Origin: an uncultured Alphaproteobacteria bacterium
GTDB lineage: Bacteria > Pseudomonadota > Alphaproteobacteria > Bin95
Direction: 5' to 3'
DNA: 42,646 nucleotides
NCBI GenBank assembly: GCA_937891825.1
Contig: CALAHN010000012.1
Coordinates: 1 to 42,646 of the forward strand
The notes beneath the pieces are model-generated. The model did no database searches. It worked only from the letters and a program-made list of their open reading frames with translations, and was not told the DNA's origin. The translations under genes were made by a program, and so were the position numbers. Below, piece by piece: positions 1 through 42,646 of this stretch (position 1 is the stretch's first letter; each line of letters begins with the position of its first letter).

Positions 1-43
1 ACGGTGAATCACAACCTGCTGATATCGCTCAAACACTTTTCGG

Positions 44-901
44 TCAGGCTCTGAGCACCGATCCGCCGACATCCCTGGCGACGACGATTTCGATTTCGCC
101 GACTGTCGCCTTGGTTTCTGCCAAATAGGCGAAGAGCAAGGATGCTTCATCGGTCGGGCGCGTAACCGAGAGCGTGCCGAATGCAGCTTTGCCGGCGCCG
201 CCGTTGTTAAAGCTACTCGAAGTCGAAATATCGTAACTGAAGTCCTCGATCTCATGCCAGACGGTTTCGCGGCCGCCCTGGTTGGCTTCGCCGGGCGCGA
301 CGTAGCGCATGTAAATGCGCACGTCCGCGGCGCTTCCTACCGCGCCGTCAAAGCGGACAGCTTGGAAATCTGCCTCATCGGCGCCGCCCAGACCGTCCGT
401 AAACGCCGGCGCCTCGGCGGAGTTCCCATCGCCGAGGTCGAACGGTTGGGCGGTCGTCCTTTCGGTCAGGAACGTACTGGCCGTGGCATCGGCGCGCGCG
501 ACGCTCCAATCCAGGCCCGCGACAGCCATCTCAAATCCGTGCGACGCCGCCGTCGTGCTGACAGACGGACTGCCGCTTGACAGCAAGGCGACCTCGAACT
601 TCAGGGTGGAGGCGATGAACTGGCGATCGCCGGTCGACTGCACCGCGATGACGGTCACCTGGTCAAACTCCTTGCCTACGGCAAGGTTAATCTCCAGGTC
701 GGTCACATCCAGCGTGGAAGCGAGATCGAATGCGACCGTTTTGATCGTCCCCAGCGCGCCTGTCGATTCAGCGCCAAGCTGGAGGCGGGTGATCTCCCGG
801 AAACCGTTGTCCTCCAGGTATTTCGTGCCGAGGGCTGCATTGCTGTCCGGTGTCGGCAAGGTAGGGAAAGCGTTGAACGAAATGAAATAGTCGGTCGCCA
901 T
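44..901 (-). CDS. Hcp-like (type VI secretion tube family) protein with two tandem units
   Basis: Unrecognised at high confidence; the best match by eye is the Hcp family. The 285-aa product has two similar units: residues about 37-110 (VGKEFDQVTVIAVQS, then FIASTLKFEVALLSSGS) and about 213-285 (FSYDIS, then GAGKAAFGTLSVTRPTDEASL). The GAGKxxF-L-xxTxxxDxxS pattern followed by xxxVxIxVxR is typical of Hcp beta-barrels. There is no signal peptide, as expected for Hcp. I chose the ATG at 901 because AGGAG lies 6 nt upstream; an in-frame start at 1018 has no such support. The second unit stops just where the last barrel strands should follow, so it may be truncated. No other T6SS gene is in the window, so it could be an orphan Hcp-fold protein. 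The gene stands alone behind a promoter near 1042. Confidence 0.5.
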   Translation of the reverse strand: MATDYFISFNAFPTLPTPDSNAALGTKYLEDNGFREITRLQLGAESTGALGTIKTVAFDLASTLDVTDLEINLAVGKEFDQVTVIAVQSTGDRQFIASTLKFEVALLSSGSPSVSTTAASHGFEMAVAGLDWSVARADATASTFLTERTTAQPFDLGDGNSAEAPAFTDGLGGADEADFQAVRFDGAVGSAADVRIYMRYVAPGEANQGGRETVWHEIEDFSYDISTSSSFNNGGAGKAAFGTLSVTRPTDEASLLFAYLAETKATVGEIEIVVARDVGGSVLRA

Positions 902-1041
902 GGGGCGCTCCTGGCGTTGCGTGCGCGCATCCATTTTGACTGGAACGCCATTGCTTCCCGGCAGCGCCCTTCTGCCGAGATCGCCAAGGGCGGAGGCCAC
1001 ACGGACCGGAGGCGCCAAGGATGCGCCCGTGTGCGAAAAGT

Positions 1042-1071
1042 ATTATATCGCTTACTCTCGCGTTAAGCGAT
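1042..1071 (-). promoter_or_regulatory. Putative promoter and operator (or terminator) upstream of the Hcp-like gene
   Basis: On the minus strand there is a perfect -10 hexamer TATAAT (1047-1042). A perfect 8-bp inverted repeat, ATCGCTTA-N9-TAAGCGAT (1047-1071), overlaps where the spacer and -35 would lie. No good -35 box is visible, which would suit an activator or repressor site. The same hairpin followed by a TTTT stretch could instead terminate the TauD-like gene that ends at 1135. Both roles are possible. Confidence 0.35.
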
Positions 1072-1134
1072 GGCTGCCAGCCGCCCGAATGGGCGCGCCA
1101 TGCTCCCCGTCTGGAGCGGCGCGCCTCCGTTGTG

Positions 1135-2019
1135 TCAGGCGGCGATCTGCTCGGCTGTCGGCCCGTCGCCGACGACGGTCGTGCGCCGCATATCGCGCGG
1201 CTCATGCTCGGGGAAGGGGCGGGCGCGGTGCATGGTCCGACGATTGTCCCACATCACCAGATCGTGCAGGCGCCATTTGTGGGAATAGACGAATTCCCGC
1301 TGGGTCGCGTGCTCGGTCAGGTCCTTCAGCAGCAGCATCGCCTCCGGCTGGGGCACGCCTTCGATTTCGCCCGCATGGGACGAAAGGAACAGCGATTTCC
1401 GCCCCGTCGACGGATGGGTCCGCACCAGGCGCTGGCGGACGGGCGCCATGCGAATGCGCTCCTCCTCGTCGAACAGTTCGAAGCCGACGGACTTCCGGGA
1501 GAAGATCTGCGAGTGCGCGCAGATCATGTCCTCGATCTCCGCCTTCGTCTGATTGTCCAGCGCTTCATAGGCCGTGCGCATGTCAGCGAATTCCGTATTG
1601 CCGCCGGTCGACGGCACGGCGCGGGCGTGCAGCAGGGAATATTTTGACGGCACCGGCTTGAACGAACTGTCGGAATGCCAGAGCCGGTTGCCGATGGCGA
1701 ACAGGCGGCGGCGATCTTCGCGGCCGTAAACCTTGTTCTCCTTGTCGAGATTGGAAACGTCGGCGAACTGGGTCGGCAGGCGATATTCGTCCGGTTTGCG
1801 GAGTCCGGCGCCGATGGAATGCTCCAACTCGCCCAGGCTTTCGGTGAAGGCAAGTTGCTGCGCGTCGTCGATATCCTGGTTGTGGAACACCAGCACTGCG
1901 TACGCGTCCATGCCGGCATGTATCGCTTCAATGTCGCTTTGGGTCAGCGGCTTGGTCATGTCGATGCCATCGACTTCGCCTGCAAAACATGGGCCGACCT
2001 GACGAATGGAGACAGTCAT
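1135..2019 (-). CDS. TauD/TfdA-family Fe(II)/2-oxoglutarate dioxygenase
   Basis: The 294-aa protein has the usual length and motifs of the TauD/TfdA family, which hydroxylate or cleave small acids (taurine, 2,4-D and others) using 2-oxoglutarate and O2. The iron facial triad is visible: HSD at residues 115-117 and a distal His at about 264 (TMHRARPF), with downstream Arg residues (275-279) fitting 2-oxoglutarate binding. Substrate cannot be told from sequence. The start at 2019 has GGAGG 8 nt upstream. It is the last gene of a same-strand series beginning at 8057, 104 nt after the preceding Ldh_2-like gene, so it probably serves the same catabolic route. It is cytoplasmic, with no signal sequence. 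Confidence 0.9.
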   Translation of the reverse strand: MTVSIRQVGPCFAGEVDGIDMTKPLTQSDIEAIHAGMDAYAVLVFHNQDIDDAQQLAFTESLGELEHSIGAGLRKPDEYRLPTQFADVSNLDKENKVYGREDRRRLFAIGNRLWHSDSSFKPVPSKYSLLHARAVPSTGGNTEFADMRTAYEALDNQTKAEIEDMICAHSQIFSRKSVGFELFDEEERIRMAPVRQRLVRTHPSTGRKSLFLSSHAGEIEGVPQPEAMLLLKDLTEHATQREFVYSHKWRLHDLVMWDNRRTMHRARPFPEHEPRDMRRTTVVGDGPTAEQIAA

Positions 2020-2123
2020 GAGCTTTCCCTCCGTATGTTTTGCCTGAAATCCTAAGCCTCATTCGGGCCTCTTGAACAGAGGCGTCCGCGCGGGCTCCCT
2101 GCAGATTCCTGCGCCGGGGCGGT

Positions 2124-3116
2124 TCAGCCGGCCGCGCCCACGATAGCCCGCAAGCGCTCGAGCACGCCCTCCGGCACGTCGATGACGCCCGCCGCCAGCC
2201 GTTCGCGGCGGACGGCGGCGGAGCGGTCGAACGGCATGCGGACCGGCGGTCCGCCCGGAACGGGGCGCGCGGCGCGCACGGCCTCGGCATAGGCGGCGAC
2301 CTGGGCGCGGAAATCGACCTCCGGCCCCATCAGGTCCGGGCGCATGGCGACGATCAGAAAGCCGAAGCCCGCGAGGTCGGGCGGCTGCGGCGCCGAGCCC
2401 GCCATGACCCCCAGCAATTGCACCACATGGCCGAGGCCGGAGCCCTTGTGCCCGCCCCAGGCCGCGAACGCGCCGCCAAGCGCTGCGGCTGGATCGGTCG
2501 TCGGCTGGCCGGCGGCGTCGAACGCGATGCCCTCGGCCAGAGGCTGGCCCAGGCGCTTCGCCAGCACCACCTCCGCATGCATGATCGAGGACGTGCCGAT
2601 ATCCCAGATGATCGGGTCGCCCTGGCTTGGGAAGCCGAAGCAGATCGGGTTGGTCCCGAAGCGCCCGTCGACGGCGCCGTGGGGCGCCACCCAGGGCGAG
2701 GCGTTCGAGGCGATCATCGTGACCAAGCCCTCGGCCGCCGCCATTTCGGCAAAGACGGACAGCATGCCCGTGTACCAGGTGTCATCCGCCCCAACCATGG
2801 CGATGCCGCTTGCCTGGCATTTCCGGATGGCGATCTCCGTCGCCTTGTAGGCGACGACATAGCCCAGATTGTCATGGCCCTTGAGGCGCGCCGAGACCGG
2901 CGTCTCATGGGCGACCTCGATCGCGCGCTTCGGCGTCCCCGTCCGGTCCAGCCGCTCGACGATGCTGACAAGGCGCGGCAGGCCGCCATAGTGCAGGCCG
3001 CGCAGCTCGCAATCGATCAAATGGTCGGCGATCAGGCCGGCATATTCGGGCGAGCTGTCGTAGGCTTGCATCACTTTCGACGCGAGCGCCCGGGCGTCCT
3101 CAACGGAAATCTTCAT
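2124..3116 (-). CDS. Ldh_2-family (malate/L-lactate dehydrogenase-like) protein with altered active site
   Basis: The 330-aa protein aligns along its length with the Ldh_2 paralog at 6047-7126: GTNPICFGFP, DIGTSS, KRLGQPLAEG and GGHKGSGLGH match conserved NAD(P)-binding and structural motifs of this malate/lactate/ureidoglycolate dehydrogenase family. The two signature histidine motifs are not kept. DSHG is replaced by LHYG (residues 41-44, with a short deletion), and SNHYG by DDTWYTG (111-117). Either the chemistry differs or the protein is a non-catalytic homolog. I chose the ATG at 3116 because GGAG lies about 10 nt upstream and family proteins begin here; longer in-frame starts run through the upstream gene. 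It is co-directional with its neighbour, 28 nt away. Confidence 0.8.
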   Translation of the reverse strand: MKISVEDARALASKVMQAYDSSPEYAGLIADHLIDCELRGLHYGGLPRLVSIVERLDRTGTPKRAIEVAHETPVSARLKGHDNLGYVVAYKATEIAIRKCQASGIAMVGADDTWYTGMLSVFAEMAAAEGLVTMIASNASPWVAPHGAVDGRFGTNPICFGFPSQGDPIIWDIGTSSIMHAEVVLAKRLGQPLAEGIAFDAAGQPTTDPAAALGGAFAAWGGHKGSGLGHVVQLLGVMAGSAPQPPDLAGFGFLIVAMRPDLMGPEVDFRAQVAAYAEAVRAARPVPGGPPVRMPFDRSAAVRRERLAAGVIDVPEGVLERLRAIVGAAG

Positions 3117-3144
3117 GGCCGAACTGGCTCCTTGCATGCATGCA

Positions 3145-4311
3145 TCAGAAAAAGACCGGCGGCGGCGTCCCGAGCAGGACCTGGCCGACGGCCTCGAAAT
3201 GGGCGCTCCGCGACTGAATTTGCTGGGAGACGGTATGGATATCGCGGAAGCGGCGTTCGAACGGCGCGCCCGGAAAGATCGCCGACACGCCAGCCGCCCG
3301 GTGGGTCCAGTCCGCGACCTCGACGCCAGCCTGAATGGCGTTGCTGCAGGCGAGGCGGACATGCGCCCGGCTTTCGACATCGATCGCGCCGGCATCGCCG
3401 GCGGTCGCGTGAATGGCGCTCAGGACATGGGCGAGATAGGCATGGGCGCTGGCGAGCCGTGCTTCGGCGCGGGCATACTCGGCTTGGACCAGGCTGTCGT
3501 CGGCCAGGCGCGGCCGCCCGCGCGGCGCCTTCCGGCTCGCGAGATCGGCAAAGGCTTCCTGCATGGCGGCCGCCAGACCAAGCGCGACGCCAGCGACGCC
3601 GACCGCATAGAGGCCTTGCATCGGGAAGGCGTAGAGCGGGCCGGGGTCGCGCCGGGCTTCGGGCGTCTCACGGGTCGCGCTGAAGGCTTCGGGCACGAAC
3701 ACATCCCGGACGCGGTAGCTTTCCGACGCCGTGCCTTTCAGGCCGAGCGGGCGCCAATCGCCCAGGCGCTTGGCGGCCTCTACCGGAAACAGGACAGTGC
3801 GCGTCGTCGGCCGGCCGGCGGCGTTCAGGCGGATGGCGCCGTCCGCCTCGCGGACCTGGCCGTGGGCGCCCATCCAGGTCGCCTGCCGGCAGCCGCTGGC
3901 GAACGGCCATGTTCCCTCCACCAGATATCCGCCCTCGACCGCTTGCAAGGTCTGGCCGTCGGGCGGCCCCCAAGCGACGACGGCGCGCGGGTCGCCGAAG
4001 ATCGTCAAGGCGCTTGCGGGCGGGAGGTGGGGCGCGATCAGAACAGCGCTGTTCGCGACGAACATGTTCCAGGCGACGGAGCCGTCATGGCGGGCGATTT
4101 CCCGGATCGCGGCCAGATATTCCGCCGGATGGCATTCCTCGCCGCCAAGCGCGCGCGGCAGGAAGAGATGAAACAGGCGGGCGCGATGCAGCGCCGCCAT
4201 CAGGTCGTCAGGAAACCGCTGGCTGGCTTCGATGCTGTCAGCCGCTGCCTCGATCATTGGCCCGAGCGCCGCCGCGCGGGCGAGCGGGGCGACGGTGCGG
4301 GCATGATCCAT
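3145..4311 (-). CDS. Acyl-CoA dehydrogenase-fold flavoprotein (DszC/HsaA-type monooxygenase-like)
   Basis: The 388-aa product has the acyl-CoA dehydrogenase fold. An alpha-helical N-terminus (about 1-110, with FLPRALGGEE and HDGSVAWNM) is followed by a beta middle domain (VEGTWPFASGC, residues about 135-150) and a helical C-terminus. The GxWxFxSGC motif and missing catalytic Glu region resemble group D flavin monooxygenases (DszC, HsaA, pigment hydroxylases) that use FMNH2 or FADH2, rather than true acyl-CoA dehydrogenases. The ATG at 4311 has AGGAG 8 nt upstream and follows the LLM gene's stop by 14 nt, so the two are probably co-translated. No flavin reductase is seen in the window. The substrate is unknown. 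Confidence 0.8.
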   Translation of the reverse strand: MDHARTVAPLARAAALGPMIEAAADSIEASQRFPDDLMAALHRARLFHLFLPRALGGEECHPAEYLAAIREIARHDGSVAWNMFVANSAVLIAPHLPPASALTIFGDPRAVVAWGPPDGQTLQAVEGGYLVEGTWPFASGCRQATWMGAHGQVREADGAIRLNAAGRPTTRTVLFPVEAAKRLGDWRPLGLKGTASESYRVRDVFVPEAFSATRETPEARRDPGPLYAFPMQGLYAVGVAGVALGLAAAMQEAFADLASRKAPRGRPRLADDSLVQAEYARAEARLASAHAYLAHVLSAIHATAGDAGAIDVESRAHVRLACSNAIQAGVEVADWTHRAAGVSAIFPGAPFERRFRDIHTVSQQIQSRSAHFEAVGQVLLGTPPPVFF

Positions 4312-4325
4312 GGCGCCGCTCCTGC

Positions 4326-5180
4326 CTACCCGGCGACGTCCTTGAAGCGCCGCAGGATATCGATCTGCGTCTCGACATCGGGCGTCGGGAACATCGGGTA
4401 GAGCATCACCTGATCGACGCCGAGGCTTTTCCACGTCGCGGCGTCGGCGCCCCAGGCGTCCGGGTCCATCGTGTCGGCGCGCAGCCAGATCTCGACCGGC
4501 GCGTCGGCTGGGTCGCGGCCGAACGTCTTCAGATGGCTCCGGAACTGGTCGAGCTTGGCCCTGCCGATCTCGTTCGGCGGCATGATCGGCATCCAGCCGT
4601 CGCCGAGCCTGGCGGCGCGCTTGATGACCGCGTCCGACGAGCCGCCAAGCCAGATCGGGATCGAGCGGCGCGCCGGCGGCGGCATGATGTTCACTTCGTT
4701 CAGCGTATGGAACTTGCCCTGATACGTGACAAGCTCGCCCGACCAGAGCTGCCGCAGGACGCCGATCTGCTCGGCCTGCTTGGCGCCGCGGGTTTTCCAT
4801 TCGGCGTCGAGCGCTTCGTATTCGACATGGTTCCAGCCGACGCCGATGCCGAGACGGAGCCGCCCGCCCGAAAGGATATCCGCTTCCGCCGCCTGCTTCG
4901 CGACGACGCCGGTCTGCCGTTGCGGCAGGATCAGGACGCCGCTCGACAATCCGATGGTCCGCGTGCAGGCGGCAAGAAAGCCCAGGGTCACGAAGGTTTC
5001 GTGGAAGGGCTCGCTGGCGGGGTAGTTCGGCATCCAGCCATCGCGGGGCGACGCGCCGTAGACGTGATCCGGCACTTCGATCATGGCGAAGCCCAGGTCT
5101 TCGGCGGCCGCAGCCCAGGCCTTGATCCTGGCAGGATCGTTGCCGATGAAACGGGTCGGGAATTGTGCGTTCAATTGCAT
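4326..5180 (-). CDS. LLM-class (luciferase-like) flavin/F420-dependent oxidoreductase
   Basis: The 284-aa TIM-barrel protein of the bacterial luciferase-like superfamily carries the typical GGRLRLGIGVGWNHVEYEALD segment (in two parts: GGRLRLGIGVGWN, then VEYEAL), an early EVPDHVY and IPIWLGGSSDAVIKRAARLGDGW near the middle. It resembles the TIGR03619-like F420/FMN group. It would insert oxygen into, or oxidise, a small organic substrate with reduced flavin or F420; the cofactor cannot be decided by eye. I chose the ATG at 5180 because GAGGAG lies 7 nt upstream; the TTG at 5195 overlaps that ribosome site. It lies 24 nt after the hydrolase gene, in the same operon. Confidence 0.88.
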   Translation of the reverse strand: MQLNAQFPTRFIGNDPARIKAWAAAAEDLGFAMIEVPDHVYGASPRDGWMPNYPASEPFHETFVTLGFLAACTRTIGLSSGVLILPQRQTGVVAKQAAEADILSGGRLRLGIGVGWNHVEYEALDAEWKTRGAKQAEQIGVLRQLWSGELVTYQGKFHTLNEVNIMPPPARRSIPIWLGGSSDAVIKRAARLGDGWMPIMPPNEIGRAKLDQFRSHLKTFGRDPADAPVEIWLRADTMDPDAWGADAATWKSLGVDQVMLYPMFPTPDVETQIDILRRFKDVAG

Positions 5181-5204
5181 GGGCGGTCTCCTCAAGAGAG
5201 AAGC

Positions 5205-6041
5205 CTACGCCCGCCTTGGCCGTTCTTCCAAGAGGATGCGATTGACGGCCTCCGGCGCTTCGAACGCCACCCAGTGGCCGGCGCCGGGGATCACGGTAAA
5301 GCCCTCGAAGCTCGGCAGGCTTTCGAACAGGCGCTGGCGGTCGCCCAGGAACCGGCCCGCGGTCGCGTCCTTTTCGCCCCAGATGCCCTGGATCGGAACC
5401 CGCAATCGCTTGAGCGCCTTAGCGAGGCTGTCGCCATGGGGGATCTTGCCGCTACGAATGCGGGCGCGCTGGGTGTTCCGGATTTGCAGCTCCAGCGCCA
5501 GGTCGTCTATCCTCGACGGATCGCCGAACATCATGACGTCGAGATTGTTGCGATGCACCGCGCGAAGCTCGGCCTCGGTCATGTCGCGGCGGGGCGAGAG
5601 CATCGGCCGGCGCACATCGACCTGGAGGCCAAGGGCGTTCGACCCAAGCACGTAGAACCGGTCGAGCCGATCCTCCAGCAACAGCGCAGCCTGGCCGCCG
5701 ACGATGCCGCCAAAGGAAAAGCCCGCAAGCTCGAACCGTTCGCCGGGCGCGAGCGCCTGGGTCAGCGTCGCCGCGACGATGGCGCCCATGGTCTCCGCGG
5801 TGATCGGCTCCGGCGGGGCGTCGGACGACCCCAGGCCCGGCAGGTCGACCGCCAGAACCTTCCGCCGTTCGGCGAGGACGGGAATATTGCGCGCCCAGTG
5901 GGACCAGGAGCCGAAGCTGCCGTGAGTCAGCACGAGCGTGTCGCCATGAGCCTCGCCCCAGACCCGGCAGATGGTCTTGCCGTGGGCATGGGTAGTTTCA
6001 ATCCGCCGGGCGGATGCTTCGATCCGGTCGATATCGGGCAT
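5205..6041 (-). CDS. Alpha/beta-hydrolase
   Basis: The 278-aa alpha/beta-hydrolase fold protein has a visible catalytic triad: nucleophile Ser109 in GFSFGG, Asp225 in GEKDAT and His256 in GAGHWV. The oxyanion region is THGSFGSWSHW (39-49) and the cap sits between residues about 135 and 210. The pattern resembles C-C hydrolases and lactonases of aromatic or ring-cleavage pathways, but general esterase activity is equally possible. There is no signal peptide. The gene begins only 5 nt after the upstream Ldh_2 gene ends, which argues for translational coupling. No strong Shine-Dalgarno is present. Confidence 0.88.
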   Translation of the reverse strand: MPDIDRIEASARRIETTHAHGKTICRVWGEAHGDTLVLTHGSFGSWSHWARNIPVLAERRKVLAVDLPGLGSSDAPPEPITAETMGAIVAATLTQALAPGERFELAGFSFGGIVGGQAALLLEDRLDRFYVLGSNALGLQVDVRRPMLSPRRDMTEAELRAVHRNNLDVMMFGDPSRIDDLALELQIRNTQRARIRSGKIPHGDSLAKALKRLRVPIQGIWGEKDATAGRFLGDRQRLFESLPSFEGFTVIPGAGHWVAFEAPEAVNRILLEERPRRA

Positions 6042-6046
6042 GGCTC

Positions 6047-7126
6047 TCAGTTTCCCAGCAGGAACGCGGCGCCGCTGGTCTCCGACGTGCGTCGGAGTTC
6101 CTCTAGCAGGGTGTCGGATACCGGCACGCCCGCGACGACCCGCTGTTCGCGCGCGATGCGCTCCGGCTCGCCGGCCACCAGCACGGGCTTGGCGGGGTCG
6201 GCCGGCGGCACAGCCTTCAGCGTGTCGATCAGGCTGTCCATGTCGGTCTTGAAGTCCGCGCCGTCGTCGCGGAAGAAATCGGGATCGAGCGCCAGAAAGA
6301 AACTGCCGATCATGTGGTGCTTGCCGGTCTTGCCGGTCTTCAGGTCATGGGCGCCGAACCAGGAGCCGGTCAGCACGCTGGACAGGATGTCGACCATGAT
6401 GGCGAGGCCGTAGCCCTTGTGGCTGCCACGCTCGCGGTCGCCGCCGAGCGGCGTCATGCGGCGCGGGCGGGCGTCGAACGCCGCCTGGGCGTCGGTTTCG
6501 ACGCCGCCGTCCGCCGTCAGCGCCCAACCTTCGGGCAAGGGCTTGCCCATCCGGCGCGCGATATCGAGCTTGCCGACGGCGACGGTGCTGGTCGCCATGT
6601 CCAGCACGAAGGGCGGCCGGTCTCCGGCCGGCACGGCGCAGGCGATCGGGTTGGTGGAGTACATCGGCTCCTTCGCGAAGGTCGGCACGATTGACCGCTG
6701 GGAGGTGCCGGTCATGCTCATGCCGATCAGGCCCTGTTCGGCGGCCATGGTCGCGTAGACGCCGGCGGCGCCGTAATGGTTCGAGCGTTTGACGAGGCCC
6801 ATGCCGACGCCCATCGTCCTGGCCTTCTCGATCGCCATCGACATGGCGAGCGCGCCGGGGGCGTGCCCAAGGCCGTGGCCTGCGTCGATCACGCAGAAGG
6901 CCGGCAGGTCGGTCTCGACCGTCGGCTCCGCCGCCGGGAACACCTGGCCCGCCAGGCGGCGCGTTTCATAGTGGGGCAGCATGCCGATGCCATGGCTGTC
7001 GATGCCGCGGAGGTCGGCTTCGATCATCAGGCCGGACATCAACTGCCGCCGCGCTTCCGGCAAGCCCCAGGCCGCAAGCACGGCTTCGATCTGACGGCGC
7101 AGAAGATCGGCTTGGAAGAGACGCAT
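6047..7126 (-). CDS. Ldh_2-family malate/L-lactate/ureidoglycolate-type dehydrogenase
   Basis: The 359-aa protein has the full motif set of the family: DSHG at 43-46 (His45), SNHYGAAG at about 115-122 (His117), STNPI (Asn159) and GSHKGYGLA near 234. The family oxidises 2-hydroxyacids with NAD(P) in the cytoplasm; the exact substrate is not readable. I set the start at the ATG at 7126, where the protein begins with the family-typical MRLFQADLLRRQIEAVL; an in-frame extension to 7345 overlaps the upstream hydrolase and has no domain. This is the catalytically complete member of a paralogous pair in one operon (the other is at 2124-3116). Confidence 0.9.
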   Translation of the reverse strand: MRLFQADLLRRQIEAVLAAWGLPEARRQLMSGLMIEADLRGIDSHGIGMLPHYETRRLAGQVFPAAEPTVETDLPAFCVIDAGHGLGHAPGALAMSMAIEKARTMGVGMGLVKRSNHYGAAGVYATMAAEQGLIGMSMTGTSQRSIVPTFAKEPMYSTNPIACAVPAGDRPPFVLDMATSTVAVGKLDIARRMGKPLPEGWALTADGGVETDAQAAFDARPRRMTPLGGDRERGSHKGYGLAIMVDILSSVLTGSWFGAHDLKTGKTGKHHMIGSFFLALDPDFFRDDGADFKTDMDSLIDTLKAVPPADPAKPVLVAGEPERIAREQRVVAGVPVSDTLLEELRRTSETSGAAFLLGN

Positions 7127-7238
7127 GCGATCGGGACCTTCGTTGGAGAGCGAGCGGCGGCCCGGCCAGACGCGGCGGCCGGTCGCTTTCAGATATACTG
7201 AAGCGAGCCGCGCGACGCGAGAGGCAGGCGGTTCGCGA

Positions 7239-8057
7239 TCAGCCGGCAATCTCCTTGCCGAACGCCAGCAATGTCTCCACGAAGCGATCGGGCTTTTCGA
7301 TGGGCAGCATGTGGCCCGCATCGGGGAAATCGACGCGGCGGGCATGCTTCAGGCCGGCGAACAGCTCGTCGACGATCGCCGGATCGAAGAACACCCGGTC
7401 CTGCAGGCCGGTGATCGAGAGCACCGGGCATTCGAGCTTCGACCAGTCGATCTCCCAGGAGGTCCGGACCATCCAGGTGATGAGATTGAACGCGCCGGAC
7501 TGGGGGTCGAGGGGCGTGTAGTCCGGCGTGTCCACAAGAAAGGCCGACCGGTTGGCCGCCTGAAAGTCCTCGCCCATAAGCAGGTGGAAATACAGGTCCT
7601 TCAGCAGGTTGGGGCCGCCGACCTGATTGGCGCGCATGGTCGCGGCGTTCATCCACTCGACGCGCGGCGTCATCCGGCGCAGGGTGTTGATGAGGACGAG
7701 GCCGGATATCTCCGCGCCGGCGAGGGCCGCCCGGGCGGCGTAGAGCCCGCCGATCGACAAGCCGACGAGGATCGGCTTTTCGGGCGCGATGCGCTCGATC
7801 ATCCGCCGGAGGTCGGCGACGATCAGATCGGCGTCAAGCGCCTGTCCGGGCTTGAAGCGGCTCTGGGTCTGGCCGCGGAAATCGTACAGCAGAACGCCAT
7901 GGCCGGCCGCGAGCAATGCCGGCTTGATGGCGCCTGCCCAAAGGCCGGTATCGCCCGTGATCGGGTTGATGAAGAGAAAACTGCGGGCGCCGGGCCCTGC
8001 GGGCGGCGTCCAGTCGTAATAGAGCGCGTCGTCTGGACCGATCTCCAGGAATGCCAT
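7239..8057 (-). CDS. Alpha/beta-hydrolase
   Basis: The 272-aa alpha/beta hydrolase has Ser101 in GLSIGG, Asp220 in GLQDRV and His249 in DAGHML as the likely triad. YDFRGQTQS (58-66) is the usual DxRGxGxS turn. It is similar to 3-oxoadipate enol-lactonase-like and other small lactonases or esterases, without a clear assignment. The start at 8057 has AAGGAAG 6 nt upstream. It is the first gene of the seven-gene minus-strand series, with a 112-nt gap to the Ldh_2 gene that follows. Its promoter should lie in 8058-8172, where I see no distinctive box. Confidence 0.88.
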   Translation of the reverse strand: MAFLEIGPDDALYYDWTPPAGPGARSFLFINPITGDTGLWAGAIKPALLAAGHGVLLYDFRGQTQSRFKPGQALDADLIVADLRRMIERIAPEKPILVGLSIGGLYAARAALAGAEISGLVLINTLRRMTPRVEWMNAATMRANQVGGPNLLKDLYFHLLMGEDFQAANRSAFLVDTPDYTPLDPQSGAFNLITWMVRTSWEIDWSKLECPVLSITGLQDRVFFDPAIVDELFAGLKHARRVDFPDAGHMLPIEKPDRFVETLLAFGKEIAG

Positions 8058-8172
8058 GGCCGCTTCCTTCGTGCTGCGGCCGCGCCCGACGTGTTCGTCG
8101 TCCGATGGCCGTTCCGAGTGTCAGCGGCCAGCCTATCCGGCTTTGGGCGATTTAGCCAAAGGGCTGCTTGAA

Positions 8173-8592
8173 TCAGGCGACGTCCGACCGCGCCATCATA
8201 TCGTCCAGGCGGGCGACGCGCACATACATCTTCTGGCTTTTGTCCAGGAGTTCCCGCATCCGTTCCGGCAGCGCCTCATCGAGCGCGCCGTCTTCGTCCA
8301 TGCAGGCTTCCCGGCCGCCAAGGCGGTTCTCCGGCCTCATCGGATCGATGAAATCGAGATCGCCCGATGCGGCGGCTTTCTGTAACAGCAGCCAGGCCAT
8401 GACATTGGTAAGGCGGGCCGTCATCCGCGTCGCTTCAAGGCTTTGACGAACGCGCGCGCTCGGCGATAATCCCAGCCTGTCCGAACGCTCTTCATACAGG
8501 ATATAGGAGCGGACTTCTTCGAGGAGCGTCAACGCTTCGTCAAACGTGCGATCGATGAAGCGCTTCGGTCCGAAAATTGTAGCTTCCGCCAT
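8173..8592 (-). CDS. DUF1465 / RcdA-like protein (regulator of CtrA degradation family)
   Basis: The 139-aa helical protein matches the alphaproteobacterial DUF1465 family. The core around residues 55-85 reads RMTARLTNVMAWLLLQKA, followed by an acidic tail region (MDEDGALDEALPERM). In Caulobacter the family member RcdA is a ClpXP adaptor that helps deliver CtrA for degradation during the cell cycle. This protein is somewhat shorter than Caulobacter RcdA. The ATG at 8592 is preceded by an AAAGGA-like ribosome site; a longer in-frame start at 8661 would run into the promoter region. Two CtrA-type boxes lie 73-138 nt upstream, which fits a place in the CtrA circuit. Family assignment is good; adaptor function is inferred. 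Confidence 0.8.
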   Translation of the reverse strand: MAEATIFGPKRFIDRTFDEALTLLEEVRSYILYEERSDRLGLSPSARVRQSLEATRMTARLTNVMAWLLLQKAAASGDLDFIDPMRPENRLGGREACMDEDGALDEALPERMRELLDKSQKMYVRVARLDDMMARSDVA

Positions 8593-8664
8593 GACAAATC
8601 CAATCCTTTGCGCCGGTCTACTATACGCCCAGCTTCCTCCCAAAAGCGGCCGCTGTCTCATTCG

Positions 8665-8680
8665 TTAAAATAATACTAAC
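8665..8680 (+). promoter_or_regulatory. CtrA-like box, near consensus (TTAA-N7-CTAAC)
   Basis: TTAA (8665-8668), seven bases, then CTAAC (8676-8680): one mismatch to the CtrA consensus TTAA-N7-TTAAC. It lies 73 nt upstream of the RcdA-like start codon in an AT-rich patch unlike its GC-rich surroundings, where that gene's promoter is expected. Confidence 0.5.
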
Positions 8681-8714
8681 AGCGGCTTCTATCGCATGCG
8701 ACGGCGAAAACGGG

Positions 8715-8730
8715 TTAATCCGGCGTTAAC
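8715..8730 (+). promoter_or_regulatory. CtrA box, perfect consensus (TTAA-N7-TTAAC)
   Basis: TTAA (8715-8718), seven bases, then TTAAC (8726-8730). With the flanking G and C it is also a GGTTAA-N7-TTAACC palindrome, so it reads as a full site on both strands. It sits between the divergent RcdA-like gene (start 8592) and the exported hydrolase (start 8823). A GANTC site (CcrM type) follows at 8734-8738, which may be chance. Confidence 0.65.
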
Positions 8731-8822
8731 CATGAATCGCCGCCTGCAGGCGTTGCGATTGCCGAATTCGCCGCGCAGCCGCTATCGTGGGCGATCCCCT
8801 GAAACGATGCAGGTCGCTATCC

Positions 8823-9971
8823 ATGTCAGCTTCCGCCTGGGTTCGCTCCGCCGTTGGCCTCGTCGCCGCCCTTTGCCTTGCGTCGAATGCGGTCGCCGAC
8901 AACGGTCCGGCGCTGCCGTTTGACCGGATCGCCATGCAGAAGACCATGACGCCGGTCACGATCGACGGCAGGTCCTACAAGCTGGAAACCCTGATTTTTC
9001 GCGCCGACGACGCGCGGCCGCGGCCGCTTGCCGTCATCTCCCACGGCAATCCCCGGGACGCTGACGACCGGCAATCCCTCAGTCTGAATTTTCTGGCGCC
9101 CGTCGCCCAGGATATGGCGCGGCGAGGGTATGTCGCGGCGGTCTTCGCGCGCCGCGGTTTCGCCGGTTCGGAGGGACGGTATGTGGAGGGCAACGGTCCC
9201 TGCGACGAACCGGATTATGTGCGTGCGGGCAAGCGCGCGGCCGAGGATTACCGAGCCATGATCGTCGCATTACGCGCGCGCGCCGATGTCGATGGCGGGA
9301 CGACCGTCGCCATCGGCCAATCGGGCGGCGGCTTCGCAACCCTGGCGCTTGGCAAAGGCGGGGCGCCTGGCCTGAAGGGCCTCATCAATTTCGCGGGCGG
9401 CCGGGGCTCCACACAGGATTTCCGGAATTGCGACGAGCCGAAGCTGGCCGCCGCGTTCGGAGCGTGGGGGGCCGCGAGCGCCCCGCCGTCCCTCTGGCTC
9501 TACTCCAGCGCCGACCGTTACTTCTGGCCAGATTTGGTCGACCGCATGCACCGGGCCTATACCGGCGCGGGCGGCCGGGCGATGCGGCCGGCCATCGGCG
9601 CTTTGAAGCATTTCGAAGATGGTCACAAGCTGATCGAGCGCGGCAATCTGCCGATCTGGCGGCCGCTGATCGACCGGTTCCTCGACGCGAACGGGCTGCC
9701 GAACTGGACGGCGGCGCCGCCTGACCCTGTGCTGCTCGACGATCCGGGCCCGCCCTACCTTTCCGATCGCGGCAAGGAACGCTGGCGGCGATTCCTGGGC
9801 TCCGGCTTGCACAAGGCCTTCGTCGTCTATCAGGACGGCCGGGGCTTCGGGTGGGCTTCGGGCCGCGAGTCGCAAGCAGCCGCCATCGCTGACGCCATGG
9901 CCTTCTGCGAAGGCAGCCGGCGGGACCGCGAGTGCAAGCCCTACGCGGTGAACGACGCCCGCGTCCGCTGA
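8823..9971 (+). CDS. Exported alpha/beta-hydrolase with Cys-containing C-terminal extension
   Basis: The 382-aa protein begins with a Sec signal peptide (hydrophobic stretch about 9-21, likely cleavage after AVA at 26). The hydrolase domain resembles dienelactone hydrolase/prolyl-oligopeptidase types: SHGNPRD (74-80), GQSGGG with Ser167, an acid candidate in SSADRYFWPD and His in FEDGHK. The last 60 or so residues form a separate module (WASGRESQAAAIADAMAFCE, then RDRECKPYAVND) with two Cys, like the small WxxAxxxAxxxC...C modules of exported proteins. I chose the ATG at 8823 because the signal peptide starts there; an upstream GTG at 8787 adds charged residues. It is probably periplasmic and may be driven by the CtrA boxes upstream. 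Confidence 0.82.
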   Translation: MSASAWVRSAVGLVAALCLASNAVADNGPALPFDRIAMQKTMTPVTIDGRSYKLETLIFRADDARPRPLAVISHGNPRDADDRQSLSLNFLAPVAQDMARRGYVAAVFARRGFAGSEGRYVEGNGPCDEPDYVRAGKRAAEDYRAMIVALRARADVDGGTTVAIGQSGGGFATLALGKGGAPGLKGLINFAGGRGSTQDFRNCDEPKLAAAFGAWGAASAPPSLWLYSSADRYFWPDLVDRMHRAYTGAGGRAMRPAIGALKHFEDGHKLIERGNLPIWRPLIDRFLDANGLPNWTAAPPDPVLLDDPGPPYLSDRGKERWRRFLGSGLHKAFVVYQDGRGFGWASGRESQAAAIADAMAFCEGSRRDRECKPYAVNDARVR

Positions 9972-9987
9972 AGCCTCAAAATCCAGG

Positions 9988-12900
9988 TCAAACCGCCTGG
10001 ACGTCGATCACGCCTTTCAGCGATTTGACCGCCTGGGCGGTCGCGGGCGAAAGCGCGATCCGGCGTTTCAGGTCGACGTGCACGTCCCGCATCGGATCGA
10101 TTTCCAGCATGATCCGGACCGTCGCCCGGCCCGGCCTTTCGTCTTTCAGAATGCTGGAGATGTGGGCGAGAGCCGCCGGATCGTCGACATGGACGACCAG
10201 CTCGCGGCCAACCTCCGCCGCCGCTTCCTCAAGATCGCGGACGTTGACGATGCCGACGCGGAGGCCGCCGTCGCCGAGCCGCGCTTCGACGCCGAGCAGC
10301 AGCGGCTTGCCCGAGTCCAGCAACTCGCGGCTGACGGCCAGCACCTCGGAAAAGGCCGTCGCCTCGATCATTCCGGTCGCGTCCGAGAGTTGCACGAAGG
10401 CATAGCGCATGCCGCGCGCCGAAGTGCGTTCCTGGCGGCCAAGCTGGGTCGCCGCGATTCGGCAATTGGCTTCGGCCTGGCGATTGTAGCCGCCCCGATC
10501 GCCGCCGCCGCTCGATCCCGCCGGCGGCCTCCGGATCAGGTCGGCGATCGTCGTGACGCCAAGCCGCTTCATCTGCGGCGCGAAGGCGTCGAGCGGATGC
10601 GCGGACAAGTACATGCCGATCGCCTCAAGCTCATGGCCCAGCTTCTCGGCATCCTCCCAGGGCGGCGGCGACGGCAGGCGGAGGCTCGGCGCGACGTCGC
10701 CGCCGCCGAACAGGCTCGATTGATTGCTGGTCCGCTCCTCGGCCGCGGCCTGCGCGGCGCGGGCGACGGTTTCGGCCCCGGCGAAGACGCGCGCCCGGTC
10801 CGGCTCCAGGCTGTCGAACGCCCCGGCGCGCGCCAGCGTTTCGATCTGGCGCTTGTTGACCCGGCTCGTGTCGAGCTTGGCCGCCATGTCGGCGATGCTC
10901 TTGAACGGCCCGTCGGCGCGGGCGGCCACCAGGGCCGCCGCCGCCGGCTTGCCGACATTGCGGATCGCGCCAAGCGCATAGCGCACGCTGAGCGTCCCAT
11001 CCTCGGTCATTTCCACGGTGAAGACAGCGCCGGAGGCATTGACGTCCGGCGGCAGCAAGGGCGCGCCCAGGCGGTCCAGCTCGCGCCGGAACAAGCTGAG
11101 CTTGTCGGTATTGTGCATGTCGTGGGTCATCGAGGCCGCGACGAACTCGACCGGATAATTCGCCTTCAGATAGGCGGTTTGATAGGCGACCAGCGCATAG
11201 GCCGCCGCATGGCTCTTGTTGAAGCCGTAGCCCGCGAACTTGTCGACAAGATCGAAGATCTCGCTCGCCTTCGCCTCCCCGACGCCGCGTTCGACGGCGC
11301 CCTTGACGAAGATCTCGCGCTGCGCCGCCATCTCCGACTTGATTTTCTTGCCCATGGCGCGCCGCAACAGGTCAGCGCCGCCCAGGCTGTAGCCCGACAG
11401 CACCCTGGCGATCTCCATCACCTGTTCCTGATAGATGATGATGCCGTAGGTTTCTTCCAGAACCGGCTGCAGGGATGGGTCGGGGTATGTGACCGTCTCG
11501 GAGCCGTGCTTGCGCGCGATATAGCTCGGGATATTGTCCATCGGTCCCGGCCGGTAGAGCGCCACGACCGCGATAATATCCTCGAAGCGGTTGGGCTTCA
11601 GGCGTTTCAGCATGTCCCGCATGCCGGAACCTTCAAGCTGAAAGACGCCGGCCGTGTGGCCGCTCGCCAGGAGGTCGAAGGTCTTGCGGTCGTCGAGAGG
11701 CAGCTTATCGAGATCGAGATCGATGCCGCGCTGCTTCAGGAGGGCGATGGCGTCGGTCAGAACAGTCAGGGTCTTCAGGCCGAGGAAGTCGAATTTGACG
11801 AGGCCCGCCGTCTCGACCCACTTCATGTTGAACTGGGTCACCGGCATGTCGGACTTCGGGTCGCGGTAGAGTGGCACAAGCTCCTCGAGCGGCCGGTCGC
11901 CGATAACGACGCCGGCGGCATGGGTGGAGGTGTTCCGATATAGCCCCTCGAGCTTCAGGGCCGTGTTCAGCAGCGTCGCGATCTGTTCGTCGGTCCGGCG
12001 CATTTCCTGCAAGGCCGGCTCGCCCTCGATGGCCTGGCCGAGCGTCACCGGGTTCGCCGGGTTATTCGGCACCAGCTTGCAGATGCGGTCGACCTGGCCG
12101 TAGGGCATGCCGAGCACGCGGCCCACATCCCGCAGCACGGCGCGGGCTTGCAGCTTGCCGAAGGTGATGATCTGCGCAACGCGGTCGCGCCCGTACTTCT
12201 GCTGGACATGGGCGATCACCTCATCCCGCCGATCCTGGCAGAAGTCGATGTCGAAGTCCGGCATGGAGACGCGCTCCGGGTTCAGGAACCGCTCGAACAG
12301 CAAGCCGAAGCGCAGGGGGTCGAGATCGGTGATCGTGAGCGCCCAGGCGACGACGGAGCCCGCGCCCGAGCCGCGCCCCGGCCCCACGGGAATGTCCCGG
12401 GCCTTCGCCCATTGGATGAATTCGGCGACGATCAGGAAGTATCCCGGAAAGCCCATCTGGTTGATGACGCCAAGCTCGTAGTCGAGCCGCTCCCGATAGG
12501 GCGCCGCGGCCGCGTCGTCCGCCGCCAGGGCGATCAGGCGCGCGTCCAACCCTGCTTCCGCCTGGGCGCGGAGTTCGCCTGCTTCGTCGCGTCCGCCGTC
12601 GGTCTCGAAGCTCGGCAGAATGGGTTTCCGCGGTTCCGGCATGACCGCGCAGCGCTGGGCGACGACCAGGGTGTTGGCGATCGCTTCCGGCAGGTCCGCG
12701 AACAGGGCCTGCATCTCGGCCGGCGACTTGAAGCGGTATTCCGGCGTCGAGCGGCGGCGATCCTCGTCCTCGATGCGCCGGCCGTCGGCGATGGCGAGCA
12801 GGGCGTCATGGGCGACATGCATGTCGGCCGCGGCGAAGCGCACGTCGTTGGTCGCGACCAGCGGCAGATCGAGCCGGTAGGCGAGGTCGAGCAATTGCGG

Positions 12901-13467
12901 CTCGACGATGGCTTCCTCCGGTCGGTCGAAGCGCTGGATTTCGATATAGAGGCGGCCCGGAAACAGGCGTTGCAGCGCTTCCAACCGGCGGAGCGCCCGA
13001 TCCGCCTGACCGTTCAGCAGCATGCGGTCGATGGCGCCGCCGGGGCCGCCCGTCAGCGCGATCAGGCCTTCGGTCAGGCCCTCGAGACTGGCGAGCGCCA
13101 CTTCGGGATCGTGCTCCGCGGCGCTCTCCAGATAGGCCCTGGACATCAGCTTCATCAGGTTGGCGTAGCCCGCTTCATTCTGCGCGAGCAGGACGAGGTC
13201 GTCGGCCTCCGGCCGCCGCATGGCGCCTTCCATCTCGCTCGCGTCGCGGGCGAGCGGCAGGATCGCGCCGGTGATCGGCTGCACCCCGGCGCCGCTGGCC
13301 TTCGATGCAAACTCCAGCGCGCCGAAGAGGTTGCGCTTGTCGACGACGCCGACGGCCGGCATCCGGTGCTCCTGCGCCAGCGCCACGATCTCGGGCGCAT
13401 GCATGGCGCCGTCGAGCAGCGAATAGGCGGAACGGACGCGGAGATGCACAAACGCGGCGTGCGGCAT
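9988..13467 (-). CDS. dnaE: DNA polymerase III alpha subunit
   Basis: The 1159-aa replicative polymerase is of usual DnaE length. An N-terminal PHP domain begins HLRVRSAYSLLDG; the metal-binding His pattern is degenerate (HLRVRS), as in E. coli, so proofreading would rely on a separate DnaQ. The C-family palm carries PDFDIDF at about 402-408 with two catalytic Asp, after GPGRGSGAGS. Further on are GVFQLEGSGM, ALYRPGPM, YGFNKSHAAAYA and a C-terminal OB domain (about 960-1060). The ATG at 13467 has GGGAG 9 nt upstream. It converges with the exported hydrolase, 16 nt apart, and is divergent from the amidohydrolase. Confidence 0.98.
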   Translation of the reverse strand: MPHAAFVHLRVRSAYSLLDGAMHAPEIVALAQEHRMPAVGVVDKRNLFGALEFASKASGAGVQPITGAILPLARDASEMEGAMRRPEADDLVLLAQNEAGYANLMKLMSRAYLESAAEHDPEVALASLEGLTEGLIALTGGPGGAIDRMLLNGQADRALRRLEALQRLFPGRLYIEIQRFDRPEEAIVEPQLLDLAYRLDLPLVATNDVRFAAADMHVAHDALLAIADGRRIEDEDRRRSTPEYRFKSPAEMQALFADLPEAIANTLVVAQRCAVMPEPRKPILPSFETDGGRDEAGELRAQAEAGLDARLIALAADDAAAAPYRERLDYELGVINQMGFPGYFLIVAEFIQWAKARDIPVGPGRGSGAGSVVAWALTITDLDPLRFGLLFERFLNPERVSMPDFDIDFCQDRRDEVIAHVQQKYGRDRVAQIITFGKLQARAVLRDVGRVLGMPYGQVDRICKLVPNNPANPVTLGQAIEGEPALQEMRRTDEQIATLLNTALKLEGLYRNTSTHAAGVVIGDRPLEELVPLYRDPKSDMPVTQFNMKWVETAGLVKFDFLGLKTLTVLTDAIALLKQRGIDLDLDKLPLDDRKTFDLLASGHTAGVFQLEGSGMRDMLKRLKPNRFEDIIAVVALYRPGPMDNIPSYIARKHGSETVTYPDPSLQPVLEETYGIIIYQEQVMEIARVLSGYSLGGADLLRRAMGKKIKSEMAAQREIFVKGAVERGVGEAKASEIFDLVDKFAGYGFNKSHAAAYALVAYQTAYLKANYPVEFVAASMTHDMHNTDKLSLFRRELDRLGAPLLPPDVNASGAVFTVEMTEDGTLSVRYALGAIRNVGKPAAAALVAARADGPFKSIADMAAKLDTSRVNKRQIETLARAGAFDSLEPDRARVFAGAETVARAAQAAAEERTSNQSSLFGGGDVAPSLRLPSPPPWEDAEKLGHELEAIGMYLSAHPLDAFAPQMKRLGVTTIADLIRRPPAGSSGGGDRGGYNRQAEANCRIAATQLGRQERTSARGMRYAFVQLSDATGMIEATAFSEVLAVSRELLDSGKPLLLGVEARLGDGGLRVGIVNVRDLEEAAAEVGRELVVHVDDPAALAHISSILKDERPGRATVRIMLEIDPMRDVHVDLKRRIALSPATAQAVKSLKGVIDVQAV

Positions 13468-13619
13468 GGCGGCGGGCTCCCGAGCGCGAATCCGAAACGG
13501 AAGCCCTAACGTACCGCGTCCCGCCCCCCGCGCTTTGTGGATATCTTTGGCCGGATTTGCAAACGGCGGCGGGCGTCATAGGCTGCATGTCGAACCGGGA
13601 AATTGGGGACGACCGAGCC

Positions 13620-14447
13620 ATGCAGATCATCGACGCGCAAATCCATCTCTGGGGCAAGGGCCTGCCAAGCAACATGGCGCACCGCCAGGTGACATCCTTC
13701 ACAGCCGAGGAAGCGATCGGGATGATGGATGAAGCTGGCGTCGATGGCGCCGTCATCCATCCGCCAAGCTGGGACAAGGATTCGACCCAGATGGCGCTCG
13801 ACGCCGTCCAGCGCTATCCGGGCCGCTTCGCGATCATGGATTCGCCGCCGCTGGACCGGCCGAATTCCAGGGCCCTGATCGAAGGCCTGCGCGACAGGCC
13901 GGGCATGCTGGGCATCCGCTATACCGTCCTCGCGGGCCATGAGCGGGAGATGCTCGACAAGGGCGAGCTGGAATGGCTCTGGCCGGTCGCGGAGCGCGCG
14001 GGCGTGCCGGTCGCGTTCCTGGCGACCGACAGCTTGAAGACCTTCGGCGATATCGCCGCGCGGCATCCCGGATTGAAGATCACCATCGACCATCTCGGCG
14101 GCCGCGGCGGCAACACGACGCTCAAGGACGCCGCCGCCATGACCCACATGCCGGAACTGCTGGCGCTGGCGAAATATCCCAATGTCGCGGTCAAGGCGAC
14201 CGGCGCGCCCGGCTATTCCAGCGAGCCCTATCCATTCCCGAAGATGCACACATACCTGCAGCAGATCTACGAGACCTTCGGTCCGGAGCGGATATTCTGG
14301 GGCACGGACATCACCAAGATGCCGTGTTCGTGGACGGACTGCATCCTGATGTTCACCGAAGGCATGCCCTGGCTGAACAAGGCCGACCTGCCGCTGATCA
14401 TGGGCGAGGCGATCTGCAAGTGGTGGGGCTGGCGGCGCGCGAGCTGA
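13620..14447 (+). CDS. Amidohydrolase family 2 (metal-dependent TIM-barrel) protein
   Basis: The 275-aa protein opens with IIDAQIHLW (the D-x-x-x-H-x-W form of the first metal motif). It continues with GVDGAVIHPPSW, GIRYTV, KITIDHLGGRGG (His about 157) and ends with ERIFWGTDITKMPCSW (Asp metal or base ligand). This is the Amidohydro_2 superfamily, which includes ACMSD-type decarboxylases and lactonases acting on aromatic or sugar acids. The substrate is unknown. The ATG at 13620 gives the family-typical N-terminus and has GGGGAC about 12 nt upstream; an ATG at 13587 is possible. It stands alone, divergent from dnaE and convergent with the monooxygenase. Confidence 0.88.
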   Translation: MQIIDAQIHLWGKGLPSNMAHRQVTSFTAEEAIGMMDEAGVDGAVIHPPSWDKDSTQMALDAVQRYPGRFAIMDSPPLDRPNSRALIEGLRDRPGMLGIRYTVLAGHEREMLDKGELEWLWPVAERAGVPVAFLATDSLKTFGDIAARHPGLKITIDHLGGRGGNTTLKDAAAMTHMPELLALAKYPNVAVKATGAPGYSSEPYPFPKMHTYLQQIYETFGPERIFWGTDITKMPCSWTDCILMFTEGMPWLNKADLPLIMGEAICKWWGWRRAS

Positions 14448-14463
14448 CCAGCGAGGCCGCCGC

Positions 14464-16122
14464 CTACTTCAGCAGGAATTCCTTGTAGCCGCCTGCGGCC
14501 ACGGCTTCGCACTTCGCCCGGTATTTCAGCACGCCGCCGTTATAGCCGAGCACCCGCAGCACCTGCCGTCCGTCGACATTGCGATTGACGCCGGTCTGCC
14601 AGGAAGCGACCTTGCTGGAGAGCAAGCCTTCCGATGCTTTCTCCACGTGCACGGCCCAGTCCGCCGCGGCTTCCGGGCGCGGCTCAGCATGGGTCAGGCC
14701 ATGCTCGCGCATATACTTGATCATGCCCGTCACCCAATCGACGATTTCCTCGATGTTCCGCGGAATATTGCCGCGCGCCGTATGCGGCCCGAGGATCATG
14801 AACAGGTTCGGATAGCCGACAGTCTGGACGCCGAGCAGCGTCTTCGGCATGTCAGCCCACTCATCCTTCAGGCGCCGCCCGCCCGAGCCGCAAATATCGA
14901 TGCGGTCATAGGGGCCGGTGACGCCGTCGAAGCCGGTCGCGTAGATCAGGATATCGAAGTCATAGGCGTTATCGCGGGTCTTGACGCCGGTCGGCGTGAT
15001 CCGCTCGATCGGGTCGTCATTGATGTCGACCAACAGGACGTTGTCCTGATTATAGACCTCGTAATAGCCGCTCTCGAGCGGCAGGCGGCGGGTGCCGAAG
15101 CCGTGATTTTTCGGTATCAGCTTGGTCGCGACGTCCTGGTCCTTCACCCGCTCGCGGATTTTCCGGGCCATGAAGTCGCTCGCCAGCTTGTTGGCTTCAG
15201 GGTCGGTCAGGACGTCCTTGAAATTCCCGACCCAGATGCCGAAGCCCGGCTCCGAGTACAGCTTTTCCCAGAAAGCCTCCCGCTCCTCGGGCGTCACGTC
15301 CATCGCTTTTCTGGGGTCGGTATCGTGGATGAAGCAGGTCTGGGTATTGCGGCAGCGTTCGAAGATCTCGGCGTAGCTGGCCTTGATCCGGCGCTGCTCT
15401 TCCTCGGTGATCCTGGCGTTGTGCAAGGGCGAGGCCCAGTTCGGCGTGCGTTGAAACACGGTCAGATGCCCGACCTTGGGCGCGATCGTCTGGATCGTCT
15501 GGATGGCCGTCGCGCCGGTGCCGATGATGCCGACGCGCTTGCCGGCGAAATCCACCGGTTCATGGGGCCAGCGGGCGGTGTGGAAAGCCGGACCCTTGAA
15601 GCTGTCGCGGTCTGGGATGTTCGGCAGGGTGAAGGCCGAGAGGGGGCCGAGGCCGGTGATCAGCAAGGGCGCCCGATAACGCTCCCCGTTGGCGAGCGTG
15701 ATCGTCCAGCGGCTGTCGGCATCGTCGAACAGCGCCTGAACGACAGTCGCGTTGAAGGTCATGTCGCGCCGGAAGTCGAACTTGTCCGCGACATATTCCA
15801 GATAGCGCAACGTGTCCGGCTGGGCGGCGAAATGTTCCGGCCAGCTCCATTCCTGCAAGACCTCCTCGGAGAATGCGAAGCCGTAGGACCAGCTTTCGGA
15901 ATCGAAGCGCGCCCCCGGATAACGGTTCCAGTACCAGGTGCCGCCAAGGTCGGACCCGGCCTCGAACACCCGGACCTTCATGCCAAGCTCGCGTAGCCGG
16001 TAAAGCTGATACATGCCGGAGATGCCGCCCCCGACGATCAGCGCGTCATAGCCGTCGATCGGCTCCTGCTTGGGGGCGGACTGTGCAACGGCGGCCATCT
16101 TCGTCGGGACCTTCTCACGCAT
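14464..16122 (-). CDS. Flavin-containing monooxygenase, Baeyer-Villiger type
   Basis: The 552-aa protein has two Rossmann motifs, GGGISG (31-36) for FAD and GTGATA (about 200) for NADPH, flanking the type I Baeyer-Villiger fingerprint FKGPAFHTARWP (about 174-185). GGTWYWNRYPGARFDSES is also characteristic, as is ATGFD near residue 395. The family oxidises ketones (cyclohexanone, phenylacetone, steroid side chains) to esters or lactones. The ATG at 16122 begins 3 nt after the upstream OmpA-domain gene stops and has no clear Shine-Dalgarno, suggesting coupled translation. The ATG at 16098 (AAGG about 13 nt upstream) is an alternative and would give 544 aa. A metabolic enzyme at the end of an envelope operon is odd. 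Confidence 0.92.
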   Translation of the reverse strand: MREKVPTKMAAVAQSAPKQEPIDGYDALIVGGGISGMYQLYRLRELGMKVRVFEAGSDLGGTWYWNRYPGARFDSESWSYGFAFSEEVLQEWSWPEHFAAQPDTLRYLEYVADKFDFRRDMTFNATVVQALFDDADSRWTITLANGERYRAPLLITGLGPLSAFTLPNIPDRDSFKGPAFHTARWPHEPVDFAGKRVGIIGTGATAIQTIQTIAPKVGHLTVFQRTPNWASPLHNARITEEEQRRIKASYAEIFERCRNTQTCFIHDTDPRKAMDVTPEEREAFWEKLYSEPGFGIWVGNFKDVLTDPEANKLASDFMARKIRERVKDQDVATKLIPKNHGFGTRRLPLESGYYEVYNQDNVLLVDINDDPIERITPTGVKTRDNAYDFDILIYATGFDGVTGPYDRIDICGSGGRRLKDEWADMPKTLLGVQTVGYPNLFMILGPHTARGNIPRNIEEIVDWVTGMIKYMREHGLTHAEPRPEAAADWAVHVEKASEGLLSSKVASWQTGVNRNVDGRQVLRVLGYNGGVLKYRAKCEAVAAGGYKEFLLK

Positions 16123-16125
16123 GGG

Positions 16126-17589
16126 TTAGCGCCAGGCGATCTCGAAGCTCGCCCGGCGGTTCTGATCGGAACCGGCTTCCGCGACGGGATGCGCCGCGCC
16201 GCGGCCGACCGCGCGAATACGCTCGCTGCCGATGCCGCGGTCGATCAAGGCTTGCCGCACGGCGTTCGCCCGGTCTTGCGAAAGCGCGCCGGCCCGCCGT
16301 TCCCGCGCATCGGCATAGCCGACGATCAGGATCGGCATGTCGAGGTTCCATCCTCTGATTACCTGGGCGACCGCGTCAAGCCGCACCGCGGCCGTGCGCA
16401 GGTCGGCAAAACCCACGCCGCTGTCGAACTGGATCGGATGCTGGGCGAGCCATAGCGCGACGCGGCTGATCGGGTCGACGCCGTCATTGCCGCCGCGCCG
16501 GCCTTCCAGCGCCGCGACCCGCGCGGCGAGCGCCGCGTCCGGCTGCGCCTGCTGCACGGCAGGGGCCGCGTTTCCGGCCATGTTCGGCCCTTGACGTGCG
16601 GGCGCCCCCGCCGGATCGATCCAGGCGCGATACCCGGCAAACGCCAGCCATCCGATGAGCCCGACAGCGAGCAGGCCGAGCACGATCCGTCCGGCGATCG
16701 GCCGGTAGAGCGGTTGAGCGGCTTGCAGCGGCTGGAGGTCGTCCGCCGCGACCGCAAGCTCATCCGACAAGGTCGCGAGATCGGCGGGGGCGAGGGCGCC
16801 GTCATAGCGCTCGATCCGTTCCGCCCACCGCCGTTCCAGCCGCCGGTGAACCGCAGCCAGGGCCGCTGGAAGATCGTCCGGGGTCCGGCCCCAGGAACAC
16901 ACCGCGAGCACCGTCTGCGGGCTGACGGAAAGGTGCAGCCGGCCCTGGCCGAACGGCAGATCGGCGACCGCGTCGGTCTGGACGCCGGCGAAGGTCGAGG
17001 CAAGCGCGGCGTCGACGGCGGTCAGAAGCGCATCCTGGTCGGCGCCAGCCTCGCGCGTCCGGCTTTCGGCGATCGTCAATCCGGTCGGACGATGGAACAG
17101 CGTCGCCTGATCGGCGGTAAAGCGCCGGGACCGCTCGGTCAGGACCTGGCGGACCGGGCGGCCGCTCCGCCAGGCGCTCGCCCGGGCGCTCCAGAGCGTC
17201 GGCGAGAGCAGGCGGTCGAAGGGCCACGCCAGCGCGTCCAGGCCGCCGCCCAAGGTATCCGCCACTCCGGCGCGGACCATGCGGCCGGCCGCTGGCTGGA
17301 TCGCGGCGACGGCATCCTGGCGCGATCGCCGGATTTCGTCCCGCACCGTATCCAGGATCAGCGGGGCCAGCATCGCCGCCACGCGCTCGCGATCTTCCGC
17401 CGTCGTCTGCTGGAGGACGTCCGCGAGCACGCGCCGGATGCTGTCGGTCAGGGCAAGATCGTCGCCGACACGGTGATGCAGCGCCGCCGTGCGTTCCCGC
17501 ACGCGGTCGAGCAGCTCCAGCTCAGGCGCGAATAAAAGACGCTTTAGCTCGGCTGTCTCGTCGGGTTCATTTCTTGACCGGCTGGCCAT
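16126..17589 (-). CDS. Inner-membrane-anchored OmpA-domain protein (short paralog)
   Basis: The 487-aa protein has a long cytoplasmic N-terminal region (1-295), which begins ELKRLLFAPELELLDRV and contains VRRVLADVLQQ-type and LAPLILDTV segments. One membrane span follows (about 298-322, IVLGLLAVGLIGWLAFAGY), then an Ala/Pro/Gln linker and a C-terminal OmpA peptidoglycan-binding domain (about 370-487: ILIVGYADARERR, LSQDRANAVRQALIDRGI, then NRRASFEIAWR). The Asp in GYAD and the Arg in NRRASF match the diaminopimelate-binding pair. The N-terminal domain is homologous to that of the 1001-aa protein upstream and resembles a domain seen in cyanobacterial OmpA proteins (LLFGPE...LLPEA). The start overlaps the coiled-coil gene by 23 nt. 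Role unknown; probably ties an inner-membrane complex to the cell wall. Confidence 0.82.
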   Translation of the reverse strand: MASRSRNEPDETAELKRLLFAPELELLDRVRERTAALHHRVGDDLALTDSIRRVLADVLQQTTAEDRERVAAMLAPLILDTVRDEIRRSRQDAVAAIQPAAGRMVRAGVADTLGGGLDALAWPFDRLLSPTLWSARASAWRSGRPVRQVLTERSRRFTADQATLFHRPTGLTIAESRTREAGADQDALLTAVDAALASTFAGVQTDAVADLPFGQGRLHLSVSPQTVLAVCSWGRTPDDLPAALAAVHRRLERRWAERIERYDGALAPADLATLSDELAVAADDLQPLQAAQPLYRPIAGRIVLGLLAVGLIGWLAFAGYRAWIDPAGAPARQGPNMAGNAAPAVQQAQPDAALAARVAALEGRRGGNDGVDPISRVALWLAQHPIQFDSGVGFADLRTAAVRLDAVAQVIRGWNLDMPILIVGYADARERRAGALSQDRANAVRQALIDRGIGSERIRAVGRGAAHPVAEAGSDQNRRASFEIAWR

Positions 17590-18118
17590 CGGACTTGCCG
17601 GACTTTGGGGCCGCCGCCGCGCCAGCGCCGCTGGTCAGACGCATGCCCAATTCCATCAGGTAGCCGCCAAGCTCATCCCGGCTGGTCTTGTCGGCGTCGA
17701 GGCTGGCGGCGGTCGTTTCCAGGTCGGACTTCATTTCAGCGATGCGGGCGAGCGTCTGCCGGCTCTGGGCTTCGATGTCGTCGCGCATCGAACGCTCGGC
17801 CGCGCTCAGGCGTTCGCCAAGCTGAGCGCTGGTCTGGTCCGCTTCCTTGCGGAATCCGGTCAGCGCATCGTCGAGCCGCTGGCTCAGTTTCTTCATTTCG
17901 TCGACGATCTTGGTCTCCATCTCGGAGAGGCGCCGATCCATGCCGCGCTTTGATTCCTCAAGCTTTTCGTCAAGCGCGCGAACCTCGCGCTCGATGTGCT
18001 TTTCCAGAATGCCGAAACGCTGGTCGGCCTTGCGCTGCTGCGCGCCGAAGAGGATTTCGCGCACCTTGTCGATGCTGTCGCCGTTCTCGTCAACCAACTG
18101 TTCGCCGTCCTCGGCCAT
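17567..18118 (-). CDS. Coiled-coil protein encoded between two OmpA-domain proteins
   Basis: The 183-aa, highly charged protein is almost wholly coiled coil from about residue 15 to 150 (ALDEKLEESKRGMDRRLSEM, SQRLDDALTGFRKEADQ). It opens with DKVREILFGAQQRKADQRF, a REILFG-x-Q-x-x-x-x-x-RF signature that I recall in cyanobacterial proteins beside similar OmpA genes. There is no signal peptide or membrane span, so it is probably cytoplasmic; the tail is low-complexity Ala/Gly/Lys. AGGGAG lies 9 nt before the ATG at 18118. It is 148 nt downstream of the large OmpA gene and overlaps the short one, so the three are likely one transcript. It may bind the N-terminal cytoplasmic domains of the OmpA pair. 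Function unknown. Confidence 0.8.
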   Translation of the reverse strand: MAEDGEQLVDENGDSIDKVREILFGAQQRKADQRFGILEKHIEREVRALDEKLEESKRGMDRRLSEMETKIVDEMKKLSQRLDDALTGFRKEADQTSAQLGERLSAAERSMRDDIEAQSRQTLARIAEMKSDLETTAASLDADKTSRDELGGYLMELGMRLTSGAGAAAAPKSGKSDGQPVKK

Positions 18119-18266
18119 AGCTGCATACTCCCTATTGGGTCCCGCGCGGCGCGGCGGCGGCTTGGCGGCCGGTCGCGCCCCGAAATTTGTGGACGCTTAT
18201 ACCGCAGAACCGCGCGCATGAAATCCGTTTCGCGCCAGACTGCGCGCAAATGTTCCGGCAAGTCGC

Positions 18267-21200
18267 TTAAAACGCTTCAAACTCCACCCGCCGGTTCGGG
18301 CTGTCGTCGCCCGCGTCGGCGCTCAGCAGGCGTTCGGCCCCGCGGCCGACGGACACCATTTTCGCCGCCGGCACGCCAAGCTGCAACAGCGCGTCGAGCG
18401 CCCAGTCCGACCGCCGCTTCGACGTGATCCGGTTCGCCTCCACCGTGCCGTCGCTATCGGCGAAGCCGATGATCCTGAGGCGGACATTCTGCGGCATGGC
18501 GAGGGCGATTTCCGCGACCCGCTGCAGCACCTCGTTCGCGCTCTCGCGGTCGGCAGGCTGCGTGCTTTCGGCAAAGCGGATCGTATAGCGCGCCAATTGC
18601 GCCTGCGCTGTCTGGTGCGGGCTCGCGGCGCGCGGCTGGGCTTCTTTCGCGATCCGGTCGATCCTCTGATCCAACATGGCGATCGCCTCGCCAGCCCGCT
18701 CTTCCAACCCCTCCAGCCGGGCGATGACATCCGAACCTGACGGACCGGCGCTGGCGGAAACTTCCGGCGCATTTGCGGCCGGCGTCGCGGCGGGGGCAGC
18801 GGCAAGCTGCATCTCCAGGCCGGCGATCGTCGTCGCCATCGCCGCCGATTGCGCATTGAGCGCCTGAAGCGACTGGTCAAGCTCCGCGATGGCTGCGTCG
18901 CGGTCAGCCGACGCCTCAGCCGCTTCCAGCGCCGTCACCCGCGCGCCGAGCGCCGCGACGAGCGCCAGTCGCTCGTTCGTCGCAGCCTCGATCCGGCTTT
19001 CGTTCGCTTCGATCTCCGCCTTGAGGGCCATCAGCCCCGCTGCCGCCTGGGCGCCGGACTGCTCGGCGAGCGCAGCCACTCGTTCGTCGAGGGCGGCGAT
19101 GCGCCCCGATGTATCGTCGAGCGCACGGAGCGCGGCCGCGCGGGCGTCGCCAGCTTCTGTAATCCGTTCCTGCAGCGCCGCTTGCGCCGCCGTCAGGGTC
19201 TGTAGCGTTTCCTGGGCGCGGGCGATCTCGCGCGCGGCGGCGGCGGCCGCATCCGGCAGGTCCGCGAGCCCTTCAAGCGCCTGCTCCGTCGCCTGCAGCC
19301 GTTCCGTTCCAGCGGCGATGCTGGTCTGAACGGCCGTCACCGCTGCGGCGATATCCAGAACCCGGCTGTCGGCGGCGGCCAGACTGGCGGCGAGGGCGTC
19401 CGACTGCGAGTTGCCGGCCGCTGCCTGCGCCGCAAGCGCGTCGCGCTCGGCGCGCGCCGTCAGGGTCACGCTCTTGAGATCGGCGCCGAGTTCGGCAAGG
19501 GCCGCGTCGAGCCTGTCGATTTGCCTGCCGGCGGCGTCGATGCCGGCGATGGCCGCGGCCAGCCGCCCATCCCGCTCGGCGCCCTGACGGTCGACTGCGG
19601 TCAGCCGCTCATCCCGCTCGGCCCCCTGTCGGTCGATTGCGGCCAGCCGCTCATCGCGCTCGGAGCCCTGTCGGTCGATTGCGGTCAGCCGGTCATCCCG
19701 CTCGGCCCCCTGTCGGTCAATTGCGGCCAGCCGCTCATTCCGCTCGGCGCCTTGCCGTTCCACCGCGGCCAGGTCCTGGCGAACCGCAGCTGTCGCTTCG
19801 CGTGTTTGGGCGACGTCGGCCGCCAGGCGGTCCCTGGCTGAACTTGCGGCAAGCTGCTCGGCTTCCAGCGCCAAACGGGCGCCCTCAAGGTCGGCCTTGA
19901 GGGCGACGAGCGCCTGCTGCTGGGCGAGCGTCCGGTCGGCCTGGGCGGCCAGTCCGTCCTCGATGTCCTGGATCAGGAAGGCGGCTTCGGCGACCGCCGC
20001 CGAGAGCGGCGCCATTTCCGATTGCACGCGCGGCAGCAGCACGGCCGCGACTGCGTCGGCGCTTTGGACGGCGGGCGTCGGCAGCGCGTTCAACTGCAGC
20101 GCCGCCCTTAGATCGTTCTGCCTGGCGTAGGCGACCATCCGCCCCGCCAGATCCTGGCGCACGGCTGCGTTGGGCGTCAGTCCGCGCACGCGCAATTCGC
20201 CGTCATTCACTGTCGCGACCACCTGGAAGCCGGCCAATTCCGGAATGTCGGCGACGATCGCCTGGGCCTGGCGCTCGATCCGGTCTGCCTGATACGCCTC
20301 ATGGCCGAAGTAGCCGGCGGCGGCCGCCATGGCGATCAGGGCAAGCGCCGTGACCATGCGGCCGGCGACGGGCGGCGGCCGGCGCGCCAGATGGATCGCG
20401 TCGGTCAACCGCGCCAGGCGGGCCTCGAAGCCGTCGCGGACCGGGCCGATCGCATCCGGGTCGGTGGTCGGATCGTCGCGAAGCGGCTTCGCCTCGGCGT
20501 CCAGGAACTGGTCGAAGACCGCGCCGATCCGCGTTTCGAAGTCCGGAGGGATCGGGCCGCCCGGCTGCACGGCCAGCAGGATCGCGGGCGACGTGCGGGC
20601 GAAGATTTCGACGCCGCCGACCGTCAGCCGCCGGAGATCGCCTTCAGCCGATGGATGCAGGGCATTGCGGGCGATTGTCAGCAGCGCGTTCAGGACGCCG
20701 GCCCGACGATCCCGCGCCGCTGCGCCCTCGTCGTCGAAACCGCTTTCGGCGAGCACCGCGCCGCTGGCGCGATCGGCAACTAGATAGGCGGCGATATGGA
20801 AGCCCGGCTTGATGCGCTGCAACGCTTCGGCGCTGGAGCAGCCCGTGATGAGGGCGATGCCGCGCGCCCGCCAGCGGAGCGGCGAAAACGCCCCGACGAT
20901 CGCCCGATCGACGCCGCGCACGACTTTGGCCGCGGCATGGCCGACGGAGGCGCTGAGGACGCGGCCGGCGAGCGGCCCCAGGGCGTCGACCATCGGGCCG
21001 CGGCGGCCGGCGGCCTCCAGTTTCAAGGATGAGGCGATGAGCGGCGCCAGCGCCTCGACCACCCGGTCGTGATCCCGGGCGTCGGCTTTCCGGAGCACTT
21101 CGACCAGCACGTCTTCCATGCTGCGGCTCAGCGCCGGCGCATCGCCGACGCGGGCTTCCAGCCGGTCGGCCTTCGCCTTGAGATCGGCCAGGAGCCGGAG

Positions 21201-21272
21201 CTCACGCGCAAACAGGAGCTGCTTCAGCTCCTCCTCGCTCGCGCTGCCGCTCGGTCCTGGCTTGTCCGCCAT
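18267..21272 (-). CDS. Large inner-membrane-anchored OmpA-domain protein with long coiled coil
   Basis: The 1001-aa protein, in order: a cytoplasmic domain (about 10-300) beginning EEELKQLLFARELRLLADLK, homologous to the 487-aa paralog; one membrane span (about 305-323, MVTALALIAMAAAAGYFG); a BON-like segment (about 340-395, VVATVNDGELRVRGLTPNA); a long periplasmic coiled coil (about 430-850) containing five 14-residue repeats at about 501-571; and a C-terminal OmpA domain (about 890-1001: IIGFADSDG, SKRRSDWALDALLQLG, then PNRRVEFEAF). The Asp in GFAD and the Arg in NRRVEF fit peptidoglycan binding. I chose the ATG at 21272 because GAGGA lies 6 nt upstream; starts further out lack support. 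The rod-like coiled coil could span the periplasm between inner membrane and wall. Function unknown. Confidence 0.85.
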   Translation of the reverse strand: MADKPGPSGSASEEELKQLLFARELRLLADLKAKADRLEARVGDAPALSRSMEDVLVEVLRKADARDHDRVVEALAPLIASSLKLEAAGRRGPMVDALGPLAGRVLSASVGHAAAKVVRGVDRAIVGAFSPLRWRARGIALITGCSSAEALQRIKPGFHIAAYLVADRASGAVLAESGFDDEGAAARDRRAGVLNALLTIARNALHPSAEGDLRRLTVGGVEIFARTSPAILLAVQPGGPIPPDFETRIGAVFDQFLDAEAKPLRDDPTTDPDAIGPVRDGFEARLARLTDAIHLARRPPPVAGRMVTALALIAMAAAAGYFGHEAYQADRIERQAQAIVADIPELAGFQVVATVNDGELRVRGLTPNAAVRQDLAGRMVAYARQNDLRAALQLNALPTPAVQSADAVAAVLLPRVQSEMAPLSAAVAEAAFLIQDIEDGLAAQADRTLAQQQALVALKADLEGARLALEAEQLAASSARDRLAADVAQTREATAAVRQDLAAVERQGAERNERLAAIDRQGAERDDRLTAIDRQGSERDERLAAIDRQGAERDERLTAVDRQGAERDGRLAAAIAGIDAAGRQIDRLDAALAELGADLKSVTLTARAERDALAAQAAAGNSQSDALAASLAAADSRVLDIAAAVTAVQTSIAAGTERLQATEQALEGLADLPDAAAAAAREIARAQETLQTLTAAQAALQERITEAGDARAAALRALDDTSGRIAALDERVAALAEQSGAQAAAGLMALKAEIEANESRIEAATNERLALVAALGARVTALEAAEASADRDAAIAELDQSLQALNAQSAAMATTIAGLEMQLAAAPAATPAANAPEVSASAGPSGSDVIARLEGLEERAGEAIAMLDQRIDRIAKEAQPRAASPHQTAQAQLARYTIRFAESTQPADRESANEVLQRVAEIALAMPQNVRLRIIGFADSDGTVEANRITSKRRSDWALDALLQLGVPAAKMVSVGRGAERLLSADAGDDSPNRRVEFEAF
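19561..19770. repeat. Five tandem 42-bp coding repeats
   Basis: Units start at 19561, 19603, 19645, 19687 and 19729, each exactly 42 bp and beginning AGCCG. The middle three are nearly identical; the outer two are more diverged. Each encodes 14 residues, two heptads of coiled coil, of the form AERDERLAAIDRQG. The unit size keeps the reading frame and the coiled-coil phase, so changes in copy number would lengthen or shorten the rod without breaking it. Confidence 0.9.
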
Positions 21273-21431
21273 CGTCATTCCTCGGGCCGGGAAGCGGCGG
21301 AGTGTATAGGCAGCGTCATGGCGCGCCAATGGGGCGCCGAATTTCGTGAAAAAACCGCATTCTCGCGCGGCCGGCGCCACGCCCGCCCGCAAAAGTCCGC
21401 CGCGACAGTCCAGCGCGAAAGGATAGCGGAC

Positions 21432-21806
21432 ATGGCATGGATCGAAGCGGCCTTGGGGCGATGCTTTGCGCTCGCCTGCATCCTGGCGGCGTTCATGGCT
21501 GGCGCGGCGCTCGCCGGCGCCGGCGCGGCGCGCTACGGCATCGCCCCGACGCTGCCGGCCATGGCGACGGAAGCAGCCGCGCCGCCGGACGACGACGCAT
21601 TCTCGGCGCGCGTCCGGCAGTCGCTTGCGTCAGCACATGATACGTCAGCGCATGATCGCCAGAAGGACCTCGCTCGCCGCGTCGGCTTCGATCGCCAGAC
21701 GCTCCGGGCCGGTGACCTTCAGGCCGTCGCGTTCGCCCAGGGCCAGGCCGTTCACGGCGACGCCGCCCTTGGCGACAACGAGATACGCGGACTCCTCGGC
21801 CGATAG
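21432..21806 (+). CDS. Possible small membrane or secreted protein, unrecognised
   Basis: This candidate 124-aa ORF starts at the ATG at 21432 with AAGGA 8 nt upstream. It opens with a hydrophobic anchor (residues about 7-35, FALACILAAFMAGAALAGAG), followed by an Ala/Pro-rich linker and a charged part (DDDAFSARVRQSLASAHD). The first 70 residues look like a genuine signal anchor. The last third overlaps the convergent pirin gene by 162 nt, which is unusual and makes the downstream end doubtful. It is divergent from the large OmpA gene (160 nt). I do not recognise a family. Confidence 0.35.
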   Translation: MAWIEAALGRCFALACILAAFMAGAALAGAGAARYGIAPTLPAMATEAAAPPDDDAFSARVRQSLASAHDTSAHDRQKDLARRVGFDRQTLRAGDLQAVAFAQGQAVHGDAALGDNEIRGLLGR

Positions 21807-22349
21807 CTCGACCTCGGCCGTGTCGCCCGCATTAAAGCGCCCGGCATGCAGCGCCGAATCGCTGTTGATGGCGATGGCGCCCGCCGCCTGATCGGCCTCA
21901 AATCCCGAAGCCAGCGCCGTGAAGCCGGCGCCCGGCTGGCGTTCCGGAAAGGCGCGGGTTTTCCACCACGGCTTGCCGCCATTCGTGCGCGGGATGAACC
22001 AGATCTGGAACAGCTTTGTGGCGACGGTTTCGCGGTTGAACTCGCCGTGGACGATGCCGTCGCCGGCCGACATCACCTGGATGTCGCCGGCTTCGGTCCG
22101 GCCCGCATTGCCCAGGCTGTCCTCGTGGCTGATGGCGCCTTCGCGGACATAGGTGACGATCTCCATATCCCGGTGGGGGTGGAGATCGAAGCCTTTGCCC
22201 GGCGCGATCCGGTCGTCGTTCCAGACGCGGAGGGCGCCGAGGCCCATGCGGCTGCGATCCGTATAGCGGCCGAAGCTGAAATAGTGACGGGCGTCGAGCC
22301 AGCCGAAATCGGCATGGCCGAGGCTATCGAACGGGATGCGTTCCAACAT
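21645..22349 (-). CDS. Pirin-family cupin (YhhW-like, quercetin dioxygenase-type)
   Basis: The 234-aa bicupin begins with MLERIPFDSLGHADFGWL, as in YhhW-type pirins. The metal site is clear: HPHRDMEIVTYVREG (two His), then SHEDS and DGIVHGEFN (His and Glu). YhhW has quercetinase activity in E. coli; the physiological role of pirins is usually unclear. The ATG at 22349 has AGGAG 7 nt upstream; longer in-frame starts run into the gap. It lies 74 nt downstream of the LLM gene, probably in the same transcript as SDR-LLM. Its 3' end is overlapped by a dubious convergent ORF. Confidence 0.9.
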   Translation of the reverse strand: MLERIPFDSLGHADFGWLDARHYFSFGRYTDRSRMGLGALRVWNDDRIAPGKGFDLHPHRDMEIVTYVREGAISHEDSLGNAGRTEAGDIQVMSAGDGIVHGEFNRETVATKLFQIWFIPRTNGGKPWWKTRAFPERQPGAGFTALASGFEADQAAGAIAINSDSALHAGRFNAGDTAEVELSAEESAYLVVAKGGVAVNGLALGERDGLKVTGPERLAIEADAASEVLLAIMR

Positions 22350-22423
22350 CGCTTGGCTCCTGAAAGTATCGGGTCCAGTGGAGATGGTCCCGAAGGCCTT
22401 CCGATCAAGCGCGCGCAAGGCAG

Positions 22424-23545
22424 CTATGCGCGGCGCGCCGGCTCGGCCTCGGCGCTGGCGTCGGCGCTCGCGCTCTCTGCCTTCCAGGACTGGACGACCG
22501 GCAGCACTTCCTTGGCGTAAAGCCGCAAGCTCCCTTCCGAGACTTCAATCGGCGTGCCGCCGAAACGGAAGGATGTCGCAAGCTCGAAGTCGCCGAGCAG
22601 GCGCCGCCGGTCCTCCAACATGCGCAGCACCTGATCGGGCGTGCCCCAGACGGACGCCTGCATGAAGCCGTCGATGATGCCCTCGATCCCGACTTCCTTC
22701 GCGACCGCGACCTTGGCCGCATAGGAATCGTAGCCTTTGACCTTGGCGAAATGGTCGCCGAGCAGTTCGTAATGCTCGAAATTGCTCATCACGAACGGCC
22801 CCATGTGTTTGCGGGCCAGTTCGTGGGCGCCGTCCATCGTCGGCGTGCAGACGCAAAAATCGGCGATCAGCGGCGGCGGGCCTCTCCGGCCGTGCATCTC
22901 TTGGAACAGCGCGCGGTGGCGCAGAATCGCCGGCAGGCGCGAAGGCCAGGGACGGTCCGCGAACATCACCATGCGCGCGCCGATCCTGGCGGCGGAGACG
23001 ACGCTGTCGTCGCTGGAGGCGACGGCATAGAGCCGGTCCCGGATCGGGAAGCGCGGGCGCGGCCGGATCTCGACGCGCGGCTGCTTGTAGTGGGGGCCGT
23101 CGCCTTCCATCCAGCCGGTTTCGAGCGCCTCGACGATCATCGCGGCGGCTTCATCGAAGCGCGAGCGGGATTCGTCCATGTCCGTCCGGAACGCCTCGAA
23201 CTCCCGGCGCGCCAGGCCGCGGCCGATGCCGAAGCGGAAGCGGCCATTGGTGAAATGGTCCAGCATCGAGACCTTTTCGGCGATCCGGAGGGGATCGTTC
23301 CAGGGCAGGATCACGGCGGCCGTGCCGACATCGATATCCGGCCGCTGCGCCGCCAGATAGGCCATGAGCTGCATGTTGTCCGGGCAGAACGAATAATCGT
23401 GATGATGATGCTCGACCGCCCAAAGCGCATCGAACCCGAGATCGGCCGCAAGCAACGCCAGCTTGATCTCCTCGTCATACACTTGCCGATCGGATACGCC
23501 CGTCCACCCATATGCGGAACAGATCATCTGCAGGCCGACATCCAT
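22424..23545 (-). CDS. LLM-class flavin-dependent oxidoreductase
   Basis: The 373-aa luciferase-like TIM-barrel monooxygenase has ALWAVEHHHHDYSFCPDN (about 40-57), AAVILPWNDPLRIAEKVSMLD, FRFGIGRGLARREFEAF and YAVASSDDSVVSAARIGARMV, all typical of the alkanal monooxygenase-like branch. It probably needs reduced FMN from a separate reductase. The C-terminal 15 residues are low-complexity Ala/Glu/Ser. The start at 23545 has GGGAG 7 nt upstream. It follows the SDR gene by 25 nt and precedes pirin, so the three may oxidise, reduce and process one substrate. That link is inference. Confidence 0.88.
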   Translation of the reverse strand: MDVGLQMICSAYGWTGVSDRQVYDEEIKLALLAADLGFDALWAVEHHHHDYSFCPDNMQLMAYLAAQRPDIDVGTAAVILPWNDPLRIAEKVSMLDHFTNGRFRFGIGRGLARREFEAFRTDMDESRSRFDEAAAMIVEALETGWMEGDGPHYKQPRVEIRPRPRFPIRDRLYAVASSDDSVVSAARIGARMVMFADRPWPSRLPAILRHRALFQEMHGRRGPPPLIADFCVCTPTMDGAHELARKHMGPFVMSNFEHYELLGDHFAKVKGYDSYAAKVAVAKEVGIEGIIDGFMQASVWGTPDQVLRMLEDRRRLLGDFELATSFRFGGTPIEVSEGSLRLYAKEVLPVVQSWKAESASADASAEAEPARRA

Positions 23546-23570
23546 ATGGTCTCTCCCGAAGGCTGGGCCG

Positions 23571-24302
23571 TCAGATGGAGCAGGAAAAGCCGCCATCGAC
23601 GTTTATGGTTTCGCCCGTAGTGTAGGCCGCGAGCGGCGAGGCGAGGAAGAGGGCGACGCCGGCGATGTCTTCCGGCTTGCCCCAGCGGCCAAGCGGGGTG
23701 CGGCGGAGGATTTCGTCGTTGATCGCCGGGCGCGTCTGGGACACTTCGGTCATCTTGGTCTCGATCCAGCCGGGCGCGATCGCATTGACCCGGATGCCGT
23801 CCTTCGCCCAGGCGACCGCCAGCGTCTTGGTCAACTGGACGACGCCGGCCTTGCTCGCGCCGTAGGCGGGGTTGCCGGCGGACGCGAAAAAGCTGGTGAG
23901 CGAGGCGATATTGACGATCGATCCGCCGGTCGCCGCCAGGCCCGGTTTGAGCAGGTTGGAGAGCGTCAACGTCGCCGTCAGGTTGACGTCCATCACCTTG
24001 CGGAAGGTCTCGGCCTCGAATTCCCGTCGCTTGTAGACGACCATGCCGGCGTTGTTCACCAGCACGTCCAACTGACCGATCTTGCGGGCGAGCGCCTGGA
24101 TCGCCGCGTCGTCGCCGAGGTCGAGCTGATGATAGGCCATGCCCGCGATGTCGCTGTCATAATCCTTGGCTTCACGGGTGCCGGTGATCGCGACCTCGGC
24201 CCCGGCTTCCCTGAACGCACGGGCGATGCCATTGCCGATGCCGTTCGACCCGCCGGTCACGAGCACGCGCTTGTCGCTGAAATCCAGGGGATTGATGGTC
24301 AT
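23571..24302 (-). CDS. Short-chain dehydrogenase/reductase (SDR)
   Basis: The 243-aa classical SDR has the cofactor motif TGGSNGIG (16-23), NNAG (83-86) and the catalytic Ser134, Tyr147 and Lys151 (SLTS, then YGASK). IAPGWIETKM and the C-terminal TGETINVDGGFSCSI are also standard. THRE at 41-44 after the beta-2 strand (GTREAK) would fit either NAD or NADP. The substrate is unknown. I chose the ATG at 24302 because GGAG lies about 10 nt upstream; a TTG at 24311 is possible. It is the first gene of the SDR-LLM-pirin group and lies just after the acnA terminator, so it needs its own promoter or readthrough. Confidence 0.92.
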   Translation of the reverse strand: MTINPLDFSDKRVLVTGGSNGIGNGIARAFREAGAEVAITGTREAKDYDSDIAGMAYHQLDLGDDAAIQALARKIGQLDVLVNNAGMVVYKRREFEAETFRKVMDVNLTATLTLSNLLKPGLAATGGSIVNIASLTSFFASAGNPAYGASKAGVVQLTKTLAVAWAKDGIRVNAIAPGWIETKMTEVSQTRPAINDEILRRTPLGRWGKPEDIAGVALFLASPLAAYTTGETINVDGGFSCSI

Positions 24303-24323
24303 TTCGGTCAAGCTCCAGACATG

Positions 24324-24355
24324 AAAACGCCGTCCGCGATTACCTCGCGGACGGC
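24324..24355 (-). terminator. Rho-independent terminator of acnA
   Basis: A perfect 10-bp stem, GCCGTCCGCG / CGCGGACGGC with a 7-nt loop (24329-24355), is followed on the minus strand by G-TTTT. It lies 28 nt after the acnA stop and 22 nt before the SDR start. Confidence 0.85.
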
Positions 24356-24383
24356 GCAGTTTAGGCGATGACGAGGCCCCGCG

Positions 24384-27059
24384 TCAGGCGGCGTTCATCA
24401 TGTTCCGCAGAACGTAGGGCAGGATGCCGCCGTTCTTGTAGTAATCGACTTCGTCTTCGGTATCGATCCGGCACATCAGGGTCACGTCTTCCTGGGAGCC
24501 GTCCGCCCGATGGATTGTGCATTGCACGTCCATACGCGGGGTGATGCCGCCGGCGATGCCCTTGATGTCGAAGACTTCGGAGCCGTTCAGCTTCAAGGTC
24601 GTCCGGTTCTGGCCGTTCTTGAACTCAAGCGGCAGGACGCCCATGCCAACGAGGTTCGAGCGGTGGATACGCTCGAAGCTTTCGACGATGACCGCCTTGA
24701 CGCCGAGGAGGCGCGTGCCCTTCGCCGCCCAGTCGCGGCTGGAGCCCGTGCCGTACTCCTTGCCGCCGATGATGATCAGCGGCACGCCGTCCGCCTTGTA
24801 GCGCTGGGCCGCGTCGTAGATGCTCATGATCTCGCCGGACGGCAGGTGCTTGGTGACGCCGCCTTCCGTGCCGGGAGCGGTCTCGTTCTTGATGCGGATA
24901 TTGCCGAAGGTGCCGCGCATCATGACCTGATGGTTGCCGCGTCGCGCGCCGAAGGAGTTGAAGTCGATCGGGCGGACCTGACGCTCCATCAGGTATTCGC
25001 CGGCCGGGCTCTCGCGCTTGATCGAGCTGGCGGGCGAGATGTGGTCGGTCGTGATGCTGTCGCCAAGCTGCGCCAGCGGCCGCGCGCCCTGGATGTCGGA
25101 GAAGCCGCCGACTTCCATGGTCATGCCTTCGAAGTAGGGCGGATTCTGCACATAGGTCGAGCCTTCGGACCACTTGTAGGTTTCGCTCTTCGGCACACGG
25201 ATGCCCTGCCACTGTTCCGGACCGAGGAACACGTTGGAATAGCGGTCCTTGAACATCGCCGGCGTCAGCGAGCTTTCGAGCAAGCTGGCGACTTCCTTCG
25301 CCGTCGGCCAGATGTCCTTCAGGTAGACGTCCTTGCCGTTCTGGTCCTGACCGAGCGGATCCTTGATCAGATCGACTTTCATCGAGCCGGCGATCGCATA
25401 GGCGATGACGAGCGGCGGCGAGGCCAGGTAGTTGGCGCGGACCTGGGGATGCACGCGGCCTTCGAAATTGCGGTTCGAGGAGACGACCGCGCCGACCAGC
25501 ACGTCGCCTTCGTCGATCGCGTTCGCGATCGGGTCGGAGAACGGGCCGGAATTGCCGATGCAGGTGGTGCAGCCGAAGGCGACGATATCGAAGCCAAGAT
25601 CGTCGAGGTGGTTTTGCAGCCCGGCGGCTTCCAGATAGTCCTGCACGACCTGGGAGCCGGGCGCGAAGGAGGTCTTGACCCAGGGCTTCGGCTTCAGGCC
25701 AAGCGCGTTCGCCTTCTGGGCGAGCAGGCCGGCCGTCAGCAGGAGCGGCGGGTTCGAGGTATTGGTGCAGCTTGTGATCGCGGCGAGCGTAACGTGGCCC
25801 GGCTCGATCGAATAGTCGGTTCCTGCGACCGCGGTCGCCTTGCCGCCGCCCAGTTCGATTTCGACTTTCTTGAACGCTTCGGCGGCGTTCGAGAGCAGCA
25901 CCCGGTCCTGGGGACGCTTCGGCCCGGCGAGCGCCGGCTCGACCGTGCTCATGTCGAGTTCGAGGGTGTCGGTGAAGATCGGATCGGGCGAGCTTGAATC
26001 GCGCCACATGCCCTGAGCCTTCGCATAAGCTTCGACCAGGGCGATGCGGTCAGCGTCGCGGCCGGTGAAGGTCAGGTAGCGGATGGCTTCGGCGTCGATC
26101 GGGAAGAAGCCGCAGGTCGCGCCGTATTCCGGCGCCATGTTGGCGATGGTCGCGCGGTCGGCGAGCGGCAGCTCGTCCAGGCCGGGGCCGTAGAACTCGA
26201 CGAATTTGCCGACGACGCCTTTCTTGCGGAGCAATTCCACGACGCGCAGCACGAGGTCGGTCGCGGTCGTGCCTTCCTTCATCTTGTTGGTCAACTTGAA
26301 GCCGACGACTTCCGGGATCAGCATGGAGACCGGCTGGCCGAGCATGCCGGCCTCGGCCTCAATGCCGCCCACGCCCCAGCCCAGCACCGCGAGGCCGTTG
26401 ACCATGGTCGTGTGGCTGTCGGTGCCGACCAGCGTATCCGGGTAGGCGACTTCCTTGCCGTCGATCGTCGCGGTCCAGACGACCTGCGCCAGATATTCCA
26501 GGTTGACCTGATGGCAGATGCCCGTGCCCGGCGGCACGACGCGGAAATTGCGGAAGGCGTTCTGGCCCCAGCGCAGGAACTCATAGCGTTCCTGGTTGCG
26601 CTCGAACTCCAGGGAGACGTTCTTGCCGAAGGCGCTGGCGTCGCCAGCGTGATCGACCATGACCGAATGGTCGATCACGAGATCGACCGGGGAGAGCGGG
26701 TTGATCTTCTGCGGGTCGCCGCCCAGGCCGACGATGGCGTCGCGCATGGCCGCCAGATCGACGACGGCGGGCACGCCGGTGAAGTCCTGCATCAGCACGC
26801 GGGCAGGACGGTAGGCGATTTCCGCGGGGGCCCGGCGGTTCTCCAGCCATACCTTGAACTGCTTGATGTCGTCGACATAAACGCTGCGGCTGTCTTCATG
26901 GCGCAGCAGGTTCTCCAGGAGAACCTTCAAGGAATAGGGCAGGCGGGAAACGTCGCCGACGGCAGGCGCGGCCGCCTCCAGGCTGAAATAGTCGTATGAT
27001 TTGCCCGCAGCCGTAAGGCTGCGGCGCGTTTTCAGTGTGTCGTGACCGACGGTCGACAT
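24384..27059 (-). CDS. acnA: Aconitate hydratase A
   Basis: The 891-aa monomeric aconitase interconverts citrate and isocitrate in the TCA cycle. The [4Fe-4S] cysteines are in AITSCTNTSNP and in FGCTTCIGNSG. Other signature stretches are VGTDSHTTMVNGLAVLGWGVGG and the swivel-domain motifs YGTGSSRDWAAKG and SFERIHRSNLVGMGVLP. Length is typical of bacterial AcnA (IRP-like). The ATG at 27059 starts the conserved N-terminus and has GGGGGA about 8 nt upstream; earlier in-frame starts reach into the promoter region shared with the divergent DUF427 gene. A terminator follows it. Confidence 0.98.
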   Translation of the reverse strand: MSTVGHDTLKTRRSLTAAGKSYDYFSLEAAAPAVGDVSRLPYSLKVLLENLLRHEDSRSVYVDDIKQFKVWLENRRAPAEIAYRPARVLMQDFTGVPAVVDLAAMRDAIVGLGGDPQKINPLSPVDLVIDHSVMVDHAGDASAFGKNVSLEFERNQERYEFLRWGQNAFRNFRVVPPGTGICHQVNLEYLAQVVWTATIDGKEVAYPDTLVGTDSHTTMVNGLAVLGWGVGGIEAEAGMLGQPVSMLIPEVVGFKLTNKMKEGTTATDLVLRVVELLRKKGVVGKFVEFYGPGLDELPLADRATIANMAPEYGATCGFFPIDAEAIRYLTFTGRDADRIALVEAYAKAQGMWRDSSSPDPIFTDTLELDMSTVEPALAGPKRPQDRVLLSNAAEAFKKVEIELGGGKATAVAGTDYSIEPGHVTLAAITSCTNTSNPPLLLTAGLLAQKANALGLKPKPWVKTSFAPGSQVVQDYLEAAGLQNHLDDLGFDIVAFGCTTCIGNSGPFSDPIANAIDEGDVLVGAVVSSNRNFEGRVHPQVRANYLASPPLVIAYAIAGSMKVDLIKDPLGQDQNGKDVYLKDIWPTAKEVASLLESSLTPAMFKDRYSNVFLGPEQWQGIRVPKSETYKWSEGSTYVQNPPYFEGMTMEVGGFSDIQGARPLAQLGDSITTDHISPASSIKRESPAGEYLMERQVRPIDFNSFGARRGNHQVMMRGTFGNIRIKNETAPGTEGGVTKHLPSGEIMSIYDAAQRYKADGVPLIIIGGKEYGTGSSRDWAAKGTRLLGVKAVIVESFERIHRSNLVGMGVLPLEFKNGQNRTTLKLNGSEVFDIKGIAGGITPRMDVQCTIHRADGSQEDVTLMCRIDTEDEVDYYKNGGILPYVLRNMMNAA

Positions 27060-27245
27060 GTGAGACGTCCCCCAATGGATGCGAAAGGCGAATACCCGCC
27101 GCCGCCGCTCCGCGCACGTCGCAGTCTGGGCAGGGAAAAACAATGTGATCTCTACACCTTTTTAGGCGCCCATCCAAGCGAAAGGATGCTGGACCTCGGG
27201 CGGGCGATGCCGGATATTCAAAGGGACCTGTCGAGGAGGAACGCC

Positions 27246-27626
27246 ATGGCCGGGAACCCCGCGCCCGGATATCTGCGTAAGCCGGATCACGTCGTGGCGA
27301 TCGCGCCCTACCCGGGGCGGATCGCGGTGTCGCTCGGCGGCGCGGTCATCGCCGACAGCGCGCGCGCGCTCGCTGTCTCTGAAACCGGGTATGGCGTCGC
27401 CTATTATATCCCGATGGCGGACGTGCGCATGGACCTGGCCGCCTTGACCGAGCACTCGACCCATTGCCCCTTCAAGGGCAATGCAAGCTATTACGCATTC
27501 GCGGTGGACGGCAGGCGCGTCGAGAACGCCGCCTGGTCCTATGCCGAGCCCTATGACGAGGCCGGGGCGCTGAAGGGCCATCTGGCGTTCTACACAAATC
27601 GCGTCGATGCGGTTTCGGTCGCCTAG
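27246..27626 (+). CDS. DUF427 family protein
   Basis: The 126-aa protein matches the small DUF427 family (beta-tent fold, function not established). It has GGAVIADSARALAVSETGYG, CPFKGNASYY (a hallmark CPxKGxAxYY) and AWSYAEPYDEAG. A very strong ribosome site, AGGAGGA, lies 5-6 nt before the ATG at 27246. The reading frame stays open to 27042, but that part covers the acnA promoter region and lacks conservation. It is divergent from acnA (186 nt), and no partner gene is evident. Confidence 0.9.
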   Translation: MAGNPAPGYLRKPDHVVAIAPYPGRIAVSLGGAVIADSARALAVSETGYGVAYYIPMADVRMDLAALTEHSTHCPFKGNASYYAFAVDGRRVENAAWSYAEPYDEAGALKGHLAFYTNRVDAVSVA

Positions 27627-27670
27627 CGCATGATGCATCCAGGCGGACGCGCGGCCCATGCTTTATCGTA

Positions 27671-27699
27671 TTGAAAACGATCAACTTATCCCGCATATG
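27671..27699 (+). promoter_or_regulatory. Possible sigma-70 type promoter for the GT42-like/kinase/deacetylase genes
   Basis: TTGAAA (27671-27676), a 17-nt spacer and CATATG (27694-27699) lie in an AT-rich patch 46 nt before the ATG at 27745. The -35 is good and the -10 weak. A small CCCGC-TCAAT-GCGGG hairpin follows in the presumed leader. Confidence 0.3.
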
Positions 27700-27744
27700 G
27701 CGATCCCGCTCAATGCGGGTGCAATCTAGGCGGCCCGGTCGCCA

Positions 27745-28875
27745 ATGCCCTCTTGGCTCAGCTTGCCGGCGCCGGCCGAGGACCGCTCGCTTTGGCTCGT
27801 CGCGGGCGACGCCGCGGCCGAAGCCGCCGCCCTGCGCCTGGCGGAAGCCTGGGACGGACGCTTCGGCCGCCTCCTGTTTTATTTGACGACGGCTGCCGAC
27901 CGGGGCAGGCCGGCGGCCCCGCCGCTCCGACGTGCCGCGGCGCCGCTCCTGCTGCGGCCAGTGCTGTGGCTGGCGCTCCGCCGGCTCCGGACGCGCGCGG
28001 TGATCGCAATCGGCCCGTCGATGGGCATTGGGCGGGCGCTGGCTGCGGCCGCGCCGGGGATGGGCGTCGCTGTCCTTGGGTGGGACGGCGTCGGCGATCC
28101 GCCAGAGGCGCTGGCCGCCGCCGTTCTGCAGGCCGCCCGGGAGAACCCGCGCGGCCGCCGCGCCGGCGGTCTGACGATCCGGGCGGCGCGGCGGGCGGTC
28201 GCGTCCGGCTTGCCATTTGGACTGGATCGCCTTCGAGTCCGAAAACTCGCGGACCTCCAGGCGCTTCACGAAGCGCTCGGCTGGCCGGAGACGATTGTCT
28301 GTATCGGCAGCGGCCCGTCCTCGAACGACGACCGGTGCGTCGCCGCCGCAGCCGGGGCGGCGACAGCGATCTTCCGCGTCAAGCATCGCTGGCTCGCCGA
28401 GGGCCGCGTCCGCCGCGCCGATGTCGCGTTCAGCGGCACGGCCGAGACCGCCTATCGCCTGCCGCGCGCCATCGTGCTGATCCAGGACCGGGAAACCGCC
28501 GCCCGCTTCGTGCTGGAGCGGGCCTGGCGCGGCGGCTTCAGGCCGTCAGTCTATGGCGTCGTCGAAGACCTGCTGCCGGATTTTCAAAGCGCCGTCGGCG
28601 ACGGCGCGCGCCTGACCAATGGCGCCGCCATGCTGGCGATCGCCGCGGCACTGCAGCCGAAGCGGCTGTTTGTCGGCGGCGTCGACCTGTACCGTCACCC
28701 GGCGGGGGCCTATCCCGGCGGCCCGGCGGTCGCCAACGCCTATGCGCCCGCCCACGACGCCGAAACGGAAACGGCGTTCGCGCTTGCGGTCCTCCAAGCC
28801 TATCGGGCGCGGGGCGGGACGCTTGAAGCGATCGGCCCGCTCGGAGATCTTCTGGCGGACCGGCAGGGCAAGTGA
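27745..28875 (+). CDS. Sialyltransferase (GT42)/DUF115-like glycosyltransferase-fold protein
   Basis: The 376-aa protein has two parts. The C-terminal half (about 182-350) follows the order of motifs in CstII-type GT42 sialyltransferases: VCIGSGPSSND (185-195, like GNGPS), AIFRVKHRW (208-216, like VFRCN), RLTNGAAMLAIAAAL then KRLFVGGVDLY (289-316, like ITSGVYMCAVAIAL then IYLSGIDFY), and APAHDAETE (334-342) where CstII has its catalytic His. The related MptE-like DUF115 proteins are an alternative. The N-terminal half (1-180) is very Ala/Arg-rich and unrecognised. There is no signal peptide, and the Shine-Dalgarno is weak. The kinase gene starts 11 nt later. The true substrate is unknown; nonulosonate transfer is inference. 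Confidence 0.55.
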   Translation: MPSWLSLPAPAEDRSLWLVAGDAAAEAAALRLAEAWDGRFGRLLFYLTTAADRGRPAAPPLRRAAAPLLLRPVLWLALRRLRTRAVIAIGPSMGIGRALAAAAPGMGVAVLGWDGVGDPPEALAAAVLQAARENPRGRRAGGLTIRAARRAVASGLPFGLDRLRVRKLADLQALHEALGWPETIVCIGSGPSSNDDRCVAAAAGAATAIFRVKHRWLAEGRVRRADVAFSGTAETAYRLPRAIVLIQDRETAARFVLERAWRGGFRPSVYGVVEDLLPDFQSAVGDGARLTNGAAMLAIAAALQPKRLFVGGVDLYRHPAGAYPGGPAVANAYAPAHDAETETAFALAVLQAYRARGGTLEAIGPLGDLLADRQGK

Positions 28876-28885
28876 GGAAGCGTTT

Positions 28886-29815
28886 ATGAGCATCGTCGTC
28901 ATCGGCAGCGTCACCTGGGACGTCGCCGCCTTTGCGAGCCGGCTGCCGAAACCCGGCGAGACGCTGATCGGCGACCGGTACGCCGTCGGGCTTGGCGGCA
29001 AAGGCGCCAACCAGGCGGCCGCCGCGGCGCGGCTTGGCCAGCCGGCGCGCTTCTTCGGCCGGGTCGGCGACGACGGTTTCGGTGCGTCCGTCCGCCAAGC
29101 CCTCGCCGACCATGGCGTCGATCCCGGCGATCTTGCGATCGATCTGGCGGCGACGGCGCTTGGGGTGATCCTGATCGGCCAGAACGGCCAGAACGCGATC
29201 ATCCAGGCGCCCGGCGCCAACCGGAGCTTGACGGCGGCGGATGTCGCGCGCGCCGCGCCCGCCATCGGGCAGGCCAGGGCTGTCCTGATGCAGCTTGAGG
29301 TTCCGTTGGAGGTCTCCCTGGCTGCGGCGAGCCTCGCGCGGCAGTCGGGCGCGCTCGCGATCTTCGATCCGGCCCCGGCCCCCCAGGACGGGCTCGCCGG
29401 GTCCGTGCTGATGGCCTTCGATATCGTGACGCCGAACGAGGTCGAGGCCGAGACATACTGCGGCTTTCGCCCGACCGATGTCGAAAGCGGCCGCGCGGCG
29501 GCCCGGCGCCTGGTCGAACTCGGCGCGCCGGCCGCAATCGTCACCCTGGGGGCGGGCGGCGCCGCCTGGGCGAGCGACATGGCCCGCGACGGCGCGTGCG
29601 AAGGCTTTCAACCGGCCTTCAAGGTTGCCGCCATCGATGCCGTCGGCGCGGGCGATTGCTTCAATGGCGCGCTCGCAGTCGCGCTGACGGAAGGCCAGCC
29701 GTTCGCCGCCGCGATCCGCTTCGCCGCCGCCGCCGCGGCGCTCTCCACGACGCGCCCGACCGCCGCCGCCTCGATGCCGGACCGGGCCGAGACCGACGCT
29801 CTCTTGCGCGCCTGA
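28886..29815 (+). CDS. Ribokinase/PfkB-family carbohydrate kinase
   Basis: The 309-aa PfkB kinase has GGKGANQAAAAARLG (about 34-48) as sugar-binding signature 1 and DAVGAGDCFNGAL (about 253-265) as signature 2 with its catalytic base Asp. FFGRVGDDGFG, VTPNEVEAE and TLGAGGA are typical of ribokinase. Probable activity is ATP-dependent phosphorylation of a sugar or nucleoside in the cytoplasm; ribose is likely but not certain. No transporter or sugar-pyranase neighbour is present to support ribose. The ATG at 28886 has GAGGAAG 5 nt upstream. It lies between the GT42-like gene (11 nt) and the deacetylase (41 nt) on the same strand. Confidence 0.9.
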   Translation: MSIVVIGSVTWDVAAFASRLPKPGETLIGDRYAVGLGGKGANQAAAAARLGQPARFFGRVGDDGFGASVRQALADHGVDPGDLAIDLAATALGVILIGQNGQNAIIQAPGANRSLTAADVARAAPAIGQARAVLMQLEVPLEVSLAAASLARQSGALAIFDPAPAPQDGLAGSVLMAFDIVTPNEVEAETYCGFRPTDVESGRAAARRLVELGAPAAIVTLGAGGAAWASDMARDGACEGFQPAFKVAAIDAVGAGDCFNGALAVALTEGQPFAAAIRFAAAAAALSTTRPTAAASMPDRAETDALLRA

Positions 29816-29856
29816 CGGGGCGCCGCGCCAGCCATCCTGAGTATAGGAAGCCGCAT

Positions 29857-30504
29857 TTGGCCCGGAAACTGAGCTTGACCTTCGACAACGGTCCCGATCC
29901 CGCCGTCACGCCCCAGGTGCTGGCGGACCTGGCGGCGCGCGGCTTGCCCGCGACCTTCTTCCCGGTCGGCGAGCGCCTGGCCGAACCGGGCGGCAGCGCG
30001 ACGCTGGATCAGGTCGCGGCGGCCGGCCATGCCATCGGCAACCACACCTTCAGTCATCCACGGCCGTTCGGCGCCCTGACGCCGGCCGCCGCCATCGCCG
30101 AAATTCAGCGCACCGAGGCGTTGCTGGCGGGGCGGCAGTCGCCGGGGCGGCTGTTTCGCCCGTCCGCCGGGGGCGGCCTGCTGCAGCCGGGCGTGCTGAA
30201 CCAGGGGATCGTCGACTATCTCGTGGCCGAGCGCTTCAGCCTGGTTCTCTGGAGCCTGGTCGTCGAGGATTGGGCCAGGCCCGATGGCAGTTGGGTCGAG
30301 ATCGCCCTGACGGGCCTCAAGCGCGACGCCTGGACCAACCTGGTGCTGCACGACATTCCGAACGGCGCCATGGACCATCTCGGCCGGTTTCTGGACCTGG
30401 CCCTGGCCGAAGGCGTCGAAGTGGCCGCGGACCTTCCGCCGGCGACGGTTCCGATCCATGAAGGCCGGATCCGGGGGCCGGTACAGAATTTGCTCGCCGG
30501 CTGA
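29857..30504 (+). CDS. NodB-type polysaccharide deacetylase with altered metal ligand
   Basis: The 215-aa NodB-homology protein has motif 1 LTFDNGPD, motif 2 GNHTFSHP (His63 and His67) and a final LVLHDIPNG. Family enzymes remove acetyl groups from N-acetyl sugars in peptidoglycan, chitin or exopolysaccharide. Motif 1 is normally TFDDG, where the second Asp binds the metal; here it is Asn11. Motif 3 (RxPxG) is also unusual (RPSAGGG). I place the start at the TTG at 29857: AGGAAG lies 6 nt upstream, and the domain begins at once. No ATG fits, and an in-frame extension runs back through the kinase gene. There is no signal peptide, so it may act in the cytoplasm. Confidence 0.8.
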   Translation: MARKLSLTFDNGPDPAVTPQVLADLAARGLPATFFPVGERLAEPGGSATLDQVAAAGHAIGNHTFSHPRPFGALTPAAAIAEIQRTEALLAGRQSPGRLFRPSAGGGLLQPGVLNQGIVDYLVAERFSLVLWSLVVEDWARPDGSWVEIALTGLKRDAWTNLVLHDIPNGAMDHLGRFLDLALAEGVEVAADLPPATVPIHEGRIRGPVQNLLAG

Positions 30505-30621
30505 TCGGCGCGCCCTGGCGGCGCTGCTGTTCGGATTTCCGCCGGCGGGCCGGGACGGCCGCTTTCACTTCGATGTCGCCTTGAGCGCGCCCGTCACGGG
30601 CAATTTTATCGTGCGCTATCG

Positions 30622-30641
30622 CGGTTGGCTGCAGCCAACCG
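30622..30641. other. Perfect 20-bp palindrome in a convergent intergenic gap
   Basis: CGGTTGGCTGCAGCCAACCG lies between the deacetylase stop (30504) and the acyl-CoA dehydrogenase stop (30669). Neither strand has a T-run after it, so a simple intrinsic terminator is doubtful. It may still block convergent transcription or bind a dimeric protein. Confidence 0.45.
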
Positions 30642-30668
30642 GCCCGGACGATGCTCTCGTCACGTGAT

Positions 30669-31874
30669 CTATAGCCCGAGGACGCGCTTTGCGATGATGT
30701 CGCGCTGCACCTCGTTCGTGCCGCCATAGATCGAGGCGGCGCGGCGGAGCAGGTGCTCGGTCATGGCGCCGCGGCCGTGGTCGGGGCCGACGAACTCGTT
30801 GGCGTCGAGGCGGAGGCTCTCCCGTTCATAGGGTTGGACATAATTGCCGAGGGCGAAGACCAGCAGCTCGTTCAGGCCCTGCTCGATTTCGGTCCCGGCG
30901 ATCTTGAGCATCGAGGCTTCGGCGCCGATCTTCTTGCCGGCGGCTTCGCGGCCCAGCATGCGGAGATTGGTGTTCTCCAGGGCCGTCAGCTTCGTCGCGT
31001 ATTCCATCAGCCGGGCGCGGAAAGCGGGATCGTCCCAAAGCGCGCCGCCGTCGTCGCTGCGTTCGGCCCGCGCCACGCCGACGATCTTTTCGATCTTGCG
31101 GCGGGACTTGCCGACGCCGGCGATGCCCGTCCGCTCGTTGCCGAGCAGGAACTTGGCATAGGTCCAGCCTTTGTTTTCCTCGCCGATCCGATTGGCGACG
31201 GGCACGCGGACGTCGGTGAAAAACACCTCGTTCAGGTAATGGCCGCCGTCGATGGAGATGATCGGGCGGACGTCGACGCCCGGCGTCTTCATGTCGATCA
31301 ACAGGAAGCTGATGCCTTCCTGGCGCTTCTTCGCCGGGTCGCTGTCGGTGCGCACCAGGGCGAAGATCCAGTCGGCGTGATGGGCGTGGCTGGTCCAGAT
31401 CTTCTGGCCGTTGACGACATAGTCGTCGCCGTCGCGCACGGCCCTGGTTTTCAGGCTGGCAAGGTCGGAGCCGGCGCCCGGCTCGGAATAGCCCTGGCAC
31501 CAGGTGATTTCGCCGGAGAGGATCGGCTTGAGGTGCTGGGCTTTCTGTTCCGGCGTGCCGAAGGTGAAGATAACCGGGCCGACCAGGCCGATGCCGAAGC
31601 TGCTGAGGCGTGGCGCATAGGCGCGCTGATATTCTTCCTCATAGATATGCTTCTGGGTCGGGGTCCATCCCGTGCCGCCATATTCGACCGGCCAGCGCGG
31701 CGCGATCCAGCCTTGCTCATAGAGGGCCCGGTGCCAGGCCCTGGTGTCCTCCTTCTTCACATAGGAGGGCGCAAGCTGGGCCTGGCGCTTGAAATGTTCG
31801 GGCAGCTTGGCCTTGAAGAAGGCGCGGACTTCGTCGCGGAACGCTTCATCGGCAGGGTTGAAGGCGGCATCCAT
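30669..31874 (-). CDS. Acyl-CoA dehydrogenase
   Basis: The 401-aa acyl-CoA dehydrogenase of the long-helical-insert group (FadE/ChsE-like) has WCQGYSEPGAGSDLASLKTRA (in two parts: CQGYSEPGAGSD, LASLKTRA), GQKIWTSHAHHADW, NEVFFTDVRVP and the C-terminal IYGGTNEVQRDIIAKRVLGL. It would oxidise an acyl-CoA to a 2-enoyl-CoA with FAD, passing electrons to ETF. AGGAG lies about 10 nt before the ATG at 31874. With the enoyl-CoA hydratase 60 nt upstream and a quinone oxidoreductase before it, it forms a beta-oxidation-like group. The substrate may be a branched or ring-derived acyl-CoA; not determinable here. Confidence 0.95.
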   Translation of the reverse strand: MDAAFNPADEAFRDEVRAFFKAKLPEHFKRQAQLAPSYVKKEDTRAWHRALYEQGWIAPRWPVEYGGTGWTPTQKHIYEEEYQRAYAPRLSSFGIGLVGPVIFTFGTPEQKAQHLKPILSGEITWCQGYSEPGAGSDLASLKTRAVRDGDDYVVNGQKIWTSHAHHADWIFALVRTDSDPAKKRQEGISFLLIDMKTPGVDVRPIISIDGGHYLNEVFFTDVRVPVANRIGEENKGWTYAKFLLGNERTGIAGVGKSRRKIEKIVGVARAERSDDGGALWDDPAFRARLMEYATKLTALENTNLRMLGREAAGKKIGAEASMLKIAGTEIEQGLNELLVFALGNYVQPYERESLRLDANEFVGPDHGRGAMTEHLLRRAASIYGGTNEVQRDIIAKRVLGL

Positions 31875-31934
31875 TGCGTACGGTCTCCTGACGGGCGGTA
31901 GTGCGGGCGTTGGGGCGTTCGTCGCGGCGGCCGC

Positions 31935-32708
31935 TCAGCGGCCCTTGAACACTGGTTTCCGCTTTTCCAGTTGGGCGGTGCGCGCTTCGAGGGCGTCCTC
32001 GGTCCTGGACAATTCGTAGGTGAAGTTCTGCTCGAAGCGATAGCCGTCGCGCTGCGGCATCAACTGCACGAGGTTGCAGCTATTCTTGGCATACTTGATC
32101 CCGAGCGGGCTCTTCGAGGCGATGCGTTCCGCCATCGCCACGGCCTGGGGCACAAGCTCCTCTCGCGGCCAGACCGAATCCAGGATGCCCAGGCGATAGA
32201 GCTCGCTCGCCGGCAGCCGGTCGCCGGTGAACATCATGCGGCGGACGAAGGATTTGGGGAACAGCTCGCTCAGCATCGCGGCGCCGCCGGCCAGGCCGAC
32301 GTCGATCTCGGGCATGCCGAAGACCGCGTTCTCCGACGCCATCATGATATCGCAGGCCGCCATCAGCCCCATCCCGGCGCCGAGCGCCGCGCCGTTGACG
32401 GCCGCGATCACCGGCTTCGTGCATTCCTTGATGGCGTTGCCGGTTTCCCGAACGCCGCGATTGTGCCGCCAGTAGGCGCCGGGCTGGCTGACGTCCGGCC
32501 GGTCCTTGAGGTCGGCGCCGGCGCAGAAGACCTTGCCCTCGGCGGTCAGCACGAGGCAGCGGATATCGTCGCGGTCCGTCGCGGCATCGAAGATTTCGGT
32601 CAGGCGGTCGCGGAGCGCGGCGTTGACCGCGTTCACCGGCGGCCGATTGATCGTGATCACGCCGACAAAATTATTGATTTCGAAGCGGACCATCTCGCTT
32701 TCAGACAT
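31935..32708 (-). CDS. Enoyl-CoA hydratase/isomerase (crotonase family)
   Basis: The 257-aa crotonase-fold protein has oxyanion-hole segments VFCAGADLKD (about 62-71) and NGAALGAGMGLMAACDI (about 105-121). FGMPEIDVGLAGGAAMLSELFP carries the candidate catalytic Glu. The second catalytic position has the look of a hydratase rather than a dehalogenase, but isomerase activity is possible. The ATG at 32708 is preceded by AAGGGAAA about 7 nt away; the in-frame extension to 32768 lacks support. It is the middle gene of a quinone oxidoreductase, hydratase and dehydrogenase set, 108 nt after the first. Confidence 0.93.
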   Translation of the reverse strand: MSESEMVRFEINNFVGVITINRPPVNAVNAALRDRLTEIFDAATDRDDIRCLVLTAEGKVFCAGADLKDRPDVSQPGAYWRHNRGVRETGNAIKECTKPVIAAVNGAALGAGMGLMAACDIMMASENAVFGMPEIDVGLAGGAAMLSELFPKSFVRRMMFTGDRLPASELYRLGILDSVWPREELVPQAVAMAERIASKSPLGIKYAKNSCNLVQLMPQRDGYRFEQNFTYELSRTEDALEARTAQLEKRKPVFKGR

Positions 32709-32816
32709 CGTAGTTTCCCTTGGAACGATTTTGACCATCAGTTGACCGGCTTCGCGGCCGAAGCGCAAGCGGCGATCCTGACGGGGGCCTGCCGCCGTCG
32801 CCGGGACCTCGCGGTC

Positions 32817-33806
32817 CTAAAGCGTCAGCGCCGACATGCCCGAAGTCTGGCGCGCTTCGAGCGCCATATGGGCCTCCCGCGCCTGTTCCAGCGGCCATTG
32901 CTGCAGGACCGGGACCTTGACCTGGCCCGTCGCGACCCAGCCAATCAGGTCCGAGGCGCGCTCCATCAGTTCGTGGCGCGAGCGGGTGTACCAGGCGAGG
33001 CCGGCGCTCGTGACATACAAGGAGCCGCGCGGGTTCAGTTCGAAGATGTTGAAGGGCGGGGTCGGCCCTGAAGCCGTCCCGAAGGACACAAGCGTTCCCC
33101 GAACCGCGAGGCTGTCCAGCGACGCCGCGAAGGTATCCCTGCCGACGGCGTCATAGACGACCGGCACGCCTTCGCCGCCGGTCAGCGCCCGGACCCGGCG
33201 CGCCACATCCTCATGGCTGTAGTCGATGACGTGATCGCAGCCATGCTCGGCCGCCAGTCGGCCCTTGGCGTCGGACCCGACGGTCCCGATCACGCGGGCG
33301 CCGATCAGCTTGGCCATCTGGGTCAGCAGCAAGCCGACGCCGCCCGCCGCGGCATGCACGAGGATCGTCTGCCCTGGCCGCACGGGGAATGCGGATTTGA
33401 CCAAGTAGTGCGCCGTCAGGCCCTTCAGCGTCATGCCGGCCGCCGTCACGTCGTCAATTTCCGCCGGCAGCAGGATCAGCGCGTCGGCTGGGACCAGCGC
33501 AAAGTCGGCGTAGGCGCCCGGCGTCGCGCCATGGCCGCCCATGACGTAGGCGACCCTGTCGCCCGGACGGACGGCCGTCACCCCGGGGCCGACGGCCTCG
33601 ACGACGCCGGCGCCCTCCATGCCCAGGGTCGCGGGCAGGGCCGGCAATGGATAGCGCCCGGCGCGCTGGTGCAAATCGATGAAATTGACGCCGGCCGCGC
33701 GGTTTTGCACCAATGCCTGACCGGCGCCCGGGCGTTCCGCGTCGACCCGGTCGAGCGTCAGCGCATCGGGCCCGCCGGTCGAATGAATTCTGATCGCGCG
33801 CGACAT
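32817..33806 (-). CDS. NADPH:quinone oxidoreductase-like MDR protein
   Basis: The 329-aa medium-chain reductase is of the quinone oxidoreductase (zeta-crystallin/QorA) type. It has no zinc ligands, GVNFIDLHQRAGRYPLP at about 39-55, and NADPH motif HAAAGGVGLLLTQMAKLIGA near 145-164. VYDAVGRDTF and ELNPRGSLYVTSAGL are also typical. It reduces quinones or enones with NADPH; a role as an enoyl reductase for the neighbouring acyl-CoA genes is possible. The ATG at 33806 has GGGGAGAGG upstream; the longer frame to 33998 crosses the divergent promoter region. It is the first gene of its group, divergent from dctP. Confidence 0.93.
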   Translation of the reverse strand: MSRAIRIHSTGGPDALTLDRVDAERPGAGQALVQNRAAGVNFIDLHQRAGRYPLPALPATLGMEGAGVVEAVGPGVTAVRPGDRVAYVMGGHGATPGAYADFALVPADALILLPAEIDDVTAAGMTLKGLTAHYLVKSAFPVRPGQTILVHAAAGGVGLLLTQMAKLIGARVIGTVGSDAKGRLAAEHGCDHVIDYSHEDVARRVRALTGGEGVPVVYDAVGRDTFAASLDSLAVRGTLVSFGTASGPTPPFNIFELNPRGSLYVTSAGLAWYTRSRHELMERASDLIGWVATGQVKVPVLQQWPLEQAREAHMALEARQTSGMSALTL

Positions 33807-33870
33807 GGCCTCTCCCCGGATTGCGGATCGATCGCCGGAACGATCGAACGACGGCGTCTTGATAGCGCCT

Positions 33871-33886
33871 TTCCCGTATTCGGGAA
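33871..33886. promoter_or_regulatory. Palindrome TTCCCG-TATT-CGGGAA in a divergent promoter region
   Basis: A perfect 6-bp inverted repeat with a 4-bp centre lies between the quinone oxidoreductase start (33806) and dctP start (33998). A TTGATA hexamer at 33859-33864 on the plus strand is a plausible -35 just before it. It is well placed as an operator for either or both genes; no regulator gene is in the window. Confidence 0.45.
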
Positions 33887-33997
33887 TAGGGTTAGCGTTA
33901 TTGCAGCGCCAGTCAGCAAGTGGAAGTCCCGAGCGGGATTCCTCGAAGAGCCAGAAGGTCCGTGGCGGCGCGACACCGGGATTGGAAGGAAACCCCA

Positions 33998-35041
33998 ATG
34001 CTAAAGCGATTTACGACCGTCGCCGCCTTCGTGGCGGCTTTAGGAACATTTGGCGCGCTCGCCGCGGCCAATGCCGCCGACTACCCGAGCGTGACCTTCA
34101 AGCACGCCACCGGCTTTCCCAAAGCGCTCTACATGGAACAGCCTGCCGAGTTCTTCGCGGATCGTCTGGCCGAACGGTCCGGCGGCAAGATGAAAGTGCA
34201 GCTCTTCTATTCCGGCTCCCTGGGAAAATCGAACGAAATCCTGGACCTGGTGTCCAGCGGCGCCGTCGACATGGGCTCCCTGGTGCAAGGCTATTTCACC
34301 TCGGCCCTGCCGTTCGCCGCGATGACCAACAGCTTGCCCATGACCTTCTTCGATCCGGCCCAGGCGATGTATGCCGCGATCGAGGCGGAAAAGACCAACA
34401 CGTCCCAGATCGACGAATTCCGGCGCAACAAGATCAAGCCGCTCGTCTATCGCTACCTGCCGAACTACAAGCTGATCTGCACCAAGCCGGTCCGCACCAT
34501 GGCGGACCTGCGGCAGCTCAAGATCCGCACCTTCGGCAATTTCATGCCGAAGATGTTCGCGGCGATCGACGTGACCCCGGTCAATGTCCTGCCGACCGAC
34601 AACTACGAAGCCCTGAAGCGCGGCTCGATGGATTGCTCCTATCTGACGAACGCCAACTTCATCGCCTACAAGCTGCATGAAGTCGCGCCCTATATCATCG
34701 ACGTGAAGTTCGGCGGCATTAACGCCTATTTCCTCGCGATGAGCTTGGACAAGTTCGAAAGCCTGTCGCCGGACGCCCAGAAGCTTCTGGTCGAAGTCGG
34801 CCAGGAAGCGACGAAGTTCGCCGCCGATCAGACCGAGCGGATCGAAGCCGAGGCGCTTGCGACGATGCTGACCCAGGGCGCCAGCCTCATCAAGTTCGAG
34901 GAGCAGGACAAGCTCGTGGCGGCGGTTCCGAACATGGTCGACATCTGGATCGAGACCATGGACGGCCAGGGCCTCGGGGCCGAGGCCCGGGTCTATGCCA
35001 AGCAGGTCATGGACTACTACAACGCCAACAAGTCCGACTAG
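33998..35041 (+). CDS. dctP: TRAP transporter substrate-binding protein (DctP family)
   Basis: The 347-aa periplasmic solute receptor has a Sec signal peptide (1-27, ending ANA). The DctP fold is seen in AEFFADRLAERSGGKMKVQLFYSGSLG (split: FFADRLAERSGGKMKV, LFYSGSLG), IKIRTF-like LKIRTFGNFMP and the VNVLPTDNYEALKRGSMDC segment, which usually carries the carboxylate-binding Arg region. It captures an organic acid for the DctQM permease. The substrate is not readable. The ATG at 33998 has AAGGA about 8 nt upstream; a longer in-frame start at 33920 is upstream of the signal peptide. It is followed by a 161-nt gap with strong hairpins, then dctQ. Confidence 0.95.
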   Translation: MLKRFTTVAAFVAALGTFGALAAANAADYPSVTFKHATGFPKALYMEQPAEFFADRLAERSGGKMKVQLFYSGSLGKSNEILDLVSSGAVDMGSLVQGYFTSALPFAAMTNSLPMTFFDPAQAMYAAIEAEKTNTSQIDEFRRNKIKPLVYRYLPNYKLICTKPVRTMADLRQLKIRTFGNFMPKMFAAIDVTPVNVLPTDNYEALKRGSMDCSYLTNANFIAYKLHEVAPYIIDVKFGGINAYFLAMSLDKFESLSPDAQKLLVEVGQEATKFAADQTERIEAEALATMLTQGASLIKFEEQDKLVAAVPNMVDIWIETMDGQGLGAEARVYAKQVMDYYNANKSD

Positions 35042-35053
35042 AGAGCATGGACT

Positions 35054-35125
35054 GCGCGTCCACTTAGACGCGCCATGTTCCAGACTTTGAGCATGGGCCG
35101 CGCGCTTTCGGCTGCGCGGCCCATG
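35054..35125 (+). promoter_or_regulatory. Two hairpins between dctP and dctQ
   Basis: First: GCGCGTC-CACTTA-GACGCGC (35054-35073). Second: a perfect 12-bp stem CATGGGCCGCGC / GCGCGGCCCATG with a 10-nt loop (35092-35125). Neither is followed by a T-run. Such structures after a binding-protein gene commonly stabilise its upstream message or attenuate readthrough, so that receptor exceeds permease. That role here is inference. Confidence 0.6.
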
Positions 35126-35202
35126 ACCCCCGCGCGGGCGATCGCCGGCCAGGCTAAGCTCGCTTCCGCCGGCCGCGGCCAGCGTTTCAGGAAGGATTTG
35201 CC

Positions 35203-35730
35203 ATGCGGCGACTGGCGTTATTTTTCGATGGTGCGATCCAGAAGCTTTCAGGCTTGTCGTTATGCGTCGCGGCGGCGTTCATCGGGTTGCTGGCCTTGCT
35301 TGGCGCGGCGGATATTTTCGGCACGTCGATCCTGGGCGCGCCCGTCGCAAGCGCGCTTGAGCTGTCCGAGGCGGCCCTGGCGATCATCGTGTTCATGGGC
35401 CTCGCGCAGGCGGAGCGGCGGCGGGCGCATATCACGGTCGATATCTTCTCCGGCCGGTTTCGCGGCTGGGCCGCCAAGGCTTCGATGGGGGCGGCCTTGA
35501 TTTCGGCCATGCTGTTCTTCGGATTTCTGGCATGGCGCGGTTATATCGCCGCCGAGCAGAGCGTCCTGATCGACGAACGGTCGGCCGGGCAAAGCGCCTT
35601 CCCGATCTGGCCGGGCAAGATCCTGCTGGCCCTGGGCGCGTTCGCAGCGATGCTGGAAGCGCTCCGGCAGTTCGTGCGCCTGTGCGCCGGCTGTTCCGAT
35701 CCTTCGGAAAGCGCTGGGGGTCTGTCATGA
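35203..35730 (+). CDS. dctQ: TRAP transporter small permease (DctQ family)
   Basis: The 175-aa membrane protein has four spans (about 13-35, 45-65, 85-110, 138-160), the DctQ topology. The conserved E-x-x-E-x-x-L segment is seen as ELSEAALAIIVFMGLAQAERRRAHITVD. The ATG at 35203 has AGGAAGGA 6 nt upstream. Its stop overlaps the dctM start in ATGA (35727-35730), so the two permease subunits are translationally coupled. Works with DctM and the dctP receptor in Na+-driven uptake of organic anions. Confidence 0.93.
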   Translation: MRRLALFFDGAIQKLSGLSLCVAAAFIGLLALLGAADIFGTSILGAPVASALELSEAALAIIVFMGLAQAERRRAHITVDIFSGRFRGWAAKASMGAALISAMLFFGFLAWRGYIAAEQSVLIDERSAGQSAFPIWPGKILLALGAFAAMLEALRQFVRLCAGCSDPSESAGGLS

Positions 35731-37037
35731 CGGAGGCGCTCTATACCGGGCTGATCGCGATCGCGCTCCTGCTCTGCATCGCGGGCCTCGGGGTGCCGAT
35801 CGCCTTTGCGATCGGGCTGGTCGGCGCCGGCGGCATGTATCTGACGGTCGGCGTCACCTACACGATCATCACCTTCCAGAGCCTGCCCTACGCGACCGCC
35901 AGCGAATATGCCTTCGCGGTCATCCCGATGTTCGTGCTGATGGGGGCCATCGCCGCCGCGTCGGGGATCGTCACGGAATTGTACGGCGCCGTGAACCGGT
36001 GGCTCGAAGGGGTGCGCGGCGGCTTGTTCATGGCGACCACGGTCGCCTCCGCCGGTTTCGCCGCGATTTCCGGCTCGACCGTGGTCAATGCCGCGATGTT
36101 CACCCGTATCGCCTTGCCGGAAATGATGCGGCTTGGCTACCACAAGGGCGTCAGCGCCGGCTGCATCGCCGCGGCCGGCACCTTCGCGGCGCTGATTCCG
36201 CCTTCCCTGACTTTCGTGATCTTTGGCATTCTGACCGAGCAGAGCATTGGCGCCCTGTTCATGGCCGGCATTCTGCCGGGCTTGCTGACGGCGGCTTTCT
36301 ACATCGCCTTCGTGCCGCTGATGGTGCGGCTCAGGCCGGGCTGGGCGCCGCCGACGATCGACACCTCGACCTTCAAGGAGAAGTTTCTGGGGCTGAAGGG
36401 CCTTTGGCCGATGCTGGCGCTGGTGTTTATCGTGCTGGGCGGCATCTACACCGGCATCACGCCGCCGACGGCGGCGGGCGCGCTTGGCGCGGTCGGCGCC
36501 TTGTTCATTGCGATCGCCAGGCGGCGGATCACGACCTCAGGCGTCTGGGACTCCTTCAAGCAGACTGCCGAACTGACATCGGTCCTCTTCATCCTGATCA
36601 TTTCCGGCCTGTTGTTCTCCCGCTTTCTCGTGATCTCCGGCTTCGTCACGGATCTGACCGATCTGGTGATCAACAGCGGGCTGTCGGCGGAAGGCTTCCT
36701 GGTCGTCATGGTGCTGATGTATCTGGTGCTGGGCATGTTCATCGATCCCTTGTCGATGCTGGTCATGACCGTGCCGTTCATCTTCCCGGTCGTCGTCGGC
36801 TTTGGCATGGACCCGATCTGGTTCGGGGTCATTCTGACCAAGATGATCGAGATCGCGGTCATCACGCCGCCGGTCGGCCTGAACCTGTTCGCGGTGGTGT
36901 CGGCATCGGAGGGGCGGGTCTCGATCGGCGACATGTATTTCGGGATTCTGCCCTTCGTCGCGATCGAACTGATCGTGCTGCTGATCCTGATCCTGTTCCC
37001 GATCATCTCCCTCTACCTGCCGCAAACCATGATGTAG
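35727..37037 (+). CDS. dctM: TRAP transporter large permease (DctM family)
   Basis: The 436-aa polytopic protein is of the DctM family, with 12 or more hydrophobic spans. Conserved stretches include AVIPMFVLMGAIAAASGIV, AGFAAISGSTVVNAAMFTRIALPEM, SAGCIAAAGTFAALIPPS, and FIDPLSMLVMTVPFIFPVV followed by ITPPVGLNLFAV near the C-terminus. This is the ion-coupled translocating subunit in the inner membrane. The start codon overlaps the dctQ stop (4 nt). An FKBP gene follows 83 nt later, probably under separate control. Substrate of the transporter is not evident. Confidence 0.96.
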   Translation: MTEALYTGLIAIALLLCIAGLGVPIAFAIGLVGAGGMYLTVGVTYTIITFQSLPYATASEYAFAVIPMFVLMGAIAAASGIVTELYGAVNRWLEGVRGGLFMATTVASAGFAAISGSTVVNAAMFTRIALPEMMRLGYHKGVSAGCIAAAGTFAALIPPSLTFVIFGILTEQSIGALFMAGILPGLLTAAFYIAFVPLMVRLRPGWAPPTIDTSTFKEKFLGLKGLWPMLALVFIVLGGIYTGITPPTAAGALGAVGALFIAIARRRITTSGVWDSFKQTAELTSVLFILIISGLLFSRFLVISGFVTDLTDLVINSGLSAEGFLVVMVLMYLVLGMFIDPLSMLVMTVPFIFPVVVGFGMDPIWFGVILTKMIEIAVITPPVGLNLFAVVSASEGRVSIGDMYFGILPFVAIELIVLLILILFPIISLYLPQTMM

Positions 37038-37120
37038 CTGACGGAACAGGGTGGCCAAACGCGGCCCGGTCGGGCATGGTCCGCCGCTCGGGAAATCGGT
37101 TCGGAAAAGGGAGCGCTTGC

Positions 37121-37570
37121 ATGCGCATCGGAAAATTCGTTGCAAGTCTCTTTTTGATTGGCGGACTAGGCAGTTCGCTGCCGGCGCAAGCGGAGAAGAA
37201 TGTGGATTATCTAGCGGAAAACGCAAAGAAAGACGGCGTCACGGTTACGGCGAGCGGCCTGCAATATCGCGTCGTCAAGGAAGGCACGGGCGCCTCGCCG
37301 GCGGCCCGGGACACCGTCGAAGTGCATTACAAGGGCACGCTGATCGACGGGAAGCAGTTCGACAGTTCCTACGATCGCGGCCAGACCATCGAATTTCCGC
37401 TGAACGGCGTGATCCCCGGCTGGACCGAAGGCGTGCAGTTGATGCAGGAAGGCGCCGTCTATGAATTCGTGATCCCGTCGGACCTGGCCTATGGGCCGCG
37501 CGGCATTCCGGGCGTGATCCCCGGCGGCGCGACGTTGATCTTCGAAGTCAACCTCGTATCGATCAAATAG
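37121..37570 (+). CDS. Periplasmic FKBP-type peptidyl-prolyl isomerase
   Basis: The 149-aa protein has a signal peptide (1-24, hydrophobic FVASLFLIGGLGSSL, cleavage after AQA) and one FKBP domain: VEVHYKGTLIDGKQFDSSYDRG, FPLNGVIPGWTEGVQLMQEG, and IPSDLAYGPRGIPGVIPGGATLIFEVNLV. Those segments carry the usual FKBP active-site residues (Tyr, Phe, Asp, Val-Ile, Trp, Tyr). It catalyses prolyl cis-trans isomerisation of exported proteins. The ATG at 37121 begins the signal peptide and has AAGGGAG upstream. The last 8 nt overlap the convergent thioredoxin-reductase-like gene. Confidence 0.94.
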   Translation: MRIGKFVASLFLIGGLGSSLPAQAEKNVDYLAENAKKDGVTVTASGLQYRVVKEGTGASPAARDTVEVHYKGTLIDGKQFDSSYDRGQTIEFPLNGVIPGWTEGVQLMQEGAVYEFVIPSDLAYGPRGIPGVIPGGATLIFEVNLVSIK

Positions 37571-38480
37571 CGGCGCGCCCGCTGACGCCGGCCGCCGCTC
37601 GCCGAGCATCGGCCAGGGCGTCCGAAATCTGGCCGCCATAGCCGCTGCGCGCGGCGCCGATCGCGTAGAGGCCCGCCGTCGTCGTCTGCATCGTCCCGTC
37701 GACGATCAGGGCGGCGGCGGCGTCACGCCTGGCTTCGCTTGGGGCGAGGGCGGTTTCCGGCGTCAGCCCGATGAAGACGAAGAGCGCGGATGTCGCCGCT
37801 TCCGTCTCGGCGCCGCTGGCTGCGTCCTGAAGCCTGATGCCGTCGAGGCCGCTCTGGCCGAGCGCCGCCATGACCTTGACCCCATGCCGGACCTTGAGGT
37901 TCGCCCTGGATGCGGCCGCGTCCAGGAACGCTTGCCGGGCGCGAGGCGTCTCGCCCCGTTGCAGCATGGTGACCGAGGCGCACAAATCCGCCAGATGCAG
38001 GGCTTCCTGATAGGCGGCGTCGCCGCCGCCGACGACGTGCACGTCGCGCCCGCGATAGAGCCCGCCGTCGCAGAACGCGCATTGGGAGACGCCGCGCCCC
38101 ATCAGCGCGTCCTCGCCCGGCACGCCTAGCCGCTTGAGCTTCGCGCCCGTCGCCAGGATGACCGACGGCGCCGCGATTTCCAGGTCCGGCAGCCGCCAGA
38201 GCGCGCCCGCCCGCTCCAGCGCCGTGACGGTCCCCATCTGATAGTCGGCCCCGGCTTCGAGCGCCCGTTCAAGCAACTGGTTGACGAGATCGGCGCCGGA
38301 CTGGCCCGCATACGCGGCCTGGTCAGCGATTTCGCCGACATTCATCATCAGGCCGCCCATATTGCCGTCGTCGACCAGCGCCGTCGCGAGGCCAAGCGCG
38401 GCCAGTTCGGCCGCCGCCGCCATGCCGGCGACGCCGGACCCGATGACGATGGCTTGATGGGTCGGATCGCGCAGGATCAT
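37563..38480 (-). CDS. Thioredoxin reductase-like FAD/NAD(P)-dependent disulfide oxidoreductase
   Basis: The 305-aa protein has the TrxB layout: FAD motif GSGVAGMAAAAELAALG (14-30), ATGAKLKRLGVPGED, the redox pair CAFC in GVSQCAFCDGG (about 132-142), and NAD(P) motif VVGGGDAAYQEALHLA (about 149-164). The usual C-terminal GD of FAD binding reads GA here (YAIGAARSGYGGQ). It would pass electrons from NAD(P)H to a disulfide or selenenylsulfide. The ATG at 38480 overlaps the stop of the preceding gene in ATGA. It is the last gene of the selenoprotein operon, so a partner role for the UGSC protein or the two 346-aa proteins is likely, though inferred. Confidence 0.85.
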   Translation of the reverse strand: MILRDPTHQAIVIGSGVAGMAAAAELAALGLATALVDDGNMGGLMMNVGEIADQAAYAGQSGADLVNQLLERALEAGADYQMGTVTALERAGALWRLPDLEIAAPSVILATGAKLKRLGVPGEDALMGRGVSQCAFCDGGLYRGRDVHVVGGGDAAYQEALHLADLCASVTMLQRGETPRARQAFLDAAASRANLKVRHGVKVMAALGQSGLDGIRLQDAASGAETEAATSALFVFIGLTPETALAPSEARRDAAAALIVDGTMQTTTAGLYAIGAARSGYGGQISDALADARRAAAGVSGRAAI

Positions 38481-39517
38481 GGGGCGTCGCTCCGCTCGAG
38501 GTCCAGGATAGCGCGGGTCTGGGTGACGCTGCCGCCCGCCCAGAGCGGCAGGCAGGTCATCTTGATGCCGGGGCCGCCGGTCACGATGGCCAGGATATCC
38601 CCTGGCGCTTCAGCAAGCGGGCCGGCGCGCTCGAACCGGGCGACGCCGGGCATGTCGATGCTCGCCGCGTCCATCAGGTAGGCTTGCACGCGGGCGAGAT
38701 CCCAGCCCGCCCGAACGACGGCCGCGGCCAGCTCCGGCGGAAACAGGAACGCCTGTTCGCCGGGCGGGCGGACCCGGCCCGAGCCCGCGACCGCGCGGGC
38801 GGCGAGCAAGGCGGCCGCGACCGGCCTCAGGATGGCCTCGGGCGTGTCGCGCTCGTCGAGCGGCAGGACTTCCATGGTGCCCGACACGCCAAGCACGGTG
38901 ACGGCGCTGACGCCATCCGGAATTCCGCGCCGGTCGGCGAGGCTGGGGAACGGGCCGTCGGGCGCTTCCGCCAAGCAGAAGCCGTATTTCCCCGGCTGGC
39001 CCATGGTCGCCATGTCGCCGATTTCTTCCTTCGCGCCGCCGATATTGCGCATCACGAGGCTGAGCGCCCGCCCAAGCGTCGCGTTGGCGCGATTGCCCGG
39101 CCCCAGGCAATTGATCCCGGCGTTCATGCCAAGCGCCTGGACCGCCGGGCCATGGACGACGAGCGCGATCGCGGGCGTTCCCGTCGTCGTCAAGAGGCCG
39201 AGCAGGTTGAAGTCGGGCGCGGTGCAGGCGTTCGCCGCGGTCAGCACGATCGGGAGAGCGCCGGGCGCGCACCCGGCCAGGACGCAATTATAGGCGACGG
39301 CCCGGGGCGTCAGGTCGCCCATCATCGGGAAGAGCTGGCCGTAGGATCGGTCAGGCGCCGCGACGCCCGCCAGCATGGCGGCGAGCCGGCGCGCGGTCGG
39401 CGGCGTCTGCGGCAGGCCGTCCGCCAGTCCGGCCCTGGTCAGCGCCGCCTGAACCGCTTCGAAATCCGCGTCCTCCGGGAAGACCGGGGCCGGATCGTCG
39501 TCAAGCCCGGCGCTCAA
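38477..39517 (-). CDS. UGSC-associated conserved protein B (paralog of the upstream gene), function unknown
   Basis: The 346-aa protein is clearly paralogous to the product of 39514-40554. GLADGLPQTPPT (30-41) matches GWSDGFPLVMPT, and AGINCLGPGNRANATLGRALSL matches the corresponding stretch over 22 residues (133-154). Three Cys positions are kept: Cys83 (LAGC), Cys137 (INC) and Cys181 (GFC). The C-terminal half is more divergent, with ILAIVTGGPGIK near 308. There is no signal peptide. The start is a TTG (39517-39515) overlapping the stop of the preceding gene as TTGA, so translation is probably coupled. Shared cysteines suggest a redox or metal role; that is inference. Confidence 0.75.
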   Translation of the reverse strand: MSAGLDDDPAPVFPEDADFEAVQAALTRAGLADGLPQTPPTARRLAAMLAGVAAPDRSYGQLFPMMGDLTPRAVAYNCVLAGCAPGALPIVLTAANACTAPDFNLLGLLTTTGTPAIALVVHGPAVQALGMNAGINCLGPGNRANATLGRALSLVMRNIGGAKEEIGDMATMGQPGKYGFCLAEAPDGPFPSLADRRGIPDGVSAVTVLGVSGTMEVLPLDERDTPEAILRPVAAALLAARAVAGSGRVRPPGEQAFLFPPELAAAVVRAGWDLARVQAYLMDAASIDMPGVARFERAGPLAEAPGDILAIVTGGPGIKMTCLPLWAGGSVTQTRAILDLERSDAP

Positions 39518-40554
39518 AGGGCGGGCAGCCTGACGGAGCAGGCCTCGGTAAAGCCGAAGGTCGGGATGAAGGCGGAATGCTTGCCCGGCCCGCCCGCGAC
39601 GCAGATCTGGATGTCGTCCGGCGTGCGCGTCAGGTAGTACCGGCCGTTGACAACGCTATTCTCACGCTCTTCGTAGCTCTTCTGATTCTCTTTTGAAACG
39701 CGGGAAACCTCGACCGCTGTGTCATGGAACAGCTTTTCCTGGATGGTTTCGATGGTCCAGCCATCCCGGCGGAGCGTCTCCGCATGCTCCGGTCCGAACG
39801 CCAGCATGTAAGGCGCGGTTCCGTAAATGAGGTTGGATCCAGGCTGGGAAATCGTGCCGACGACGGTCGCGAGGATGCCGGCGCCGGACGTGCTGCCATG
39901 ATCATTGATGTTGTGCGGCGGCTCGGCGGGCAGCGCGGTCACAACCGTGTCGCTCGCTTCGAAACCCCGACGGACATGGTAGGGCGCCCAGGGACTGGCT
40001 TCCTCGTTCTCGCCGAAGCAGAAGGCGAACTTCGCGGGCGAGCCTTGCGTGGAGCGGTCCATCTCGCCGGGTTTCGCGCCGCCGACATTCAACAGCGTCA
40101 ATTGCAGGGCGCGGCCGATGGTGGCGTTCGCCCGCCAGCCCTGGCCGAAGCAGTTGCTGCCGCAGTTCAGGCCGAGCGTCTGGCGAAGCGGCCCGTTCAC
40201 CATGATCATCGGCGCGCAGGGATGCGTCGTCGCCAGCGTGCCATGCAGATTGTATTCCGGCTGCAGGACCGCGCGGACGGCGGCGACCACGACCGGGAAA
40301 TATTCCGGCTTGCACCCGGCCATCACCGCATTCGCGGCGATCGCGGGCAGGGTCGGCGTCACGCGGCGGGGCGACATCGGCGGAAACGGCTCGTTGTCGC
40401 CGCGGCACAGTTCGACGAAGCGCGCGACCTTGGCCTCGGTCGGCATGACAAGCGGGAAGCCGTCGCTCCAGCCCTGTTCGGCGGCGTATTCGTTGAACGC
40501 ATCGGCGTCCATGTCGCCGAGGTCGAGGACCTCCTCGGTCGTGATATCCGTCAT
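39514..40554 (-). CDS. UGSC-associated conserved protein A, function unknown
   Basis: The 346-aa cytoplasmic protein belongs to a conserved family I recall next to UGSC proteins, without a known function. Landmarks: GWSDGFPLVMPTEAKV (29-44), NAVMAGCKPEYFPVVVAAV (75-93), YNLHGTLATTHPCAPMIMVNG, NCGSNCFGQGWRANATIGRA (130-149), then FCFGENEEASPW and HNINDHGSTSGAGIL. There are eight Cys (50, 81, 113, 131, 135, 179, 318, 339); 81, 135 and 179 are shared with the downstream paralog. The ATG at 40554 lies 78 nt after the selenoprotein stop, beyond a strong hairpin, and lacks a clear Shine-Dalgarno. It overlaps the next gene by 3 nt. Confidence 0.8.
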   Translation of the reverse strand: MTDITTEEVLDLGDMDADAFNEYAAEQGWSDGFPLVMPTEAKVARFVELCRGDNEPFPPMSPRRVTPTLPAIAANAVMAGCKPEYFPVVVAAVRAVLQPEYNLHGTLATTHPCAPMIMVNGPLRQTLGLNCGSNCFGQGWRANATIGRALQLTLLNVGGAKPGEMDRSTQGSPAKFAFCFGENEEASPWAPYHVRRGFEASDTVVTALPAEPPHNINDHGSTSGAGILATVVGTISQPGSNLIYGTAPYMLAFGPEHAETLRRDGWTIETIQEKLFHDTAVEVSRVSKENQKSYEERENSVVNGRYYLTRTPDDIQICVAGGPGKHSAFIPTFGFTEACSVRLPAL

Positions 40555-40591
40555 CGGGGGCCGTTGTCTTTCTGCTGGGGGAGGGCGGCTG

Positions 40592-40626
40592 GACGGCGCG
40601 CGGCGGTTCAAGAGCCGCGCGCCGTC
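40592..40626 (-). promoter_or_regulatory. 13-bp perfect hairpin between the selenoprotein gene and gene A
   Basis: GACGGCGCGCGGC / GCCGCGCGCCGTC with a 9-nt loop starts 6 nt after the selenoprotein stop. There is no T-run on the minus strand, so it is more likely an mRNA stabiliser or partial attenuator than a full terminator. Confidence 0.6.
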
Positions 40627-40632
40627 GCTGGA

Positions 40633-41160
40633 TCAAACCGAGATCGCGAGCTTCAGCTCCATGAAGGCGGTTTCGATCCGCTCCTGCAGCTCCGCCGCGT
40701 TCAAGCCCCCGACCGGGTGCTTGACAATCAGGAGCCTCGGGTTGGCTTTCCGGGCCTTCGCCTGCGCGCGGACCAGCGGCAGGAAGGTTTCGGTAATCAC
40801 GATGTAGGTTTCGACGCCGAGCGCTTCTAAGGTCGTACTGTCATGGAAACTCCACGAGGAGCACGACCCTCAATCAGCTAAAGCGACGATGGCGCCCCGG
40901 TAGTTCTTGGCGACCCGCTCGATCAATTCCGGCGGCGCCGGCTGGGCGGCGCTGTCCTTGAACATGTAGTCGATCGTGTCGACCGGCCGGAACTGGCCCA
41001 TCAGGGTCCGCATGCCCTGCAGCAGTTCCATGGCGTTCGGCTTCGAGTTCGAGATGATCGCGATTGGATCTTTCAGCCAGTCAGTCGCGCCGAGGTCGAC
41101 GCGGTTCTCGCTCTGGCCGGCGTCGGGCTGCAGCCCGAACGACGGATTGACGATGCGCAT
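40633..41160 (-). CDS. UGSC-family selenoprotein (in-frame TGA read as selenocysteine)
   Basis: A gene finder would stop at the TGA at 40872-40870 (codon 97). The same frame continues for 78 codons to a second TGA at 40635-40633, giving 175 aa. Across the TGA the protein reads AIVALAD-Sec-GSCSSWSFHDST, the D-U-G-S-C motif that names the UGSC family. Family features continue on both sides: MRIVNP at the start, ISNSKPNAMELLQGM, and after Sec LEALGVETYIVIT, FLPLVRAQAKA and LLIVKHPVGGL. A SECIS-like hairpin follows the TGA directly. Sec97 and Cys100 could form a selenenylsulfide. GGAGAAGGA lies just before the ATG at 41160. First gene of a four-gene operon with proteins A and B and a disulfide reductase. 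Function unknown; the family includes Cys-containing forms. Confidence 0.92.
40831..40868 (-). promoter_or_regulatory. Bacterial SECIS element downstream of the Sec codon
   Basis: Counting the U of UGA as base 1, bases 5-13 pair with 34-42 (9 bp, one G-U). Bases 16-22 pair with 26-32 (7 bp, one G-U), capped by a GUU loop, with a small internal loop (CC/C) between. A short hairpin with G and U in the apical loop, starting about 11-16 nt after UGA, is what SelB recognises. The element lies inside the coding sequence, as in bacteria. Folded by eye. Confidence 0.8.
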
Positions 41161-41655
41161 AGTCCTTCTCCCTATCTCAGGCGGCGACGCCCCGTCAGCC
41201 GAACCGCCGACCGCCATCCCCGAAACGCTACACCACCCAGCCCCAGTCGTCCAAGCGTCGCGGTCGAGGCTGCGCGGGGCAGGCGGGCGGCCGCACCCCA
41301 TGAGTTGCAACCTGCCAAATCCCCGCCGCCGGCGTTTGATTCCGACGCAAAGTATTGCTGCAATCGGCTGCGCCGCGATTGCTGGCGGAGGTTGGAAAGG
41401 GGCGCGCCCGTGGCGGCGACCGAAACGCAAAAGATCGCGATCAACGAGGGGATCGGCGGCCGGCGCCTGGAAAATGCGACCGCTTCTCCGCAGGGTGGTA
41501 TAAGATGAACAGCGCAGTCCTTCTGCTCAATGAAGATAAGTACCGCCGAAACCAAGCCAATCTGGACTCAGTTTCGGCGGTTATCCCCCCTCGGACCATC
41601 TTTCCGGTGCCTTGGCCTGAAGTTTTTATCAAGAGAAAGGGTGGAGTGTTACAGA
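41161..41655. other. Intergenic stretch of 495 nt upstream of the selenoprotein operon
   Basis: No convincing gene. Short frames here (for example plus-strand 41511-41663) lack ribosome sites and known domains. It should hold the promoter of the selenoprotein operon, but no clear -35/-10 pair is seen. From about 41500 rightwards base composition becomes visibly AT-richer, running into the RTX gene. An 11-bp inverted repeat lies at 41542-41581. Confidence 0.6.
41542..41581. repeat. Inverted repeat ACCGCCGAAAC / GTTTCGGCGGT
   Basis: A perfect 11-bp stem with an 18-nt loop lies 74 nt after the RTX gene stop. On the minus strand it is followed by ACTTATCTTC, a weak U-rich tail. It may terminate RTX transcription or be a small mobile remnant; the loop is long for a terminator. 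Confidence 0.4.
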
Positions 41656-42646
41656 TCAACTAAGTATAAAGTCATCTGCAGAGAACAGATTCTCGGACAC
41701 GCCGAGAATCTGAAGGCTATTAATGCCGCCAAGGTTGATCACCGCAGAGCCGCTTATATCCGTTGTAACCGCTTGGACTGCAGAGATATTGAGGAATCCG
41801 TGTCCTCTTAGGTCGATTTGGTCAGCGGTCGTGTCGAAATCTGTGATGACGTCGACGCCATTATTCAGGCCGATAATGAAAGTATCGCCGCCCTGCTGCC
41901 CGGTGAGGACATCGTTGCCGGCTCCGCCGATAATGACATCCGCGCCGGAGTTGCCAAAGATCCGATCATTCCCATCGCCGCCATTCAACAGATCATTGCC
42001 GACCATTCCAATCAGTTGGTCATTGCCGTCTCCGCCGAGGATTGTGTCAGGCGAGTTGATGCGATTAGCGCCAGTAATGCGGTTCGCCTCCGCATTGCCC
42101 GTCAACGCCAGGCCGACAGTCGCAAACTTGCCGATCATGAACTCAACACCCAGCGGATTGATGAAGTCGACAAAGACGTTGATCCGATCAAGCGCGCCTT
42201 CGCCGGGCTGCTCGACAACTGTGTCGCCAACGTTATCGACGGTGTAGAGGTCATTGCCTGCCCCGCCGGACATGGCGTCCGCGCCGTCGCCGCCGTTCAG
42301 CCGGTCATTGCCGTCGCCGCCTTCAAGGATATCGCTGCCTTCGTTGCCGGCCAGCGAATGCGCGCCAGCGCCGCCCAGCAGAACGTCGTCGCCATTCTGA
42401 CCCAGCAGAGTGTCGTTTCCGTCCCTGCCTTCCAGCCGGTCATCGCCGCCGCCGCCGCGCAGAACGTTGGCGCCCGCATTGCCGATCAGGATATTTCTGT
42501 CCACCGTGCCGAGAATATCGATGTTCCGGCTGCCGGACAGAACGATGTTCTCGAAATTGGCAGGCAAGGCGTCAAGATCGCCACGGGCTTCGTCGATCCC
42601 GGCATTTGGCGCTTCAAACACCTCATCGCCTGCTTCCAGGATGTAA
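41656..42646 (-). CDS. RTX (hemolysin-type Ca2+-binding repeat) protein, N-terminus outside the window
   Basis: The open frame runs off the right edge, so only the last 330 or so residues are seen. They hold two blocks of RTX nonapeptides: ILIGNAGANVLRGGGGDDRLEG onward (GGxGxDxLx units such as GGDGNDRLN and GGAGNDLYT), a non-repeat spacer of about 50 residues, and then LGGDGNDQL to LTGQQGGDTFIIG. RTX units bind Ca2+ and form a beta-roll outside the cell. The end (INSLQILGVSENLFSADDFILS, in parts) fits an uncleaved type I secretion signal. There is no enzyme domain in the visible part, so its activity cannot be named. Codon use is AT-richer than elsewhere in the window, suggesting recent acquisition. 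No type I secretion genes are in the window. Confidence 0.9.
   Translation of the reverse strand, partial: YILEAGDEVFEAPNAGIDEARGDLDALPANFENIVLSGSRNIDILGTVDRNILIGNAGANVLRGGGGDDRLEGRDGNDTLLGQNGDDVLLGGAGAHSLAGNEGSDILEGGDGNDRLNGGDGADAMSGGAGNDLYTVDNVGDTVVEQPGEGALDRINVFVDFINPLGVEFMIGKFATVGLALTGNAEANRITGANRINSPDTILGGDGNDQLIGMVGNDLLNGGDGNDRIFGNSGADVIIGGAGNDVLTGQQGGDTFIIGLNNGVDVITDFDTTADQIDLRGHGFLNISAVQAVTTDISGSAVINLGGINSLQILGVSENLFSADDFILS
41686..41712 (-). other. 11-bp hairpin inside the 3' end of the RTX gene
   Basis: CAGATTCTCGG / CCGAGAATCTG with a 5-nt loop lies about 28 nt before the RTX stop, followed on the minus strand by TTCTCTG. The coding constraint there (LGVSEN) could make it chance; a 3'-end mRNA structure is the alternative. 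Confidence 0.4.

Follow-up and report, generated by a model that had tools for sequence, protein, structure and literature searches.

The analysed stretch of 42,646 nucleotides (hereafter the window), which comes from an uncultured alphaproteobacterium, carries on its minus strand a gene of the UGSC selenoprotein family followed by two paralogous genes, named here N1 and N2, and by a gene for a thioredoxin-reductase-like flavoprotein. The features of this locus are the following.

40633..41160, minus strand: UGSC-family selenoprotein gene, 175 aa including the predicted Sec97 (readthrough translation, with the PF24696 match extending across the TGA)
41164..41172, minus strand: likely ribosome-binding site, GGGAGAAGG / GGGAGAAGGACT located 5' of the ATG, read directly from the letters
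40870..40872, minus strand: in-frame TGA, predicted selenocysteine codon, U97 of the U-G-S-C motif (same codon in 110 homologues)
40829..40870, minus strand: predicted bacterial SECIS hairpin, with upper stem 40857-40851/40847-40841, GUU loop 40850-40848 and lower stem reaching 40870/40829
39514..40554, minus strand: N1, 346 aa, next gene after UGSC, with the motifs W-S-D-G-F-P...MAGC...NCFGQGWRANATIGRA
38477..39517, minus strand: N2, paralogue of N1 by blastp, its start overlapping the N1 stop
37563..38480, minus strand: flavoprotein similar to thioredoxin reductase, bearing a CAFC redox motif, its start overlapping the N2 stop (ATGA)

The UGSC frame opens at the ATG at 41160, runs for 96 codons to the TGA at 40872-40870 and continues for 78 more codons to the TGA stop at 40635-40633. 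Translation of 41160-40633 yields a 175-aa product, MRIVNPSF...ALAD-U-GSCSSWSFHD...AISV, which confirms the readthrough to 40633 that had been proposed in a preliminary description of this DNA. Close relatives of the protein share its initial residue, and we favour the ATG at 41160 over the upstream TTG at which a 186-aa ORF in the mechanical ORF list begins. The 96-aa fragment that the preliminary description expected from a standard gene caller is obtained with the favoured ATG under the standard reading, whereas the mechanical list reports 186 aa instead.

The 175-aa product matches the Pfam model PF24696 (UGSC) from residue 27 to residue 169, spanning the TGA (E-value 2.9e-30; 106.1 bits against a gathering score of 25 bits), and thus the family name given earlier holds. 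The NCBIfam model NF041046 matches residues 33-170 (E-value 1.6e-29), where the score of 102.8 bits falls short of the equivalog cut-off of 125 bits. Other accepted-looking UGSC members, such as those at loci L010, L025, and L071, score 116-120 bits, likewise under this cut-off, so the shortfall marks a divergent subfamily; the window protein is filed under PF24696 and not as an NF041046 equivalog. Its motif D96-U97-G98-S99-C100 corresponds to the form D-[U/C]-G-S-C, whose D, U/C, G, and C columns are invariant across 33 UGSC members. The subfamily of the window protein has U-G-S-C-S-S-W-S-F-H-D where the other UGSC proteins have U-G-S-C-S-S-C-S-L-H-D, and the identity between them is 20-26%; the window protein and the family described by PF24696 and NF041046 nevertheless have the Sec codon position, the D-U-G-S-C motif and the placement of the SECIS element in common. 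The family has been catalogued since the GOS survey of 2008 (PMC2398784), and both models are curated. By sequence comparison, the window gene is a new representative of this already known family, belonging to a UxxCxxW subfamily.

A TGA occupies exactly this codon in 80 of 80 close relatives (57-75% identity), which were collected by a scan of genome contigs, and in 30 of 30 more distant UGSC members from a search of related genomes. In all 110 tblastn alignments covering the site, the protein is conserved before and after the TGA, so its position is not due to chance, and a pseudogene or a sequencing error is ruled out. The preliminary description, which held that the gene is neither truncated nor a pseudogene, is upheld here: every homologue continues past the TGA with conserved sequence. 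It had also suggested that the organism decodes UGA as selenocysteine. We found the corresponding machinery in the same genome, whose completeness is 99.97%: SelA (512.2 bits), SelB (423.8 bits), SelD (276.3 bits), and tRNA-Sec (71.5 bits; anticodon tca, i.e. UCA, by ARAGORN) all exceed their cut-offs, including the selB and tRNA-Sec genes that the description had named as decisive. The selA and selB genes adjoin each other on one contig, and an NADH-dehydrogenase-like domain precedes SelD in a fusion (Ndh-SelD). The genome encodes four further UGSC genes (C112, C104, C72, and C4; loci L153-L156), each with one in-frame TGA.

The UGSC family was identified in 5 of 398 sampled genomes of the phylum, the window genome included. 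Among the other four, the two genomes with SelB over the cut-off have TGA at the site, whereas the two without it, both complete, have cysteine (ALSD-C-GSC in G274 and H-C-GSC in G406). In this small sample of four genomes, the split between TGA and Cys tracks SelB, the kind of Sec/Cys exchange that a selenoprotein should show. Judged from these comparisons of sequences, the in-frame TGA is decoded as selenocysteine and the gene encodes a selenoprotein. Translation of the TGA as another amino acid (Trp, Cys, or readthrough by a recoded tRNA) is permitted by the reading frame alone, and no positive support for it was found; the ordinary Sec machinery of the genome, the Cys at this site in the two genomes with no SelB above the cut-off, and the ordinary genes that terminate in TGA, including N1 and N2, make it very improbable. 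The weakest explanation, under which the TGA would be a genuine stop or arise from mutation, leaving a pseudogene or a 96-aa fragment with a relic downstream, agrees with the standard table-11 reading, which ends at 40872-40870, and can be dismissed given the 80/80 and 30/30 homologues with both flanks conserved, the complete Sec machinery, the hairpin that follows the TGA, and the single TGA in each of the four other UGSC genes. As a separate observation, the Cys-type UGSC frame of G406 (C6, locus L191) contains a TGA farther downstream and is possibly a decaying gene; its N1 neighbour appears intact.

The 48 nt counted from the TGA fold into a structure of -24.8 kcal/mol (z-score -5.65), and none of 200 shuffled sequences was as stable. 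Its 7-bp upper stem closes a GUU loop that lies 19 nt after the TGA, in agreement with the published features of bacterial SECIS elements, namely a loop of 3-9 nt with G in the first two places, an upper stem of 4-16 bp, and a distance of 16-37 nt from the UGA (PMC13188914). Several codons in the upper stem (Ser TCG, Ser AGT, Phe TTC, and Asp GAC) each have their third base fixed in 80 of 80 close relatives, among which the third bases of nearby alanine, leucine, glycine, and threonine codons vary freely. In a set of 31 diverse members, pairing in the upper stem reaches 96.3%, versus 89.6% with shuffled partners; one base pair is changed on both sides in eight sequences (G-C/C-G), and the covariation rests on this single pair. 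The pair connects the third positions of codons 103 and 105, which read TGG (Trp) and TTC (Phe) in the window subfamily; most other members have TGC (Cys) at the first and a G-ending codon, mainly for Leu but in some cases for Met or Thr, at the second. Thus, the two residues differ jointly while the pair is preserved, and the RNA appears to couple them, which makes the predicted SECIS stem an example of an RNA element shaping a protein sequence (Trp/Phe versus Cys/Leu). Close relatives alone show little covariation because their protein sequence is fixed; the signal emerges only when distant subfamilies are added.

In the operon, UGSC and N1 are separated by 78 nt, and N1, N2, and the flavoprotein gene are joined by overlapping start and stop codons. 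N1 and N2 are 31% identical (blastp E-value 3e-39), and neither has a significant family match in Pfam or NCBIfam. For N1, there was also no match to the known GrdB partner families within Pfam and nothing significant in a sequence search against solved structures; a profile comparison found UGSC and N1 unrelated. An AlphaFold model of N1 (pLDDT 86) had its best Foldseek matches in class I fumarate hydratase (E-value 1.6e-4), a likeness that we did not use because the TM-score is 0.26 and the VIA Z-score 4-5. The flavoprotein matches TIGR01292 (thioredoxin-disulfide reductase; E-value 1.8e-59, 201 bits), below the equivalog cut-off of 343 bits, as well as Pyr_redox_2 (E-value 4e-30).

This arrangement is conserved. 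N1 directly follows UGSC in all 66 informative close loci and N2 comes next in 64 of them, while the thioredoxin-reductase-like gene is adjacent in 49 of 60 close loci (44 directly upstream, 5 downstream) and not adjacent in the other 11. N1-type genes also flank UGSC in the inspected loci of distant subfamilies, where UGSC identity falls to 20-26%, and the same is seen for three of the four UGSC paralogues of the window genome, the fourth lying at a contig end. Moreover, in one genome UGSC and N1 are fused into one chain that reads through the Sec codon, beside a thioredoxin-reductase-like gene (L192 in G070), and a similar fusion occurs in a second genome (L185 in G080); both are followed by a second N1-type gene. 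In other loci (L183, L184, L186, L187, L190, and L156), N1 begins with a thioredoxin domain, marked by CPTC and a VPT cis-proline segment, which matches solved thioredoxins in the PDB at an E-value of 4e-7; this thioredoxin-N1 architecture is without a name in Pfam or NCBIfam. The 2008 survey reports UGSC fused to a domain termed 'Unknown_1' (PMC2398784), and N1 may be this domain. The gene context of UGSC, comprising the partners, the fusions, and the thioredoxin-reductase-like gene, seems to be the new element. While the preliminary description had named the gene correctly, it missed this operon, the SECIS hairpin, and the likeness to the Sec domain of GrdB/PrdB considered below.

Around the operon, an RTX-type calcium-binding repeat protein is encoded upstream (window 41656-42621, minus strand), and the TRAP transporter genes DctP and DctM lie downstream on the opposite strand (33920-37037, plus strand). 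An amino-acid-type ABC transporter, recognised from its sequence by eye without a model search, is found near the operon of another locus (L091). These transporters fit the use of small organic molecules and prove nothing.

In the AlphaFold model (pLDDT 88.5, pTM 0.81), the UGSC protein adopts a five-strand alternating beta/alpha domain in which Sec97 is placed at the start of helix 3, behind strand 3. Its matches among solved structures are generic Rossmann-like proteins (ParF, FtsZ, CheY, and TIR); the highest match, with a Z-score of 11.3, is a designed protein, and no informative relative was found. The GOS paper proposed a thioredoxin-like fold for UGSC (PMC2398784), which is not supported by this model: no thioredoxin-fold entry is among the top solved-structure matches listed, an absence that does not amount to exclusion.

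The nearest functional systems are the selenoprotein subunits GrdB/GrdF/GrdH and PrdB of glycine, sarcosine, betaine, and D-proline reductases (PF07355, TIGR01917, NF040794, and TIGR04483). The window protein itself has no match to PF07355, UGSC being the only family listed up to an E-value of 10. Some of its relatives match GrdF and GrdB models at E-values of 5.7e-5 to 0.05, the best values for UGSC members being 5.7e-5 for GrdF, 1.5e-4 for GrdB, and 0.0036 for general selenoprotein B; these matches sit at profile positions of about 334-421, which is the C-terminal region of the three models. Profile alignment (hhalign) of UGSC with the GrdB/PrdB-like proteins of related genomes gave an E-value of 2.7e-4 at a probability of only 41%, with the Sec/Cys columns aligned; this probability depends on the set, being 6% with a narrow PrdB-like set and 41% with the broader one. 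None of 200 column shuffles scored as high (best 25.6 versus 34.2). The GrdB motif is UxxCxxC according to a review of 2026 (PMC13188914), and the same motif is found in most canonical UGSC members outside the window subfamily, whereas the window protein has UxxCxxW, with Trp in place of the third motif residue Cys. Both groups share the succession strand - UxxC(xxC) - helix - LExxGI - strand around the Sec residue, both have a partner subunit encoded within the same operon, and the UGSC operon resembles glycine reductase in its linkage to thioredoxin and thioredoxin reductase. UGSC differs from GrdB/PrdB in being a lone domain of about 145 aa; N1 lacks a detectable relation to the pyruvoyl-forming partners of the GrdE/PrdA type, and the UGSC hosts found here are marine and soil Alphaproteobacteria, whereas the Grd/Prd hosts are Stickland fermenters. 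Common ancestry of UGSC with the Sec domain of GrdB/PrdB is supported by these weak yet consistent sequence similarities but not proven.

The window genome also encodes at least three GrdB/PrdB-like genes (C44, C152, and C59; loci L132, L133, and L193) with the Sec motifs PV-U-PNC-TRAV (V-U-PNC-TRAV) or N-U-PVC-HQT. Like UGSC, of which marine and soil Alphaproteobacteria carry several copies per genome, they are present in multiple copies, have Sec within UxxC at the same structural place, and have Cys versions in other Alphaproteobacteria. Unlike UGSC, they match PF07355/TIGR01917 directly, and in an unsystematic look no N1 gene was seen beside them. The window alphaproteobacterium is thus rich in selenoproteins. 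Beside one of its UGSC paralogues (C104, minus strand; locus L154) lies an Ndh-SelD fusion gene; such fusions are a known architecture.

Our searches of the literature found no known function for UGSC, and the papers that name it alongside thioredoxin reductase are surveys or reviews. We propose, with a probability of roughly 0.6, that UGSC is the Sec-bearing catalytic subunit of a thioredoxin-dependent reductase that it forms with its operon partners and that resembles glycine and D-proline reductases. The complex, the electron path, and the attack on a carbon-heteroatom bond are inferred by analogy with these enzymes. The hairpin right behind the TGA would direct Sec insertion and yield the 175-aa selenoprotein. 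Electrons would flow from NAD(P)H via the thioredoxin-reductase-like flavoprotein to thioredoxin, presumably a separate protein here and fused to N1 in other subfamilies, and on to the Sec97-Cys100 selenenylsulfide, so that the flavoprotein and thioredoxin would return the Sec-Cys pair to its reduced state. The substrate, a small molecule that may sit at the UGSC/N1/N2 interface, would be bound by N1 and N2 and attacked by the UGSC selenolate in the manner of GrdB and PrdB. Glycine reductase is reduced by thioredoxin and attacks its substrate through the Sec subunit, whereas D-proline reductase uses NADH, not thioredoxin, as electron donor (PMC10298544); electron donors thus vary within this class of reductases. 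At somewhat less than even odds, UGSC proteins may be the catalytic subunits in a so far unrecognised branch within the glycine/D-proline reductase superfamily, which with N1/N2 and a dedicated thioredoxin chain would reductively cleave carbon-nitrogen or other carbon-heteroatom bonds.

The chief alternative, which we consider unlikely, is that UGSC is a general thiol-disulfide oxidoreductase of a thioredoxin- or peroxidase-like kind, with Sec97-Cys100 as its redox pair and no carbon-heteroatom chemistry. The UxxC motif, the neighbouring thioredoxin-reductase-like gene, and the thioredoxin-like fold suggested in the GOS paper (PMC2398784) are consistent with such a role; in the model, however, Sec sits where the helix behind strand 3 begins, within a five-strand alternating beta/alpha domain whose top solved-structure matches contain no thioredoxin-fold entry. 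Sister subfamilies already have a thioredoxin domain fused to N1, which would render UGSC redundant as a general redox protein, and the fact that UGSC is obligately linked to N1/N2 points to a specific substrate. Far less probable is a role of UGSC, N1, and N2 in selenium delivery or recycling instead of catabolic or detoxifying reduction, since the adjacency to the Ndh-SelD fusion gene that points in this direction concerns one of five paralogues (C104:19065-19571), and genomes with no SelB above the cut-off still retain Cys versions, which speaks against a function bound to selenium use.

In the ocean survey of 2008, UGSC ranked with the most abundant selenoprotein families (PMC2398784), and the review of 2026 still counts it among families of largely uncharacterised function (PMC13188914). 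The gene itself is of a known kind, and the value of the finding lies in its gene context: with the operon and fusion evidence, an abundant and long-unexplained selenoprotein family gains a testable proposal with named partners, and the same evidence suggests the proteins for co-expression and the cofactors to supply.
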